IMG/VR virus record: IMGVR_UViG_3300010373_000084
Coordinates: 1 to 40,277 of that record
Origin: a virus
Strand: one strand, 5' to 3'
DNA length: 40,277 nucleotides
A model generated the notes under the pieces. It made no database searches. It saw only the letters and a program-made list of their open reading frames with translations, and was not told where the DNA came from. A program made the translations under genes and the position numbers. Shown piece by piece: positions 1 to 40,277 of the stretch. The stretch's first letter is position 1. Every line of letters begins with the position of its first letter.

Positions 1-1310
1 GGCGCGGTGACGCCCGAGCCGCCCTTCGGCTGCAAGAAAATCTCGTAGCTCGAACTGCTCGAAAAGTTCGTCGCGCCAGCACCAGCAAAGGTCACGTCGA
101 CGGGTGCACCGCTCGTAATCGTAACGGTGCCCTTCTTGGTGCGAAGCGGTTGCGTTGGATTTAGGAAGCCGCCGTTGTCCTGATCTTCTTCCATTGTGCC
201 CGGGGGAACACCGGAGTTCAGCGTCGAGCCGGGGAGCAAGGTTGAGCCGAGGAGCGACACGCCGCCCTGGGCGAGTTGCACAAGCTCGCATTGCAACTGC
301 GTTGCCGAGTTCTGCCCGGTGACCAGGAAATACGCGCCCTTGCCGTGCACGCGACCCGTCAAAAGCCCGTAAGTTCCTTGCGTGAATTGCCCGGTGCTCG
401 AACAGTCGATCGTGAATGAACCGCCGATATTCGCCGGGACGTTCGTTACAGTCGTCGAGCACACGACGGGCGCGATTCCGGCCGGTACAACCAACGCCCC
501 GATGGGCATGGTGCCGCTGCCATTGATCGCCGTATTGAGGTTTTCGACTGTTAGCGTATTGGCGTTCGGGTCAACTCCACCGGATACGATCTGCGCAATG
601 AAGCCGTTGTCTGAGTGCGGGCCGACGATGTAGGCAATATCGAGTTCGTTCCAAACCGACGTATCGTTCACGTCGATCGTGACCTGCGAACCCTCGGCCG
701 GAACCGCCGTCGAGGAGGTCGTCACCGTAAACGAGTTCGGGTTCATGTACGGGAACTGCACTTCGATGTCGCTGTCAGTCAGATTGGCAGCGTCGACCGC
801 GACAAAGACGTAGGCAAAGAGTTCCCACCCGCTCGGAATCGACGGGTTCCCGCCGCCATCCGGCCCCGTGACGTACTGAAACGCCAGGCCAGGGATGACG
901 ACCGGGATATTCTCGACGGGCTGCGAGCCGCCAGGCTGTTGCACCTTACGCGGCGTCGTCGAAACCTGCGTCGCATTGGGCTGGCACACGATCGCGTCTT
1001 TGCGCGTTACGCTGCCCGTGTTGCCCGTAATCGTAAAGACCGAAGGCGAAATCGACGCGCACAGTTGCGCCTGCACCAGCGCCCATTGGGGATGGTTCGC
1101 GTCCGCTCCACCGATCGACACCGAGAGGCTCCCGCTCGCGGGGCTGGCCGCCACCGGCTGAATCGGGGGAAGCGCATCCGTTACACCCTGCTGCAGAGAG
1201 AGCGCAATGCTCGACATACTCTGCAAGAACGAAACGAGCTGGTTCCAATCGACGAACCCGACCTGCGTACCCTCAATCGGTTGGAGAATCTGCGGCGCCT
1301 TAATCTGCAC
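1..1310 (-). CDS. Tail fibre or baseplate-distal structural protein, partial (runs off left edge)
   Basis: The frame stays open from a GTG at 1310 to the window edge, so at least 436 residues are present and the C-terminus is missing. The start is set by GGGAG six bases upstream and by the stop of the preceding gene at 1320. The protein is rich in Thr, Ser, Gly and Val, has almost no charged clusters and looks like a beta-rich virion protein. It opens with VQIKAPQILQPIEGTQVGF. It is the last gene seen in the baseplate series (spike, wedge, J, I), where tail-fibre or receptor-binding proteins normally lie. I recognise no specific domain. That it is translated virion protein is well supported; the fibre role is inferred from position only. 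Confidence 0.8.
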   Translation of the reverse strand, partial: MQIKAPQILQPIEGTQVGFVDWNQLVSFLQSMSSIALSLQQGVTDALPPIQPVAASPASGSLSVSIGGADANHPQWALVQAQLCASISPSVFTITGNTGSVTRKDAIVCQPNATQVSTTPRKVQQPGGSQPVENIPVVIPGLAFQYVTGPDGGGNPSIPSGWELFAYVFVAVDAANLTDSDIEVQFPYMNPNSFTVTTSSTAVPAEGSQVTIDVNDTSVWNELDIAYIVGPHSDNGFIAQIVSGGVDPNANTLTVENLNTAINGSGTMPIGALVVPAGIAPVVCSTTVTNVPANIGGSFTIDCSSTGQFTQGTYGLLTGRVHGKGAYFLVTGQNSATQLQCELVQLAQGGVSLLGSTLLPGSTLNSGVPPGTMEEDQDNGGFLNPTQPLRTKKGTVTITSGAPVDVTFAGAGATNFSSSSSYEIFLQPKGGSGVTA

Positions 1311-1319
1311 GGTTTCTCC

Positions 1320-2357
1320 CTATGAGGTCGCAAGGAACGAGGTGAGGTAGATTGGTTTTGAGCCGCCCGCTTTGATGAAATCAACTAGCGCACCCAAGCG
1401 CGGGTCGGGCGGAGTCGTCGAGGCATTCCAGGCGTCAATGTCGACCAAGAACGAGTCGTAGTCGATGAAGCCGTAGTCGAGATACCACGCATCGAGATCG
1501 GGCAGCGCGAAGCCAAGCTGAATGACGAACGAGCCGTCGTCGTTGCGCGGGTTGATGTTATAGAGATTGGCGAGGTCGGGGCGCGACTGCCGGTCCCAAA
1601 CGAGAATGTAGGGCAGCGAGCCGCCACCGGCCGTTATGAGGTCGAACGCACCAACGGGCGAATCGAAGGCTCCTACGTCCGCATCGAACGCCACCAGGCC
1701 GCCGCTACTGAGCAACTGCGCGGTGTAGAACGCGACAACGATTGCTTGCAACGAGGCAAGGGTCGTTTTCGGGTTGGCGAGCGCTGCGACGATCCGGTTC
1801 TTGAACGAAATGTCGCCCTCGCCGGTATAGCGAGGCACCCACTGTCCCAAGAAGTCGTAAGCCCAGGTGTCGACGTCCGAACCGGCCGAGGACTGCAAGC
1901 GCGCGACTTGAAGCCGCTGCTGCGTCGACGTGCCGAGGTTCTGCATGACCGCGGCCATCGACTTGGCCGTAGCCCACGCAACGCCGCCGCCAGGCTGAAG
2001 ATACTGATCGCCCCACCAAGCGAAGCCCTTGGGCAAAAGGGTGCCCGCGATGAGCGAGGCCCAATTCGTTGTGGTGAGCGCGGAATACGGCGAACGATAC
2101 GGCGAACAGACGACCTGGGTCGGGTTGTTGCCGTCGCCGGTGAAGGCTTGCGCGCCGGCCGGGGCTTGGCGTCCGGTGAAGAACGCGAGATAGTCCTGGC
2201 CCTGCGTAGCAACGAGGTTCGGGCACAAGCCGCCGGCTCGCGTCCAATCCGTGCCGATAAGGTTCGCGGTGGTCGGCGGTACGCCAGCCGGAAAGAGCTT
2301 GACTTGGATGCCCGCCGCGGCCGGGTTGCCTAGCTCGTCTTGAAAGAGCAAACCCAT
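1320..2357 (-). CDS. Baseplate protein, gpI-like position
   Basis: A 345-residue protein starting at ATG 2357, three bases after the stop of the J-like gene. It begins MGLLFQDELGNPAAAGIQVK and has a central segment (about residues 150-215) with DTWAYDFLGQWVPRYTGEGD and a helical stretch that resembles the region of P2 gpI-type and other tail proteins where gpI follows gpJ. The C-terminal third is acidic and aromatic (several DAW/DYD motifs). Location directly downstream of the J-like gene supports a role in assembling the outer baseplate or attaching fibres. The identification rests mainly on synteny; sequence recognition is weak. Confidence 0.7.
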   Translation of the reverse strand: MGLLFQDELGNPAAAGIQVKLFPAGVPPTTANLIGTDWTRAGGLCPNLVATQGQDYLAFFTGRQAPAGAQAFTGDGNNPTQVVCSPYRSPYSALTTTNWASLIAGTLLPKGFAWWGDQYLQPGGGVAWATAKSMAAVMQNLGTSTQQRLQVARLQSSAGSDVDTWAYDFLGQWVPRYTGEGDISFKNRIVAALANPKTTLASLQAIVVAFYTAQLLSSGGLVAFDADVGAFDSPVGAFDLITAGGGSLPYILVWDRQSRPDLANLYNINPRNDDGSFVIQLGFALPDLDAWYLDYGFIDYDSFLVDIDAWNASTTPPDPRLGALVDFIKAGGSKPIYLTSFLATS

Positions 2358-2360
2358 TGG

Positions 2361-3569
2361 CTAACCCACCGTAAATTCGCCCGCCACGAATTGAGAGCCG
2401 AAGGCGGCCGACAAATCGACGGCAGACGAGTTGAGGGTCAGACCGGTCGCGTCGAAGATGCACGGCACGCCGTTGATCGTCGCCCCAAGCAACGCCGCAT
2501 AGCACCGTGCGATTGAGCAGATCGTTGGTGAAGTATCGACGTTGAGGCCAATCGCATCCACGAAGGTTTGGAAGGCCGCTTGTGCGGCTGCGAGTACCGC
2601 GTCAGGCTGGTTGACGAACTGTGCAGTAGGGACAAGGGTAGTCGCCGCACCGGCTACCGGAATCGTCGTCGGGCCGAGGACTTGATACGAGATGCCGGCG
2701 GAGCGCACGGCTTCAATAGCGCCCTCGGCTTCGAGGATGAGGCCGCTTGGTGCGGCCGCGCCGGTGTTGCCCTCGTTGACGATGAACGTGAAGTACGCAT
2801 CGTGCTCGGTGAGATCGAGGTCCACCCGATCGCCGAAGGAATAGATGATGCCGACCTGTTCGGCCAGCACCGCCGCAACGATGGCGTTGCGTGTTCCCGC
2901 GCGCCCGCTCGAGACTTCGATCGTAAAGCGGGTCTTGAAGGCCGCATCGCTTTCGGCAGCTTGGGCCGAGTTGAACGTGTCGGCGTTGGTGATTGAAGAA
3001 ACCGAGGGCGGGATTGGACCACCGATGCCGGTGGCCGTGAAGGTCGTACCGGCCAGGACGTTGCCGGCGATTCCCGGCGTGAGGCAGACCACCGGAACGT
3101 CGACGCTCGACTGTCCCGCTGGAATGTCGTAGCCGCCCGTGGACGGGTCGTAGCCCGCGCCGCCGGATTGGATTTGAAACTGTACATTGAGGGGGGTCGC
3201 CAGGATGGCACCGGCTGGAATGGTGATCTGCTGCGACACGGGCGAAGGGGTGGAGCAGGTAACGACGCCGTTTGCTTCGCTGGCTCCCAGGCGCGTGACG
3301 CCAAACGGAGCGCAGAACGAGTCGAGGTCGGGGTTGGGCTGGCCGTTCGGGAGCGCCGGAATCGTCGCCATCCGCTCGATCGCGATGATGTAGAGGATCT
3401 CGTTTTGGATGAGGGTGCCGCCGAAGGCTCCGGCCTGGAAGTACCCGCCCATCGCTGAGCCGGCGTCCGTATTGGGCGCCTTGACGCCGTTGGTGCCCGC
3501 CAGGGAGGCGAACTCGGTCGCCATGAGCTGCGCGAGATCGGCCTGGCTGAGCGGCGTAAAAGCGGCCAC
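2361..3569 (-). CDS. Baseplate J-like protein
   Basis: A 402-residue protein of the baseplate J / gp6-like family, which builds the wedge ring around the hub. Recognisable elements are the N-terminal segment in which an NEILYIIAIERM helix precedes a stretch of cysteine/threonine-rich beta structure, the middle motif IPAGAILATPLNVQF typical of J proteins (entry of an additional-value beta domain), and the region ESDAAFKTRFTIEVSSGRAGT, where J proteins carry their conserved ESD-x-x-R-x-R segment. GTG at 3569 is chosen because GGAGGGG lies just upstream; a TTG four codons earlier is inside that ribosome-binding site. It lies between the gp25/W-like gene and the I-like gene, the standard order. 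Confidence 0.9.
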   Translation of the reverse strand: MAAFTPLSQADLAQLMATEFASLAGTNGVKAPNTDAGSAMGGYFQAGAFGGTLIQNEILYIIAIERMATIPALPNGQPNPDLDSFCAPFGVTRLGASEANGVVTCSTPSPVSQQITIPAGAILATPLNVQFQIQSGGAGYDPSTGGYDIPAGQSSVDVPVVCLTPGIAGNVLAGTTFTATGIGGPIPPSVSSITNADTFNSAQAAESDAAFKTRFTIEVSSGRAGTRNAIVAAVLAEQVGIIYSFGDRVDLDLTEHDAYFTFIVNEGNTGAAAPSGLILEAEGAIEAVRSAGISYQVLGPTTIPVAGAATTLVPTAQFVNQPDAVLAAAQAAFQTFVDAIGLNVDTSPTICSIARCYAALLGATINGVPCIFDATGLTLNSSAVDLSAAFGSQFVAGEFTVG

Positions 3570-3621
3570 AGACCCCTCCAAAGAAAAGTGCAGGTGACCC
3601 CTCGCGCTAGGCGCTTGAGTC

Positions 3622-3630
3622 TGTTAAGAT
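3622..3630 (+). promoter_or_regulatory. Extended -10 promoter candidate for the rightward membrane-protein gene
   Basis: The sequence TGTTAAGAT matches an extended -10 element (TGn followed by a TATAAT-like hexamer, 4 of 6). No -35 hexamer is visible at 16-18 bases. The predicted start point falls one base before the ATG at 3638, which would give a leaderless or near-leaderless mRNA; no good Shine-Dalgarno precedes that ATG. Confidence 0.4.
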
Positions 3631-3637
3631 GCGGACG

Positions 3638-3997
3638 ATGATCTACAGGCGCCGGGTGAGCGGATGGGCTGCGCCGTTCGTGGACGACTACGAGGACGAC
3701 GAGCCGATAAACGTCACGCCCCATCGGCTGCGACGCGAACCGCGCGTTAAGGGCGACCGATGGCTACGCGAGCGGATTGATGCGTTTCACGACGAGCAGG
3801 CCGCGAAGGCCAAGCGGCTTTCACGATACGCCCTCATGGGCTTCGGTTTGTCCGTGCCGCTGTTTTGGTTTACGTTCTCAACGCTGCCAGGGCCGCACGT
3901 TCTCGCCTATCTCGCGGGGTCGCTAAGCGGTGGGCTGGCGCTGTTCGCAGCTTTCAAGAGCAAGATCGCGCGCGACTGTAGCCGCGCCGAACCCTAA
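3638..3997 (+). CDS. Small two-segment membrane protein on the opposite strand (moron candidate)
   Basis: The only rightward gene in the baseplate region, 119 residues. Residues about 1-60 are charged and soluble, with an acidic VDDYEDDE patch. Residues about 68-105 form two hydrophobic segments (ALMGFGLSVPLFWF and a second one rich in Leu, Ala and Gly), followed by a basic tail. The leftward strand has no usable frame over these 360 bases, so this is not a shadow. It ends convergently with the wedge gene, the two stop codons sharing three bases. An in-frame ATG at 3629 lies inside the presumed -10 box, so ATG 3638 is preferred. Function is unknown; membrane morons in phages often alter superinfection or the host envelope, but nothing here proves that. 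Confidence 0.7.
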   Translation: MIYRRRVSGWAAPFVDDYEDDEPINVTPHRLRREPRVKGDRWLRERIDAFHDEQAAKAKRLSRYALMGFGLSVPLFWFTFSTLPGPHVLAYLAGSLSGGLALFAAFKSKIARDCSRAEP

Positions 3998-4416
3998 GTC
4001 GGCAACACGAACGACACCGTATTCCCCTGAACGGTTTGCGCCGTAATCTGCACCCTTACGGTGCTCGTATTCACCAGCGTTACCGTGACCACGGGAGCCG
4101 GGTTCTGCACGATGGTCGGGTCCTTCGCCAACGCATTGAGGATTCGCGCCTGCAAGTCGGCGATGAACGTCTGCGTGACGTTCTGATCCACCAGCGCCGG
4201 TTCGCTCGCCCCATAGTCAGGGTGGAACAGGTCGCCCGGTGACGACACCGGATTGCCAGCGGAATCGGTAAGTCTCGCGTTCGTCGTCAGTAGCCGCGTG
4301 AGGCGCTGAATCGTCGCAATAGCCGACTGCGACGTATCGACGGCAAGGATGAAGTCGCCATTGTCGGCCTGCATGAAGTCGCCGCCCGGTGCCAGGAATA
4401 TCTCGGTCGCGCTCAT
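3994..4416 (-). CDS. Baseplate wedge protein, gp25 / W-like
   Basis: A 140-residue protein of the size and shape of the gp25/gpW lysozyme-like baseplate wedge family. The central segment SAIATIQRLTRLLTTNAR followed by GDLFHPDYG and a helix with QNVTQTFIADLQARIL matches the family pattern (a helix, a short linker with a Gly-rich turn, then a helix leading to a beta-strand pair). ATG 4416 has GGGAG four bases upstream. It sits between the spike and J-like genes, as in P2-like and Mu-like phages. It should nucleate sheath polymerisation on the baseplate. Confidence 0.85.
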   Translation of the reverse strand: MSATEIFLAPGGDFMQADNGDFILAVDTSQSAIATIQRLTRLLTTNARLTDSAGNPVSSPGDLFHPDYGASEPALVDQNVTQTFIADLQARILNALAKDPTIVQNPAPVVTVTLVNTSTVRVQITAQTVQGNTVSFVLPT

Positions 4417-4425
4417 GGTGCTCCC

Positions 4426-5334
4426 TTACGACCCGGCAGAGATGCGAACGACGGTCGAACCATTCGGAACGTCGAGGTCGGCAACCGATGAGGTAATGTC
4501 CTCGAACGAAAGCGACGGCAACCCGGCTTGAATACCAGCGAGCCATTCCGTCGCGTTCGTAACGCCCGCCGCGATCGCGGCCTTCGCTCCCTGCTGCAGC
4601 GCGTTACCGACCATTGTGCGAATGTTCGTCGCGAGCGTATCGAGAATGTCTTTGTTGATGGCGCCCTTACCGCTCACGCCAAGGTTCGCAGCAGTATCCC
4701 CAAGAGCCACCAGCGGGTTGGCCGCCGACAGGTTTGGGATAATCGAAATCGCGTTATTTACGTCGTCGAATATCTGGACTTGGCCGCCGGCCGTCGCCGT
4801 TTCGACCACCTGATCGACGTCGTTGATCGTGTGCCGCGCGCCGGAAGCCGTTTGCGACTGCGTAAGCGCACCCGTACCGCCGAGAACGGAACTCCCAAGG
4901 CCATCGCCTGCGGAAGCGGCATCGTTCCCAAGGCGCATCGCTGCGTCCCATTGTGGGTCCTCGGGCGACGAGCCGACCTTACGATGCTGCCACCATACTT
5001 CACCAGCCGGAACGGGCGAGGAATCGTCGGGTCCGTGATAGAGCAGCGCGTTCCAGCCGCCTTCGGTTTCCCAAATCAGCGCACGCTCGCCACCAACCGG
5101 CGCATACTGCAAACCGATACCGGGAGCGATGACGCGGCAGACCGGCCAAAGCGGCTGGTCGCCATCGGCGAAGTACGAGTTTTCCAGCCCGAGCGTCGAG
5201 CCGACATAGACCTGGCAGACGCCTTCGCTCGCAATCCACGAACCAGGCAACACCCATCCTTCGACTGCATCATCGGGAGGCTGGCCGTTATCGACTGCGC
5301 CTTGCAGCGCAATATGATCGAGTAGCCCGCGCAT
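4426..5334 (-). CDS. Baseplate spike / tail puncture protein, gpV-like
   Basis: A 302-residue protein. The N-terminal 110 residues look like an OB-fold of the gpV/gp5 type: short beta-strands with GWVLPGSWIASEGVCQVYVG, then PVCRVIAPGIGLQYAPVGGE and an aromatic ALIWETEGGW strand. The remainder is low in charge with repeated Ala/Gly/Ser segments (QSQTASGARHTINDVDQVV resembles the trimeric beta-helix stem that follows the OB-fold). ATG 5334 overlaps the hub gene stop as TGATG and has GGGAG six bases upstream. No lysozyme domain is seen. Expected to trimerise and sit under the hub. Confidence 0.75.
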   Translation of the reverse strand: MRGLLDHIALQGAVDNGQPPDDAVEGWVLPGSWIASEGVCQVYVGSTLGLENSYFADGDQPLWPVCRVIAPGIGLQYAPVGGERALIWETEGGWNALLYHGPDDSSPVPAGEVWWQHRKVGSSPEDPQWDAAMRLGNDAASAGDGLGSSVLGGTGALTQSQTASGARHTINDVDQVVETATAGGQVQIFDDVNNAISIIPNLSAANPLVALGDTAANLGVSGKGAINKDILDTLATNIRTMVGNALQQGAKAAIAAGVTNATEWLAGIQAGLPSLSFEDITSSVADLDVPNGSTVVRISAGS

Positions 5335-6719
5335 CAAACTGCTCCCTGCGGCAGGGTATGATTCACGCAGTCAATGTCCCAAGAGAAGCCGGTCTGCGGC
5401 TCGAAGCTCTCGACGATCTCGCGCGGCCAATAGTACGCAAACGGAGCGTTGAACTCGGCCATCGGACAACCGCTGAGACTAATCTTCGCGGTAACGTCCA
5501 TAAGTTTAAGGTCGGCGGGCGTTACAGGCGCACGCAGCTTAATGGCGTATTCGTGCATAGAAATCTGCCGCCAGAACTGCTGCGCCAACACTTCACATTG
5601 AGCGAGCGTCTTGTTCTTGACGTAAAAGACGTACTTCTGAATTCCCGATTCCGACAGGCTTCCGGTACCGCCGTTCGCCCCGCCACCGCTGCTTTGGCTT
5701 TCGCTCGTCGTGACGGTGCCATTAGAGGAAATGGTCGTAATGATGCTCGACGTGGTTCCAAAGATCGGCGTCGAACTCGACTTGCGCGTGTACGACGACA
5801 CCTTGATGCCGCCGTTTGCGTCAGTCTGAACGCGCGAAACGCTTGCAATCCGTGTCCGTGGCGTGTATGAGTGCACCTGCACGCGCACGTTCTTAGAGAA
5901 TTGCGGCGAGTGCGTTGCGGCAAGCCCCTTGCAATTCTTGTTCCATTGGTAATACACCACGGGGCGCTGCCCGTCAGGCGTACCCACCAAAGACGCCGCT
6001 TCGTAGTGAATCGTGCCGGTACGATCGACCCAAATATCTACGTCGTCCATGAGAGCGCATTGGAGCATGAGGTCCCAAATGAACCAGCCACGGACTCCGG
6101 TAATAAACTCGCTGCCGAGAACGTCGATCATGAGCATCGGCGGCTGGCCGAGCTTCGGCGGAGCCAGCTTTAGCCCAAACCGTGCGGCCTGCTGCTGAAT
6201 GAAGGCAACCGTCGTAACGGACGATTCACGCGGGAAGGGTGTAACGATCTTCGTCGAGGTGAGTGGAAACGCCAGCGATCGGCAAGTAAAAGTCGTCTTG
6301 TTGTCCTCGAACACCGCCGAATACATATCGACGACGCCGCGGAACCGCAACTGCAGCCCCGAAAAGTCTTTCTGCAAGAACCCCGAGAGACTCGGCGGGA
6401 AGCCCGCCCAAATCTCCGCAACAACGGGCTGGTTCGCGTTCGCGGCTTCATCCGACCGAGCGATGCTGACGGTCCAATCGGGATAGAGGCTCGTAAGCCC
6501 GCCACCACTTATGCCCGGGAAGTTCGCCTTGCCGTCGATCGGCATAACGATCGTCGCTTCGTCTGTGGCCCCGTGCGCGTTCTGCGTATAAACGTAGGAG
6601 TCGCCGAGGTACGGGTTGCCGTCGATCTTAACGAGGAACCGCGGTGCCTGGTGCAGATAGATTGGCGCGAACTTCTTAGGGTCTAGCGGTATCTGTGCAC
6701 CCTGGGGCGTTGCGTCCAT
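5334..6719 (-). CDS. Baseplate hub protein, gpD / gp27-like
   Basis: A 461-residue protein in the place of the late-control-D hub. It starts with a beta-rich region (PRFLVKIDGNPYLGDSYVYT, then an FRGVVDMYSAVFEDNKTTFT stretch typical of hub domain 1, where the second strand set describes rotation about the tail axis). The middle carries VTTVAFIQQQAARFGLKL, the conserved helix of hub proteins, followed by a WFIWDLMLQCALMDDVDIWVD segment. ATG 6719 follows the previous stop directly, with AGGGA six bases upstream. A Ser/Thr/Gly-rich loop (about residues 305-355) is probably an insertion. It is followed by the spike gene with one-base overlap, implying coupled translation. Confidence 0.8.
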   Translation of the reverse strand: MDATPQGAQIPLDPKKFAPIYLHQAPRFLVKIDGNPYLGDSYVYTQNAHGATDEATIVMPIDGKANFPGISGGGLTSLYPDWTVSIARSDEAANANQPVVAEIWAGFPPSLSGFLQKDFSGLQLRFRGVVDMYSAVFEDNKTTFTCRSLAFPLTSTKIVTPFPRESSVTTVAFIQQQAARFGLKLAPPKLGQPPMLMIDVLGSEFITGVRGWFIWDLMLQCALMDDVDIWVDRTGTIHYEAASLVGTPDGQRPVVYYQWNKNCKGLAATHSPQFSKNVRVQVHSYTPRTRIASVSRVQTDANGGIKVSSYTRKSSSTPIFGTTSSIITTISSNGTVTTSESQSSGGGANGGTGSLSESGIQKYVFYVKNKTLAQCEVLAQQFWRQISMHEYAIKLRAPVTPADLKLMDVTAKISLSGCPMAEFNAPFAYYWPREIVESFEPQTGFSWDIDCVNHTLPQGAV

Positions 6720-7679
6720 CTACGTTCCCTGCTGCGGTGGCGGAATGGCGACGTTCGACGAGCCGGAGGGCAACGTCGGGTAAACGAGGCTGTTGGCCGA
6801 AGCGATTGCAAAGCATTGCGTAATGTCGCCGTATTCGAGCGCGGCCATCTCGAATAGGTCGCCGCCGTCGAACGGCACGGTCTTTTGCACCATCCCGGCC
6901 TGCACGTTTTGATACAGGGTGAGGAGTGAGGCAAGAAGCCCAACCGTGTTCGGGAACTGCGGGTCGGTCGGTAGAATCGAGCCTTGGTACTGCTGCACTC
7001 CGGCAATCGCAATCTGCGCTGCCGTGAGGATCGCCGGTCCATACTGCACGATATTCGATGAGAGCGGGGCGGCGTTGCCGAGAATCTCCCACAAGTCGAG
7101 CAGATATTGTCCGTACACATCCTGCGCGGGAAGGGGAGGCGGGTTCTGCGCGGCTTGCTCTGCGGCTTGGACCGCATTCTGCTGCGTAATCGCCTGGCTT
7201 TGGAGCGATTGGACTACCTGATCGATCGACTGCGCCGTGCTAACCGTAAACGCGCCGTTTTGGTCCTGGATGACGACCAGCGTGATCTCGTACTCGGTGC
7301 GCCCGCCCATGTAACCAGGGTTAAACGACTTGATGACGACGAGATACTTCTCGTTCCACCAATTGAGCGGGATAACGACGCTGTTGACCTGGTATAGGCG
7401 CAACTGCTGAACGCGCGGCCAAATGTTCGAGCCGTAGAATCGGCCCGTCCAGGTTATCTCGTTCGCCGAATTGCCCATGTCGTTGACGACACGCCCACCA
7501 CCGGGAAGATCGTCCACGACAAGCATCTGCTGGCTTGCGCCAATGTCCCACTTGTCGGGAAGTTCCTCGGTCGAGAACAGGATCGAGCCGAGGGTAACGG
7601 GATACGGGCCGGATTTTACGACGAGGGACGAGACTTGAGGCGCGTCGAGGGGAGGCGCCGGCAATTGCGAGACAGACAC
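6720..7679 (-). CDS. Tail/baseplate protein linking tape measure and hub
   Basis: A 319-residue protein between tape measure and hub. The N-terminal 150 residues follow the pattern of the domain found in DNA-circularisation/LysM-type baseplate proteins: a beta-strand with SILFSTEELPDKWDIGASQQ, then VDDLPGGGRVVNDMGNSANE, an ITWTGRFYG strand and a final YEITLVVIQDQ strand. The C-terminal half is helical and rich in Gln and Ala, and no LysM repeat is evident. GTG 7679 has GGGAGG seven bases upstream. The gene order (tape measure, this gene, gpD-like hub) is the standard one for contractile tails. Confidence 0.75.
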   Translation of the reverse strand: MSVSQLPAPPLDAPQVSSLVVKSGPYPVTLGSILFSTEELPDKWDIGASQQMLVVDDLPGGGRVVNDMGNSANEITWTGRFYGSNIWPRVQQLRLYQVNSVVIPLNWWNEKYLVVIKSFNPGYMGGRTEYEITLVVIQDQNGAFTVSTAQSIDQVVQSLQSQAITQQNAVQAAEQAAQNPPPLPAQDVYGQYLLDLWEILGNAAPLSSNIVQYGPAILTAAQIAIAGVQQYQGSILPTDPQFPNTVGLLASLLTLYQNVQAGMVQKTVPFDGGDLFEMAALEYGDITQCFAIASANSLVYPTLPSGSSNVAIPPPQQGT

Positions 7680-7691
7680 GCTCTCGCCTCC

Positions 7692-9611
7692 CTAGCGCGG
7701 TTTCGTAGTGGTTACGCGCGGCAGGCGCGACGACGTGCGGATGCCTCCGCTGTTGTAGAGCGGCGAGCGCGGATCGCCCAGGACTTGATTTACGAAGTAA
7801 CCCGGGTCCTGGACTCCGTGAACGTGCAGCTCGACTTTGTTAACGTGAACCCCTCGGCCGGCCTTGATAAGTTGGCTTGGGCTTTCGCGCAGGTACAGCG
7901 GGTTCGCATAGAAGGCCGGTCCGTGACCCGGGGAACCCTGTGCGCCAGCGTTGTTCAGCAGGGTGAGAATGTCAAGCGGTAGCGTTGAGAACGACAACAA
8001 CTTGCCGATTATTCCGCCCAATGCCCGCAACGCGGGGCTTGCAGCGACGGCTTCCTGCCCAATCAGCTTGATCGCCGACGTCATCTCCTGGCCTACGCCG
8101 TGAAGGAAGATGTTGTCGATCGTCTTGCCGGTATTAACGGCGAACTTTCCAATGTCCAGCAGGCCGCCACCAATAAACTTCAGCGCTGGTACGGCGATTC
8201 TGGCGCCAGCCCCTACTGCCGCAATTGTGGTTCCAATTGCCACTGCATTAAAGATGCCACCGGCCTTTTTCGGGTGCCGTTCCAGGTCGAGCGTCGCACG
8301 ATAAAGCGCGTTTCCGAAGGCATGGAGCTTCGGTTCAAGTTCCGATAGCGCAGGGCCGCCAAGCGCCGCCGCAAGGCTACTGATACCGCGCATATCGCGC
8401 TGCAACGCGCCCCAAAACGTCTTTAAGCGCATGGATTGGTCGCCGGCAATCGACGGAATGTTCTGCATCCGCCGCAAGACGTTCAGCATCTGCTGGTTGC
8501 CACCGCCGGCAGCTACCAATCCGACCAGCGAACCCTGAATACCGAGCGCTGAAAAGGCGTTCCGAAGGACGATTTCTTCTTCGTGCGACCGAGCAGCGCC
8601 GGTCATACCGCGCGTCTGCGCGTCGGCGTACTTCTGCACCTGGCGCAACGCACCGATAACGTCGAAGTAGGTCTGATTCTGCGCGTTGGTACGAACAAAC
8701 GGCGTATTGCCGTGCGAGTCAATGAGGCCCATACGCAGGAGCGCCTCGCGGCGCCCGCTTTGGGCGTGGCTCGTCATCGCGAGCCCCTGAATGATCTGCC
8801 GCTCGAACGCCGCTACACCCGTACCGCCGCGGCCACGACCAAGGCCCGTCTGTTGAAGCAATATGCCCAACAGAACCGACTGCTGCATCGCGTCGGTGTT
8901 GCCGGCCGATAGAGCCAGCAGCGGCGTGAAATACTTGGACTGCGTGAGGAACTGCGACAGTCCCCCGGGCATAAAATACGTCGCCTTGTGCAGCATCTCG
9001 GCAAACGTGCCGATTGCTTGCGGGGTGTAGGCGCGGTATTGGTGCGCGAGTTCGATGAGTTGCGTCGAGGCTTCCAGCGCCGTGTATTCGTGCTGCGTCC
9101 CGGCGGACTTCATCTGCACGATCTCGCCGAACTTCGTAACGGTCGAGAGGAAGCGCGGGGTCAACGCGGACGCAGGCAAGCCCGAGGTCGAAGCTATGGC
9201 GCCATAGATGGCCGCAATATCCGGTGCGCTCTGCGCCGTCGCGAACGCGGTCTGATAGACCGATTCCTTGAACTCGTCCATCGTGCGACGGGAAGCGTGC
9301 GTCGCGATTTGCAGGTTCAACATGGCGCGTTCCATGTTTGCGGCCTGCGTGACAGAGAAACCGAGAATCGCCGCGCCGCCTACCGCTGCGCCGGCTGAGA
9401 TCGTCGAGAACATCGCCAAGCGCTGCCGGTTCGTGTTCTCGATACGCCCTTGCAGGCGTAGCCACGCAGCTTCTTGGGCTGTGATCTCGCCGCGTAGTTC
9501 CGCCTCGCGCACGCGCGCCGTGTTGGCCGCAACGCCAAGGCGCTCCATGTATTGGACGCCGTTGCCGCCAAACTTGATGGCGGCTTCCACCACCCACCCG
9601 CCAATAGGCAT
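7692..9611 (-). CDS. Tail tape measure protein
   Basis: A 639-residue, mainly helical protein, Ala/Gln/Leu-rich, with a hydrophobic segment near residues 65-90 (AMFSTISAGAAVGGAAILGF) and further hydrophobic helices around residues 445-480, as is normal for tape measures that are injected with DNA. The region MERAMLNLQIATHASRRTMD is close to the phage tail tape measure core motif, where an (M)E-x-A-x-x-x-l segment precedes a helix. ATG 9611 has AGGAG six bases upstream. At roughly 0.15 nm per residue the tail would be of the order of 90-95 nm, short for a myovirus. Confidence 0.85.
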   Translation of the reverse strand: MPIGGWVVEAAIKFGGNGVQYMERLGVAANTARVREAELRGEITAQEAAWLRLQGRIENTNRQRLAMFSTISAGAAVGGAAILGFSVTQAANMERAMLNLQIATHASRRTMDEFKESVYQTAFATAQSAPDIAAIYGAIASTSGLPASALTPRFLSTVTKFGEIVQMKSAGTQHEYTALEASTQLIELAHQYRAYTPQAIGTFAEMLHKATYFMPGGLSQFLTQSKYFTPLLALSAGNTDAMQQSVLLGILLQQTGLGRGRGGTGVAAFERQIIQGLAMTSHAQSGRREALLRMGLIDSHGNTPFVRTNAQNQTYFDVIGALRQVQKYADAQTRGMTGAARSHEEEIVLRNAFSALGIQGSLVGLVAAGGGNQQMLNVLRRMQNIPSIAGDQSMRLKTFWGALQRDMRGISSLAAALGGPALSELEPKLHAFGNALYRATLDLERHPKKAGGIFNAVAIGTTIAAVGAGARIAVPALKFIGGGLLDIGKFAVNTGKTIDNIFLHGVGQEMTSAIKLIGQEAVAASPALRALGGIIGKLLSFSTLPLDILTLLNNAGAQGSPGHGPAFYANPLYLRESPSQLIKAGRGVHVNKVELHVHGVQDPGYFVNQVLGDPRSPLYNSGGIRTSSRLPRVTTTKPR

Positions 9612-9614
9612 TGA

Positions 9615-10148
9615 CTACTCCTTGCGGACGAAGCCTTCCATCGCGTAGGAGGCGGTATGCGATTCGAGATCGCTTGAAAGCGAAAGGCCGGTCTTGAACC
9701 CGAGTTGTACTTCGAGCGATTCCTCGACCAGCTTCACGACCTGCGCGGCCGCGCGCTCGATCGCGTACTTGTAAACCGGACGCGCCACGACGTACTTCTT
9801 TGCGCGCACGTTAAAATAACCGAACTCTTGATAGCCGGCCACGGGTTCAGACGTACCAGCCGCGGCAAAATCGGGCCCGATACGCATCTCCGTCGAGTCG
9901 CGCAATAGTTTGCCGTCACGCAAGAGCGGATCGTTGGGCGTAAAGCCCTTCGCTACGCGGTCATCTTGCGTTGCTTGCGCGAGTTCCGGCAAGAGATGGT
10001 CGCCGTAGCCCTTTTTGACTTCGCGAACCAAGATGCGGGCCGTCTCGCCGACGACGAGTGCCCCGGTGGGAATCATGACGAGCGGACGCCGTTCGATGAA
10101 CTCCGCGAACGCGCCCAATCCTTCAAAGACTTTGACAAGTGCGCTCAC
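9615..10148 (-). CDS. Minor tail protein between assembly chaperone and tape measure
   Basis: A 177-residue protein starting at GTG 10148, preceded by GAGGT eight bases upstream. It begins seven bases after the stop of the frameshifted chaperone product. It has an N-terminal helix (LGAFAEFIERRPLVMIPTGA), a basic middle and a mixed alpha/beta C-terminus. Resemblance to HK97 gp10-like or tail completion proteins is possible (the YFNVRAKKYVVARPV segment and a hydrophobic IERAAAQVVKLVEESLEVQL helix), but I cannot confirm it. Its place in the tail operon makes a structural or assembly role likely. Confidence 0.7.
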   Translation of the reverse strand: MSALVKVFEGLGAFAEFIERRPLVMIPTGALVVGETARILVREVKKGYGDHLLPELAQATQDDRVAKGFTPNDPLLRDGKLLRDSTEMRIGPDFAAAGTSEPVAGYQEFGYFNVRAKKYVVARPVYKYAIERAAAQVVKLVEESLEVQLGFKTGLSLSSDLESHTASYAMEGFVRKE

Positions 10149-10154
10149 GATTGC

Positions 10155-10331
10155 TTACCTCGGATTCTCCACGAACTCCATCTCGTCATAATCCCAAACC
10201 CGTCCCTGTGCCTCACCCAATGCGATGTACGTCCGAAGAAGCTCTTGAGGAGTCATCTTCTCGGCCCGATCGTATGGGACGCCGGCGGCGACTACTGCGT
10301 AGAACAGTCGCTCGAGGGGGGACGAGGGTCG
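10155..10331 (-). CDS. Frameshift extension of the tail assembly chaperone (-1 frame, GT-like)
   Basis: The -1 frame downstream of the slippery site is open for 58 codons, from the C of the heptamer at 10331 to TAA at 10155. It reads RPSSPLERLFYAVVAAGVPY and ends with DYDEMEFVENPR. There is no good start codon or ribosome-binding site of its own before the unbroken part of the frame. Joined to codon 226 of the upstream gene, it gives a 284-residue fusion. This is the arrangement of lambda G/GT and related chaperones, in which a minority of ribosomes slip to make a longer product that brings the tape measure to the tube protein. Confidence 0.82.
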   Translation of the reverse strand, partial: RPSSPLERLFYAVVAAGVPYDRAEKMTPQELLRTYIALGEAQGRVWDYDEMEFVENPR

Positions 10332-11008
10332 TTTTTTAGCACCTCGGGATTCACTGAGAACAGGATGCCATACGCCGACCCGAGTTCGTCGAAGTCGAGT
10401 CCGGTGAAGCGTTTGAGCACCGCGTCAAGGTCGTCGAGCGTTTCGGGCGTCGCGATCTCGGTTTCGTCGACGAGCGACACAGCCATGCCGGTACGGTAGT
10501 ACCCGAGCCGTGCCGTTTCGCCGTTAGTCCAGGAATCTGCCGCCATCTGCTGCCGAGCGGTAAGCTCGCGCAGCGCCACCTTCTTGCCGCTCGTAAGCGG
10601 AAGAACGCGGTAGCCGTTCGGGCTATCTTCCATAAGCACGTCGAGCACTGAAGCGATGGTTTTCACACTGTCGATCTCATCGTCGCTCAGGTTGCCCAAG
10701 CGTTCGCGGATTGCCGCCATAAACGGCGTCCACTCGCCTTCGTAGGCCCGTCGAAGCTCGTCTTGGTCGCGTCCCTTGAGTTGGTTCATGACCGAATCGA
10801 GGTTCGACGACGACTGCACCGGCAGAATAGGCACTTCCGTGCCATCCGGCATCGTCAACTGCTTGATCGACGAGGCGATACGGTAGTACGGCGTTTTCAT
10901 CGGGTCCGCTTGCGCCGCACAGTCGGCGCGAATCTGCTCGACGCCGGTTAGCGCGTGCAGGACGGCCGTCTTGCCCGTCGAGAGGCGGACGGTGATCTTG
11001 TCGCTCAA
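10292..11008 (-). CDS. Tail assembly chaperone, zero-frame product
   Basis: A 238-residue protein encoded between the tail tube and the tape measure, the invariant location of tail assembly chaperones. It begins SDKITVRLSTGKTAVLHALT, has a helical middle (LRRAYEGEWTPFMAAIRERL) and ends shortly after an A AAA AAC slippery site. The start is TTG 11008, with AGGAG about twelve bases upstream; no closer in-frame alternative has a better site. The 0-frame product stops at 10292 and about 5% of codons at the 3' end are replaced when the -1 shift occurs. It should coat the tape measure during tail assembly. Confidence 0.8.
   Translation of the reverse strand: MSDKITVRLSTGKTAVLHALTGVEQIRADCAAQADPMKTPYYRIASSIKQLTMPDGTEVPILPVQSSSNLDSVMNQLKGRDQDELRRAYEGEWTPFMAAIRERLGNLSDDEIDSVKTIASVLDVLMEDSPNGYRVLPLTSGKKVALRELTARQQMAADSWTNGETARLGYYRTGMAVSLVDETEIATPETLDDLDAVLKRFTGLDFDELGSAYGILFSVNPEVLKNDPRPPSSDCSTQ
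10331..10337 (-). promoter_or_regulatory. A AAA AAC slippery heptamer for -1 programmed frameshifting
   Basis: On the leftward mRNA the codons CTA AAA AAC contain the heptamer A AAA AAC in the exact phase needed for tandem -1 slippage. The -1 frame then continues for 58 codons. A modest stem (GCGACT pairing with AGTCGC across a 12-base loop) begins 19 bases downstream, farther than typical stimulators. Confidence 0.82.
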
Positions 11009-11026
11009 AGCGATACGGTGCTCCTC

Positions 11027-11473
11027 TTATACCGCCATCGAGCCGTTGAACTCGAGGCGAGGCGTCGTGATCGCGGCCCGCGTGTATTGGCCGCTCTGAT
11101 AGTTGTGGAACACGCAACCGATGTAGGTGTTCTGCTCCACCGAGCCGCCTACGGTCGGCGGATTAATCGTCTCGACGATCGTGAACGTGCGCCCGGGCTG
11201 CAGGTTGTAGAACAGTTGGTCCAACTGCTTCATGATGGCGAAGAAGTTGCCATTGGCCTTCTCCACTTCGATCGTGCCCGAGCATCCGCGCGGGATGCGT
11301 TGATGGTTGACGACGCCGCCGCCGTCGATGGGAGCACTTGTGACCAGCTCATCGTCGAGCTTGATCTCCATCATGCGGCGTTTGCCGTCGAGTTGTACCT
11401 GCGCTTTGCTCTGATCGTCGATGATGACGATCGATTGCAGCGTACCGGTGATAAAAGCTCCGGTGGCGGTCAT
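11027..11473 (-). CDS. Tail tube protein
   Basis: A 148-residue protein directly downstream of the sheath, with the size (about 140-170 residues) of contractile-tail tube proteins. It is predominantly beta: a long strand pair around LQSIVIIDDQSKAQVQLDGK and KRRMMEIKLDDELVTSAP, then GTIEVEKANGNFFAIMKQLD and a C-terminal strand TRAAITTPRLEFNGSMAV. ATG 11473 is preceded by AGGGAG at eight bases. A strong terminator separates it from the sheath gene, so its expression may rely on readthrough or another promoter. Confidence 0.82.
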   Translation of the reverse strand: MTATGAFITGTLQSIVIIDDQSKAQVQLDGKRRMMEIKLDDELVTSAPIDGGGVVNHQRIPRGCSGTIEVEKANGNFFAIMKQLDQLFYNLQPGRTFTIVETINPPTVGGSVEQNTYIGCVFHNYQSGQYTRAAITTPRLEFNGSMAV

Positions 11474-11503
11474 TCGGGATACTCCCTACGAGGTGAAGGG
11501 TGC

Positions 11504-11536
11504 GAAAAAGAAAAGAGAGGCGCGTAAACGCCTCTC
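11504..11536 (-). terminator. Rho-independent terminator between sheath and tube genes
   Basis: On the leftward strand GAGAGGCG and CGCCTCTC form a perfect 8-bp stem with a six-base loop, followed at once by TTTTCTTTTT. It lies 18 bases after the sheath stop and about 30 bases before the tube start. Confidence 0.88.
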
Positions 11537-11554
11537 CCGAGATTGCCGTCGCGA

Positions 11555-13513
11555 CTACTGCGCGGTTTGCACCACGACTTGCACGTTCGGCCCGACCTGC
11601 AAGAGGTTCAGGATGAACTGCGCGCTCGAAAGCGTCGTGATATTGACCGAGATAATCAGGAAGCCCTGAGCCGCGGTCAAGGACGTGTTTTGCGAGCCGA
11701 GCGTGAACGAGAAGTCGCTGATCTGCTGCGGCTGGCCGAACTTCATGGCGTTGAAGAGCGCCATCGCGGCCTTTTGAATCAGGCCGAACGTCGGCTGGCC
11801 GAGATTCGCCGGGTTCGTGTCGATCGGGCCGTCGACGAACTGCCCCTCGATCTGCTGAAGCAGGTCGGTGACGAAGCAGAGCATCCGAATGTCGAGGATC
11901 CGCGTAACGCCGTCCGACGTCATGCCGTTGGGCAAGCCGAACAGCGGACCGCGCGCCGAACGAGGCGGCCGACCGATATAGAGAATGCCGTTCTGTTGAC
12001 GACGGCCGGCCTCGGCCTGCGTGACCGAGTTGATGCCGTTGACGATCCGCTCGGTCCCGAGTAGACCCTGCGCGCCAAAGACGGGCTGGTTACCGGGCGA
12101 GAGATACGCCGAGACGCCCGAGATGATGCCGGCGATCTTGGCCGATGGGTACGAGAGCAACGTGCCGCCCGAGAGCGAGTCGTTGACGCGCACCCAATCG
12201 ATGCCGAGTACGAGGCCCGGGTTCGCCAAGCCGTAAGACTGACGGATACCGATGGCCGCGTCGGTCGTGGTGCCTTGCTCGAACGAGAAGTGCACGACGC
12301 AGTTCTCGCGCGTGCGCCACACGATCATGTCGGGAACGATGGTCGGGTCGGTGAGGCCCGCGATCATGACCTGCGCGCCGGAAACCTGGCCGTTCAGGGC
12401 GTAGAGCCCGGTCGGGCCGACTTCCAGATCGTCGCCGAGCAACATCTCCGGCGTAAGGCCCGAGGTGCCGTCCGTACCGCCATCGGCGGCTTGCGGCGTG
12501 TTGAGCGTCGGCGGGATTTGCGCCGAACCGGCGACGGCCGTCCAATAGGCCGAACCGGACTGATTGGGCAGCGTGCCGTTGATGGCTGCGATCGCGTTGG
12601 CTTGCGCCGTCGTCGCGTCGTATGCCCCGCCCGCCGTGGCGTAGGCTTTGATGTTCTGATAGACCTCGGTCTGATAGCCGGGGAAGTTGATGGCGATCGA
12701 CAGGACCGGCTGATAGTTCATCGAGCCCGACTGTACTGTAACGAGCGCCGTCGCTCCGGCTTGGCCCGGGTTCGGAAGCGAACCGGTGAACTTATTGGTG
12801 AGCACCAGGAAGTTCACGTCGCTGCCGCCGGTGCCGCCGGTGAGGGCGGTCGGGGAGCCCGGGGTGAGCGTTGCGCCGCCGCCGGTCGTGGTGCCCGAGA
12901 TCACGATGCTGTTGCCGGCCGTTCCGGGCTTTAGGGCTGCGACGCCGATCGTTTCACTGCCGCCGGGAAATACCGGTTGCACGAAGGCTTTGGAGCCGAT
13001 GACCGCGCCGGTTTGATTAAAGAGCTTGATGACCGCAGCGATAATGTCGTCGAGCGAATCGCTGGACAGGACCGTGTACGGCTCGGAGGTGTACGAGAGC
13101 GCGCCGCTCGCACTTGAGGCGGCGACGGTCATCGAAACGGTGTTGCCTGCAGCGGGCGTACCGCCAGCCGTCAAGGCGCCTGCGGCGTAGTTGCCGTTCG
13201 TTCCGAGATCAAGCACCGCGGCTACATCGGTGCCGTCCGTAACGCGCACGCCCAGGAACGATTGGCACTCCGGCATAGCCGTGAGAGCCGCGCGCACCAA
13301 GGAGTATTGCGAGGTGGTATCCGTGCCGAACATCGAGATGAGCGAGGGCCCATCGGTGAAGGGCTGCGGACTGTCGACGGGTCCGTAGTTCGCACCGCTC
13401 ACGATGTCGACCATGCCCGTTGCGGGCCCAGCCGGAGTCGGTGGAACGGTAACCGGCTCGACGAAAACGCCGTCCGTGGTGAAGTTCCCGGGGTCGGTAT
13501 TCGTGATGATCAT
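11555..13513 (-). CDS. Tail sheath protein
   Basis: A 652-residue contractile tail sheath subunit. Near the C-terminus it shows the family hallmarks: LGTERIVNGINSVTQAEAGR, TRILDIRMLCFVTDLLQQIE and a final AQGFLIISVNITTLSSAQFI strand that carries the extended arm linking neighbouring subunits. Residues about 120-230 are an Ala/Gly/Thr-rich beta insertion (AGNTVSMTVAASSASG) also seen in two head-tail proteins of this window. ATG 13513 is chosen because AGAGG lies six bases upstream; an upstream in-frame codon at 13531 is inside the leader structure. It is followed by a terminator and the tube gene. Confidence 0.92.
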   Translation of the reverse strand: MIITNTDPGNFTTDGVFVEPVTVPPTPAGPATGMVDIVSGANYGPVDSPQPFTDGPSLISMFGTDTTSQYSLVRAALTAMPECQSFLGVRVTDGTDVAAVLDLGTNGNYAAGALTAGGTPAAGNTVSMTVAASSASGALSYTSEPYTVLSSDSLDDIIAAVIKLFNQTGAVIGSKAFVQPVFPGGSETIGVAALKPGTAGNSIVISGTTTGGGATLTPGSPTALTGGTGGSDVNFLVLTNKFTGSLPNPGQAGATALVTVQSGSMNYQPVLSIAINFPGYQTEVYQNIKAYATAGGAYDATTAQANAIAAINGTLPNQSGSAYWTAVAGSAQIPPTLNTPQAADGGTDGTSGLTPEMLLGDDLEVGPTGLYALNGQVSGAQVMIAGLTDPTIVPDMIVWRTRENCVVHFSFEQGTTTDAAIGIRQSYGLANPGLVLGIDWVRVNDSLSGGTLLSYPSAKIAGIISGVSAYLSPGNQPVFGAQGLLGTERIVNGINSVTQAEAGRRQQNGILYIGRPPRSARGPLFGLPNGMTSDGVTRILDIRMLCFVTDLLQQIEGQFVDGPIDTNPANLGQPTFGLIQKAAMALFNAMKFGQPQQISDFSFTLGSQNTSLTAAQGFLIISVNITTLSSAQFILNLLQVGPNVQVVVQTAQ

Positions 13514-13556
13514 TAGGGGCCTCTCCGGCAAATGAAAAGAGGCCCGGTGGGCCCCT
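13511..13556 (-). promoter_or_regulatory. Alternative hairpins over the sheath gene start
   Basis: Three overlapping pairings exist on the leftward mRNA: an 8-bp stem (positions 13517-13524 with 13538-13545), a 7-bp stem (13515-13521 with 13550-13556) and a 5-bp stem (13541-13545 with 13549-13553). The first two cover the sheath Shine-Dalgarno; the third, which forms first, leaves it free. They are mutually exclusive. Confidence 0.5.
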
Positions 13557-13582
13557 GGGACGTGGTGAGTTGATTGAAAGTG

Positions 13583-13861
13583 CTAGGTCGCGTGTTCGTG
13601 CATGAGCACCATTACGCGCGAACGCTGGTGCGGATGCACGCTATCGAAAACGGCGGTGATCGTATCGCCTTGAGCGATTCGGAGGCTTCCGGTGTAAACG
13701 CCCTTGGTGCCGTCGCTCTCGAACACCGTAATGCCGTTGCGTTGCACGACGACATGAGCGTGCCTGGACTCGGAGCGCGTCACAATGCGGAGGAGTTTGC
13801 CAGGGTGCTCCGCCTTTAACGTCAGTGCGACGCCATTGCCAACAATCGAACCGTGAGTCAT
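13583..13861 (-). CDS. Small structural or decoration protein
   Basis: A 92-residue protein starting at ATG 13861, with AGGAG four to five bases upstream; an upstream in-frame codon lacks a site. It is beta-rich (GNGVALTLKAEHPGKLLRIV, then HAHVVVQRNGITVFES, and RIAQGDTITAVFD) with many histidines, ending HEHAT. It follows the PKD protein gene closely (seven bases) and precedes the sheath leader. The strand pattern suggests a small immunoglobulin-like or jelly-roll module, possibly a decoration protein. I recognise no family. Confidence 0.7.
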   Translation of the reverse strand: MTHGSIVGNGVALTLKAEHPGKLLRIVTRSESRHAHVVVQRNGITVFESDGTKGVYTGSLRIAQGDTITAVFDSVHPHQRSRVMVLMHEHAT

Positions 13862-13868
13862 TGCGCTC

Positions 13869-14402
13869 CTATGAAACGACGACTTGGAATGCCAGCGTGC
13901 TCGTGGCACCGCCGGAGGTTGTAACGGTCAGACTGACGTTGTACGTGCCGCCTGCCGTGTACGTATGCTGCGGGCTCGGATCTGCGGAGGTTCCGCTGTC
14001 GCCGAAGTCCCACGCCCAGGTGATGATGTTTCCTTGAGATCCGTCGATCTTGGAGTTGTCGGTGAACTGAACGACTCGACCGGTGATCTGCGGAGCAAGC
14101 GTGAGCGCGGCGACAGCGCCTTCTGGGCTGTCCATCTCGCCGATGTCGACCTCGATGCTTTGGTTCTCGATCGTCAGTAATCCATCGTCGACGGTAAAAA
14201 ATACCGAGTTTTCGTCGTCGGTTGTCCCGTCGAGATTCAACGATCCGCCAGCGCCGATGTGCACCACCGGCTCCCCGGTCGTGCCGCCCTCAAGAACGGA
14301 AAAGTCCTGGATCTTGAGGTCGCCGCCGTTGTCGACGAGTACGTCGCACGTGATCTTGGCATTGAAGCTTAAATCGGTGGAGGCTGCAATTAGTACGGCC
14401 AT
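13869..14402 (-). CDS. PKD-domain virion surface protein
   Basis: A 177-residue protein with a clear PKD domain at about residues 110-176: IITWAWDFGDSGTSADPS, then a QHTYTAGGTYNVSLTVT strand. The WDFGD motif and the Y-x-V-x-L-T-V ending are diagnostic of this immunoglobulin-like fold. The N-terminal half is beta-rich with repeated D/G/T. ATG 14402 follows the preceding stop by one base. PKD and Ig-like domains on phage particles usually decorate capsid or fibre surfaces and bind polysaccharides. It is paired with the larger PKD protein upstream. Confidence 0.82.
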   Translation of the reverse strand: MAVLIAASTDLSFNAKITCDVLVDNGGDLKIQDFSVLEGGTTGEPVVHIGAGGSLNLDGTTDDENSVFFTVDDGLLTIENQSIEVDIGEMDSPEGAVAALTLAPQITGRVVQFTDNSKIDGSQGNIITWAWDFGDSGTSADPSPQHTYTAGGTYNVSLTVTTSGGATSTLAFQVVVS

Positions 14403-14403
14403 G

Positions 14404-15411
14404 TTAGCTGCCCACCGTCACTTCGATTGCGCAGGTCGATACTTTTCCGTTACCACTCGTTACCGTCAGCTTGACGGTGTACGTTCTAGGTCCGCCTTCG
14501 TCTGGATACGTATAGCTCGGATTGCGGTCGGTGCTCGTGCCTGTTCCATCACCGAAGTCCCACGCCCACGAAGCTACTCCGTCAGCACTGGAATCGGCGT
14601 AGGTCGCATCTTCGAACGCGACTTCCAATCCCGTAACTTCGTATCCGAAGTTTCCGAGAATGCCGCCGGACAGGACGTAAATCGTTGCGTCGACGACCGT
14701 AAGGTCAACGCCAGCGAAGTCCAGATCTCCGACTACGTAAACGTTCGTTCCGCGAGAATCCGGATCGATGGACTTGAGCGTGACAGTCGCGCCCTTCTCG
14801 ACCGTGACGTTGCCTGGGCCGGTGGATGGCGCGCCAAATCCGGCGTCGGCTACCTGGAAATAGGTTTCGTTGACGTCCGTTGGTGTACCGACGAGCAGCG
14901 TGCCTTTTACGGTTAGCGTTCCGGGGTTGCTGCCGGCGCCGCACGCGATGGTGTTGCCACCACCACCGTCCTGCGTATCGATAACGCAAGTCCCGCCGTC
15001 GACCGTGATCGACGAACCATCGTCTCCGACGAGAAAGGAAGGCTCACCGCTATCGACCGAATCGTTTCCGGTTTTGAATACGCCACCGTTTTTTACGGTG
15101 ACCGGCGCAAGGTCGCCCATGAGCGAGAACGAGCCCGGATAGGCGTAGAAGATGCTCGTGTCGAGCACCTTAAAGTCACATCCGGATCCCGCAATATCGA
15201 GACCTGCGTCGTCAAACGTGCACTCGGCTCCGTTGTCGGTATCGATCGCGAACGTGCCGCTTTCGACGACGAAAATCCCCGAGAAGTTCTTAGCCAGGAA
15301 GAACCCAAACGAAGGCGGCGGGGGAGGCGGTGTCGGCAGCGCGACATTCGGGCCGCGCACCTGCACGCCGAACACTCTGCCGTTCGACACGTTGCGGTTA
15401 AACTGAATCAT
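14404..15411 (-). CDS. Large PKD-domain surface or fibre protein
   Basis: A 335-residue protein. Residues about 26-34 are a proline run (PTPPPPPPS) separating a short N-terminal anchor (IQFNRNVSNGRVFGVQVRG) from a long, Gly/Asp/Thr-rich region that looks like a parallel beta-helix or stacked strands. The C-terminal 85 residues form a PKD domain with ASWAWDFGDGTGTSTDRNP and a YTVKLTVTSGNG strand. ATG 15411 is coupled to the preceding stop by three bases. The same C-terminal module in the next gene suggests duplication. Likely displayed on the virion, perhaps for carbohydrate binding. Confidence 0.82.
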   Translation of the reverse strand: MIQFNRNVSNGRVFGVQVRGPNVALPTPPPPPPSFGFFLAKNFSGIFVVESGTFAIDTDNGAECTFDDAGLDIAGSGCDFKVLDTSIFYAYPGSFSLMGDLAPVTVKNGGVFKTGNDSVDSGEPSFLVGDDGSSITVDGGTCVIDTQDGGGGNTIACGAGSNPGTLTVKGTLLVGTPTDVNETYFQVADAGFGAPSTGPGNVTVEKGATVTLKSIDPDSRGTNVYVVGDLDFAGVDLTVVDATIYVLSGGILGNFGYEVTGLEVAFEDATYADSSADGVASWAWDFGDGTGTSTDRNPSYTYPDEGGPRTYTVKLTVTSGNGKVSTCAIEVTVGS

Positions 15412-15414
15412 GGC

Positions 15415-15714
15415 CTAAATCGACTGCCCGACGAACAACGGCCGCAAGGGCGTCTGAATGAACGGGGTGGACCCGTACTGCGCCTGCACCTGCCACTCAT
15501 ACGTCCCGTACTCATTGGCCGGAAAGTCGTTGGGCTGCGTGACGTAGGTCGCGGAGTTGCCGTCCCCGGCTACCGTCATCTCGAACGTCTTGCGCGTCTT
15601 AGAAATGGGCGAGATCGTGACGAGTTCGACTGCGGTCGCTCCGGTGAGGTTCACCAAGCCCGTGCCGACCGTTGGCGTAAAGACGATCGAAACGCCGTAG
15701 TCTCCTGCGGTCAT
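15415..15714 (-). CDS. Small beta-sandwich virion protein
   Basis: A 99-residue protein starting at ATG 15714, with AAAGGA six bases upstream. Sequence such as GVSIVFTPTVGTGLVNLTGA, then an FEMTVAGDGNSATYVTQPND strand and YGTYEWQVQAQY is characteristic of small phage proteins that look like the N-terminal (BppU-type) domain of upper baseplate or fibre proteins, with a beta-sandwich. It sits between the 18-residue-repeat protein and the PKD proteins, so it probably belongs to the same surface structure. Confidence 0.72.
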   Translation of the reverse strand: MTAGDYGVSIVFTPTVGTGLVNLTGATAVELVTISPISKTRKTFEMTVAGDGNSATYVTQPNDFPANEYGTYEWQVQAQYGSTPFIQTPLRPLFVGQSI

Positions 15715-15724
15715 TAGTCGTCCT

Positions 15725-16336
15725 TTACGGGGCGGGAATCGGTGCGGTTAGAGCGATTGTCGATACGAGCTGGTCCGAGAACGCCACGCCCGTCGAGAGC
15801 TGTCCAGCGAAGGCGTACTGCGCCGTAAGCGCGCCGGTAAGGTTGAGGATTGGGCCGTGCGCGGGCGGTAGGCCGACGAGCCGACCGATGAAGGTGATTG
15901 AGGCGCGGAGCGCGCGAGCGATGCCCTTGCCGATGCGCCCCATTGGGGCTACTGAGGCCGAGAGCCGCTTGCCGATGCTTTTGCGGATCGAGCCGTGCGG
16001 CGAGAGCGAGGCAGTCAGTATCTCTGCGAATCCGCGGGAGAGACTTCCAACCGGCTCGAGACTCGCGGTAAGTGCCTCGAAGAAGCCGCGCCCAAGCCGT
16101 CCTGCGGGAGCCAGCCGTGCGGCCAGCACTACGAAGATGCGGCGGGTGAGCGAAGCATGCGGAGCGATTGATGCCGCCAAACGGTACGCGGTCGAACGAA
16201 CGACGGCCGCGGCAGGCGTGAGGCTTGCGGCGAGTTTGCGGAGGGTACGCTTTGCGATCGAGCCAGCCGGTGTCAGGGAAGCCGAGAGCGATACGGTGTT
16301 CGCGGTAGAGCCGTGGGGCCATAGTAAGAGCGGCAC
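15725..16336 (-). CDS. 18-residue tandem repeat protein
   Basis: A 203-residue protein starting at GTG 16336, with GGAGG eight bases upstream. Residues 17-160 consist of eight repeats with an exact 18-residue period (leucines at 17, 35, 53, 71, 89, 107, 125 and 143). Each repeat follows the pattern L-x-A-S-[LIV]-x-P-x-G-S-[LI]-x-[RK]-x-x-x-x-x, for example LTASLEPVGSLSRGFAEI. The repeats are basic and hydrophobic; the last 45 residues are neutral. An alternative frame (15714-16448) over the same DNA is a shadow with atypical composition. Similar ASL-x-P-x-G repeats occur in phage and prophage hypothetical proteins, but the function is not known to me. Position suggests a virion surface component. 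Confidence 0.82.
   Translation of the reverse strand: MPLLLWPHGSTANTVSLSASLTPAGSIAKRTLRKLAASLTPAAAVVRSTAYRLAASIAPHASLTRRIFVVLAARLAPAGRLGRGFFEALTASLEPVGSLSRGFAEILTASLSPHGSIRKSIGKRLSASVAPMGRIGKGIARALRASITFIGRLVGLPPAHGPILNLTGALTAQYAFAGQLSTGVAFSDQLVSTIALTAPIPAP
15857..16288 (-). repeat. Eight tandem 54-bp coding repeats
   Basis: The DNA encoding residues 17-160 of the repeat protein. The repeats are degenerate at the nucleotide level but keep perfect 54-base spacing, so they are old and under protein-level selection rather than recent slippage products. Confidence 0.85.
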
Positions 16337-16350
16337 GCGCTACGCCTCCA

Positions 16351-17469
16351 CTAAAATACCTGATAGTCCGCGTAGACGATCGTGCACGGCGTAATGGAGC
16401 ACAGTATGTAAGCCGATTCAGTTGAACTATTGAGTGCAAGAGTTGCATTCGGAATGGGGTGCGCGCTACCAGACTGAATCGACGGGCCCATATTCAGCGC
16501 TCGGTCAACCGACCCGGCCACACTAACATTGTTTGACGAGTCCAGCGTTACCAGCAAATCGTATTCGTGAACGCCCAAATCCGCCGCGAAGCCGCCGCTT
16601 ACCCCGGTGGTTATAAATACCAGACCAGCGCCAGCAGGATTGTAGTACGTTTCGATTCTGCCGATGCCGCCCTCTAGTGCTCCTTCAATGAGATTGGTCG
16701 TACTCGTTCCGACCGCTACGCCGACATTGGCGCTTGTTGAGCTGCCCGCAACCCAAGCTCGCACCAAAACAGCATGCGGTCCAGAAAAAGAGAAAGTGGT
16801 CGTTGATGGGTAATAGTTGCCCGAGATCGCTCCGAACGAAAGCTGCGTTGGGCCGCTTCCTCCACCACCGCCGCATCCGGTCGTATCAAAGACGTTGCTC
16901 GGCCAGGTGCCGGAAATCGTTCCGCACCCGGTTGCCGTAGGGTTTGGAGAGGCCGTTCCTGTACCCCCGTTCGCCACCGAAAGGGGCAAGCCAACGTGCT
17001 GCACCGTAACCGCGGCCGAACAGGTAATCGTCGCCGTTGCGTGGCCGCTCGTAGCGGTCGTAAAGACCGCTTCAACCCAACCGTCGCCGCCAAGCTGAAC
17101 GTACAACCGGCCGGGAAACGATGAGAGCGTATTGGAATCAGTCGAAGACTGTGCGGCATACGAATGATAGGGCGTACCGTACGTTCCAGGTGAGCCGTTC
17201 ACGTCCGCAGCCGTATAGACCGAGACCGTGCCCGTGATCGACGTGCCCGCAGGAACGTAGACCACCGCACCGCTCTGCCCGCTCGGACAATGCGCCACAA
17301 CGCACGAACCCGATGAGGTCGAAGAAACAACGCAGGAATTGGCCGTACCGGCAGCTTGCAGGTTGCTCGACGCCTGGTAGGGCGCAATCTGCGCCTGCGC
17401 CACAACACCAAAGCCAACGAGGCCGATCGCAAGCAGCGCCGCCTGAAGAATCCTAGGTAAACTCCGCAA
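16351..17469 (-). CDS. Exported or fibre-like protein with signal peptide
   Basis: A 372-residue protein starting at TTG 17469, which overlaps the preceding gene by 17 bases and has an AAGGG/AGG site upstream. The N-terminus is a textbook signal peptide: basic RSLPR, a hydrophobic core ILQAALLAIGLVGFGVV and AQA-Q cleavage after residue 26. The mature part is Ser/Thr/Gly-rich; residues about 165-175 have LSVANGGTGTASP, a motif common in phage tail-fibre stems, followed by a poly-Gly linker (CGGGGGSG). The C-terminal 150 residues look like a lectin or jelly-roll domain (an AVLVRAWVAGSSTSANVGVA strand series). A signal peptide on a protein inside a virion operon is odd. Confidence 0.75.
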   Translation of the reverse strand: MRSLPRILQAALLAIGLVGFGVVAQAQIAPYQASSNLQAAGTANSCVVSSTSSGSCVVAHCPSGQSGAVVYVPAGTSITGTVSVYTAADVNGSPGTYGTPYHSYAAQSSTDSNTLSSFPGRLYVQLGGDGWVEAVFTTATSGHATATITCSAAVTVQHVGLPLSVANGGTGTASPNPTATGCGTISGTWPSNVFDTTGCGGGGGSGPTQLSFGAISGNYYPSTTTFSFSGPHAVLVRAWVAGSSTSANVGVAVGTSTTNLIEGALEGGIGRIETYYNPAGAGLVFITTGVSGGFAADLGVHEYDLLVTLDSSNNVSVAGSVDRALNMGPSIQSGSAHPIPNATLALNSSTESAYILCSITPCTIVYADYQVF

Positions 17470-17938
17470 CGTTCGCCTGCCCTTCCGCTTGGTCCCAAAT
17501 ACCGTAAATATCGCCCGTGTACGCAATCGGCATCGTCCACACCGAGCCAGGTTGAATCACCCACGACGCATTGCCGGTCGGACCGGCAGTAACACCAGAG
17601 GTAAAGCCGAGATAGAGTGCCGAGCCGCTTTGATTCCAGATCGTTGCACCAACGCGCGCCGCATTGGACGAGAGAAGGTGCTGCGCTGTTACGTCGGCGG
17701 AAGTCTGCGTGGCCGTAGCCGTCGCCGAACGACCAGCGACTACTCGAAGGTTCCGGTCGGCGTCAACGCGCGCAAACTGCGCCGAGCCATCTGTACCGTC
17801 ACCGAGCGCAACGACTTGCCGAACGGAGATCCCCGCGCTGGGATTGGAAAGGCCCGATGCGCCCTCAATCCCTTCGATGGGAACATTCGCACTAGACGCC
17901 GGGTCTTTGACGGAGGCTTCGACTCCTGTCGCCGACAT
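17453..17938 (-). CDS. Virion-associated protein, hypothetical
   Basis: A 161-residue protein starting at ATG 17938, three bases after the preceding stop. It contains AQFARVDADRNLRVVAGR and a beta-rich C-terminus (GATIWNQSGSALYLGFTSGV, then WVIQPGSVWTMPIAYTGDIY). The last segment is characteristic of a small phage domain in which a structural protein describes a ligand-free beta-sandwich (the sequence NQSGSALYLG... PGSVWTMP... occurs in many phage proteins of unknown function). It overlaps the signal-peptide gene, implying translational coupling. Confidence 0.72.
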   Translation of the reverse strand: MSATGVEASVKDPASSANVPIEGIEGASGLSNPSAGISVRQVVALGDGTDGSAQFARVDADRNLRVVAGRSATATATQTSADVTAQHLLSSNAARVGATIWNQSGSALYLGFTSGVTAGPTGNASWVIQPGSVWTMPIAYTGDIYGIWDQAEGQANVAEFT

Positions 17939-17941
17939 AAT

Positions 17942-18682
17942 CTAGGAACCCGAAGGCAAAGTTAGCGTGTACGTCCACTGAATCGAGTCGCCGCTGCTTA
18001 CGTTAATGGCCGAGAACGTCTTATGGTCGAGCATGACCGGGCGAATCACCAGCGCGTCACCGCTCTGCGGAACCGCACCAGCAGCCGTACCGTCCGCGAT
18101 CTTGTACCATGCGGGAACGCTAATGATGCTTGACGTATTGCCGACGCACAGGCCGTAGAACGGAGAGGCTGCGGTCGTATCCTCGAAAATGTGCTGCTCT
18201 TGCCCCTGCACCGTCGACGATGACGGGGTATAAGGCGTTCCGGTCGCCGTGCCGCTCGTCGCTGAGCCTGCCGTCCAGGGCGTTCCGGTCGTAGCCGAAA
18301 GCGTACTGTCCGTAAACAGTCCAAACTCCGTCACAGCTTCCGTGCCGGTGTAGTTCACCGTCGCCACGACGCGATACGCCTGCACGTTAGCCGCACTCAG
18401 TAAACTCTGAGTACCGGATACGGGACTGATAGAATCCCAGGCTTGCAGCGCAATGTCGGTCGCCGCGGCCGGCGTCGTGCCGGTTCCCGTTGCAACCCAC
18501 TTCGCCAAAGCCAGCGTATTGATCGGAGCGCCAGAAGGCGCAGCCCAGGCAAAATCGTTCGCCATCGCCATGACGCCAACGTTCGTCACCACCCCGATAC
18601 CGAGGTCGCGCTTGTCGATGATCTTGCCGAGACGATAATGCGCCACCCATACATGCCCTACGGGCCGAACGATCGACTTCAT
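17942..18682 (-). CDS. Phage structural protein with GTGTT motif
   Basis: A 246-residue protein starting at ATG 18682, with GGGAG about eleven bases upstream; an earlier GTG at 18700 has no site. The segment LALAKWVATGTGTTPAAATD matches a motif that recurs in phage fibre and structural proteins (a K-x-x-x-x-GTGTT-x-A-x-x-x-T pattern), followed by beta-strands (AYRVVATVNYTGTEAVTEFG). The C-terminus is beta-rich, ending with SIQWTYTLTLPSGS. It probably forms part of a particle surface together with its neighbours. Confidence 0.75.
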   Translation of the reverse strand: MKSIVRPVGHVWVAHYRLGKIIDKRDLGIGVVTNVGVMAMANDFAWAAPSGAPINTLALAKWVATGTGTTPAAATDIALQAWDSISPVSGTQSLLSAANVQAYRVVATVNYTGTEAVTEFGLFTDSTLSATTGTPWTAGSATSGTATGTPYTPSSSTVQGQEQHIFEDTTAASPFYGLCVGNTSSIISVPAWYKIADGTAAGAVPQSGDALVIRPVMLDHKTFSAINVSSGDSIQWTYTLTLPSGS

Positions 18683-18788
18683 GAGTTCAGTAACTCCCAC
18701 AGGGCAGAAAGAAATGGTTTCTTAGGAACGGGTTTGCGAATTACGACTGCTGCAAGGTCACCCGAAGGCGCTACGCTACCCCAACCCA

Positions 18789-18971
18789 TTAGCCGATGAG
18801 CTTATTGGCCCGAGGACGAACGTGCGCGACGTGCCGATCGGCAACCCGCGTACAGTTCTTTCTCCAAATCGGATTGCGTGAGATCGCTTCGGCCTCGGCG
18901 TCAAACAAGACCGTACCGCGCGCGATGGTTTTGCCGTTCTTGTCGAACGACTCGTTAACGACGAGAGCCAT
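18789..18971 (-). CDS. Small hypothetical protein in neck/fibre region
   Basis: A 60-residue protein starting at ATG 18971, with AGGAG six bases upstream. It begins MALVVNESFDKNGKTIARGT and reads like a short beta-barrel or SH3-like module (a strand, a turn with GK, a strand, then a helix EAEAISRNPIWRKNCTRV). Small proteins with this N-terminal pattern occur near phage tail and head-tail genes, but I cannot name it. The 106 bases that separate it from the next gene show no convincing gene; they contain a short AT-rich dyad (AAGAAA/TTTCTT). Confidence 0.7.
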   Translation of the reverse strand: MALVVNESFDKNGKTIARGTVLFDAEAEAISRNPIWRKNCTRVADRHVAHVRPRANKLIG

Positions 18972-18984
18972 GAGAATCTCCTGA

Positions 18985-19896
18985 TTAGCCGACGTAAATA
19001 TCGCGTTCGGGATTCTTCCCGACCGTCGTCTCGTTTTTGACCGCTCCCAACACGGAAACAGCCGAGGTGAAAAGGATGCCGTATTGCACCGTAAAGTTTA
19101 TCCGCGCGACGTAGGCCGAGTAACTCGACTGCGAATCGTCGTCGTATGCCCCGCCGTTCGTGTTCTCAAGGTAGAACTGCGAGCCGTCAGGGAACGATAG
19201 GAAGCGCGTGAACGCCGTCCCAACTCGAGCCACGATCGCATCGGCCAGCAACTCCCGAGCATACGGGTCGTTCGCCCACACGGTAGCGACGATCGAGCGC
19301 GAGTACCGGCCGACCTCGTAGGCAATCGTCGAACCCGTGCCGCCGATGTTACAACGGAGGTCCGAGATGCCTTCGGTCGTTACCGCGGCACCGGAAGCAG
19401 AAGCCGAGACACCCGGTAAGTCGAGCGCGTTGATCGCTGCCGCCACCGCCGAGGCAACGCTGTCGATTGACTGATTCGGAGTCGTCTGAACGTAGGCGTC
19501 GCCATCCGCATCGACCACGGTATGCACATTGATGGGCTGCGTACCGACTGAGCCAGAGAACGTGATAACGCCACTTGCGACAGAGGCGGCCACGGAAGGC
19601 GTTGGGCCCGGGATAAAGAGGGGCTGGTCGTAGGGGCTAAAGGCTGTTTCGTCCTTGGCTGGTCCGAGCGGAAAGACGCTAATCTGCCACGTTCCGGGAG
19701 GCTCGGCGAGAATTTTTACCAGCTCGGGAACGAGCGGGTTGCCGACGTAAATGCGGCCATCGGGCGAAAGCGTCGCATTGAGCGGATCGCCAGAAGGCGT
19801 CTTGGCAACGTACTGCGAGCCAAGAATGTTCGCCTCGTCGAGCGCGCCCTTGAGCGAGTTGCAAATCGCGAGACAGAGGTCGTTAACTCTCCCCAC
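18985..19896 (-). CDS. Neck or tail-terminator-like protein with beta insertion
   Basis: A 303-residue protein. GTG 19896 is chosen because GGAGG lies nine bases upstream; it overlaps the receiver gene by 14 bases. The ends look like a phage tail terminator or neck protein: N-terminal helix GRVNDLCLAICNSLKGALDE and a later SIVATVWANDPYARELLADA followed by IVARVGTAF. Between them, residues about 105-185 form a beta insertion (ASGVITFSGSVGTQPINVHT plus SIDSVASAVAAAINA) of the type seen in sheath proteins. It is expected to act at the head-tail junction. The assignment is moderate. Confidence 0.7.
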   Translation of the reverse strand: MGRVNDLCLAICNSLKGALDEANILGSQYVAKTPSGDPLNATLSPDGRIYVGNPLVPELVKILAEPPGTWQISVFPLGPAKDETAFSPYDQPLFIPGPTPSVAASVASGVITFSGSVGTQPINVHTVVDADGDAYVQTTPNQSIDSVASAVAAAINALDLPGVSASASGAAVTTEGISDLRCNIGGTGSTIAYEVGRYSRSIVATVWANDPYARELLADAIVARVGTAFTRFLSFPDGSQFYLENTNGGAYDDDSQSSYSAYVARINFTVQYGILFTSAVSVLGAVKNETTVGKNPERDIYVG

Positions 19897-20248
19897 CTGC
19901 GAGCGCCTCCATGACCTTGGCTTTGGTGGCCTCGCCACGCTTGTAGGGCTTGGTAATCGCCTTCATGCCGCGTGCGCGGTACTGCGCGACGAGATGCTGC
20001 GCTCCGGTCGCCAGGATGACGTGCTTAGCGTATCCTTGAGCGAGAATGGCTTGAGCCGCAGCGTCGCCGTTCATTGGCTCCATGTTGACATCGAGAATGG
20101 CAAGGTCGGGGAGCGTCTTGCGGCAGGCTTCGATCGCGTCAGCGCCGGTTTTGGCTTCGCCCACGACTTCCCACTTGAGGTCCGCCAGAACGAGGCCACG
20201 AAGGATTCCGAGCGAGATGCTGTTATCGTCAGCGATGACAACTCGCAC
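19883..20248 (-). CDS. Single-domain response regulator, CheY-like receiver
   Basis: A 121-residue protein that is a complete receiver domain with no output domain. The acidic pair D7-D8 (VIADDN), phospho-acceptor D53 (AILDVN), T81 (ILATGA) and K100-P101 (ITKPY) all stand at canonical spacings, so it should accept phosphate from a histidine kinase. The aromatic switch position (CheY Y106) is A97, so signalling to a CheY-type target is uncertain. GTG 20248 has GGGAG seven bases upstream. It lies inside a head-to-tail structural operon, downstream of a small zinc-finger gene and behind its own promoter. Receiver-only proteins are rare in phages. Partners could be host kinases, flagellar motors or a two-component branch; none is encoded nearby. 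Confidence 0.93.
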   Translation of the reverse strand: MRVVIADDNSISLGILRGLVLADLKWEVVGEAKTGADAIEACRKTLPDLAILDVNMEPMNGDAAAQAILAQGYAKHVILATGAQHLVAQYRARGMKAITKPYKRGEATKAKVMEALAGGES

Positions 20249-20266
20249 GGCGAAGCTCCCTAATCG

Positions 20267-20407
20267 TCAGATAGGCGCAATGCGCTTCCCGGACGCACGC
20301 AAGCATTTCAGGCAAAACACGCGACCATCTGACCATTTCTTGGAATTGGCTTCAGTCAAACCGTGGCCGCGCTTACATGAACTTCGGCTACAAATAGAGC
20401 GCTGCAC
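20267..20407 (-). CDS. Zinc-finger microprotein upstream of the receiver gene
   Basis: A 46-residue frame from GTG 20407 to TGA 20267. It carries ICSRSSCKRGHGLTEAN and DGRVFCLKCLRASG, that is C-x4-C, then GH-x-L-T-x-x-N, then C-x2-C. This is a widespread phage pattern of small zinc-binding proteins (C-x-x-GH-x-L-x-x-x-N...C-x-x-C). There is no Shine-Dalgarno, but a TATAAT box lies seven bases before the GTG, so the mRNA would be leaderless. The stop is 18 bases before the receiver start. Function unknown; DNA or protein binding is plausible. Confidence 0.75.
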   Translation of the reverse strand: MQRSICSRSSCKRGHGLTEANSKKWSDGRVFCLKCLRASGKRIAPI

Positions 20408-20414
20408 TGCTACT

Positions 20415-20443
20415 ATTATACGCTTAAACGGCGGTCTTCTCTA
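20415..20443 (-). promoter_or_regulatory. Promoter for the zinc-finger/receiver pair
   Basis: On the leftward strand TAGAGA (4 of 6 to TTGACA), a 17-base spacer and a perfect TATAAT (20415-20420). It overlaps the end of the upstream gene. The predicted start is about one base before the GTG at 20407, giving a leaderless message. Confidence 0.72.
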
Positions 20444-21218
20444 CGATTAAAATATAGCCGCCATCGAGTCCAGCATCCGCCGACGCATAGACTTCCATGA
20501 TCTCATACCGGTCGGACGAAGAAGCGTTGATGCGGTCCTGTTCGTTCAACTGCTCGCCATTGAGCATCGGAACAAACGCCAAATGATGCGTCCGATACTG
20601 AATCGTCGGCACCTTCGGAATCGTACCGTCCCGCACGCGGTTCAACGGCTGCAAGCCAATCGGCAGCGTTGCTCCGGTCGAAGCGTCCGGTGGGCTCTGG
20701 AAGGTATAGACGCCGTTGGTGAGCGTCAAATACTCCTCGATGCCCTTGTACGTTCCGCCCCACGCATCGTCGACGACTACGCCCGAGCCGGGAGTCTGCT
20801 GCGAGGACGAGCCGGCGCCCGTGTTGGGCCGCGAGATGAAGCCCTTAACTTCACCGCGGACGAACAGCGAAACACCCATTGGGCGACGCTGGGCGAAGAT
20901 GAAGATGTTGTTCTCGAGCGCTTCGTAGCCGGTTTCCACCAGCACGTCGCCGATCTCAAGGTCGCGATTGTCGCAAGTACCGACGAACACCTGAAGATCG
21001 AAGGTCGTGTTTTCGATGTGCTTCTTTTGCGCCTTAGCCGGCGAGAGCGGGAATCCGGTATAGAGCGCCGGGCCATTGAGAATCGACCCGCTGGTCGTAT
21101 TGGTCATGCGGAAAACGTCGTAGGTCTGCCCGACTACCGCGCCGATCGCGCCCTGCGCCTGCTGAATGGCGTCGTCGATCTGCGGCATGGTCCCAAAGGA
21201 CGGAAGAAAACCGCCCAC
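20424..21218 (-). CDS. Head-tail junction protein, hypothetical
   Basis: A 264-residue protein starting at GTG 21218, which overlaps the previous stop as TAGTG. An ATG at 21188 is a possible alternative. It has an N-terminal helix (DDAIQQAQGAIGAVVGQTYD) followed by a long beta-rich region (LQVFVGTCDNRDLEIGDVLV, then IFIFAQRRPMGVSLFVRGE) and a C-terminal YEIMEVYASADAGLDGGYIL. It sits two genes after the capsid protein, where head-closure or stopper proteins are found. I recognise no specific family; the role is inferred from position. Confidence 0.72.
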   Translation of the reverse strand: MGGFLPSFGTMPQIDDAIQQAQGAIGAVVGQTYDVFRMTNTTSGSILNGPALYTGFPLSPAKAQKKHIENTTFDLQVFVGTCDNRDLEIGDVLVETGYEALENNIFIFAQRRPMGVSLFVRGEVKGFISRPNTGAGSSSQQTPGSGVVVDDAWGGTYKGIEEYLTLTNGVYTFQSPPDASTGATLPIGLQPLNRVRDGTIPKVPTIQYRTHHLAFVPMLNGEQLNEQDRINASSSDRYEIMEVYASADAGLDGGYILIVEKTAV

Positions 21219-22066
21219 TAGGCAATCGCGCCAGCGCTACCGCTGCGGCCTCCGCCAAACTTCTTGACGTACTCCTCGCCCCCAAGCGCGCGCGACATAG
21301 CCGCGACATACTCGAGGTAGAGAGCACGACGCGCTCCGAGTTCCGACTGCCGAAACTTCGCACCGCCACCGCCAGCCGCCGAGCCGCTTTCAAGCCACAA
21401 GCTCAACTGCTGTTGCGTCATGCCCATCGCGAGGTAATCGCAAATGGCGATGAAGCCGTAAACCGTTGACTTGGTGCCCGTTGAGATCGACGTGAACGTC
21501 CCGACCACCGGACAGGGCGTGCCAGGGTTCTCGATCGTGATGGCCGTCGTGCCGACGCACGAACCGGTCAGCGTGAATACCGCCGAGCCGGGTCCAAGAA
21601 TGACGACTTCCGCGAAGTACGGCGGAAGATACTGCGGCGAGAACAGGTCGGCCGGCTCGACCCCTACGGTCGTGTAGCCAAGCGACTGCAAAACTTGATT
21701 GATGGCGTTCGCCGAGTTCAGCGCAATCGAATACAGCGGCGCCGCCTGCGACGGATTAACGGGATTGGCCGGCCTGTCGAAGTCCGACGCCTGCACCGTG
21801 TACGTCGCGGTGTAGGTATTCGTCCCGTCGTTGAGGTGGTACGTCAGCACGTCGTCGACGGTCGGCATCCCACCGAGACGGAAGGACCCAAGCGAGACGC
21901 CCGTGAGCAGTTGCTCCTCGGGCGCCTGCAAGTTGTTCATCCGGAACTCGAGGTCTTCGTTGTACCAAGTGAAACGCCAGCCGTACAAACGGCCAGCCTC
22001 CGCCGTGCCGGCAAACGGTACGCCGAGATGCCGGCGGATCGCCACCTTTTGCGCGAGCGAAAGCAT
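21218..22066 (-). CDS. Head-tail adaptor-like protein with inserted beta domain
   Basis: A 282-residue protein immediately after the major capsid gene. It starts with MLSLAQKVAIRRHLGVPFAG, similar to the first helix of head-tail adaptor proteins, and ends with a helical bundle (FIAICDYLAMGMTQQQLSLW and ARRALYLEYVAAMSRALGGE). The middle (about residues 70-185) is a beta-rich insertion (NTYTATYTVQASDF and IALNSANAINQVLQSLGYTT), resembling the insertion in the sheath and in the 303-residue neck protein. ATG 22066 has AAGGGG seven bases upstream. Confidence 0.72.
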   Translation of the reverse strand: MLSLAQKVAIRRHLGVPFAGTAEAGRLYGWRFTWYNEDLEFRMNNLQAPEEQLLTGVSLGSFRLGGMPTVDDVLTYHLNDGTNTYTATYTVQASDFDRPANPVNPSQAAPLYSIALNSANAINQVLQSLGYTTVGVEPADLFSPQYLPPYFAEVVILGPGSAVFTLTGSCVGTTAITIENPGTPCPVVGTFTSISTGTKSTVYGFIAICDYLAMGMTQQQLSLWLESGSAAGGGGAKFRQSELGARRALYLEYVAAMSRALGGEEYVKKFGGGRSGSAGAIA

Positions 22067-22096
22067 CGTCGTTCCCCTTAAGACAATTGCGAAGAA

Positions 22097-22137
22097 GCGA
22101 AGCCGGGAGCAGCCGCAAGGGCCACCCCCAGCTTCGC
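22097..22137 (-). other. Hairpin between capsid and adaptor genes
   Basis: GCGAAGC and GCTTCGC form a 7-bp stem, extended by three G-C pairs past a mismatch, just after the capsid stop. There is no T-run, so it is not a canonical terminator. It could mark an mRNA end or stabilise the capsid mRNA 3' end. Confidence 0.45.
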
Positions 22138-22148
22138 AACGAGCCAGA

Positions 22149-23645
22149 TTAGAACGGCGACGCGGCCTGCAGCACTACGCCGCGCTTGTAGCGGCAGTAG
22201 TCTGAGGTCAGGACGATCGTCGGGTTGGACGACTTGTCCGTGCGCGGTTGGAAGTCGCCGATGTAGTCGTAGGCCAACTTGATGACCTGACCCAGCGTGT
22301 CCAGGGCCGCGAGCGAACGGAACCGGATGCGATCCACGACGCGCTCGTCCGCAACGTCGCCGACGCCGGCAACGATCGACTGAGCGTCGCGCACCGCGGC
22401 GAACGGATGCTCGGCGATAACGTCCTGTCCGAAGACAAACGCCTCGCGCAGGCTGAATCCGCCAGCCGGTGCCTGATACTGTGGAACCTGCGTCGCTTCC
22501 GTGAACTCAACGCCCCAGCCGGCGGCAATCAAGCCATCGGCGAAGACGCGCGAACGATCCCAATTGGTCGCGGTCGCACGCTGGAAGCCTTCGTCGCCAT
22601 AGAACGACGCGAGCAGCGTGGAGTCGATCGCGCAGCCGTACAGGCCGTTGGCGAGTTTCGGAACGCCGCGCCGCTTCAGAATCGACACCGCGTAGGGAAT
22701 CATCACGGACGGGTCCATGACGTTGGTGACCGCCATGTTATTCGCCTGAGTGATCGGGGAGCCGCCACTGTCGAGCGGACGCACGACGTAGGAGCCGTCC
22801 TTGTAGACGGGATTGAGCGGGTCGCCGATGGTCGGCGGGTTCGCGGCCGAAGCCGCACCCGGATCCACCGCCACGATGCGGTCGCCGCTGGCTGCGCTCG
22901 TTCCCGAGAACGTCGCCGGGGTAAGCGTGCCCGACTGACCGAACGCGATACCGCCGCTTTGCATGTACGACACGTTGTCTGTGTCGATCGTGTAGTTCGT
23001 GAACGTACCGGTGGCCTTGATGAGGCCGGTCGTCTTGTCCACGACCACGAACGACATGGGCGCCTGCGAGGACGTCGCCTGCGGAACCTTATACAGCGGG
23101 AGGTCCGCCGTAGGATACTGCAGGATGAAGCCGTTCACGTTATCGACGTGAATCGCACCGCTCGAGGTTTGCGCGGCCACCGCGAAGGTGTCGCCCGAAT
23201 CGTAGTTCGACAACGCACGGTTGACGCAGACCAGCTCGAGCGAGTTGCCCGCCTTCTGCGCCAGCGCGTACATGTTGTCGAGGTACAGGTCGGCAATGAG
23301 CGTTTCCTGACCGTAGATGTTGGTCGGGATGAATCCCGGCCACTCGGTCAGCGTCGCGTTCCATTGCTCGAACGAGCGCACGTCGGCCGTCATGCCGTTG
23401 TCTAAGCCGGTGTTATCGGCCGGATTGAGCGGCGTGATGTTCGGCGCGATCAGCGCGCGCGAGGTGAAGGTCTTGGTTTCGCCGATGCGGCCCGGGAACC
23501 AATCCATCGGGTCGATCTTGCGCGGCCGAAAGACGAGCGTCGGGACGATCGACTTGCGGATGAAGGTTTCGAGGAAGTTCTGCTGCTCGATGACGTTGAG
23601 CAAAGCAGCCGGGAAGCCATTGCCCCCGGAGCCATTGATGGGCAT
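22149..23645 (-). CDS. Major capsid protein
   Basis: A 498-residue protein following the scaffold. It begins INGSGGNGFPAALLNVIEQQ and then has NFLETFIRKSIVPTLVFRPR, an N-arm and E-loop typical of HK97-fold coats that use a separate scaffold. Near the C-terminus it has VDRIRFRSLAALDTLGQVIK and a final YCRYKRGVVLQAASPF strand. The central part (about residues 175-300) is Gly/Ser/Thr-rich and may be an insertion domain like that of P22-type coats. ATG 23645 has AGGAG nine bases upstream. No maturation protease is encoded nearby. The 118 bases upstream have no gene. Confidence 0.88.
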   Translation of the reverse strand: MPINGSGGNGFPAALLNVIEQQNFLETFIRKSIVPTLVFRPRKIDPMDWFPGRIGETKTFTSRALIAPNITPLNPADNTGLDNGMTADVRSFEQWNATLTEWPGFIPTNIYGQETLIADLYLDNMYALAQKAGNSLELVCVNRALSNYDSGDTFAVAAQTSSGAIHVDNVNGFILQYPTADLPLYKVPQATSSQAPMSFVVVDKTTGLIKATGTFTNYTIDTDNVSYMQSGGIAFGQSGTLTPATFSGTSAASGDRIVAVDPGAASAANPPTIGDPLNPVYKDGSYVVRPLDSGGSPITQANNMAVTNVMDPSVMIPYAVSILKRRGVPKLANGLYGCAIDSTLLASFYGDEGFQRATATNWDRSRVFADGLIAAGWGVEFTEATQVPQYQAPAGGFSLREAFVFGQDVIAEHPFAAVRDAQSIVAGVGDVADERVVDRIRFRSLAALDTLGQVIKLAYDYIGDFQPRTDKSSNPTIVLTSDYCRYKRGVVLQAASPF

Positions 23646-23763
23646 GACGAGGATCTCCTAAGAGGATGAAGTGGAGATGCCGAACGCGCCATCCGGAAGC
23701 GTGGCGTTGGTCTGGAATCACCGCATCCGCAGGAGATCCGCCAGGGTAAAAGGTTTTCGAGAG

Positions 23764-24504
23764 CTAGGCTCTCGCAGAGCGCAGTTGCGCTTCGAGGTTT
23801 TCAAACTGCTCGGGCGTCATTTTTGACGCATCCGACTTCTTGTCGAGCGTGCTCTTGGCATCGGGTCGCGCGAATCGACCGGCGGTATCGCGACTGCGAT
23901 CCTCGGCCGGCTTGAACCAATTCGGCTTTGCCTCGACCTGCACATCGAGCATCTTCTCGACGGCATCGCGATCGACCACGCCGTTTTCAACCTTGATCTC
24001 GGCGACGTCGAACAGTTTGATGAGGTCGTCGTCGATGATGCCGCGCTTGCCGGCGGACGATCGAACGGCCTCGGCGACCAAAGCCGCGTCGCGAGCCTTC
24101 AGCTCTTTCGAGAGCTGCTTTACCTGCTCGTCGGACGTCCTGGTCAGCTTGGCGAGGCTCTCGTTGAACGTCTTCTCGGCGGCGGTCAGCCGCTCGTTGA
24201 TACGTTCCTCGACGGTCTTTTTTTCGTCCTCGATCCGTTTTTTCTCGGCCTCAAGTTCGGCCTTTCGCTTTTCGTCGCCCGCGCTTAAGGCCGCGATCTT
24301 CTTTTCGAGATCGGCGGCTTTCTTTTCGAGGTCGGCCGCCTTCTTGTCGGCAGCTTCCTTCGCTTCGCGGTGAGTCTTACTCTCGCCGTTGAGGCGAGTA
24401 ATCACGTCTTTTGCGTGACCGTCGACGCCCAACTCTTTCAGCTTGGACTCGAGCAGCGCGTCGACTTCTTTTTTGGTTGCTTCGTCTTCGAGATTCAGGG
24501 GCAC
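23764..24504 (-). CDS. Capsid scaffold protein
   Basis: A 246-residue, highly charged protein between portal and capsid. Residues about 40-145 are an extended coiled coil (KEAADKKAADLEKKAADLEK and KRKAELEAEKKRIEDEKKTV). The C-terminal 40 residues are basic and helical (KMTPEQFENLEAQLRSARA), as in scaffolds that bind coat through their C-terminus. GTG 24504 has GGGAG six bases upstream. It should organise procapsid assembly and then exit; no protease is seen. Confidence 0.85.
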   Translation of the reverse strand: MPLNLEDEATKKEVDALLESKLKELGVDGHAKDVITRLNGESKTHREAKEAADKKAADLEKKAADLEKKIAALSAGDEKRKAELEAEKKRIEDEKKTVEERINERLTAAEKTFNESLAKLTRTSDEQVKQLSKELKARDAALVAEAVRSSAGKRGIIDDDLIKLFDVAEIKVENGVVDRDAVEKMLDVQVEAKPNWFKPAEDRSRDTAGRFARPDAKSTLDKKSDASKMTPEQFENLEAQLRSARA

Positions 24505-24517
24505 GTATTACTCCCGC

Positions 24518-24556
24518 GCGCATCCGCGCCTGTCGTAGAGGTCCCGCATCCGCGGG
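24518..24556 (-). repeat. Two GCGGATGCG-type hairpins between portal and scaffold
   Basis: Two short stems with the same GGAT loop on the leftward strand: GCGC-GGAT-GCGC (24518-24529) and CCCGC-GGAT-GCGGG (24543-24556). A third copy of the core CGCATCCGC lies at 23722-23730 in the scaffold-capsid gap, without a full stem. Confidence 0.55.
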
Positions 24557-24562
24557 CTGGTC

Positions 24563-26179
24563 TTAGCTTTGAGAACTGCCACCGCCACCAACCGGCTCGT
24601 TGTCATCCTCGGTAATGCGGCCCGCGCCTTTCGGTACGGTCGCCTCCAGGTCGCCTTGAATGGTTGGAAACGGTTCATGGAAGCCGAGGTCGGCTGAGAG
24701 CTTCGCGCCGATAATCTCGGGCTTGATGAGTTCCTTCGGATAGGCCGTGCCGCCACCGGTCGCCATCTGCAAGCCCGTAACATGGGCGAGCAGTTCGGAG
24801 CCCTGCAGTACGTCGTCGTTCGCCCATTCGAGTTCGTAGCGGGCGGAGCCGGGAATCTTCTCAATGTCGACGTCGACGTCGAGCGCGCCGAGCCGAATGC
24901 CCTGAAGCGTGAGGTCGATAAGCCCAAGCAGTACGCCGTCGCCGTAGGGACGACGCTGCCGGCGAACGAGCCGCCGCAGAGGTTTTAGACCCTTGTCGAT
25001 CGCGGTTCCGGATGCGGCGCCTTTGAGATGCTCCGCACGCGCCTTCATGCCGCCGAGGACTTCGAGCGCGTACTCGCGGAGGTCGCGAACGTACTCGCGC
25101 TCCTCTTTGATGCCGCCGGCACTAATCTCGAGCAACTTGGCGTCTGCGTACGGACCCTTACCAACGAGCACCTGCGTCGCGCCGCGAACCATCTCGCCGC
25201 CATCGGCCTGCTGCGTCGCCATGCCGCCAGCGGGAGCCTCGTAGCCGGCCGGCAGTTCGCCGCCGTCGAGTTCGCCGCGACGGACAAAGAGCATCGGGTC
25301 AGCGCAGTACTTGAGCCCGCGGCCAACCTGTGAAAGCGTGTAGTCGATCTCGATGCAAAGGTTCCGGATAGGCCACCACAGGCACGTTCCGTCCAGGTCG
25401 CGCTGCTTGCCACCGAGGTTTTTGACATAGATGGCCGGCGTCACCCCGCGAAAGCCGTGGTCATGCGTCGCCATTTGCTCGAACTCGATCTTGCGACCGG
25501 TCTTGCCGTCAACTTCGCCGAGGTTGGCAAAGAGGCGGTCTGGTAGCGGCTTATACTCGACGATCTGCACCGGGCCAACGAGGTAGCGATACCAATACGT
25601 CTCGGTGCCCTTGTTGTCATCTTGGTTGGAGATGCCGGGCAGCAGTTCTTCGGCGGTGTCTTTGTCGATCGGCAATGTGACGACGAGCGCCGTCAGTTCG
25701 TTTGAAACCTTAGACCGATAGACCGGCTCACACCACTTACCGGGAAGAATGTCGTAATACGGCGTCCCGTCGTCCGAGCGCTGCACCACAACGCCGACTG
25801 AGCCAACGACGCCCGTCTCGTAGACCTCGGCCATGATCGTCTCGAGGTCGCAGGCGTCGATGAGGTCTGAAACCGCCTTGGTCGCGTCTTCGCTCTGCTC
25901 GTCGCCGCTCGAAACCTGCACAACCGGAAACTGCTCGTCACCAAACAGTTCGGCCAGCGTATCCTGCGTGATCTCATAGGGCAGGTTGAAGTCCGTCGAC
26001 GGTCGCCGCTCGCGCAACGGGACGTAGTTTTTGCCGGGGACCTTCTCTTGTTCCCAGCCGTACTTCAAATCTTCGTAGACTTCGCCGCGCAACATCCGCT
26101 CGAGCGCTTCCAACCGGCGGAACCGGTCCGAGGCGCCATCGGGGAGCTTCAGCGATTCCGCAAGCTCACGGAACGCCAT
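24563..26179 (-). CDS. Portal protein
   Basis: A 538-residue protein between large terminase and scaffold. It starts at ATG 26179, where GGGAGG lies five bases upstream; codons further 5' belong to the terminase gene. Features of portals are the long helical N-terminal region (DRFRRLEALERMLRGEVYED), a core with DILPGKWCEPVYRSKVSNEL, a loop TYWYRYLVGPVQIVEYKPLP and the C-terminal crown segment (EYALEVLGGMKARAEHLKG). Residues about 290-320 carry a DGTCLWWPIRNLCIEIDYTL helix in the stem region. The dodecamer forms the DNA gate and packaging dock. Confidence 0.9.
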   Translation of the reverse strand: MAFRELAESLKLPDGASDRFRRLEALERMLRGEVYEDLKYGWEQEKVPGKNYVPLRERRPSTDFNLPYEITQDTLAELFGDEQFPVVQVSSGDEQSEDATKAVSDLIDACDLETIMAEVYETGVVGSVGVVVQRSDDGTPYYDILPGKWCEPVYRSKVSNELTALVVTLPIDKDTAEELLPGISNQDDNKGTETYWYRYLVGPVQIVEYKPLPDRLFANLGEVDGKTGRKIEFEQMATHDHGFRGVTPAIYVKNLGGKQRDLDGTCLWWPIRNLCIEIDYTLSQVGRGLKYCADPMLFVRRGELDGGELPAGYEAPAGGMATQQADGGEMVRGATQVLVGKGPYADAKLLEISAGGIKEEREYVRDLREYALEVLGGMKARAEHLKGAASGTAIDKGLKPLRRLVRRQRRPYGDGVLLGLIDLTLQGIRLGALDVDVDIEKIPGSARYELEWANDDVLQGSELLAHVTGLQMATGGGTAYPKELIKPEIIGAKLSADLGFHEPFPTIQGDLEATVPKGAGRITEDDNEPVGGGGSSQS

Positions 26180-26189
26180 GCTGACCTCC

Positions 26190-27692
26190 CTAGCGAATAA
26201 CCGACCAAGTAATAGACTTTGAATCGCCCTCGAGCTTCCGCTCGACGTGGACCATATAGCCAAGAGCGTCCGACATGTGCGTCCGCTTCAGACCTTCCTC
26301 GGTCTTGTCGGACTTGTCGATCGCGTTGGTCTTAGGGTCGATCTTCACCGCACCGAAGTCGGTAATAAGCACGGGACATGCCTGCGGATTAACAAGCATC
26401 CCGTAGCCTTGACCGATGCGGAATTGCCTGTTGACCATATTCACGCGGTCGAGCTGCGACGGATTAGCGGAAGGAACACGGAACTTCACAGAGATGCCAG
26501 CCGACGTCAGGCGAGCCTTCACGGCTTCCCAATTGGTTCGCACGGCGCTCTGCGACGACATCAACTGCGAGCGGGCTCCGCCCGAAGCGTCACCATAAAC
26601 GTAGACGCCGTAGCCCTGCGCGTCGCGATGCTTTTTGCAATGGTCGCCGTAGCGCTCAATGAACCTGTCGCACACATCTTCGATACCAGCGTCGGGCAGC
26701 GCAATCTCGTCGATGATGTAGAACACACGCCGCTGCCAACCGTTCACGCGAAAGCGGACGACTTGCTTGCCGGCGACATACTCGACGATCGGCGCCTGCA
26801 CCCAGGGCTGCGCCACGACCGAGCACATGAGGCCGACGTTAAAGTCGAGCGACCAGCAGATCGGCTCGGGCCGCAGGCCCATGAAGGGCATTCTGAGCAC
26901 GGGCGGCTCGAGGTTTGGCGAGAGGCAATGAATCGTCTCGTCGTACTCGCGATACGCACCGCCGCCCGACGTCGGGAAGTTGCCGTCGATCTCGACCGGC
27001 CACTCGGAAGGCGGCAGGTTTGCTTCGAGGTTCCGAACGACTTGCTCGACGCCCTCAAGCAGGTAGTTGTCCCGCAGGCTAAAGCGCCACGCTGGGTAGC
27101 CGTGCTTTGGCCACTCTTTCGTAATGAGAGAATGGAGCCAGGATCCAGCGGGGCAGGAGATCGGATTAAAGGTCATCCACGCCTGAATCGGCATATCCGG
27201 ATGCAGTTTGCTCGAGCGAATCGAGTGCCGCATACGACCGACCAGCGTTCGCCATGCCTCGGCACCGTTGTGCCAGGTCTGCGGCTCCTCGCAATGGAGC
27301 GAATGAATGCGCGTCGACCGGATACGCTGAGCGAGTTCAGCCGAAAGCGACCGAAGCCGCGCACCCGACGCCAATCGGATCTCGGGGCGCGGTAAGTTGT
27401 GATAGGTGAAGTCGCGGCCTTCTTCCCAGCCGAGCACCTCGCCAAGAAGCTCTCGGAAGTCCAGGAAGTAGCCGTTTCGCAACTGCTCGAAGTCGGCGCC
27501 GCACACATAGTGACCCGCGAACGGGTACAACTGCAGGCGCTCCCACATCTTGAGTTGCGCGCCGAGCGTCTTACCAGCGCCGACTCCGCCGTAGCCAGCA
27601 CTATAGAGCGCGGTCGTCTCGATCAGCTTAGCCTGCTGTTCGAGCACCTCAAACTTGACAGTGTGCCGTCTCGGAAGTTCTATCGTCGCCAC
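26190..27692 (-). CDS. terL: Terminase large subunit
   Basis: A 500-residue packaging ATPase-nuclease. Residues 35-42 (GGVGAGKT) are the Walker A P-loop; Walker B is SLHCEE (catalytic E135 or E136), followed by a long ATPase domain (motif III near AWMTFNPIS). The nuclease domain contains CWSLDFNVG, VYGDASGG and a final HMSDALGYMV, carrying the acidic metal-binding cluster. GTG 27692 has GAGGG eight bases upstream and follows the previous stop by three bases. It drives DNA into the procapsid through the portal, which is the next gene downstream. Confidence 0.96.
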   Translation of the reverse strand: MATIELPRRHTVKFEVLEQQAKLIETTALYSAGYGGVGAGKTLGAQLKMWERLQLYPFAGHYVCGADFEQLRNGYFLDFRELLGEVLGWEEGRDFTYHNLPRPEIRLASGARLRSLSAELAQRIRSTRIHSLHCEEPQTWHNGAEAWRTLVGRMRHSIRSSKLHPDMPIQAWMTFNPISCPAGSWLHSLITKEWPKHGYPAWRFSLRDNYLLEGVEQVVRNLEANLPPSEWPVEIDGNFPTSGGGAYREYDETIHCLSPNLEPPVLRMPFMGLRPEPICWSLDFNVGLMCSVVAQPWVQAPIVEYVAGKQVVRFRVNGWQRRVFYIIDEIALPDAGIEDVCDRFIERYGDHCKKHRDAQGYGVYVYGDASGGARSQLMSSQSAVRTNWEAVKARLTSAGISVKFRVPSANPSQLDRVNMVNRQFRIGQGYGMLVNPQACPVLITDFGAVKIDPKTNAIDKSDKTEEGLKRTHMSDALGYMVHVERKLEGDSKSITWSVIR

Positions 27693-27695
27693 GCG

Positions 27696-28001
27696 CTACG
27701 CCCTCAAATGGGCACGGAACGCCGCAGCCTTAACCGCCGGCTCAAGACCACGCAGGTCGCCCGGCAGTTTGCCGGTCCTAACCAGCTTATTGATCTCGCG
27801 CAGCGTCTTCTGTCGCTTCAGCGCGGAAAGTCGCACCAGCGCGTCAACCGCCGCCAACCGCAAATCCTTACCGGAAAGAGTATCGAGGTCGAGGGTTCGA
27901 TCGCCAATGACCAGCGGTCGAGCAATCGCTTTCGACTCGGCCTTCTTCTGTCGCCTGGGCTTACCGACGCCATCCAGCGTCATCTCGATGCCATCCGGCA
28001 C
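27696..28001 (-). CDS. Small basic protein between the terminase genes
   Basis: A 101-residue, strongly basic protein. GTG 28001 begins one base after the preceding stop; an ATG at 27983 is an alternative. It has a Lys/Arg-rich N-terminus (VGKPRRQKKAESKAIARPLV), then a helical segment (DLRLAAVDALVRLSALKRQK) and a basic C-terminus. I recognise no family. Its place between the HTH protein and the large terminase suggests it helps in packaging, or that the terminase small-subunit function is split over two genes. Confidence 0.68.
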   Translation of the reverse strand: MPDGIEMTLDGVGKPRRQKKAESKAIARPLVIGDRTLDLDTLSGKDLRLAAVDALVRLSALKRQKTLREINKLVRTGKLPGDLRGLEPAVKAAAFRAHLRA

Positions 28002-28002
28002 T

Positions 28003-28581
28003 CTAAGCGCTCTCTTTCTGCGGCTCGCGAACAATCAGCAGCAATCGCTCGGCCTTCTTTGGAGCATCGTCGCCCTGTTCGATCGATGGGCGTCCGGCCG
28101 TCAGGCCGTGAATCTCGCGGCTCTTGTCGATCGCCTTGGCCGCGGCATTCACCGCACGCTCTCGCGCTTCGGCCGTCGTCACGCGGTCGGAAACCATCGT
28201 AAACTTGCCGGACTTTGCTTCCTCGAGCGACACCTTGGCGACGTCCAGAAGCAACGTCTCAATCTCAGCATGACGCCTGAGGTTCTCGACGATGGAATGG
28301 GCTTGCGCCTCGATGCCGGCGTCGCCGCCGAGTTGCTCTACCGCCTTACGGGTCGCCAGGTCGATGACGTTGGAATGGGTTCGCCTTTGCATTTCGTCTG
28401 CAATTACGACCCATTTCTCGGACTTAGATCGGCGAGACACGGTGCGACCGTCGACGCCGAACTTGCGGCCGAGGGCCTCGAATCCGGTTTCTTCACCTGA
28501 CTCGTAGGCCGTGCGAATGTCAGCCCAGGGAATATCGGTGCGACGGCCTTGGCCGCGCTTGCGCGGTGGAGTCTCCTCCAT
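28003..28581 (-). CDS. Terminase small subunit candidate, HTH protein
   Basis: A 192-residue protein with an N-terminal helix-turn-helix: IPWADIRTAYESGEETGFEA followed by LGRKFGVDGRTVSRRSKSEK, the pattern of small terminases that bind the packaging site. The remainder is helical with a coiled-coil-like stretch (TRKAVEQLGGDAGIEAQAHS), consistent with an oligomerisation domain. ATG 28581 is preferred; a TTG at 28626 has no ribosome-binding site. It lies two genes upstream of the large terminase. Confidence 0.75.
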   Translation of the reverse strand: MEETPPRKRGQGRRTDIPWADIRTAYESGEETGFEALGRKFGVDGRTVSRRSKSEKWVVIADEMQRRTHSNVIDLATRKAVEQLGGDAGIEAQAHSIVENLRRHAEIETLLLDVAKVSLEEAKSGKFTMVSDRVTTAEARERAVNAAAKAIDKSREIHGLTAGRPSIEQGDDAPKKAERLLLIVREPQKESA

Positions 28582-28615
28582 AACGTGGGTCTTCCTGCCG
28601 GCATCCTCCGGCGGA

Positions 28616-28789
28616 TTATCGGGCAAATGGATGAGCGGTTAAGAATCTCGGGCTCAAGCCCCAAGACGCTAAGAGCTTGGCCTTACGGTAGCACTCTCGG
28701 CACTTGCCATCCCGTAGCTCTACGATCTCATCGCTTGAGCCCAAGAAGGCTCTCTTGCAGTCTGGGCACTCGAAGCCGAAGGTGCTCAT
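28616..28789 (-). CDS. Zinc-ribbon microprotein
   Basis: A 57-residue frame starting at ATG 28789, which overlaps the previous stop as ATGA. The protein has FECPDCKRAFLG and KCRECYRKAKLL, two C-x2-C knuckles 18 residues apart, giving a compact zinc ribbon with a basic helix. Function unknown. Confidence 0.75.
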   Translation of the reverse strand: MSTFGFECPDCKRAFLGSSDEIVELRDGKCRECYRKAKLLASWGLSPRFLTAHPFAR

Positions 28790-29022
28790 GGGTCGATCGC
28801 TTCACTTACGAGCGCATGGCCTTCTGTGGCTTCGCCGGCGATAGCCGCAGCGAAGATGGCTTCCTTCGCATTGTCCACTAAGGCTTCGGCTGTCTTGGGC
28901 ATATCGCGCGGCTCGAAAGCCAGCACGATCTCGAGGGGTTCGCCCTCTGCCGGATTCAGTTGGGCCTTGAGGACGACGCGATCGGGAACGTAGCCTACTT
29001 GAAGGCCGATGACCGTTCGCAC
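28786..29022 (-). CDS. Small hypothetical protein
   Basis: A 78-residue protein from GTG 29022, directly after the TGA of the preceding gene. It begins VRTVIGLQVGYVPDRVVLKA and continues with an acidic helix (PKTAEALVDNAKEAIFAAAI). The alternation suggests a beta-sheet followed by a helix. It overlaps the zinc-ribbon gene by four bases, so the unit is translationally coupled. No family recognised. Confidence 0.7.
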   Translation of the reverse strand: MRTVIGLQVGYVPDRVVLKAQLNPAEGEPLEIVLAFEPRDMPKTAEALVDNAKEAIFAAAIAGEATEGHALVSEAIDP

Positions 29023-29820
29023 TCAGGATTGCTTGCGGCGCGTGACGCGCGCCTTGGCCTTCTTGGGGGCCTTGCGTACCGGCTTCTTAGCTTGGGGAAA
29101 ATCGGTGAAAGCAGCAACGACGGCCGGTTTACCGTCCTCGTCTATTCCAGCGACGTTAATGGTCGTCAAACCCGGAGGCGTTGCGTAGGTGCGGCCGAGT
29201 GGGCCGTCCTTAGACTTCGGAAAGGCTCGGAAGAACTGCCCGGTCGCCCGGAATGGGTCCTTCGGCTGGCACATGCCGGCCATCGTCCGCTTTAACTGCT
29301 CGCCTTCGACCGTATAGCCCTCGGCGAACTTGTGGAACGCACCGGCACAGCCCCAATCGCCAAGGCGGAGCACCAACGCGCGCATCTGCGCGACGTAGGG
29401 CGCCATCCGGTTCTCACGCTTCTTGCACTCATGGAGTAGTTCGATCGCCCAACCCGCGAGAGCGGCATCATCAAGCCGTGAGAGCGTATCGGTCGAGATC
29501 ACCCCACCAACGCCGCCCTGGTCCGTTAGAATGGCCTGGCGCAGGATCGCGAAGGTCGATAGCTCGGCATCGCTTACATGGGCGGGTGGTTGAATCGGAG
29601 GGAGCGTCTTGGGGTCGAACTTCCGCCATGTGGCCCACACCCGGCCGACGATACGCCCGTAGATCGCCTGCAACAGCGGACGCTCACCATCAAGGAAGGC
29701 GCGAGCGCTTTTCTCTGCATAGGGCAAACCACCCGGGACAATCGGCAGAAGGAAGTAGGTCGTCGCTATGTCCGCGACCGTACCCATCCTGTTACGACGG
29801 AATCGATCGAACAGTCCCAA
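29023..29820 (-). CDS. Hypothetical protein at start of the packaging unit
   Basis: A 265-residue protein starting at TTG 29820, with AGGAG six bases upstream. It begins MGLFDRFRRNRMGTVADIAT and ends with a long basic tail (KKPVRKAPKKAKARVTRRKQ). The middle has ATWRKFDPKTLPPIQPPAHV, then a helical section (AELSTFAILRQAILTDQGGV), and the C-terminal half contains GCAGAFHKFAEGYTVEGEQL. No family recognised. It is the first leftward gene after the divergent promoter region, so it may be expressed first in this unit; the basic tail suggests nucleic-acid contact. Confidence 0.72.
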   Translation of the reverse strand: MGLFDRFRRNRMGTVADIATTYFLLPIVPGGLPYAEKSARAFLDGERPLLQAIYGRIVGRVWATWRKFDPKTLPPIQPPAHVSDAELSTFAILRQAILTDQGGVGGVISTDTLSRLDDAALAGWAIELLHECKKRENRMAPYVAQMRALVLRLGDWGCAGAFHKFAEGYTVEGEQLKRTMAGMCQPKDPFRATGQFFRAFPKSKDGPLGRTYATPPGLTTINVAGIDEDGKPAVVAAFTDFPQAKKPVRKAPKKAKARVTRRKQS

Positions 29821-29856
29821 TAGATGCTCCTCTCGGAAAATAAATATCCAACCCTA

Positions 29857-29885
29857 TTGCATCCCGGTCTGTCACGCTGTATACT
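29857..29885 (+). promoter_or_regulatory. Rightward promoter of the small-gene operon
   Basis: TTGCAT (3 of 6), a 17-base spacer and TATACT (5 of 6). The distance from the -10 box to the ATG at 29892 is six bases, so the A of ATG is the predicted first base of the transcript (leaderless). Confidence 0.65.
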
Positions 29886-29890
29886 GTGAC
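29871..29890. promoter_or_regulatory. Operator-like dyad over the -10 box
   Basis: GTCAC and GTGAC are inverted repeats separated by ten bases and centred on the TATACT box, so a bound dimer would block the promoter. The divergent leftward gene starts only about 50 bases away, so both directions could be controlled. Confidence 0.45.
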
Positions 29891-29891
29891 C

Positions 29892-29984
29892 ATGGACAAG
29901 CAATATCGGCAACCGCAGCAGGCCCCGAAGCCTCGCACCCGCTTCATCCGCGTCGGATTCGACGTATGGGAGATTCCTGAATGA
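29892..29984 (+). CDS. Microprotein, first gene of rightward operon
   Basis: A 30-residue frame beginning at the A that is predicted to be transcript position +1. The peptide starts MDKQYRQPQQAPKPRTRFIR and ends VGFDVWEIPE. It is basic and proline-rich at first, then aromatic. Its TGA overlaps the next ATG. Function unknown. Confidence 0.55.
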   Translation: MDKQYRQPQQAPKPRTRFIRVGFDVWEIPE

Positions 29985-30097
29985 CCGACCAACATCGCGC
30001 ACTCTTTGAAGAGCATGTGCGCGCCAACGCCGAGCGTCGCCGCCGGATCACCGAAGCCGCGCGCCTCACCGCCGCAAAAGCGCGGATGGCCTCATGA
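29981..30097 (+). CDS. Basic helical microprotein
   Basis: A 38-residue frame with ATGA overlaps on both sides. It is a single amphipathic, Arg/Ala-rich helix: ALFEEHVRANAERRRRITEA then ARLTAAKARMAS. It could bind nucleic acid or act as a small adaptor. No family recognised. Confidence 0.6.
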   Translation: MTDQHRALFEEHVRANAERRRRITEAARLTAAKARMAS

Positions 30098-30267
30098 ACA
30101 CCACCATCGTCGCATCACGGTCCGAAGCACTCGCCAAAATGGAAGCCGCAGGGCGTAAGCACCTGGGCGACATTTACTCCCCTGCGGAGATTACAGCCTG
30201 GGCCTCGAAACAGGTCGATGCCTACCTCAAACGCGGGGTTCTCGTTATCGGAAAGGCTACAGCATGA
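30094..30267 (+). CDS. Small hypothetical protein
   Basis: A 57-residue protein with ATGA overlaps at both ends. It has EALAKMEAAGRKHLGDIYSP then ITAWASKQVDAYLKRGVLVI. It looks like a compact two-helix protein. It lacks a Shine-Dalgarno of its own, so translation depends on coupling. No family recognised. Confidence 0.62.
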   Translation: MNTTIVASRSEALAKMEAAGRKHLGDIYSPAEITAWASKQVDAYLKRGVLVIGKATA

Positions 30268-30626
30268 CCGTACAATCAAACGACACCCTGCAACGCGCAA
30301 TCGACGACCGCAAAAGTAGCGCCGGGAGTAGGACGACCTGGGTCACGGCGGAGCATTACGCCTGGTGGAATCCCACGCTTCTGCGCTGGTGCCTGATGAC
30401 CAAGGATTGTCTGGAAGGCCCCGATGTCGTGATGCCCTCCTGGTGGTCGCCGGAGCAGCGGTTTGCGGTTCGAAATCGTGATGGTTCGCTGAAAGAGTCT
30501 TTGCGCCTGGACGGTTCGCCCGCGACGTTCGCCACGATGGAATACGCGCATCGCTCGACGACTTATGGCGACCGCGCTCACATTGTCACCGCCTCGCTCG
30601 AAACAGGCGAGGAAATACCGGCGTGA
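30264..30626 (+). CDS. Hypothetical protein, tryptophan-rich
   Basis: A 120-residue protein from ATG 30264, overlapping the previous stop by four bases. It is Trp-rich: TWVTAEHYAWWNPTLLRWCL and VMPSWWSPEQRFAVRNRDGS. The end carries AHIVTASLETGEEIPA. It is the largest gene of the rightward unit. I recognise no family; the compact aromatic core suggests a small globular domain. Confidence 0.72.
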   Translation: MTVQSNDTLQRAIDDRKSSAGSRTTWVTAEHYAWWNPTLLRWCLMTKDCLEGPDVVMPSWWSPEQRFAVRNRDGSLKESLRLDGSPATFATMEYAHRSTTYGDRAHIVTASLETGEEIPA

Positions 30627-30784
30627 CCAAGCCGAAATATCCCTGCGAGGTCTGCGGTAAAGCTATCAGCATCGAACGGCAAATCAGCGCCCAATCGAGA
30701 GGCTATCCTCCACGCTTCGATTCGGACGCCTGCCGCGATACGGCTCGGCAACGGGCCTATCGCGCGCGGAAGAAAGCCAAATGA
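30623..30784 (+). CDS. Zinc-binding microprotein with CR-Q-RAYRAR tail
   Basis: A 53-residue protein from GTG 30623, in a GTGA overlap. It contains YPCEVCGKAIS and later DSDACRDTARQRAYRARKKA. The second segment matches the widespread ending CSxACRQxAYRAR of small zinc-ribbon proteins in bacteria and phages. C8, C11 and C37 are visible as likely metal ligands. Confidence 0.72.
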   Translation: MTKPKYPCEVCGKAISIERQISAQSRGYPPRFDSDACRDTARQRAYRARKKAK

Positions 30785-30865
30785 GCGACCCGCGACGCCT
30801 TGCCGCTATCGAGCGCGGCAAAGGAGATTGCCGAACTCAAGAACCTGTTGGGCTGGAGTCTGTAA
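30781..30865 (+). pseudogene. Last small gene of rightward operon, apparently frameshifted
   Basis: ATG 30781 overlaps the previous stop as ATGA and gives SDPRRLAAIERGK. At AAAGGAG (about 30820-30826) the frame goes astray into a Thr/Arg-rich run, whereas the +1 frame reads EIAELKNLLGWSL and stops at 30865. The combined product would be about 27 residues. A one-base insertion, a sequencing error or +1 frameshifting explain this equally well; continuing in frame 0 to 31185 seems unlikely. Confidence 0.35.
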
Positions 30866-30873
30866 GTCTTGAA

Positions 30874-30965
30874 CGGCGTTTTCGCACGCCGCAGCGGCCT
30901 ACTGTCATTCGGCGACGCAGCACCACTACCAAGACAGTGGTACGCAGCCTGGATTCAGGTGCTGC
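30874..30965. ncRNA. Hairpin-rich convergent intergenic segment
   Basis: Part of a roughly 240-base stretch between convergent genes that has no convincing gene. Three strong stems follow each other: CGGCGT/ACGCCG (30874-30891), ACCACT/AGTGGT (30922-30941, flanked by direct repeats ACGCAGC) and an 8-bp bulged stem GCAG..CCTG/CAGG..CTGC (30944-30965). No T-runs follow, so they are not simple terminators. Strand is undetermined. Confidence 0.4.
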
Positions 30966-31105
30966 TCTCCAACCGTACCGGGAGATCTCTTTTCAATGCC
31001 AATGCGGGCGACCTAGAGCGTCGATCCGCACTTCGAGAACCCAAGAGCGCGCAGCGCTATGCGCGACGCATCCCAAGACAATGGAACGGGCCACCGCAAG
31101 AGCGT

Positions 31106-32341
31106 TCACGCCGCAACCTTTTCCCGCATCGCATGAGCATACCCCAACACGCCGGCGCGCCACCGTGGTAGCACGGCCGACATGAGGTAGTTTCCGCGAA
31201 TGAACGCCCGACTCGTATCCACCAACGCCTTCCGCTTCTGCGGATGATCGACGAGATCGAGCAGCGAGCGTACCCACACCCGGTCATCTTCCGGCGGCAC
31301 CGCTACGATGCCATCGGGACATTCTTGTGCGTACTGAGCATACGGCCCGTACTTCGTTGCGACCACCGGCACACCGGCCATCGTGTACTCTAACACCTTC
31401 ACATTGCTTTTCGAGCGGTTAAAGATGTGGCGTTCGAGCGGAGCCAGGGCAATATCGAGATCGAGGTTCGCCAACGCCTCGTAGTACCGAGGCATCAGGC
31501 TATCACTGAACAGGCTCGGCCGCTGGTTCTCGATCGTCTTGGCAACCGTCGCGCCGTCGAAGTCCATACGCGCCCAATACTCGCGCTTGAACAGCCCGCG
31601 CAAGTCCTGGCCGTAGAATACCACCCGCACCCGCGGGCGCTCGTCCATGACCTTCTGCAATGGCTTAACGATTGTTGCAACGTCGCCGACATGCGAAGTC
31701 GAGCCGACGTACCCAATGCGGACCTGTCCGATGCGCTTCGGACTCTCGCAGAACGAGGACGGGAACCGAGCGCAGTACGCCTCGAACGTCTTGTCCTCGA
31801 TCGCATTGGGGCACACAACCGACCGCGGGTTGTCCAGCTCGTACACCTCGCGGAGTTCTTCCGTCGAGAGCACCAAGAAGTCCGCCGCTCTAGCCGCGCG
31901 TTGAAAGCGCTGTGTATTCGGGCGGCCGTTGCCGAAGATTTTGAAGAACGCCGAGCGCGGAGGAATCGACTTGAGATTGTCGTCCGATTCGAGCGCGACG
32001 ATCGGCCGGCCACCGCGGGCCACCAAGGCTTTCGCCGTCGCCGCCATGCCCTGTTTGAGAGCGGGCCGCTGCGCTTCGGGATACTGCGCCGCCGTTCGCT
32101 CGGCCAGCGCCGCAAAGGCGGAGGTCGGGTCCAGCGACGTGAGCGCCTCCATAAACTCTACGACGACATCGGTATGGGCACGCTGGAATACGACAAGATC
32201 CGCTTCGGTAATCTTTGGCGAGGCGACCGTGTCGACGATCGACAACTCGAACCCATCTGATTCGGCAAGAGCGCGAAAGGGAGCCATGAGGCGATAAAAT
32301 CCGCATCCGCCAACGTCGCCCGGAGCGATTACGACCTTCAC
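31106..32341 (-). CDS. GT4-type glycosyltransferase
   Basis: A 411-residue protein of the GT-B fold (glycosyl transferases group 1). The C-terminal domain carries the family signature NVKVLEYTMAGVPVVATKYG with an upstream FNRSKS. The N-terminus VKVVIAPGDVGGCGFYRLMA is the usual first strand plus Gly-rich acceptor loop. GTG 32341 overlaps the GT9 gene stop as GTGA. It would transfer a sugar from a nucleotide donor to a glycan or protein acceptor. It is the last gene of the cassette and converges on the small-gene operon. Confidence 0.87.
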   Translation of the reverse strand: MKVVIAPGDVGGCGFYRLMAPFRALAESDGFELSIVDTVASPKITEADLVVFQRAHTDVVVEFMEALTSLDPTSAFAALAERTAAQYPEAQRPALKQGMAATAKALVARGGRPIVALESDDNLKSIPPRSAFFKIFGNGRPNTQRFQRAARAADFLVLSTEELREVYELDNPRSVVCPNAIEDKTFEAYCARFPSSFCESPKRIGQVRIGYVGSTSHVGDVATIVKPLQKVMDERPRVRVVFYGQDLRGLFKREYWARMDFDGATVAKTIENQRPSLFSDSLMPRYYEALANLDLDIALAPLERHIFNRSKSNVKVLEYTMAGVPVVATKYGPYAQYAQECPDGIVAVPPEDDRVWVRSLLDLVDHPQKRKALVDTSRAFIRGNYLMSAVLPRWRAGVLGYAHAMREKVAA

Positions 32342-33129
32342 GCTGCCACCGCTTCGGCCTTGATTTTCTCTTGCTCGGCCGCTTCGATCACCGCAAGCAG
32401 ATCCCGCGTGCGCCATTGATGAGGCGCAGCATAGACCACCGATGCCTTCGGATGCATCTGCCATTGCAACGGCGTAATCGTCGTCGCAATCAAAGCGTGA
32501 TTCGAGATGCCGGCGGCGTGCGCCAATCGGCTACAGGCCGAGTCCGTCGTAATGACGGCCTTCTTGCAGGCGCGCATGAGATTAGCGACATAGCTCAGCG
32601 TCTCGCCATAAATGTAATCGTCGGCGTCAAACCCGAGCAGCGGTTCGTCGCCTCTAGCGCCCAAGATGCCGATGCGATTTTGGTTTGGGCCAAGAATGTC
32701 TACGAGCGCCTCAACCTCGGGCACTCTCATCCCGCGCGCCGGGTCTTTCGACCACGGAGCAATCAGATAATCATAGGCCGGAACAACCACCGGGAAATCG
32801 TCAAGCGCTGGCTGCTGCGGCATACAGGGCACGTCGAGCCCGAGCAGCGCGTAGAACTGTTGCGTCGGATGCCCAACGTCTTTGAAGAAGTAACCACCGC
32901 CGAGCGCAGCGACGACGCCGATCTCGAACGCATCATCCGCGTCGGTTGGATCGTAAGTCGTCGGCCGCACGTTATCCGGCCACGCCATCAATCTCTGGAC
33001 TTCTTCATTCGCCATTTGCAGCCGAATACTGCAGTCCGAGAACTCCTTGGCGAAGGCGCAGATAGCGGGCGCCGCCATAATCGAGTCGCCAATGTTCTTG
33101 TCAACGTCGCGAATGTGGATGATGCTCAC
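32338..33129 (-). CDS. GT9-type glycosyltransferase (heptosyltransferase-like), second copy
   Basis: A 263-residue protein of the GT9/heptosyltransferase fold. It opens with VSIIHIRDVDKNIGDSIMAA, the GT9 N-terminal strand with an IGD-x-x motif, and near the C-terminus has AVITTDSACSRLAHAAGISN, which corresponds to the D-x-G-P/A-x-H-L-A-A-A donor-site motif. GTG 33129 is preferred over the upstream ATG at 33162 because GGAG lies eight bases before it. It overlaps the zinc-ribbon peptide gene. It is shorter than typical heptosyltransferases (about 320-350 residues). Confidence 0.85.
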   Translation of the reverse strand: MSIIHIRDVDKNIGDSIMAAPAICAFAKEFSDCSIRLQMANEEVQRLMAWPDNVRPTTYDPTDADDAFEIGVVAALGGGYFFKDVGHPTQQFYALLGLDVPCMPQQPALDDFPVVVPAYDYLIAPWSKDPARGMRVPEVEALVDILGPNQNRIGILGARGDEPLLGFDADDYIYGETLSYVANLMRACKKAVITTDSACSRLAHAAGISNHALIATTITPLQWQMHPKASVVYAAPHQWRTRDLLAVIEAAEQEKIKAEAVAA

Positions 33130-33233
33130 TTGGCCGACTCCGACAGTCCACAAGAATGGCATTGAGACACAACGCGACCGTCGTCCAAGCGATAAAGATG
33201 AATCGCTTGCAACCAGCAGCTAGGACAGAACAA
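33126..33233 (-). CDS. 35-residue zinc-ribbon peptide between two GT9 genes
   Basis: A TTG-started frame immediately after the GT9 stop, with AAAGGG six bases upstream, ending in a GTGA overlap with the next gene. The peptide has FCPSCWLQAIHLY and SQCHSCGLSESAK: two C-x2-C knuckles 19 residues apart, a minimal zinc ribbon. The exact fit between its neighbours makes it a real gene rather than chance. Confidence 0.72.
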   Translation of the reverse strand: MFCPSCWLQAIHLYRLDDGRVVSQCHSCGLSESAK

Positions 33234-33236
33234 GCA

Positions 33237-34088
33237 TTACCCTTTCGGATAGAGTTCGGCAACCTTCGGGATAACATCATGCGGCGAAAGCGTCGCCATC
33301 TTCGTGAAGATCGCGTGAGCGCCGGGGTACGTTCCCCAATCCTTCGTCACGTCGTTATTGCAAAGCAGCAGGTGATTGCACCCGACTGCATGAGCAAGTC
33401 TCGCGGGACCGCTATCTACCGTAATCACCAGCTTCGCCCGACGCATCATGTTCGCCACAACACGCAAGGGCAAGTCGAGGTGGTACTTCAGATTGGGATG
33501 CGCGAGCGAGGCCCGCATCTTCGCATGGTTCTGCGGGAAGTGCGACTGCGTAAACGGGTTGATCTTGCGTAGGCCATCCATCGCCGGCATCCGCGCCGAA
33601 CCGATGCACCCAATCGAAACGTGCGGCTCGATAGAGTCTAAGACTACCTGCCAATTGTCGAGCGCCCAAAACCGCGGTATCTCCGCAAGCACATACGGCG
33701 CAATCAGAATATCGGCAGTCGGGACTTCGACATGCGAAGGGAGGTCGTCGTCGATCTCCGGTTGGTGCACGTCGCCCGATAGTTCGGGAAAGCCAACCCA
33801 CGCGAGGAACTGCGAGGTCGGATGCTCGCGCTTGGCACCGAATGGAGCCTGCGGTCGGCGATGCACCATGTCGTGAATTGAAATCCGCTCCGCGTTCGGC
33901 GGAATCTTGCCGGTTAGTCGGTGCAGGTCGTACTTGCGATTCGGGAACAGGTCGGCGACGTCAGGGTTCGTCCAGGCAATCGCGACTTCATGGCCTTCGG
34001 CCTGCCGCTTCTTTGCGAGCGCGAGCGTGCCGGGAAAGGAAACCAGCGTATCGCCGAGGCTTACGCAGTCGTTCCAAATTACAAGCAC
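33237..34088 (-). CDS. GT9-type glycosyltransferase, first copy
   Basis: A 283-residue GT9-family protein starting at GTG 34088, four bases after the preceding stop. N-terminal LVIWNDCVSLGDTLVSFPGT has the GD-x-L-x-x-x-P pattern of heptosyltransferases, and the C-terminal LVITVDSGPARLAHAVGCNH holds the D-[ST]-GP-x-[RH]-LA motif of the sugar-nucleotide site. Sequence similarity between this and the second copy suggests a duplication followed by divergence. Expected to add a sugar, possibly a heptose, to a glycan. Confidence 0.87.
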   Translation of the reverse strand: MLVIWNDCVSLGDTLVSFPGTLALAKKRQAEGHEVAIAWTNPDVADLFPNRKYDLHRLTGKIPPNAERISIHDMVHRRPQAPFGAKREHPTSQFLAWVGFPELSGDVHQPEIDDDLPSHVEVPTADILIAPYVLAEIPRFWALDNWQVVLDSIEPHVSIGCIGSARMPAMDGLRKINPFTQSHFPQNHAKMRASLAHPNLKYHLDLPLRVVANMMRRAKLVITVDSGPARLAHAVGCNHLLLCNNDVTKDWGTYPGAHAIFTKMATLSPHDVIPKVAELYPKG

Positions 34089-34092
34089 CGAA

Positions 34093-35307
34093 CTACGCCT
34101 TGCGAGATATAGTCAGGAATCCGTAGCCTTCCGGCTCGTCCCGCTCAAACTCGATCGTTAAGCCCAATCCCGTCAACACCGGGCGCATGTATTCGAGCGA
34201 CATATCGGGATTTGAATGGTGGGGGTTCAGCCCTTGGCCGGTTTCGGCGCACACCTTACGGAAGCGCATTTCATTTGGAAGGTAGAGCGCCAAGATGCCG
34301 CCGGGTTTTAGTACGCGCAACCATTCCTTAAGCACCGGAATGGGGTCCGCAAAATCTTCTAGAAGGTGCGAACTGTAAATAACGTCGGCAACGCTGTCGC
34401 GGAACCATTCGAGGTTGCGCGCGTCACCCGTTAAATGCTGAGGGTCGTTGCCCATGTTCGCATAGCGCGCCGCTTGATCGACGTTGATTGCGGTCGGGCA
34501 AATACTGTCGGCACCGAACCCAAGGTCCAGCACCATCATGCCAGGCTTGATAAACGGCAAAACGAACTCGCGGATCCTTGACGTTTCCCCGCCTGCTGCC
34601 ACCGTATAGCCTCCGCTCACTGTAACCTTGCCGTCAATGCGCCGCACAACCGGAAACTGTCCGTCGTCAAAGCGCTCGTCGTCCGGCACCTGGGAATAGA
34701 AGTCCATTCCGGGCTCGTAGCCGATGAATGGAGCGGTCGGTTTGAACTCGCCGAAGCGGTCGCCCCATAGGCCCTTGATGACGCGCGTGAACGGCAGCGA
34801 GATTTCTTCCCACAAGCCATTGAAGCGATCGGGATTGCACTCGCCGGCAAAGAAGTTCTCGAACTCGCGGCACCCGCGCGTAATAACCTGAATCTCCGAC
34901 GCTGGGCACTCGTACACCGGGCACCACAGCGCCGTCCAGCCGTCGTTGATTGCTTCGAGTCGGTCGATTAGCCGTTGGCTAAGAATGTAGGCGTCGGTGG
35001 CAAGAAAGTAGAGCTTTTCGTAGCGTTCTAGCAGGCTCTTTATCTGCCAATATAAACGCCATACCGATGGATACGAATGGCCTTCACCGCGAACGAGATG
35101 CGGCTGCAGGTTAACGACTTCAATGCCGTGCTTTGCGGCAAACCGCTCGCACGTTTCGGGGCTCGACCCGTTGTCCAAGAGGATAACGGGAAACGTATCG
35201 CCATAGTGAGCCAGGAACCGCTCAACGCGCCGGCAACCGTCGCCTTCACCCTTGTAACTAGGATCGAGACAGTCCAACCAGGCGTGAGTAACGAGCGGCG
35301 TCGTCAC
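34093..35307 (-). CDS. Bifunctional GT-A glycosyltransferase/methyltransferase fusion
   Basis: A 404-residue protein with two halves. The N-terminal half (about residues 1-215) is GT-A-like: PVILLDNGSSPETCERFAAK, then YEKLYFLATDAYILSQRLID, where TDA stands at the metal-binding D-x-D position. The C-terminal half is a class I SAM-dependent methyltransferase: motif I VLDLGFGAD, then DVIYSSHLLEDFADPIPVLK and LRVLKPGGILALYLP. The LLEDF motif replaces the usual LEH. GTG 35307 overlaps the previous stop as GTGA. Together the halves could place a methylated sugar on a glycan. Confidence 0.85.
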   Translation of the reverse strand: MTTPLVTHAWLDCLDPSYKGEGDGCRRVERFLAHYGDTFPVILLDNGSSPETCERFAAKHGIEVVNLQPHLVRGEGHSYPSVWRLYWQIKSLLERYEKLYFLATDAYILSQRLIDRLEAINDGWTALWCPVYECPASEIQVITRGCREFENFFAGECNPDRFNGLWEEISLPFTRVIKGLWGDRFGEFKPTAPFIGYEPGMDFYSQVPDDERFDDGQFPVVRRIDGKVTVSGGYTVAAGGETSRIREFVLPFIKPGMMVLDLGFGADSICPTAINVDQAARYANMGNDPQHLTGDARNLEWFRDSVADVIYSSHLLEDFADPIPVLKEWLRVLKPGGILALYLPNEMRFRKVCAETGQGLNPHHSNPDMSLEYMRPVLTGLGLTIEFERDEPEGYGFLTISRKA

Positions 35308-35636
35308 GCGCTCTGCAACGCACCGCCAGAAAGCTCGGGCCCAGACTCGACAATGCGACGCCAATCGGACATTCCGGCTTGTACCGGCGACTCACACCCT
35401 TCGAGTATCCGCTTGAGCCATTTAGCGTGGACTATGGCATCCGCAAGCCTTTTTCGGATAGCCTCCGTAAAAGCTTCCAGCGAATCATCGCCGCGAAACG
35501 CGAAACTTTCGCCAGGCTGCAGATTCATCCCGGCTTCCCACCCGCCTTGCGACTCCTCGACGCGATTACGCATCTTCGCCATCTCCGGCAGCGCTTTCGA
35601 GTGATGGTAGTCGAACGGCTCAAGAGTAGAGGGCAA
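35304..35636 (-). CDS. Hypothetical helical protein
   Basis: A 110-residue protein from TTG 35636, with AAGGAG nine bases upstream. It has DYHHSKALPEMAKMRNRVEE, then GESFAFRGDDSLEAFTEAIR and IVHAKWLKRILEGCESPVQA. It is helical and charged. Its stop overlaps the glycosyltransferase-fusion start, so the two are translationally coupled. No family recognised. Confidence 0.72.
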   Translation of the reverse strand: MPSTLEPFDYHHSKALPEMAKMRNRVEESQGGWEAGMNLQPGESFAFRGDDSLEAFTEAIRKRLADAIVHAKWLKRILEGCESPVQAGMSDWRRIVESGPELSGGALQSA

Positions 35637-35649
35637 CGCTAAAATCTCC

Positions 35650-36153
35650 TTACCATCGAGCGAGCCATTCAGCCGCGCCGGATGCGATAAAATCAGTTTC
35701 CGCTTTAGGGCGTTCCACGCCGTAGTAGTCCGCCTCGATGCACTCCTCCAAGTAAATCTGGAGATCGTGCAGAGCCTTCAACTGCTCGGCATAGACCTGG
35801 CGGTTTCCGTACACGATCGCCGACTCGCGTATGTAGTCGTCGACCTTCCCGCACATGCCCACCGGCTTCGTTCCGGCAAAGACCACGCTATCTTCGCAAC
35901 TGCGAATCCACCGCTCGATGGCGACGATTCGTTCGGCCCGCTCGTCGTCGGTCATCGTGCGTTTGCGAAGCCTCGGATCGCTAACAAAGTGCGGTATCTT
36001 CTCGCCCGACTTATAACAGCCAACTGCGAGGCAAGCCTCGTAATCCGTATGCGTATGCCAAGAGAGAGCGGCTAGACTTTGCGAGCGAACGCCGGCATAG
36101 AAACCAAACGCCAAGGCGAGAGCGACCGCAACGGCCACGAATACGATTAGCAC
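35650..36153 (-). CDS. Membrane-anchored hypothetical protein
   Basis: A 167-residue protein starting at GTG 36153, overlapping the previous stop by seven bases; GGAGG is 13 bases upstream. Residues 1-24 form one membrane segment (LIVFVAVAVALALAFGFYAG). The rest is soluble with cysteine pairs (DYEACLAVGCYKSG, IRSCEDSVVF, GMCGKVDDY), then YAEQLKALHDLQIYLEECIE. The cysteines suggest a periplasmic, disulfide-bonded domain. Function unknown; position beside the glycosylation cassette fits an envelope role. Confidence 0.75.
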   Translation of the reverse strand: MLIVFVAVAVALALAFGFYAGVRSQSLAALSWHTHTDYEACLAVGCYKSGEKIPHFVSDPRLRKRTMTDDERAERIVAIERWIRSCEDSVVFAGTKPVGMCGKVDDYIRESAIVYGNRQVYAEQLKALHDLQIYLEECIEADYYGVERPKAETDFIASGAAEWLARW

Positions 36154-36434
36154 TCTCGGTCGGGGTCCTCCACGCCGCTGCAGTCCACCATCGCAAGTTC
36201 ATTCCGCGAGTTGTCCGCATTACTGCGTCGAACGAGATAGCCGGTTTCGGTCCGGTCGAACACGCGAAAGCCGTCCTTGAGCGCGTCGGTCAAATGACGA
36301 TAGACGCGCAATCCCGGCACGGCGAAACCCTCCACGGCCTCAGTAGTGCGGTTTACTCCCGGCGAACCCGCCGGATCGGAAACATCCTGGGACGCGTCTA
36401 AAATGGTCCTCCGGGTCGCGCAACTGCAGGCCAT
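36147..36434 (-). CDS. Small hypothetical protein
   Basis: A 95-residue frame ending GFRVFDRTETGYLVRRSNAD and NSRNELAMVDC, a pattern common in small phage proteins. The start is unclear: ATG 36434 gives MACSCATRRTILDASQDVSD; GTG 36336 and 36321 just after the preceding stop are alternatives. It overlaps the membrane-protein gene start by seven bases, which supports the 3' end. No family recognised. Confidence 0.6.
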   Translation of the reverse strand: MACSCATRRTILDASQDVSDPAGSPGVNRTTEAVEGFAVPGLRVYRHLTDALKDGFRVFDRTETGYLVRRSNADNSRNELAMVDCSGVEDPDREC

Positions 36435-36678
36435 GAGCGTGCAGACTACCGGACTTGCCTTCGACGGCGGGGACAACGCCAAGACGCTGCAACCGCTTGC
36501 AACTGAGACAGGTTACGGCCCGACCGCGAACCTCCGCGATCTCAAGGGTCGAGCGGAAGCGGTACTGCCGACAGAGCGTCGACGCGCCTATGCCGAAGAA
36601 CGCGAGCCGGTGAACGGCTCCGCCAGCCTCGACGGCTCGGCTTGCGCCAAAGCGCAGAAGATGGTCCACCGCATGCAT
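36340..36678 (-). CDS. Small zinc-knuckle protein
   Basis: A 112-residue frame. It contains AVHRLAFFGIGASTLCRQYR and RAVTCLSCKRLQRLG, resembling the phage protein pattern VH-x-x-x-x-x-x-x-x-LC...VTC-x-x-C. ATG 36678 is chosen because upstream in-frame codons (TTG 36720, GTG 36714) lie next to a terminator and lack a clear ribosome-binding site. A 6-bp hairpin (CGTCCC/GGGACG) lies just before it. The opposite strand also has a 173-codon frame, which I regard as a shadow. Confidence 0.6.
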   Translation of the reverse strand: MHAVDHLLRFGASRAVEAGGAVHRLAFFGIGASTLCRQYRFRSTLEIAEVRGRAVTCLSCKRLQRLGVVPAVEGKSGSLHAHGLQLRDPEDHFRRVPGCFRSGGFAGSKPHY

Positions 36679-36732
36679 GCCGTCCCGAATGGGACGAGGG
36701 GCGACCGCTATCACGGGCAAACCGCCTTACGC

Positions 36733-36760
36733 AAAACAAAAACAGCCGCTAAAGCGACTG
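36733..36760 (-). terminator. Rho-independent terminator
   Basis: CAGTCGC and GCGGCTG pair into a 7-bp stem (one G-T pair) with a TTTA loop, followed by TTTTTGTTTT on the leftward strand. Confidence 0.87.
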
Positions 36761-36801
36761 CTCTCACCCTACTTTCGCATACAAAAGTCTCGAGTTCTCG
36801 T
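36735..36801 (-). ncRNA. Possible 67-nt phage small RNA
   Basis: Predicted start (36801) and terminator end (about 36735) delimit a 67-nt leftward transcript without an open frame. It has an additional hairpin, ACTTT/AAAGT with an eight-base loop, upstream of the terminator stem. It may be a small RNA or an attenuated leader for the genes that follow. Confidence 0.4.
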
Positions 36802-36807
36802 GGGTTC

Positions 36808-36836
36808 AGTATCTCGCAGGGCGCGGCGATTGTCAA
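36808..36836 (-). promoter_or_regulatory. Strong leftward promoter
   Basis: Perfect TTGACA (36831-36836), exactly 17 bases of spacer and GATACT (4 of 6, 36808-36813), starting five bases after the stop of the upstream gene. Confidence 0.7.
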
Positions 36837-36841
36837 GTGTC

Positions 36842-37690
36842 TCACGCCGCCTCGACGTTTGCGATGATAAGTTCTTCGAGCTTTTTAGCGATCGCCATAC
36901 GCTCGACACCGCTCTTTGCCATTGAAAGAAGCGCGTGCATTTCCTCGAGTAGTTCGCCCGTATTCTTGCCGGTCATGTCGTTGAGTTCGTAGACGACGTG
37001 CGGCTCGAGTCTCGCTTGGGTCCGCATGCGCGGCTCGCTACCCTTCAGCGGTCGCCCAGATCCGCATGCGCCTTCAAGGCGCGCGGCGTTCTGCGCGATC
37101 GCCCGCTCGGCTCGCTGCTTCTCGCTTAGGGGACCGGATTCGTCGGCGATCATGCCTTCGTAGTTGCGTTCACGGCGGGCGGCCACCGTATCGGCATTCG
37201 CGGGCGGCTTAGGCTTCTTGTGGCGGCCACCGCTATGGCTAATCTCGCCCTCGTACTTCGCGAGATTTTCGATCGTATCGCCTAGGTATTCCCGATCGCG
37301 ATCCTTGGCTGACTTCACGACTACTCCCGACAGCCGCGCTGCCTCTGCCCGCTCTCGGCCGATTTTTGTCGCATCCACCAAAGACATGTCGGGATACTCC
37401 GCCCGAACATCGGCTATGCACCGGGCGTCGTCGGCGTAGGCCCCGCGGTTGGAGATGCCCTTTTCAAGGCTTGCGGGGCCGTAGGCGATGCCCTCGCGTT
37501 CGAGTCGAGCCTTTTCCTTACGGTTCTGTCTTTCGTTCCACTCGAAGCCGTCTACGCGCGTCGCATGGTGTCCAATTCCCATGGCGGCGGAACTGTCATC
37601 CATGAAGTCCTGGTTCAATTGCGACGACGGAGCCTCCCGATCTTCGGGTGCTCCGTCAATGCTCTCCGGCTGCTCGTCACCGAAACTCAT
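36842..37690 (-). CDS. Hypothetical charged protein
   Basis: A 282-residue protein from ATG 37690, with GAGGG five bases upstream. It is highly charged, with RVDGFEWNERQNRKEKARLE, a middle section LSGVVVKSAKDRDREYLGDT, and a C-terminal helix VVYELNDMTGKNTGELLEEM. The last 50 residues look like a coiled-coil or oligomerisation helix. No family recognised. It is the last gene before the promoter/terminator pair. The 67 bases on its 5' side show no gene. Confidence 0.75.
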   Translation of the reverse strand: MSFGDEQPESIDGAPEDREAPSSQLNQDFMDDSSAAMGIGHHATRVDGFEWNERQNRKEKARLEREGIAYGPASLEKGISNRGAYADDARCIADVRAEYPDMSLVDATKIGRERAEAARLSGVVVKSAKDRDREYLGDTIENLAKYEGEISHSGGRHKKPKPPANADTVAARRERNYEGMIADESGPLSEKQRAERAIAQNAARLEGACGSGRPLKGSEPRMRTQARLEPHVVYELNDMTGKNTGELLEEMHALLSMAKSGVERMAIAKKLEELIIANVEAA

Positions 37691-37757
37691 ACATACCCTC
37701 GCTCACACCGGCATGAATACCGGCGGCTTTCCCGCATTACTATGGAAATTCTCTATG

Positions 37758-38042
37758 CTAGGCTGCTTGTACCTGCGAAGCACTTGTTCGCACGGAACGC
37801 TTTTTTCGAAACCACTCGCGCCGATAGTTCCTACGGTATGCACTCCCGCATTGAGGGCAGCGCACTTTGTTGGCCGCGACCGCTAATGCTATCCCGCAAT
37901 CGACGCAAGTCTCGCTCGAAGGCGTGGATTCCACCTTCACGGCTTCCCTCGGCTTATGCTTCGGAGCCAAGAGCGTTCGCAGCCGCTCGAATAACTGCTC
38001 GGACGGAATGGAATCTAAAACCGGCATCGGCCGAGAGATCAT
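37758..38042 (-). CDS. Zinc-ribbon protein
   Basis: A 94-residue protein from ATG 38042, overlapping the previous stop as ATGA; a longer reading in the same frame has no support. It has TCVDCGIALAVAANKVRCPQ then CGSAYRRNYRREWFRKKRS. Two C-x2-C pairs form a zinc ribbon with a strongly basic C-terminus, so nucleic-acid binding is plausible. The N-terminal 45 residues are helical (DSIPSEQLFERLRTLLAPKH). Confidence 0.78.
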   Translation of the reverse strand: MISRPMPVLDSIPSEQLFERLRTLLAPKHKPREAVKVESTPSSETCVDCGIALAVAANKVRCPQCGSAYRRNYRREWFRKKRSVRTSASQVQAA

Positions 38043-38404
38043 GCCGCACCCCTTTGTCGTAAGCCAAGGTCCGTATTGCTTCCGAGATGCCATTGGTGAA
38101 TGGGGCAGCGGTAGGCGTGTTGCTTGCCGGCGAGGTTTTTCCGACAGACAAACGCCTGCGCTTCGTCGAACGTCGCGTAGGCTTTCTTCGCGGCTCCGCC
38201 CGCCGTCATGCATTGGCGGTATTCCCGGTGGACGACGTTGCCCTTGCGGTACTCGGCCAAGACCCGAAGCAGCTCTACCGCTTCACGCTGGCTCCCGTTG
38301 AGATCGGCGACGAGGTGCTCCCACCGCTCTCTATGGGGTCGCACCCAAATGCGATCGTAGAGCAGTACGAGGAGCACCCCGCCGACAAGAAGTGCAACAA
38401 TCAC
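38039..38404 (-). CDS. Membrane protein with C-terminal cysteine/histidine motif
   Basis: A 121-residue protein from GTG 38404, overlapping the previous stop as GTGA. Residues 1-16 are a membrane segment (IVALLVGGVLLVLLYD), followed by a basic stretch (RPHRERWEHLVADLNGSQ) and a C-terminal AFVCRKNLAGKQHAYRCPIH. The C/H residues could bind metal. Topology: N-terminal anchor with the rest in the cytoplasm or periplasm. Function unknown. Confidence 0.72.
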   Translation of the reverse strand: MIVALLVGGVLLVLLYDRIWVRPHRERWEHLVADLNGSQREAVELLRVLAEYRKGNVVHREYRQCMTAGGAAKKAYATFDEAQAFVCRKNLAGKQHAYRCPIHQWHLGSNTDLGLRQRGAA

Positions 38405-38808
38405 GCGGGGACGAGCTCGCGATCGTGCGCGGCTACGAAGGCTTGGATGCGCTTTGCCACGGCCATCGCATCGGTTCTCTCGGACGGCTCGTAGAACGGC
38501 CCACCGAACAGGTGCAACGCCTCACCAAGCGTCAGTCCGTAGAACGCCTTTACCGCCGGCCATCCTTGCTTTCCGTCGAAGAACGGCGACAACCGGCCGC
38601 GGTTGAGTTCCAGCGGGAGAGGAACGCTTTGCAGCCCTTCGATCTGATGCGCCAGGTCGTGGATTGCGTGACCGACCGCACAGGCCGCCGTTCCGCAGTC
38701 CCACCTGCCGAGATCGAACCCTTTGGGCATTTCGGGATTATGATGGCGAGCCTCGTCGACGCGCTCCAGAAGTGAAGCGGTCATCGCGAGGCGTTTGAGA
38801 TTGTGCAT
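38401..38808 (-). CDS. Hypothetical protein with CGTAACAVGHA motif
   Basis: A 135-residue protein from ATG 38808, with AGGAG ten bases upstream. It has FDLGRWDCGTAACAVGHAIH, a motif found in many phage hypothetical proteins (F-x-x-x-x-W-x-CGTxAC-x-x-GHA), and then a helical part (GWPAVKAFYGLTLGEALHLF). C-terminal RTDAMAVAKRIQAFVAAHDR looks like an amphipathic helix. Function unknown. Confidence 0.8.
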   Translation of the reverse strand: MHNLKRLAMTASLLERVDEARHHNPEMPKGFDLGRWDCGTAACAVGHAIHDLAHQIEGLQSVPLPLELNRGRLSPFFDGKQGWPAVKAFYGLTLGEALHLFGGPFYEPSERTDAMAVAKRIQAFVAAHDRELVPA

Positions 38809-38813
38809 TTTCG

Positions 38814-39440
38814 TTAGGCTCCTTTTTGCTTTATGAGATCGAGAACGAATTCCGTAGCAACCAGCTTGCCGCCGAACAAGGCGTAGCCGGGAGGGATAGG
38901 ATCACCAGGACGCCAGGTTTGCAGATCGGCCTCAGTAACTTTCCGCCGCGCACCCACTCGCGGCGGCGTTACATCTGGCCGTGAACGGCGCAGCGGCTTG
39001 TCGCGCTTGTGCAACTTGGACACGGTAGCATTTGGCATCACCTCCTCTGCGTTTATCGATTGGTGCAACTTTACGACGACGATCGAAACTCGATGCTCGC
39101 CGTTTGGATCGCGACGAATGGCAAAGTGGCAAGGGTTCGCGAGTCGATCGTCGCTCCACACGCCGGCCGCCGTCAAAGCGTCCCACTCGCATTTTGCCAA
39201 GTTAGCGGCATCAGTACGCCTGCGATCTCCGATGTAACGAACGATCACCGACAGGCACTCGCACGTCGCCGTTATCCAACCGGTGCGCGCCATCTCCGCT
39301 TCCGCCGCCTCTTTCACGGCCTTGAACAGCGCCCGATACTCCTCGCTCTTGCGACCGAACCGCAGTCCGTCCCGCCCCAACGAATTCACGCTCGGGTAAC
39401 GGCCGGGGATGGGGATGCAGAGCGAAAGAACGTCGGTCAT
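38814..39440 (-). CDS. RusA-type Holliday junction endonuclease
   Basis: A 208-residue protein. The N-terminal 130 residues follow the RusA family: IPIPGRYPSVNSLG, then a helix, a GDRRRTDAANLAKCEWDALT region (D77, N80, K83, D87) and GVWSDDRLANPCHFAIRRD (D97, D98). The usual D-x-D-N is D-A-A-N here, a variant seen in some phage families. Residues about 130-208 form an extra basic tail. ATG 39440 overlaps the preceding small gene as ATGA. It should resolve branched DNA during replication, recombination or packaging. Confidence 0.87.
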   Translation of the reverse strand: MTDVLSLCIPIPGRYPSVNSLGRDGLRFGRKSEEYRALFKAVKEAAEAEMARTGWITATCECLSVIVRYIGDRRRTDAANLAKCEWDALTAAGVWSDDRLANPCHFAIRRDPNGEHRVSIVVVKLHQSINAEEVMPNATVSKLHKRDKPLRRSRPDVTPPRVGARRKVTEADLQTWRPGDPIPPGYALFGGKLVATEFVLDLIKQKGA

Positions 39441-39574
39441 CGGGAGAACAGCGACCTCCGCATCCACGGCTCCATTTTTGGATCGCAAAGAGCCAAAGGA
39501 GCCAGCGGGCCAAAGCAGGCCAGGTACAGGCAGATGCCTACGGAGTTGAAAAAGCGAGAGATCGACTCAGCCAC
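39437..39574 (-). CDS. 45-residue membrane microprotein
   Basis: A frame from GTG 39574, with AGGAG seven bases upstream, to TGA overlapping the RusA start as ATGA. The peptide is VAESISRFFNSVGICLYLAC followed by FGPLAPLALCDPKMEP. Residues about 11-30 form one hydrophobic helix. Overlaps on both sides and a strong ribosome-binding site support it. Function unknown. Confidence 0.62.
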   Translation of the reverse strand: MAESISRFFNSVGICLYLACFGPLAPLALCDPKMEPWMRRSLFSR

Positions 39575-39845
39575 GATCGCGCTCCTGCGAGAGCGACTTT
39601 GCGGATTCTAAAGCGCGAATCTTACCTGACGACCATCCGGCAAGGTTTGGCCGCTCGTATTCAATGAGGGCAACAATGTGCCGGACCGCTATGGTTGACG
39701 CAGACCTCGTCCCTTCGCTGAATAAATCAATGTCTAGATTAACGTAGACATGCTCCTCGGAAAGAGCGGCATGAACCCTCGCCGCCGCTTCCTCGTCTAT
39801 GTCGTAGTTCCCATTCGTAAGAACGAGCAAGATCGTCTTAGCCAT
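39567..39845 (-). CDS. Small hypothetical protein
   Basis: A 92-residue protein from ATG 39845, overlapping the previous stop by eight bases, with AGGAG seven bases upstream. It begins MAKTILLVLTNGNYDIDEEA and has a helix with AARVHAALSEEHVYVNLDID. It looks like a small alpha/beta fold. Eight bases overlap the membrane microprotein gene. No family recognised. Confidence 0.72.
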   Translation of the reverse strand: MAKTILLVLTNGNYDIDEEAAARVHAALSEEHVYVNLDIDLFSEGTRSASTIAVRHIVALIEYERPNLAGWSSGKIRALESAKSLSQERDRG

Positions 39846-40277
39846 TAGAGGGCTCCTGCGAGAGCGTTGCTTCCGACCCTGTTCCTTCATTTGGGTCCGA
39901 GTTTGTTCCGGTCGTTATTTGCAAATGCAAGACGCGACCGCAATATTGGCACACAGCAGACCCGTCGGTGTCGCAGAATACGCTTCCGTGAAAGCAGATG
40001 CCCCGCGCCTCGATAGCCGAGAGCCTGGCATTCTCTTTCCGTAAATCGCGAAGCTCCTGTTGCTCGGCAGCCGTCCTCGAAACCGGCGGGCTAACCCGCG
40101 CTTGCATCTCTTCCGCCCAATCCATCGAAACTTTGTCGAGCGCGTCGCGGACCTTGGCGTTCTCTTTCGTTAGGCGCTCGACTTCCGACTTCAGTCGTTC
40201 AGCCAACGCGGCCATTTCATCGAAGTTATTGCAAGCCTTTTCGTCCCAGGCCACGGCATCGTCACGCTCTTTCGTTA
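39838..40277 (-). CDS. Coiled-coil protein with zinc knuckles, partial (runs off right edge)
   Basis: The frame is open to the right edge, so the N-terminus is probably missing; GTG 40254 is a possible start. It is at least 138 residues. Visible parts are a coiled coil (FDEMAALAERLKSEVERLTK and RTAAEQQELRDLRKENARLS) followed by GICFHGSVFCDTDGSAVCQY and a CGRVL segment, a C/H-rich possible zinc site. C-terminal 25 residues are acidic. Function unknown. Confidence 0.72.
   Translation of the reverse strand, partial: TKERDDAVAWDEKACNNFDEMAALAERLKSEVERLTKENAKVRDALDKVSMDWAEEMQARVSPPVSRTAAEQQELRDLRKENARLSAIEARGICFHGSVFCDTDGSAVCQYCGRVLHLQITTGTNSDPNEGTGSEATLSQEPSNG

Follow-up and report, generated by a model that had tools for sequence, protein, structure and literature searches.

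A stand-alone CheY-like receiver gene inherited with the tail module of an uncultivated myovirus clade

Phage-borne receivers are known so far as scattered cargo. The DNA analysed here (the window) comprises the 40,277 bases of the virus contig IMGVR_UViG_3300010373_000084 in IMG/VR, in which genes for the terminase, portal, capsid, sheath, tape measure and baseplate lie on the same strand. Among these structural genes lies a receiver without an output domain, and the locus raises the question of what such a protein does there. An earlier note, made from the letters of the window, had proposed that the receiver belongs with a small zinc-finger gene in a module that has its own promoter and is expressed outside the late phase. 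The relatives of the window point to a different answer.

The receiver gene occupies positions 19883 to 20248 of the minus strand and encodes a single-domain, CheY-like protein of 121 residues from a GTG start. Its active site is complete (D7, D8, D53, T81 and K100), as the earlier note had stated, and A97 occupies the switch position, three residues ahead of K100, so that the note was also right to describe the switch aromatic as replaced. The protein scores 51.1 bits against the Pfam family PF00072 (Response_reg; curated cut-off, 30.2), no other Pfam family was reported up to an E value of 0.1, and structure prediction gave a confident receiver fold (pLDDT 94, pTM 0.87). The top Protein Data Bank (PDB) matches of this model are receivers, and a search of a viral structure library returned only distant receivers. 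A Shine–Dalgarno sequence read from the sequence, AGGGAG (20256 to 20261, minus strand), lies 7 nt ahead of the receiver start, and AGGAG or GGGAG also precedes the start in the related contigs L005, L002 and L041. The GC contents at the three codon positions (0.69/0.43/0.72) carry the phage's codon signature, and the receiver stop overlaps the start of the next gene by 14 nt.

That next gene, A3 (18985 to 19896, minus strand; PHROG 13532), precedes the sheath gene in relatives and possibly encodes a tail terminator. On the upstream side lies A2 (20424 to 21218, minus strand), which is assigned to PHROG 14605 in 7 of 11 members and whose predicted fold is nearest to phage neck and connector proteins (Pam3 neck, Douge connector and phiXa connector; E values of 0.002–0.04), a resemblance that we take as a lead rather than proof that A2 is a neck/stopper-like protein. 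The receiver does therefore sit amid head–tail structural genes, as first described. Further upstream are the connector gene (CONN; 21218 to 22066) and the gene for the major capsid protein (22149 to 23645), a homologue of the phiKX1 coat protein; further downstream are the tail sheath gene (11555 to 13531), a homologue of the phiKX1 tail sheath, and, directly after it, the tail tube candidate (11027 to 11473), all on the minus strand. The window also encodes a 252-residue protein between A3 and the sheath (17942 to 18700), common among the fetched loci only to L005, and a glycosyltransferase-like open reading frame (ORF) at 31106 to 32464 (PHROG 7162, E = 1e-28).

Viral contigs were scanned with the receiver, A2 and the capsid protein as queries, which recovered a whole lineage. 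A profile scan of the 93 fetched loci and the window, in which overlapping loci of one contig were merged, found A2 and A3 together in 39 distinct contigs, and the receiver lies between these two genes in 17 of them, the window included (L003 and L004 are identical across their overlap and were counted once). Fifteen of the 17, again including the window, were recoverable without the receiver query, and L009 and L028 were found only through it. In whole-contig searches, every one of 15 receiver contigs (15/15) had a single receiver, and ten relatives without a receiver at the A2/A3 site had none. Across the 17 sequences, which share about 30–65% identity, D7, D8, D53 and K100 supply four of the eight columns that are invariant, and position 81 is T or S throughout. 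That all five active-site positions are kept at this divergence argues that the phosphorylation chemistry is under selection. Comparison of the window with L005 put dN/dS at about 0.19 for the receiver, in line with A2 (0.17) and A3 (0.18); with dS of 1.3–1.8, these estimates are rough. By these values, purifying selection acts on the receiver as strongly as on its two neighbours.

These observations bear on two doubts about the gene. The earlier note had considered that the receiver might occur in homologous phages only as a chromosomal contaminant, an idea contradicted by the 17 syntenic phage copies. Functionless accidental cargo, or contamination from a host, would be in keeping with the nested contigs L049 and L050, which carry no receiver, but it is scarcely credible for a gene with that many syntenic copies, an intact active site and the dN/dS given above. 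The note had further called such proteins rare on phages; this holds for sequenced phages, in which tblastn gave 13 weak receiver matches in 50,697 records, but not within the lineage, in which 17 of the 19 members of the A2 clade have the gene.

That clade is one group of 19 in the A2 tree (support 85), with L049 and L050 as the exceptions, a topology compatible with one gain of the receiver plus one or two losses. The receiver trait is scattered on the capsid tree, where it needs three changes, because the head and tail modules recombine. In the receiver tree (121 columns), the phage receivers need one change, with a support of 0, and a single origin could not be proven. Empty sites, at which A2 is followed directly by A3, occur among related phages and prophages, namely in an Aquabacterium MAG (L044) and in the viral contigs L064, L081 and L082. 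The same arrangement is found in the cultured Komagataeibacter phage phiKX1, which has no receiver and in which A2 (PhiKX1_520) ends at the base where A3 (PhiKX1_530) begins. Searches of sequenced phages with a divergent A2 query led to phiKX1/2, and the window's own A2 and A3 found no match there by tblastn. In genome scans, the capsid query led to four genomes and the A2 query to no relatives.

Pairwise identities among the 17 contigs fall into two blocks, one comprising the terminase, portal, capsid and connector, and the other A2, the receiver, A3, the sheath and the tube. In Mantel tests, the receiver correlates with A2 (r = 0.58, P = 0.0005) and A3 (r = 0.42, P = 0.004), and its correlations with the tube and the sheath are r = 0.33 and r = 0.31, respectively. 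It is uncorrelated with the capsid (r = 0.09, P = 0.23), and likewise with the portal and the connector. The window and L005 are 65% identical in the receiver, 63% in A2 and 63% in A3, as against 25% in the capsid. Together, the identity blocks, the Mantel tests and this pair of genomes place the receiver in the tail module, of which A2 is the first gene; the connector gene is the last of the head module. A recombination boundary (window 21218/20424) separates the head module, from terminase to connector, from the tail module, from A2 onward.

A fixed place among morphogenesis genes and inheritance with tail genes would fit a role in assembly as well as one in the host cell. The receiver could be a switch in assembly or in the virion, whose phosphorylation state would act on A2 and A3, gate head–tail joining or tail maturation and couple virion completion to host signalling. 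It always adjoins A2 and/or A3; its start or stop overlaps A3 in most contigs, and it overlaps A2 in L008, L015 and L061. It is co-inherited with both genes and not with the head genes, was retained through the head-module exchange seen between the window and L005, and has in A2 a neighbour whose predicted fold resembles neck/stopper proteins. Adjacency by itself accounts for the co-inheritance, however, and L042–L044, phiKX1 and the nested contigs L049 and L050 have the same capsid, neck and sheath genes without the receiver. We therefore regard a switch of this kind as unlikely, although it is the strongest of the alternatives. It is distinctly improbable that the receiver, sensing the activity of host kinases, acts by way of the adjacent neck and tail proteins to decide whether or when heads and tails join, such that virion completion would depend on host signalling.

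The slot between A2 and the receiver is where the earlier note had placed a 46-residue zinc-finger gene and a promoter. An ORF of 46 codons that encodes a C-x3-H...C-x2-C motif is indeed present (20267 to 20407, minus strand), but it has no Shine–Dalgarno sequence, its GC contents by codon position are flat (0.46/0.59/0.57, against the receiver values given above), and no homologue was found among the other fetched loci, which leaves the zinc finger in 1 of the 17 phages. The ORF matches HNH PHROGs weakly (E = 0.002), and its 46 codons hold the zinc-binding motif alone, the HNH catalytic core being absent. In L009, a complete HNH endonuclease (36 bits to Pfam HNH), with two motifs that resemble the zinc-finger motif of the window (pairwise E = 0.006), occupies the same slot (L009 3941–4750). 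The window ORF is probably either a relic of an HNH endonuclease or spurious, and, judged from the gene content of the contigs, the A2–receiver junction is an insertion hot spot.

The promoter fared similarly. The string TAGAGA-17-TATAAT can be read at 20443 to 20415 of the minus strand, and it includes the sole exact TATAAT of the 40-kb window, in which 3.3 would be expected. Promoter-like sites as a class occur at the level of chance, with four found against 3.0 ± 1.9 expected, and the −35-like hexamer of this one falls within the upstream coding sequence; the site is not conserved, and its independence finds no support. Elsewhere, the receiver follows A2 at a spacing of 10 nt (L005), 11 nt (L002), −1 nt (L008) or −4 nt (L015 and L061), which leaves no space for an intergenic promoter. 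Synteny comparison finds the zinc finger paired with the receiver in the window only, and a zinc-finger–receiver module expressed early from its own promoter is highly improbable. Expression of the receiver outside the late phase finds no support either, as the gene abuts or overlaps its structural neighbours in relatives.

Other genes also border the receiver in particular contigs. About 4 kb of tail-fibre-like genes lie between A2 and the receiver in L016 (5786–9682). Small helix-rich ORFs of 91–110 residues adjoin the receiver in L008 (5363–5635), L061 (11599–11871), L010 (4678–5001) and L028 (5688–6017); those of L010 and L028 occupy the slot between A2 and the receiver. The ORFs of L008 and L061 are homologues of each other (E = 2.6e-8), with another copy in L048 (1433–1684). 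These ORFs gave no family match save a weak one to DUF413, and they may encode a partner protein of the receiver.

Among cellular proteins, the nearest solved structures by profile are the CheY proteins of P. horikoshii and T. maritima (PDB 6er7 and 1tmy). One contig, L041, is binned in an Eremiobacterota MAG, and A2 was found in that MAG only among 149 genomes of its phylum; this single binned contig points weakly to Eremiobacterota as the host lineage. CheW is present in 19 of 31 genomes of that Eremiobacterota family, and the MAG carrying L041 gave no CheW match. In most of the CheW genomes, the phage profile scores highest, at about 100 bits, on a stand-alone receiver that lies a few kilobases from CheW on the same contig; the best other receivers score about 80–90 bits. 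These CheYs share with the phage receivers a T/S-x3-Q motif after the switch T/S, and the Q (window position 85) is present in 12 of the 17 phage sequences. The window receiver falls short of the CheY equivalog cut-offs (NF041367, 45 of 200 bits; NF007901, 22.9 of 189 bits). Chemotaxis-operon CheYs are thus the nearest cellular relatives in the sense of a best match and, because the receiver tree is unresolved at 121 columns, descent from CheY is to be read in that sense rather than as demonstrated ancestry. Within the family, the residue three ahead of the lysine varies (A/T/F/W/L/I/C/V); the switch aromatic of CheY is not conserved, and the target need therefore not be the flagellar switch.

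Searches of the clade's virus contigs, which extend up to 129 kb, found no HATPase_c and no HPt domain, an absence that is not proof as many of the contigs are fragments. With no kinase or HPt domain encoded there, the phosphate has to be supplied by the host or by a small donor, which agrees with the earlier suggestion of a host kinase as the likely source; with neither a kinase nor an output domain, both partners of the receiver must lie elsewhere. A full active site, the missing output domain, the loss of the CheY switch aromatic and the lack of a phage kinase would also suit a pure phosphate sink or kinase decoy, which would only drain phosphoryl groups from host kinases and have no output surface. 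Such a sink would require abundance rather than a fixed spot among tail genes, and sequence alone does not separate it from a CheY mimic; we hold it to be quite unlikely.

The reading that we favour, as probable if only just, is that of a phosphorylatable stand-alone receiver of the CheY class, captured from a bacterium, made late and acting on host signalling through host kinases. An ancestor of the myovirus clade would have captured the gene, which would have been kept since in the tail module. Its product, made late alongside the structural proteins, would receive phosphoryl groups from host kinases, in the first place CheA-like ones, with other histidine kinases possible. In the infected cell it would then work in trans as a competitor of the host's CheY, draining the chemotaxis or motility output or imitating it. 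Late in infection, the motility or the surface appendages of the host would change as a result, to the benefit of the phage, for instance by excluding superinfection.

Here, then, almost all members of a divergent, uncultivated clade of myoviruses carry a receiver at the same site, with its chemistry intact, and the gene travels together with the tail module. The fully preserved phosphorylation site suggests that this family taps host sensory kinases during infection. Whether phages connect to the two-component signalling of their hosts in the late phase can be tested on this case, for which the empty-site relatives, the cultured phiKX1 included, provide a natural comparison. Should the assembly role be the true one, the receiver would represent a phosphorylation-controlled step in tail joining, of which we know no earlier example.

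Several known systems resemble parts of this picture. The archaeal, Thermotoga and Bacillus-type CheYs and those of Eremiobacterota che operons are, like the phage receiver, single domains with the T/S-x3-Q motif; unlike them, the phage receiver lies in a tail operon, has an unconserved switch aromatic and scores far under the NCBIfam CheY cut-offs. The cREC (cyclic-phosphate processing receiver) of jumbo phages is another phage-encoded receiver fold, but it is a divergent domain linked to NAD+/ADP-ribose enzymes (PMC7824862), whereas the window receiver has canonical PF00072 as its only Pfam match. PIT4, a protein of Pseudomonas phage LSL4, abolishes pili and motility and binds histidine kinases of the host (PMC10714779), which shows that phages do attack the host two-component layer. 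Its targets, two-component systems and motility, are those proposed for the window receiver, but PIT4 is the product of an early gene, binds kinase domains and, in the available part of its description, is not presented as a receiver. The closest precedent is found in the Alteromonas phages V22 (gp30) and A5 (gp11), in which the host-recognition module, itself exchangeable, includes a CheY-like protein proposed as a class II auxiliary gene (PMC7289586, PMC10579305), and phage CheY-like proteins are therefore already known as a kind. No earlier report of the window receiver family itself was found in the open-access library searched. The V22/A5 and window cases both concern a small phage receiver among tail or host-recognition genes that is exchanged with them. 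V22 gp30, however, scores only 39 bits against the window-family profile, as compared with about 120–156 for members, and tblastn of sequenced phages with the window receiver gave no V22 match. The V22/A5 receiver has 149 residues with a C-terminal tail, is placed after a tail-fibre chaperone and has been reported in a few cultured phages, whereas the window receiver has 121 residues and its family lies between neck and sheath genes. On these comparisons, the window family differs from that of V22 and A5 in sequence, position and breadth.
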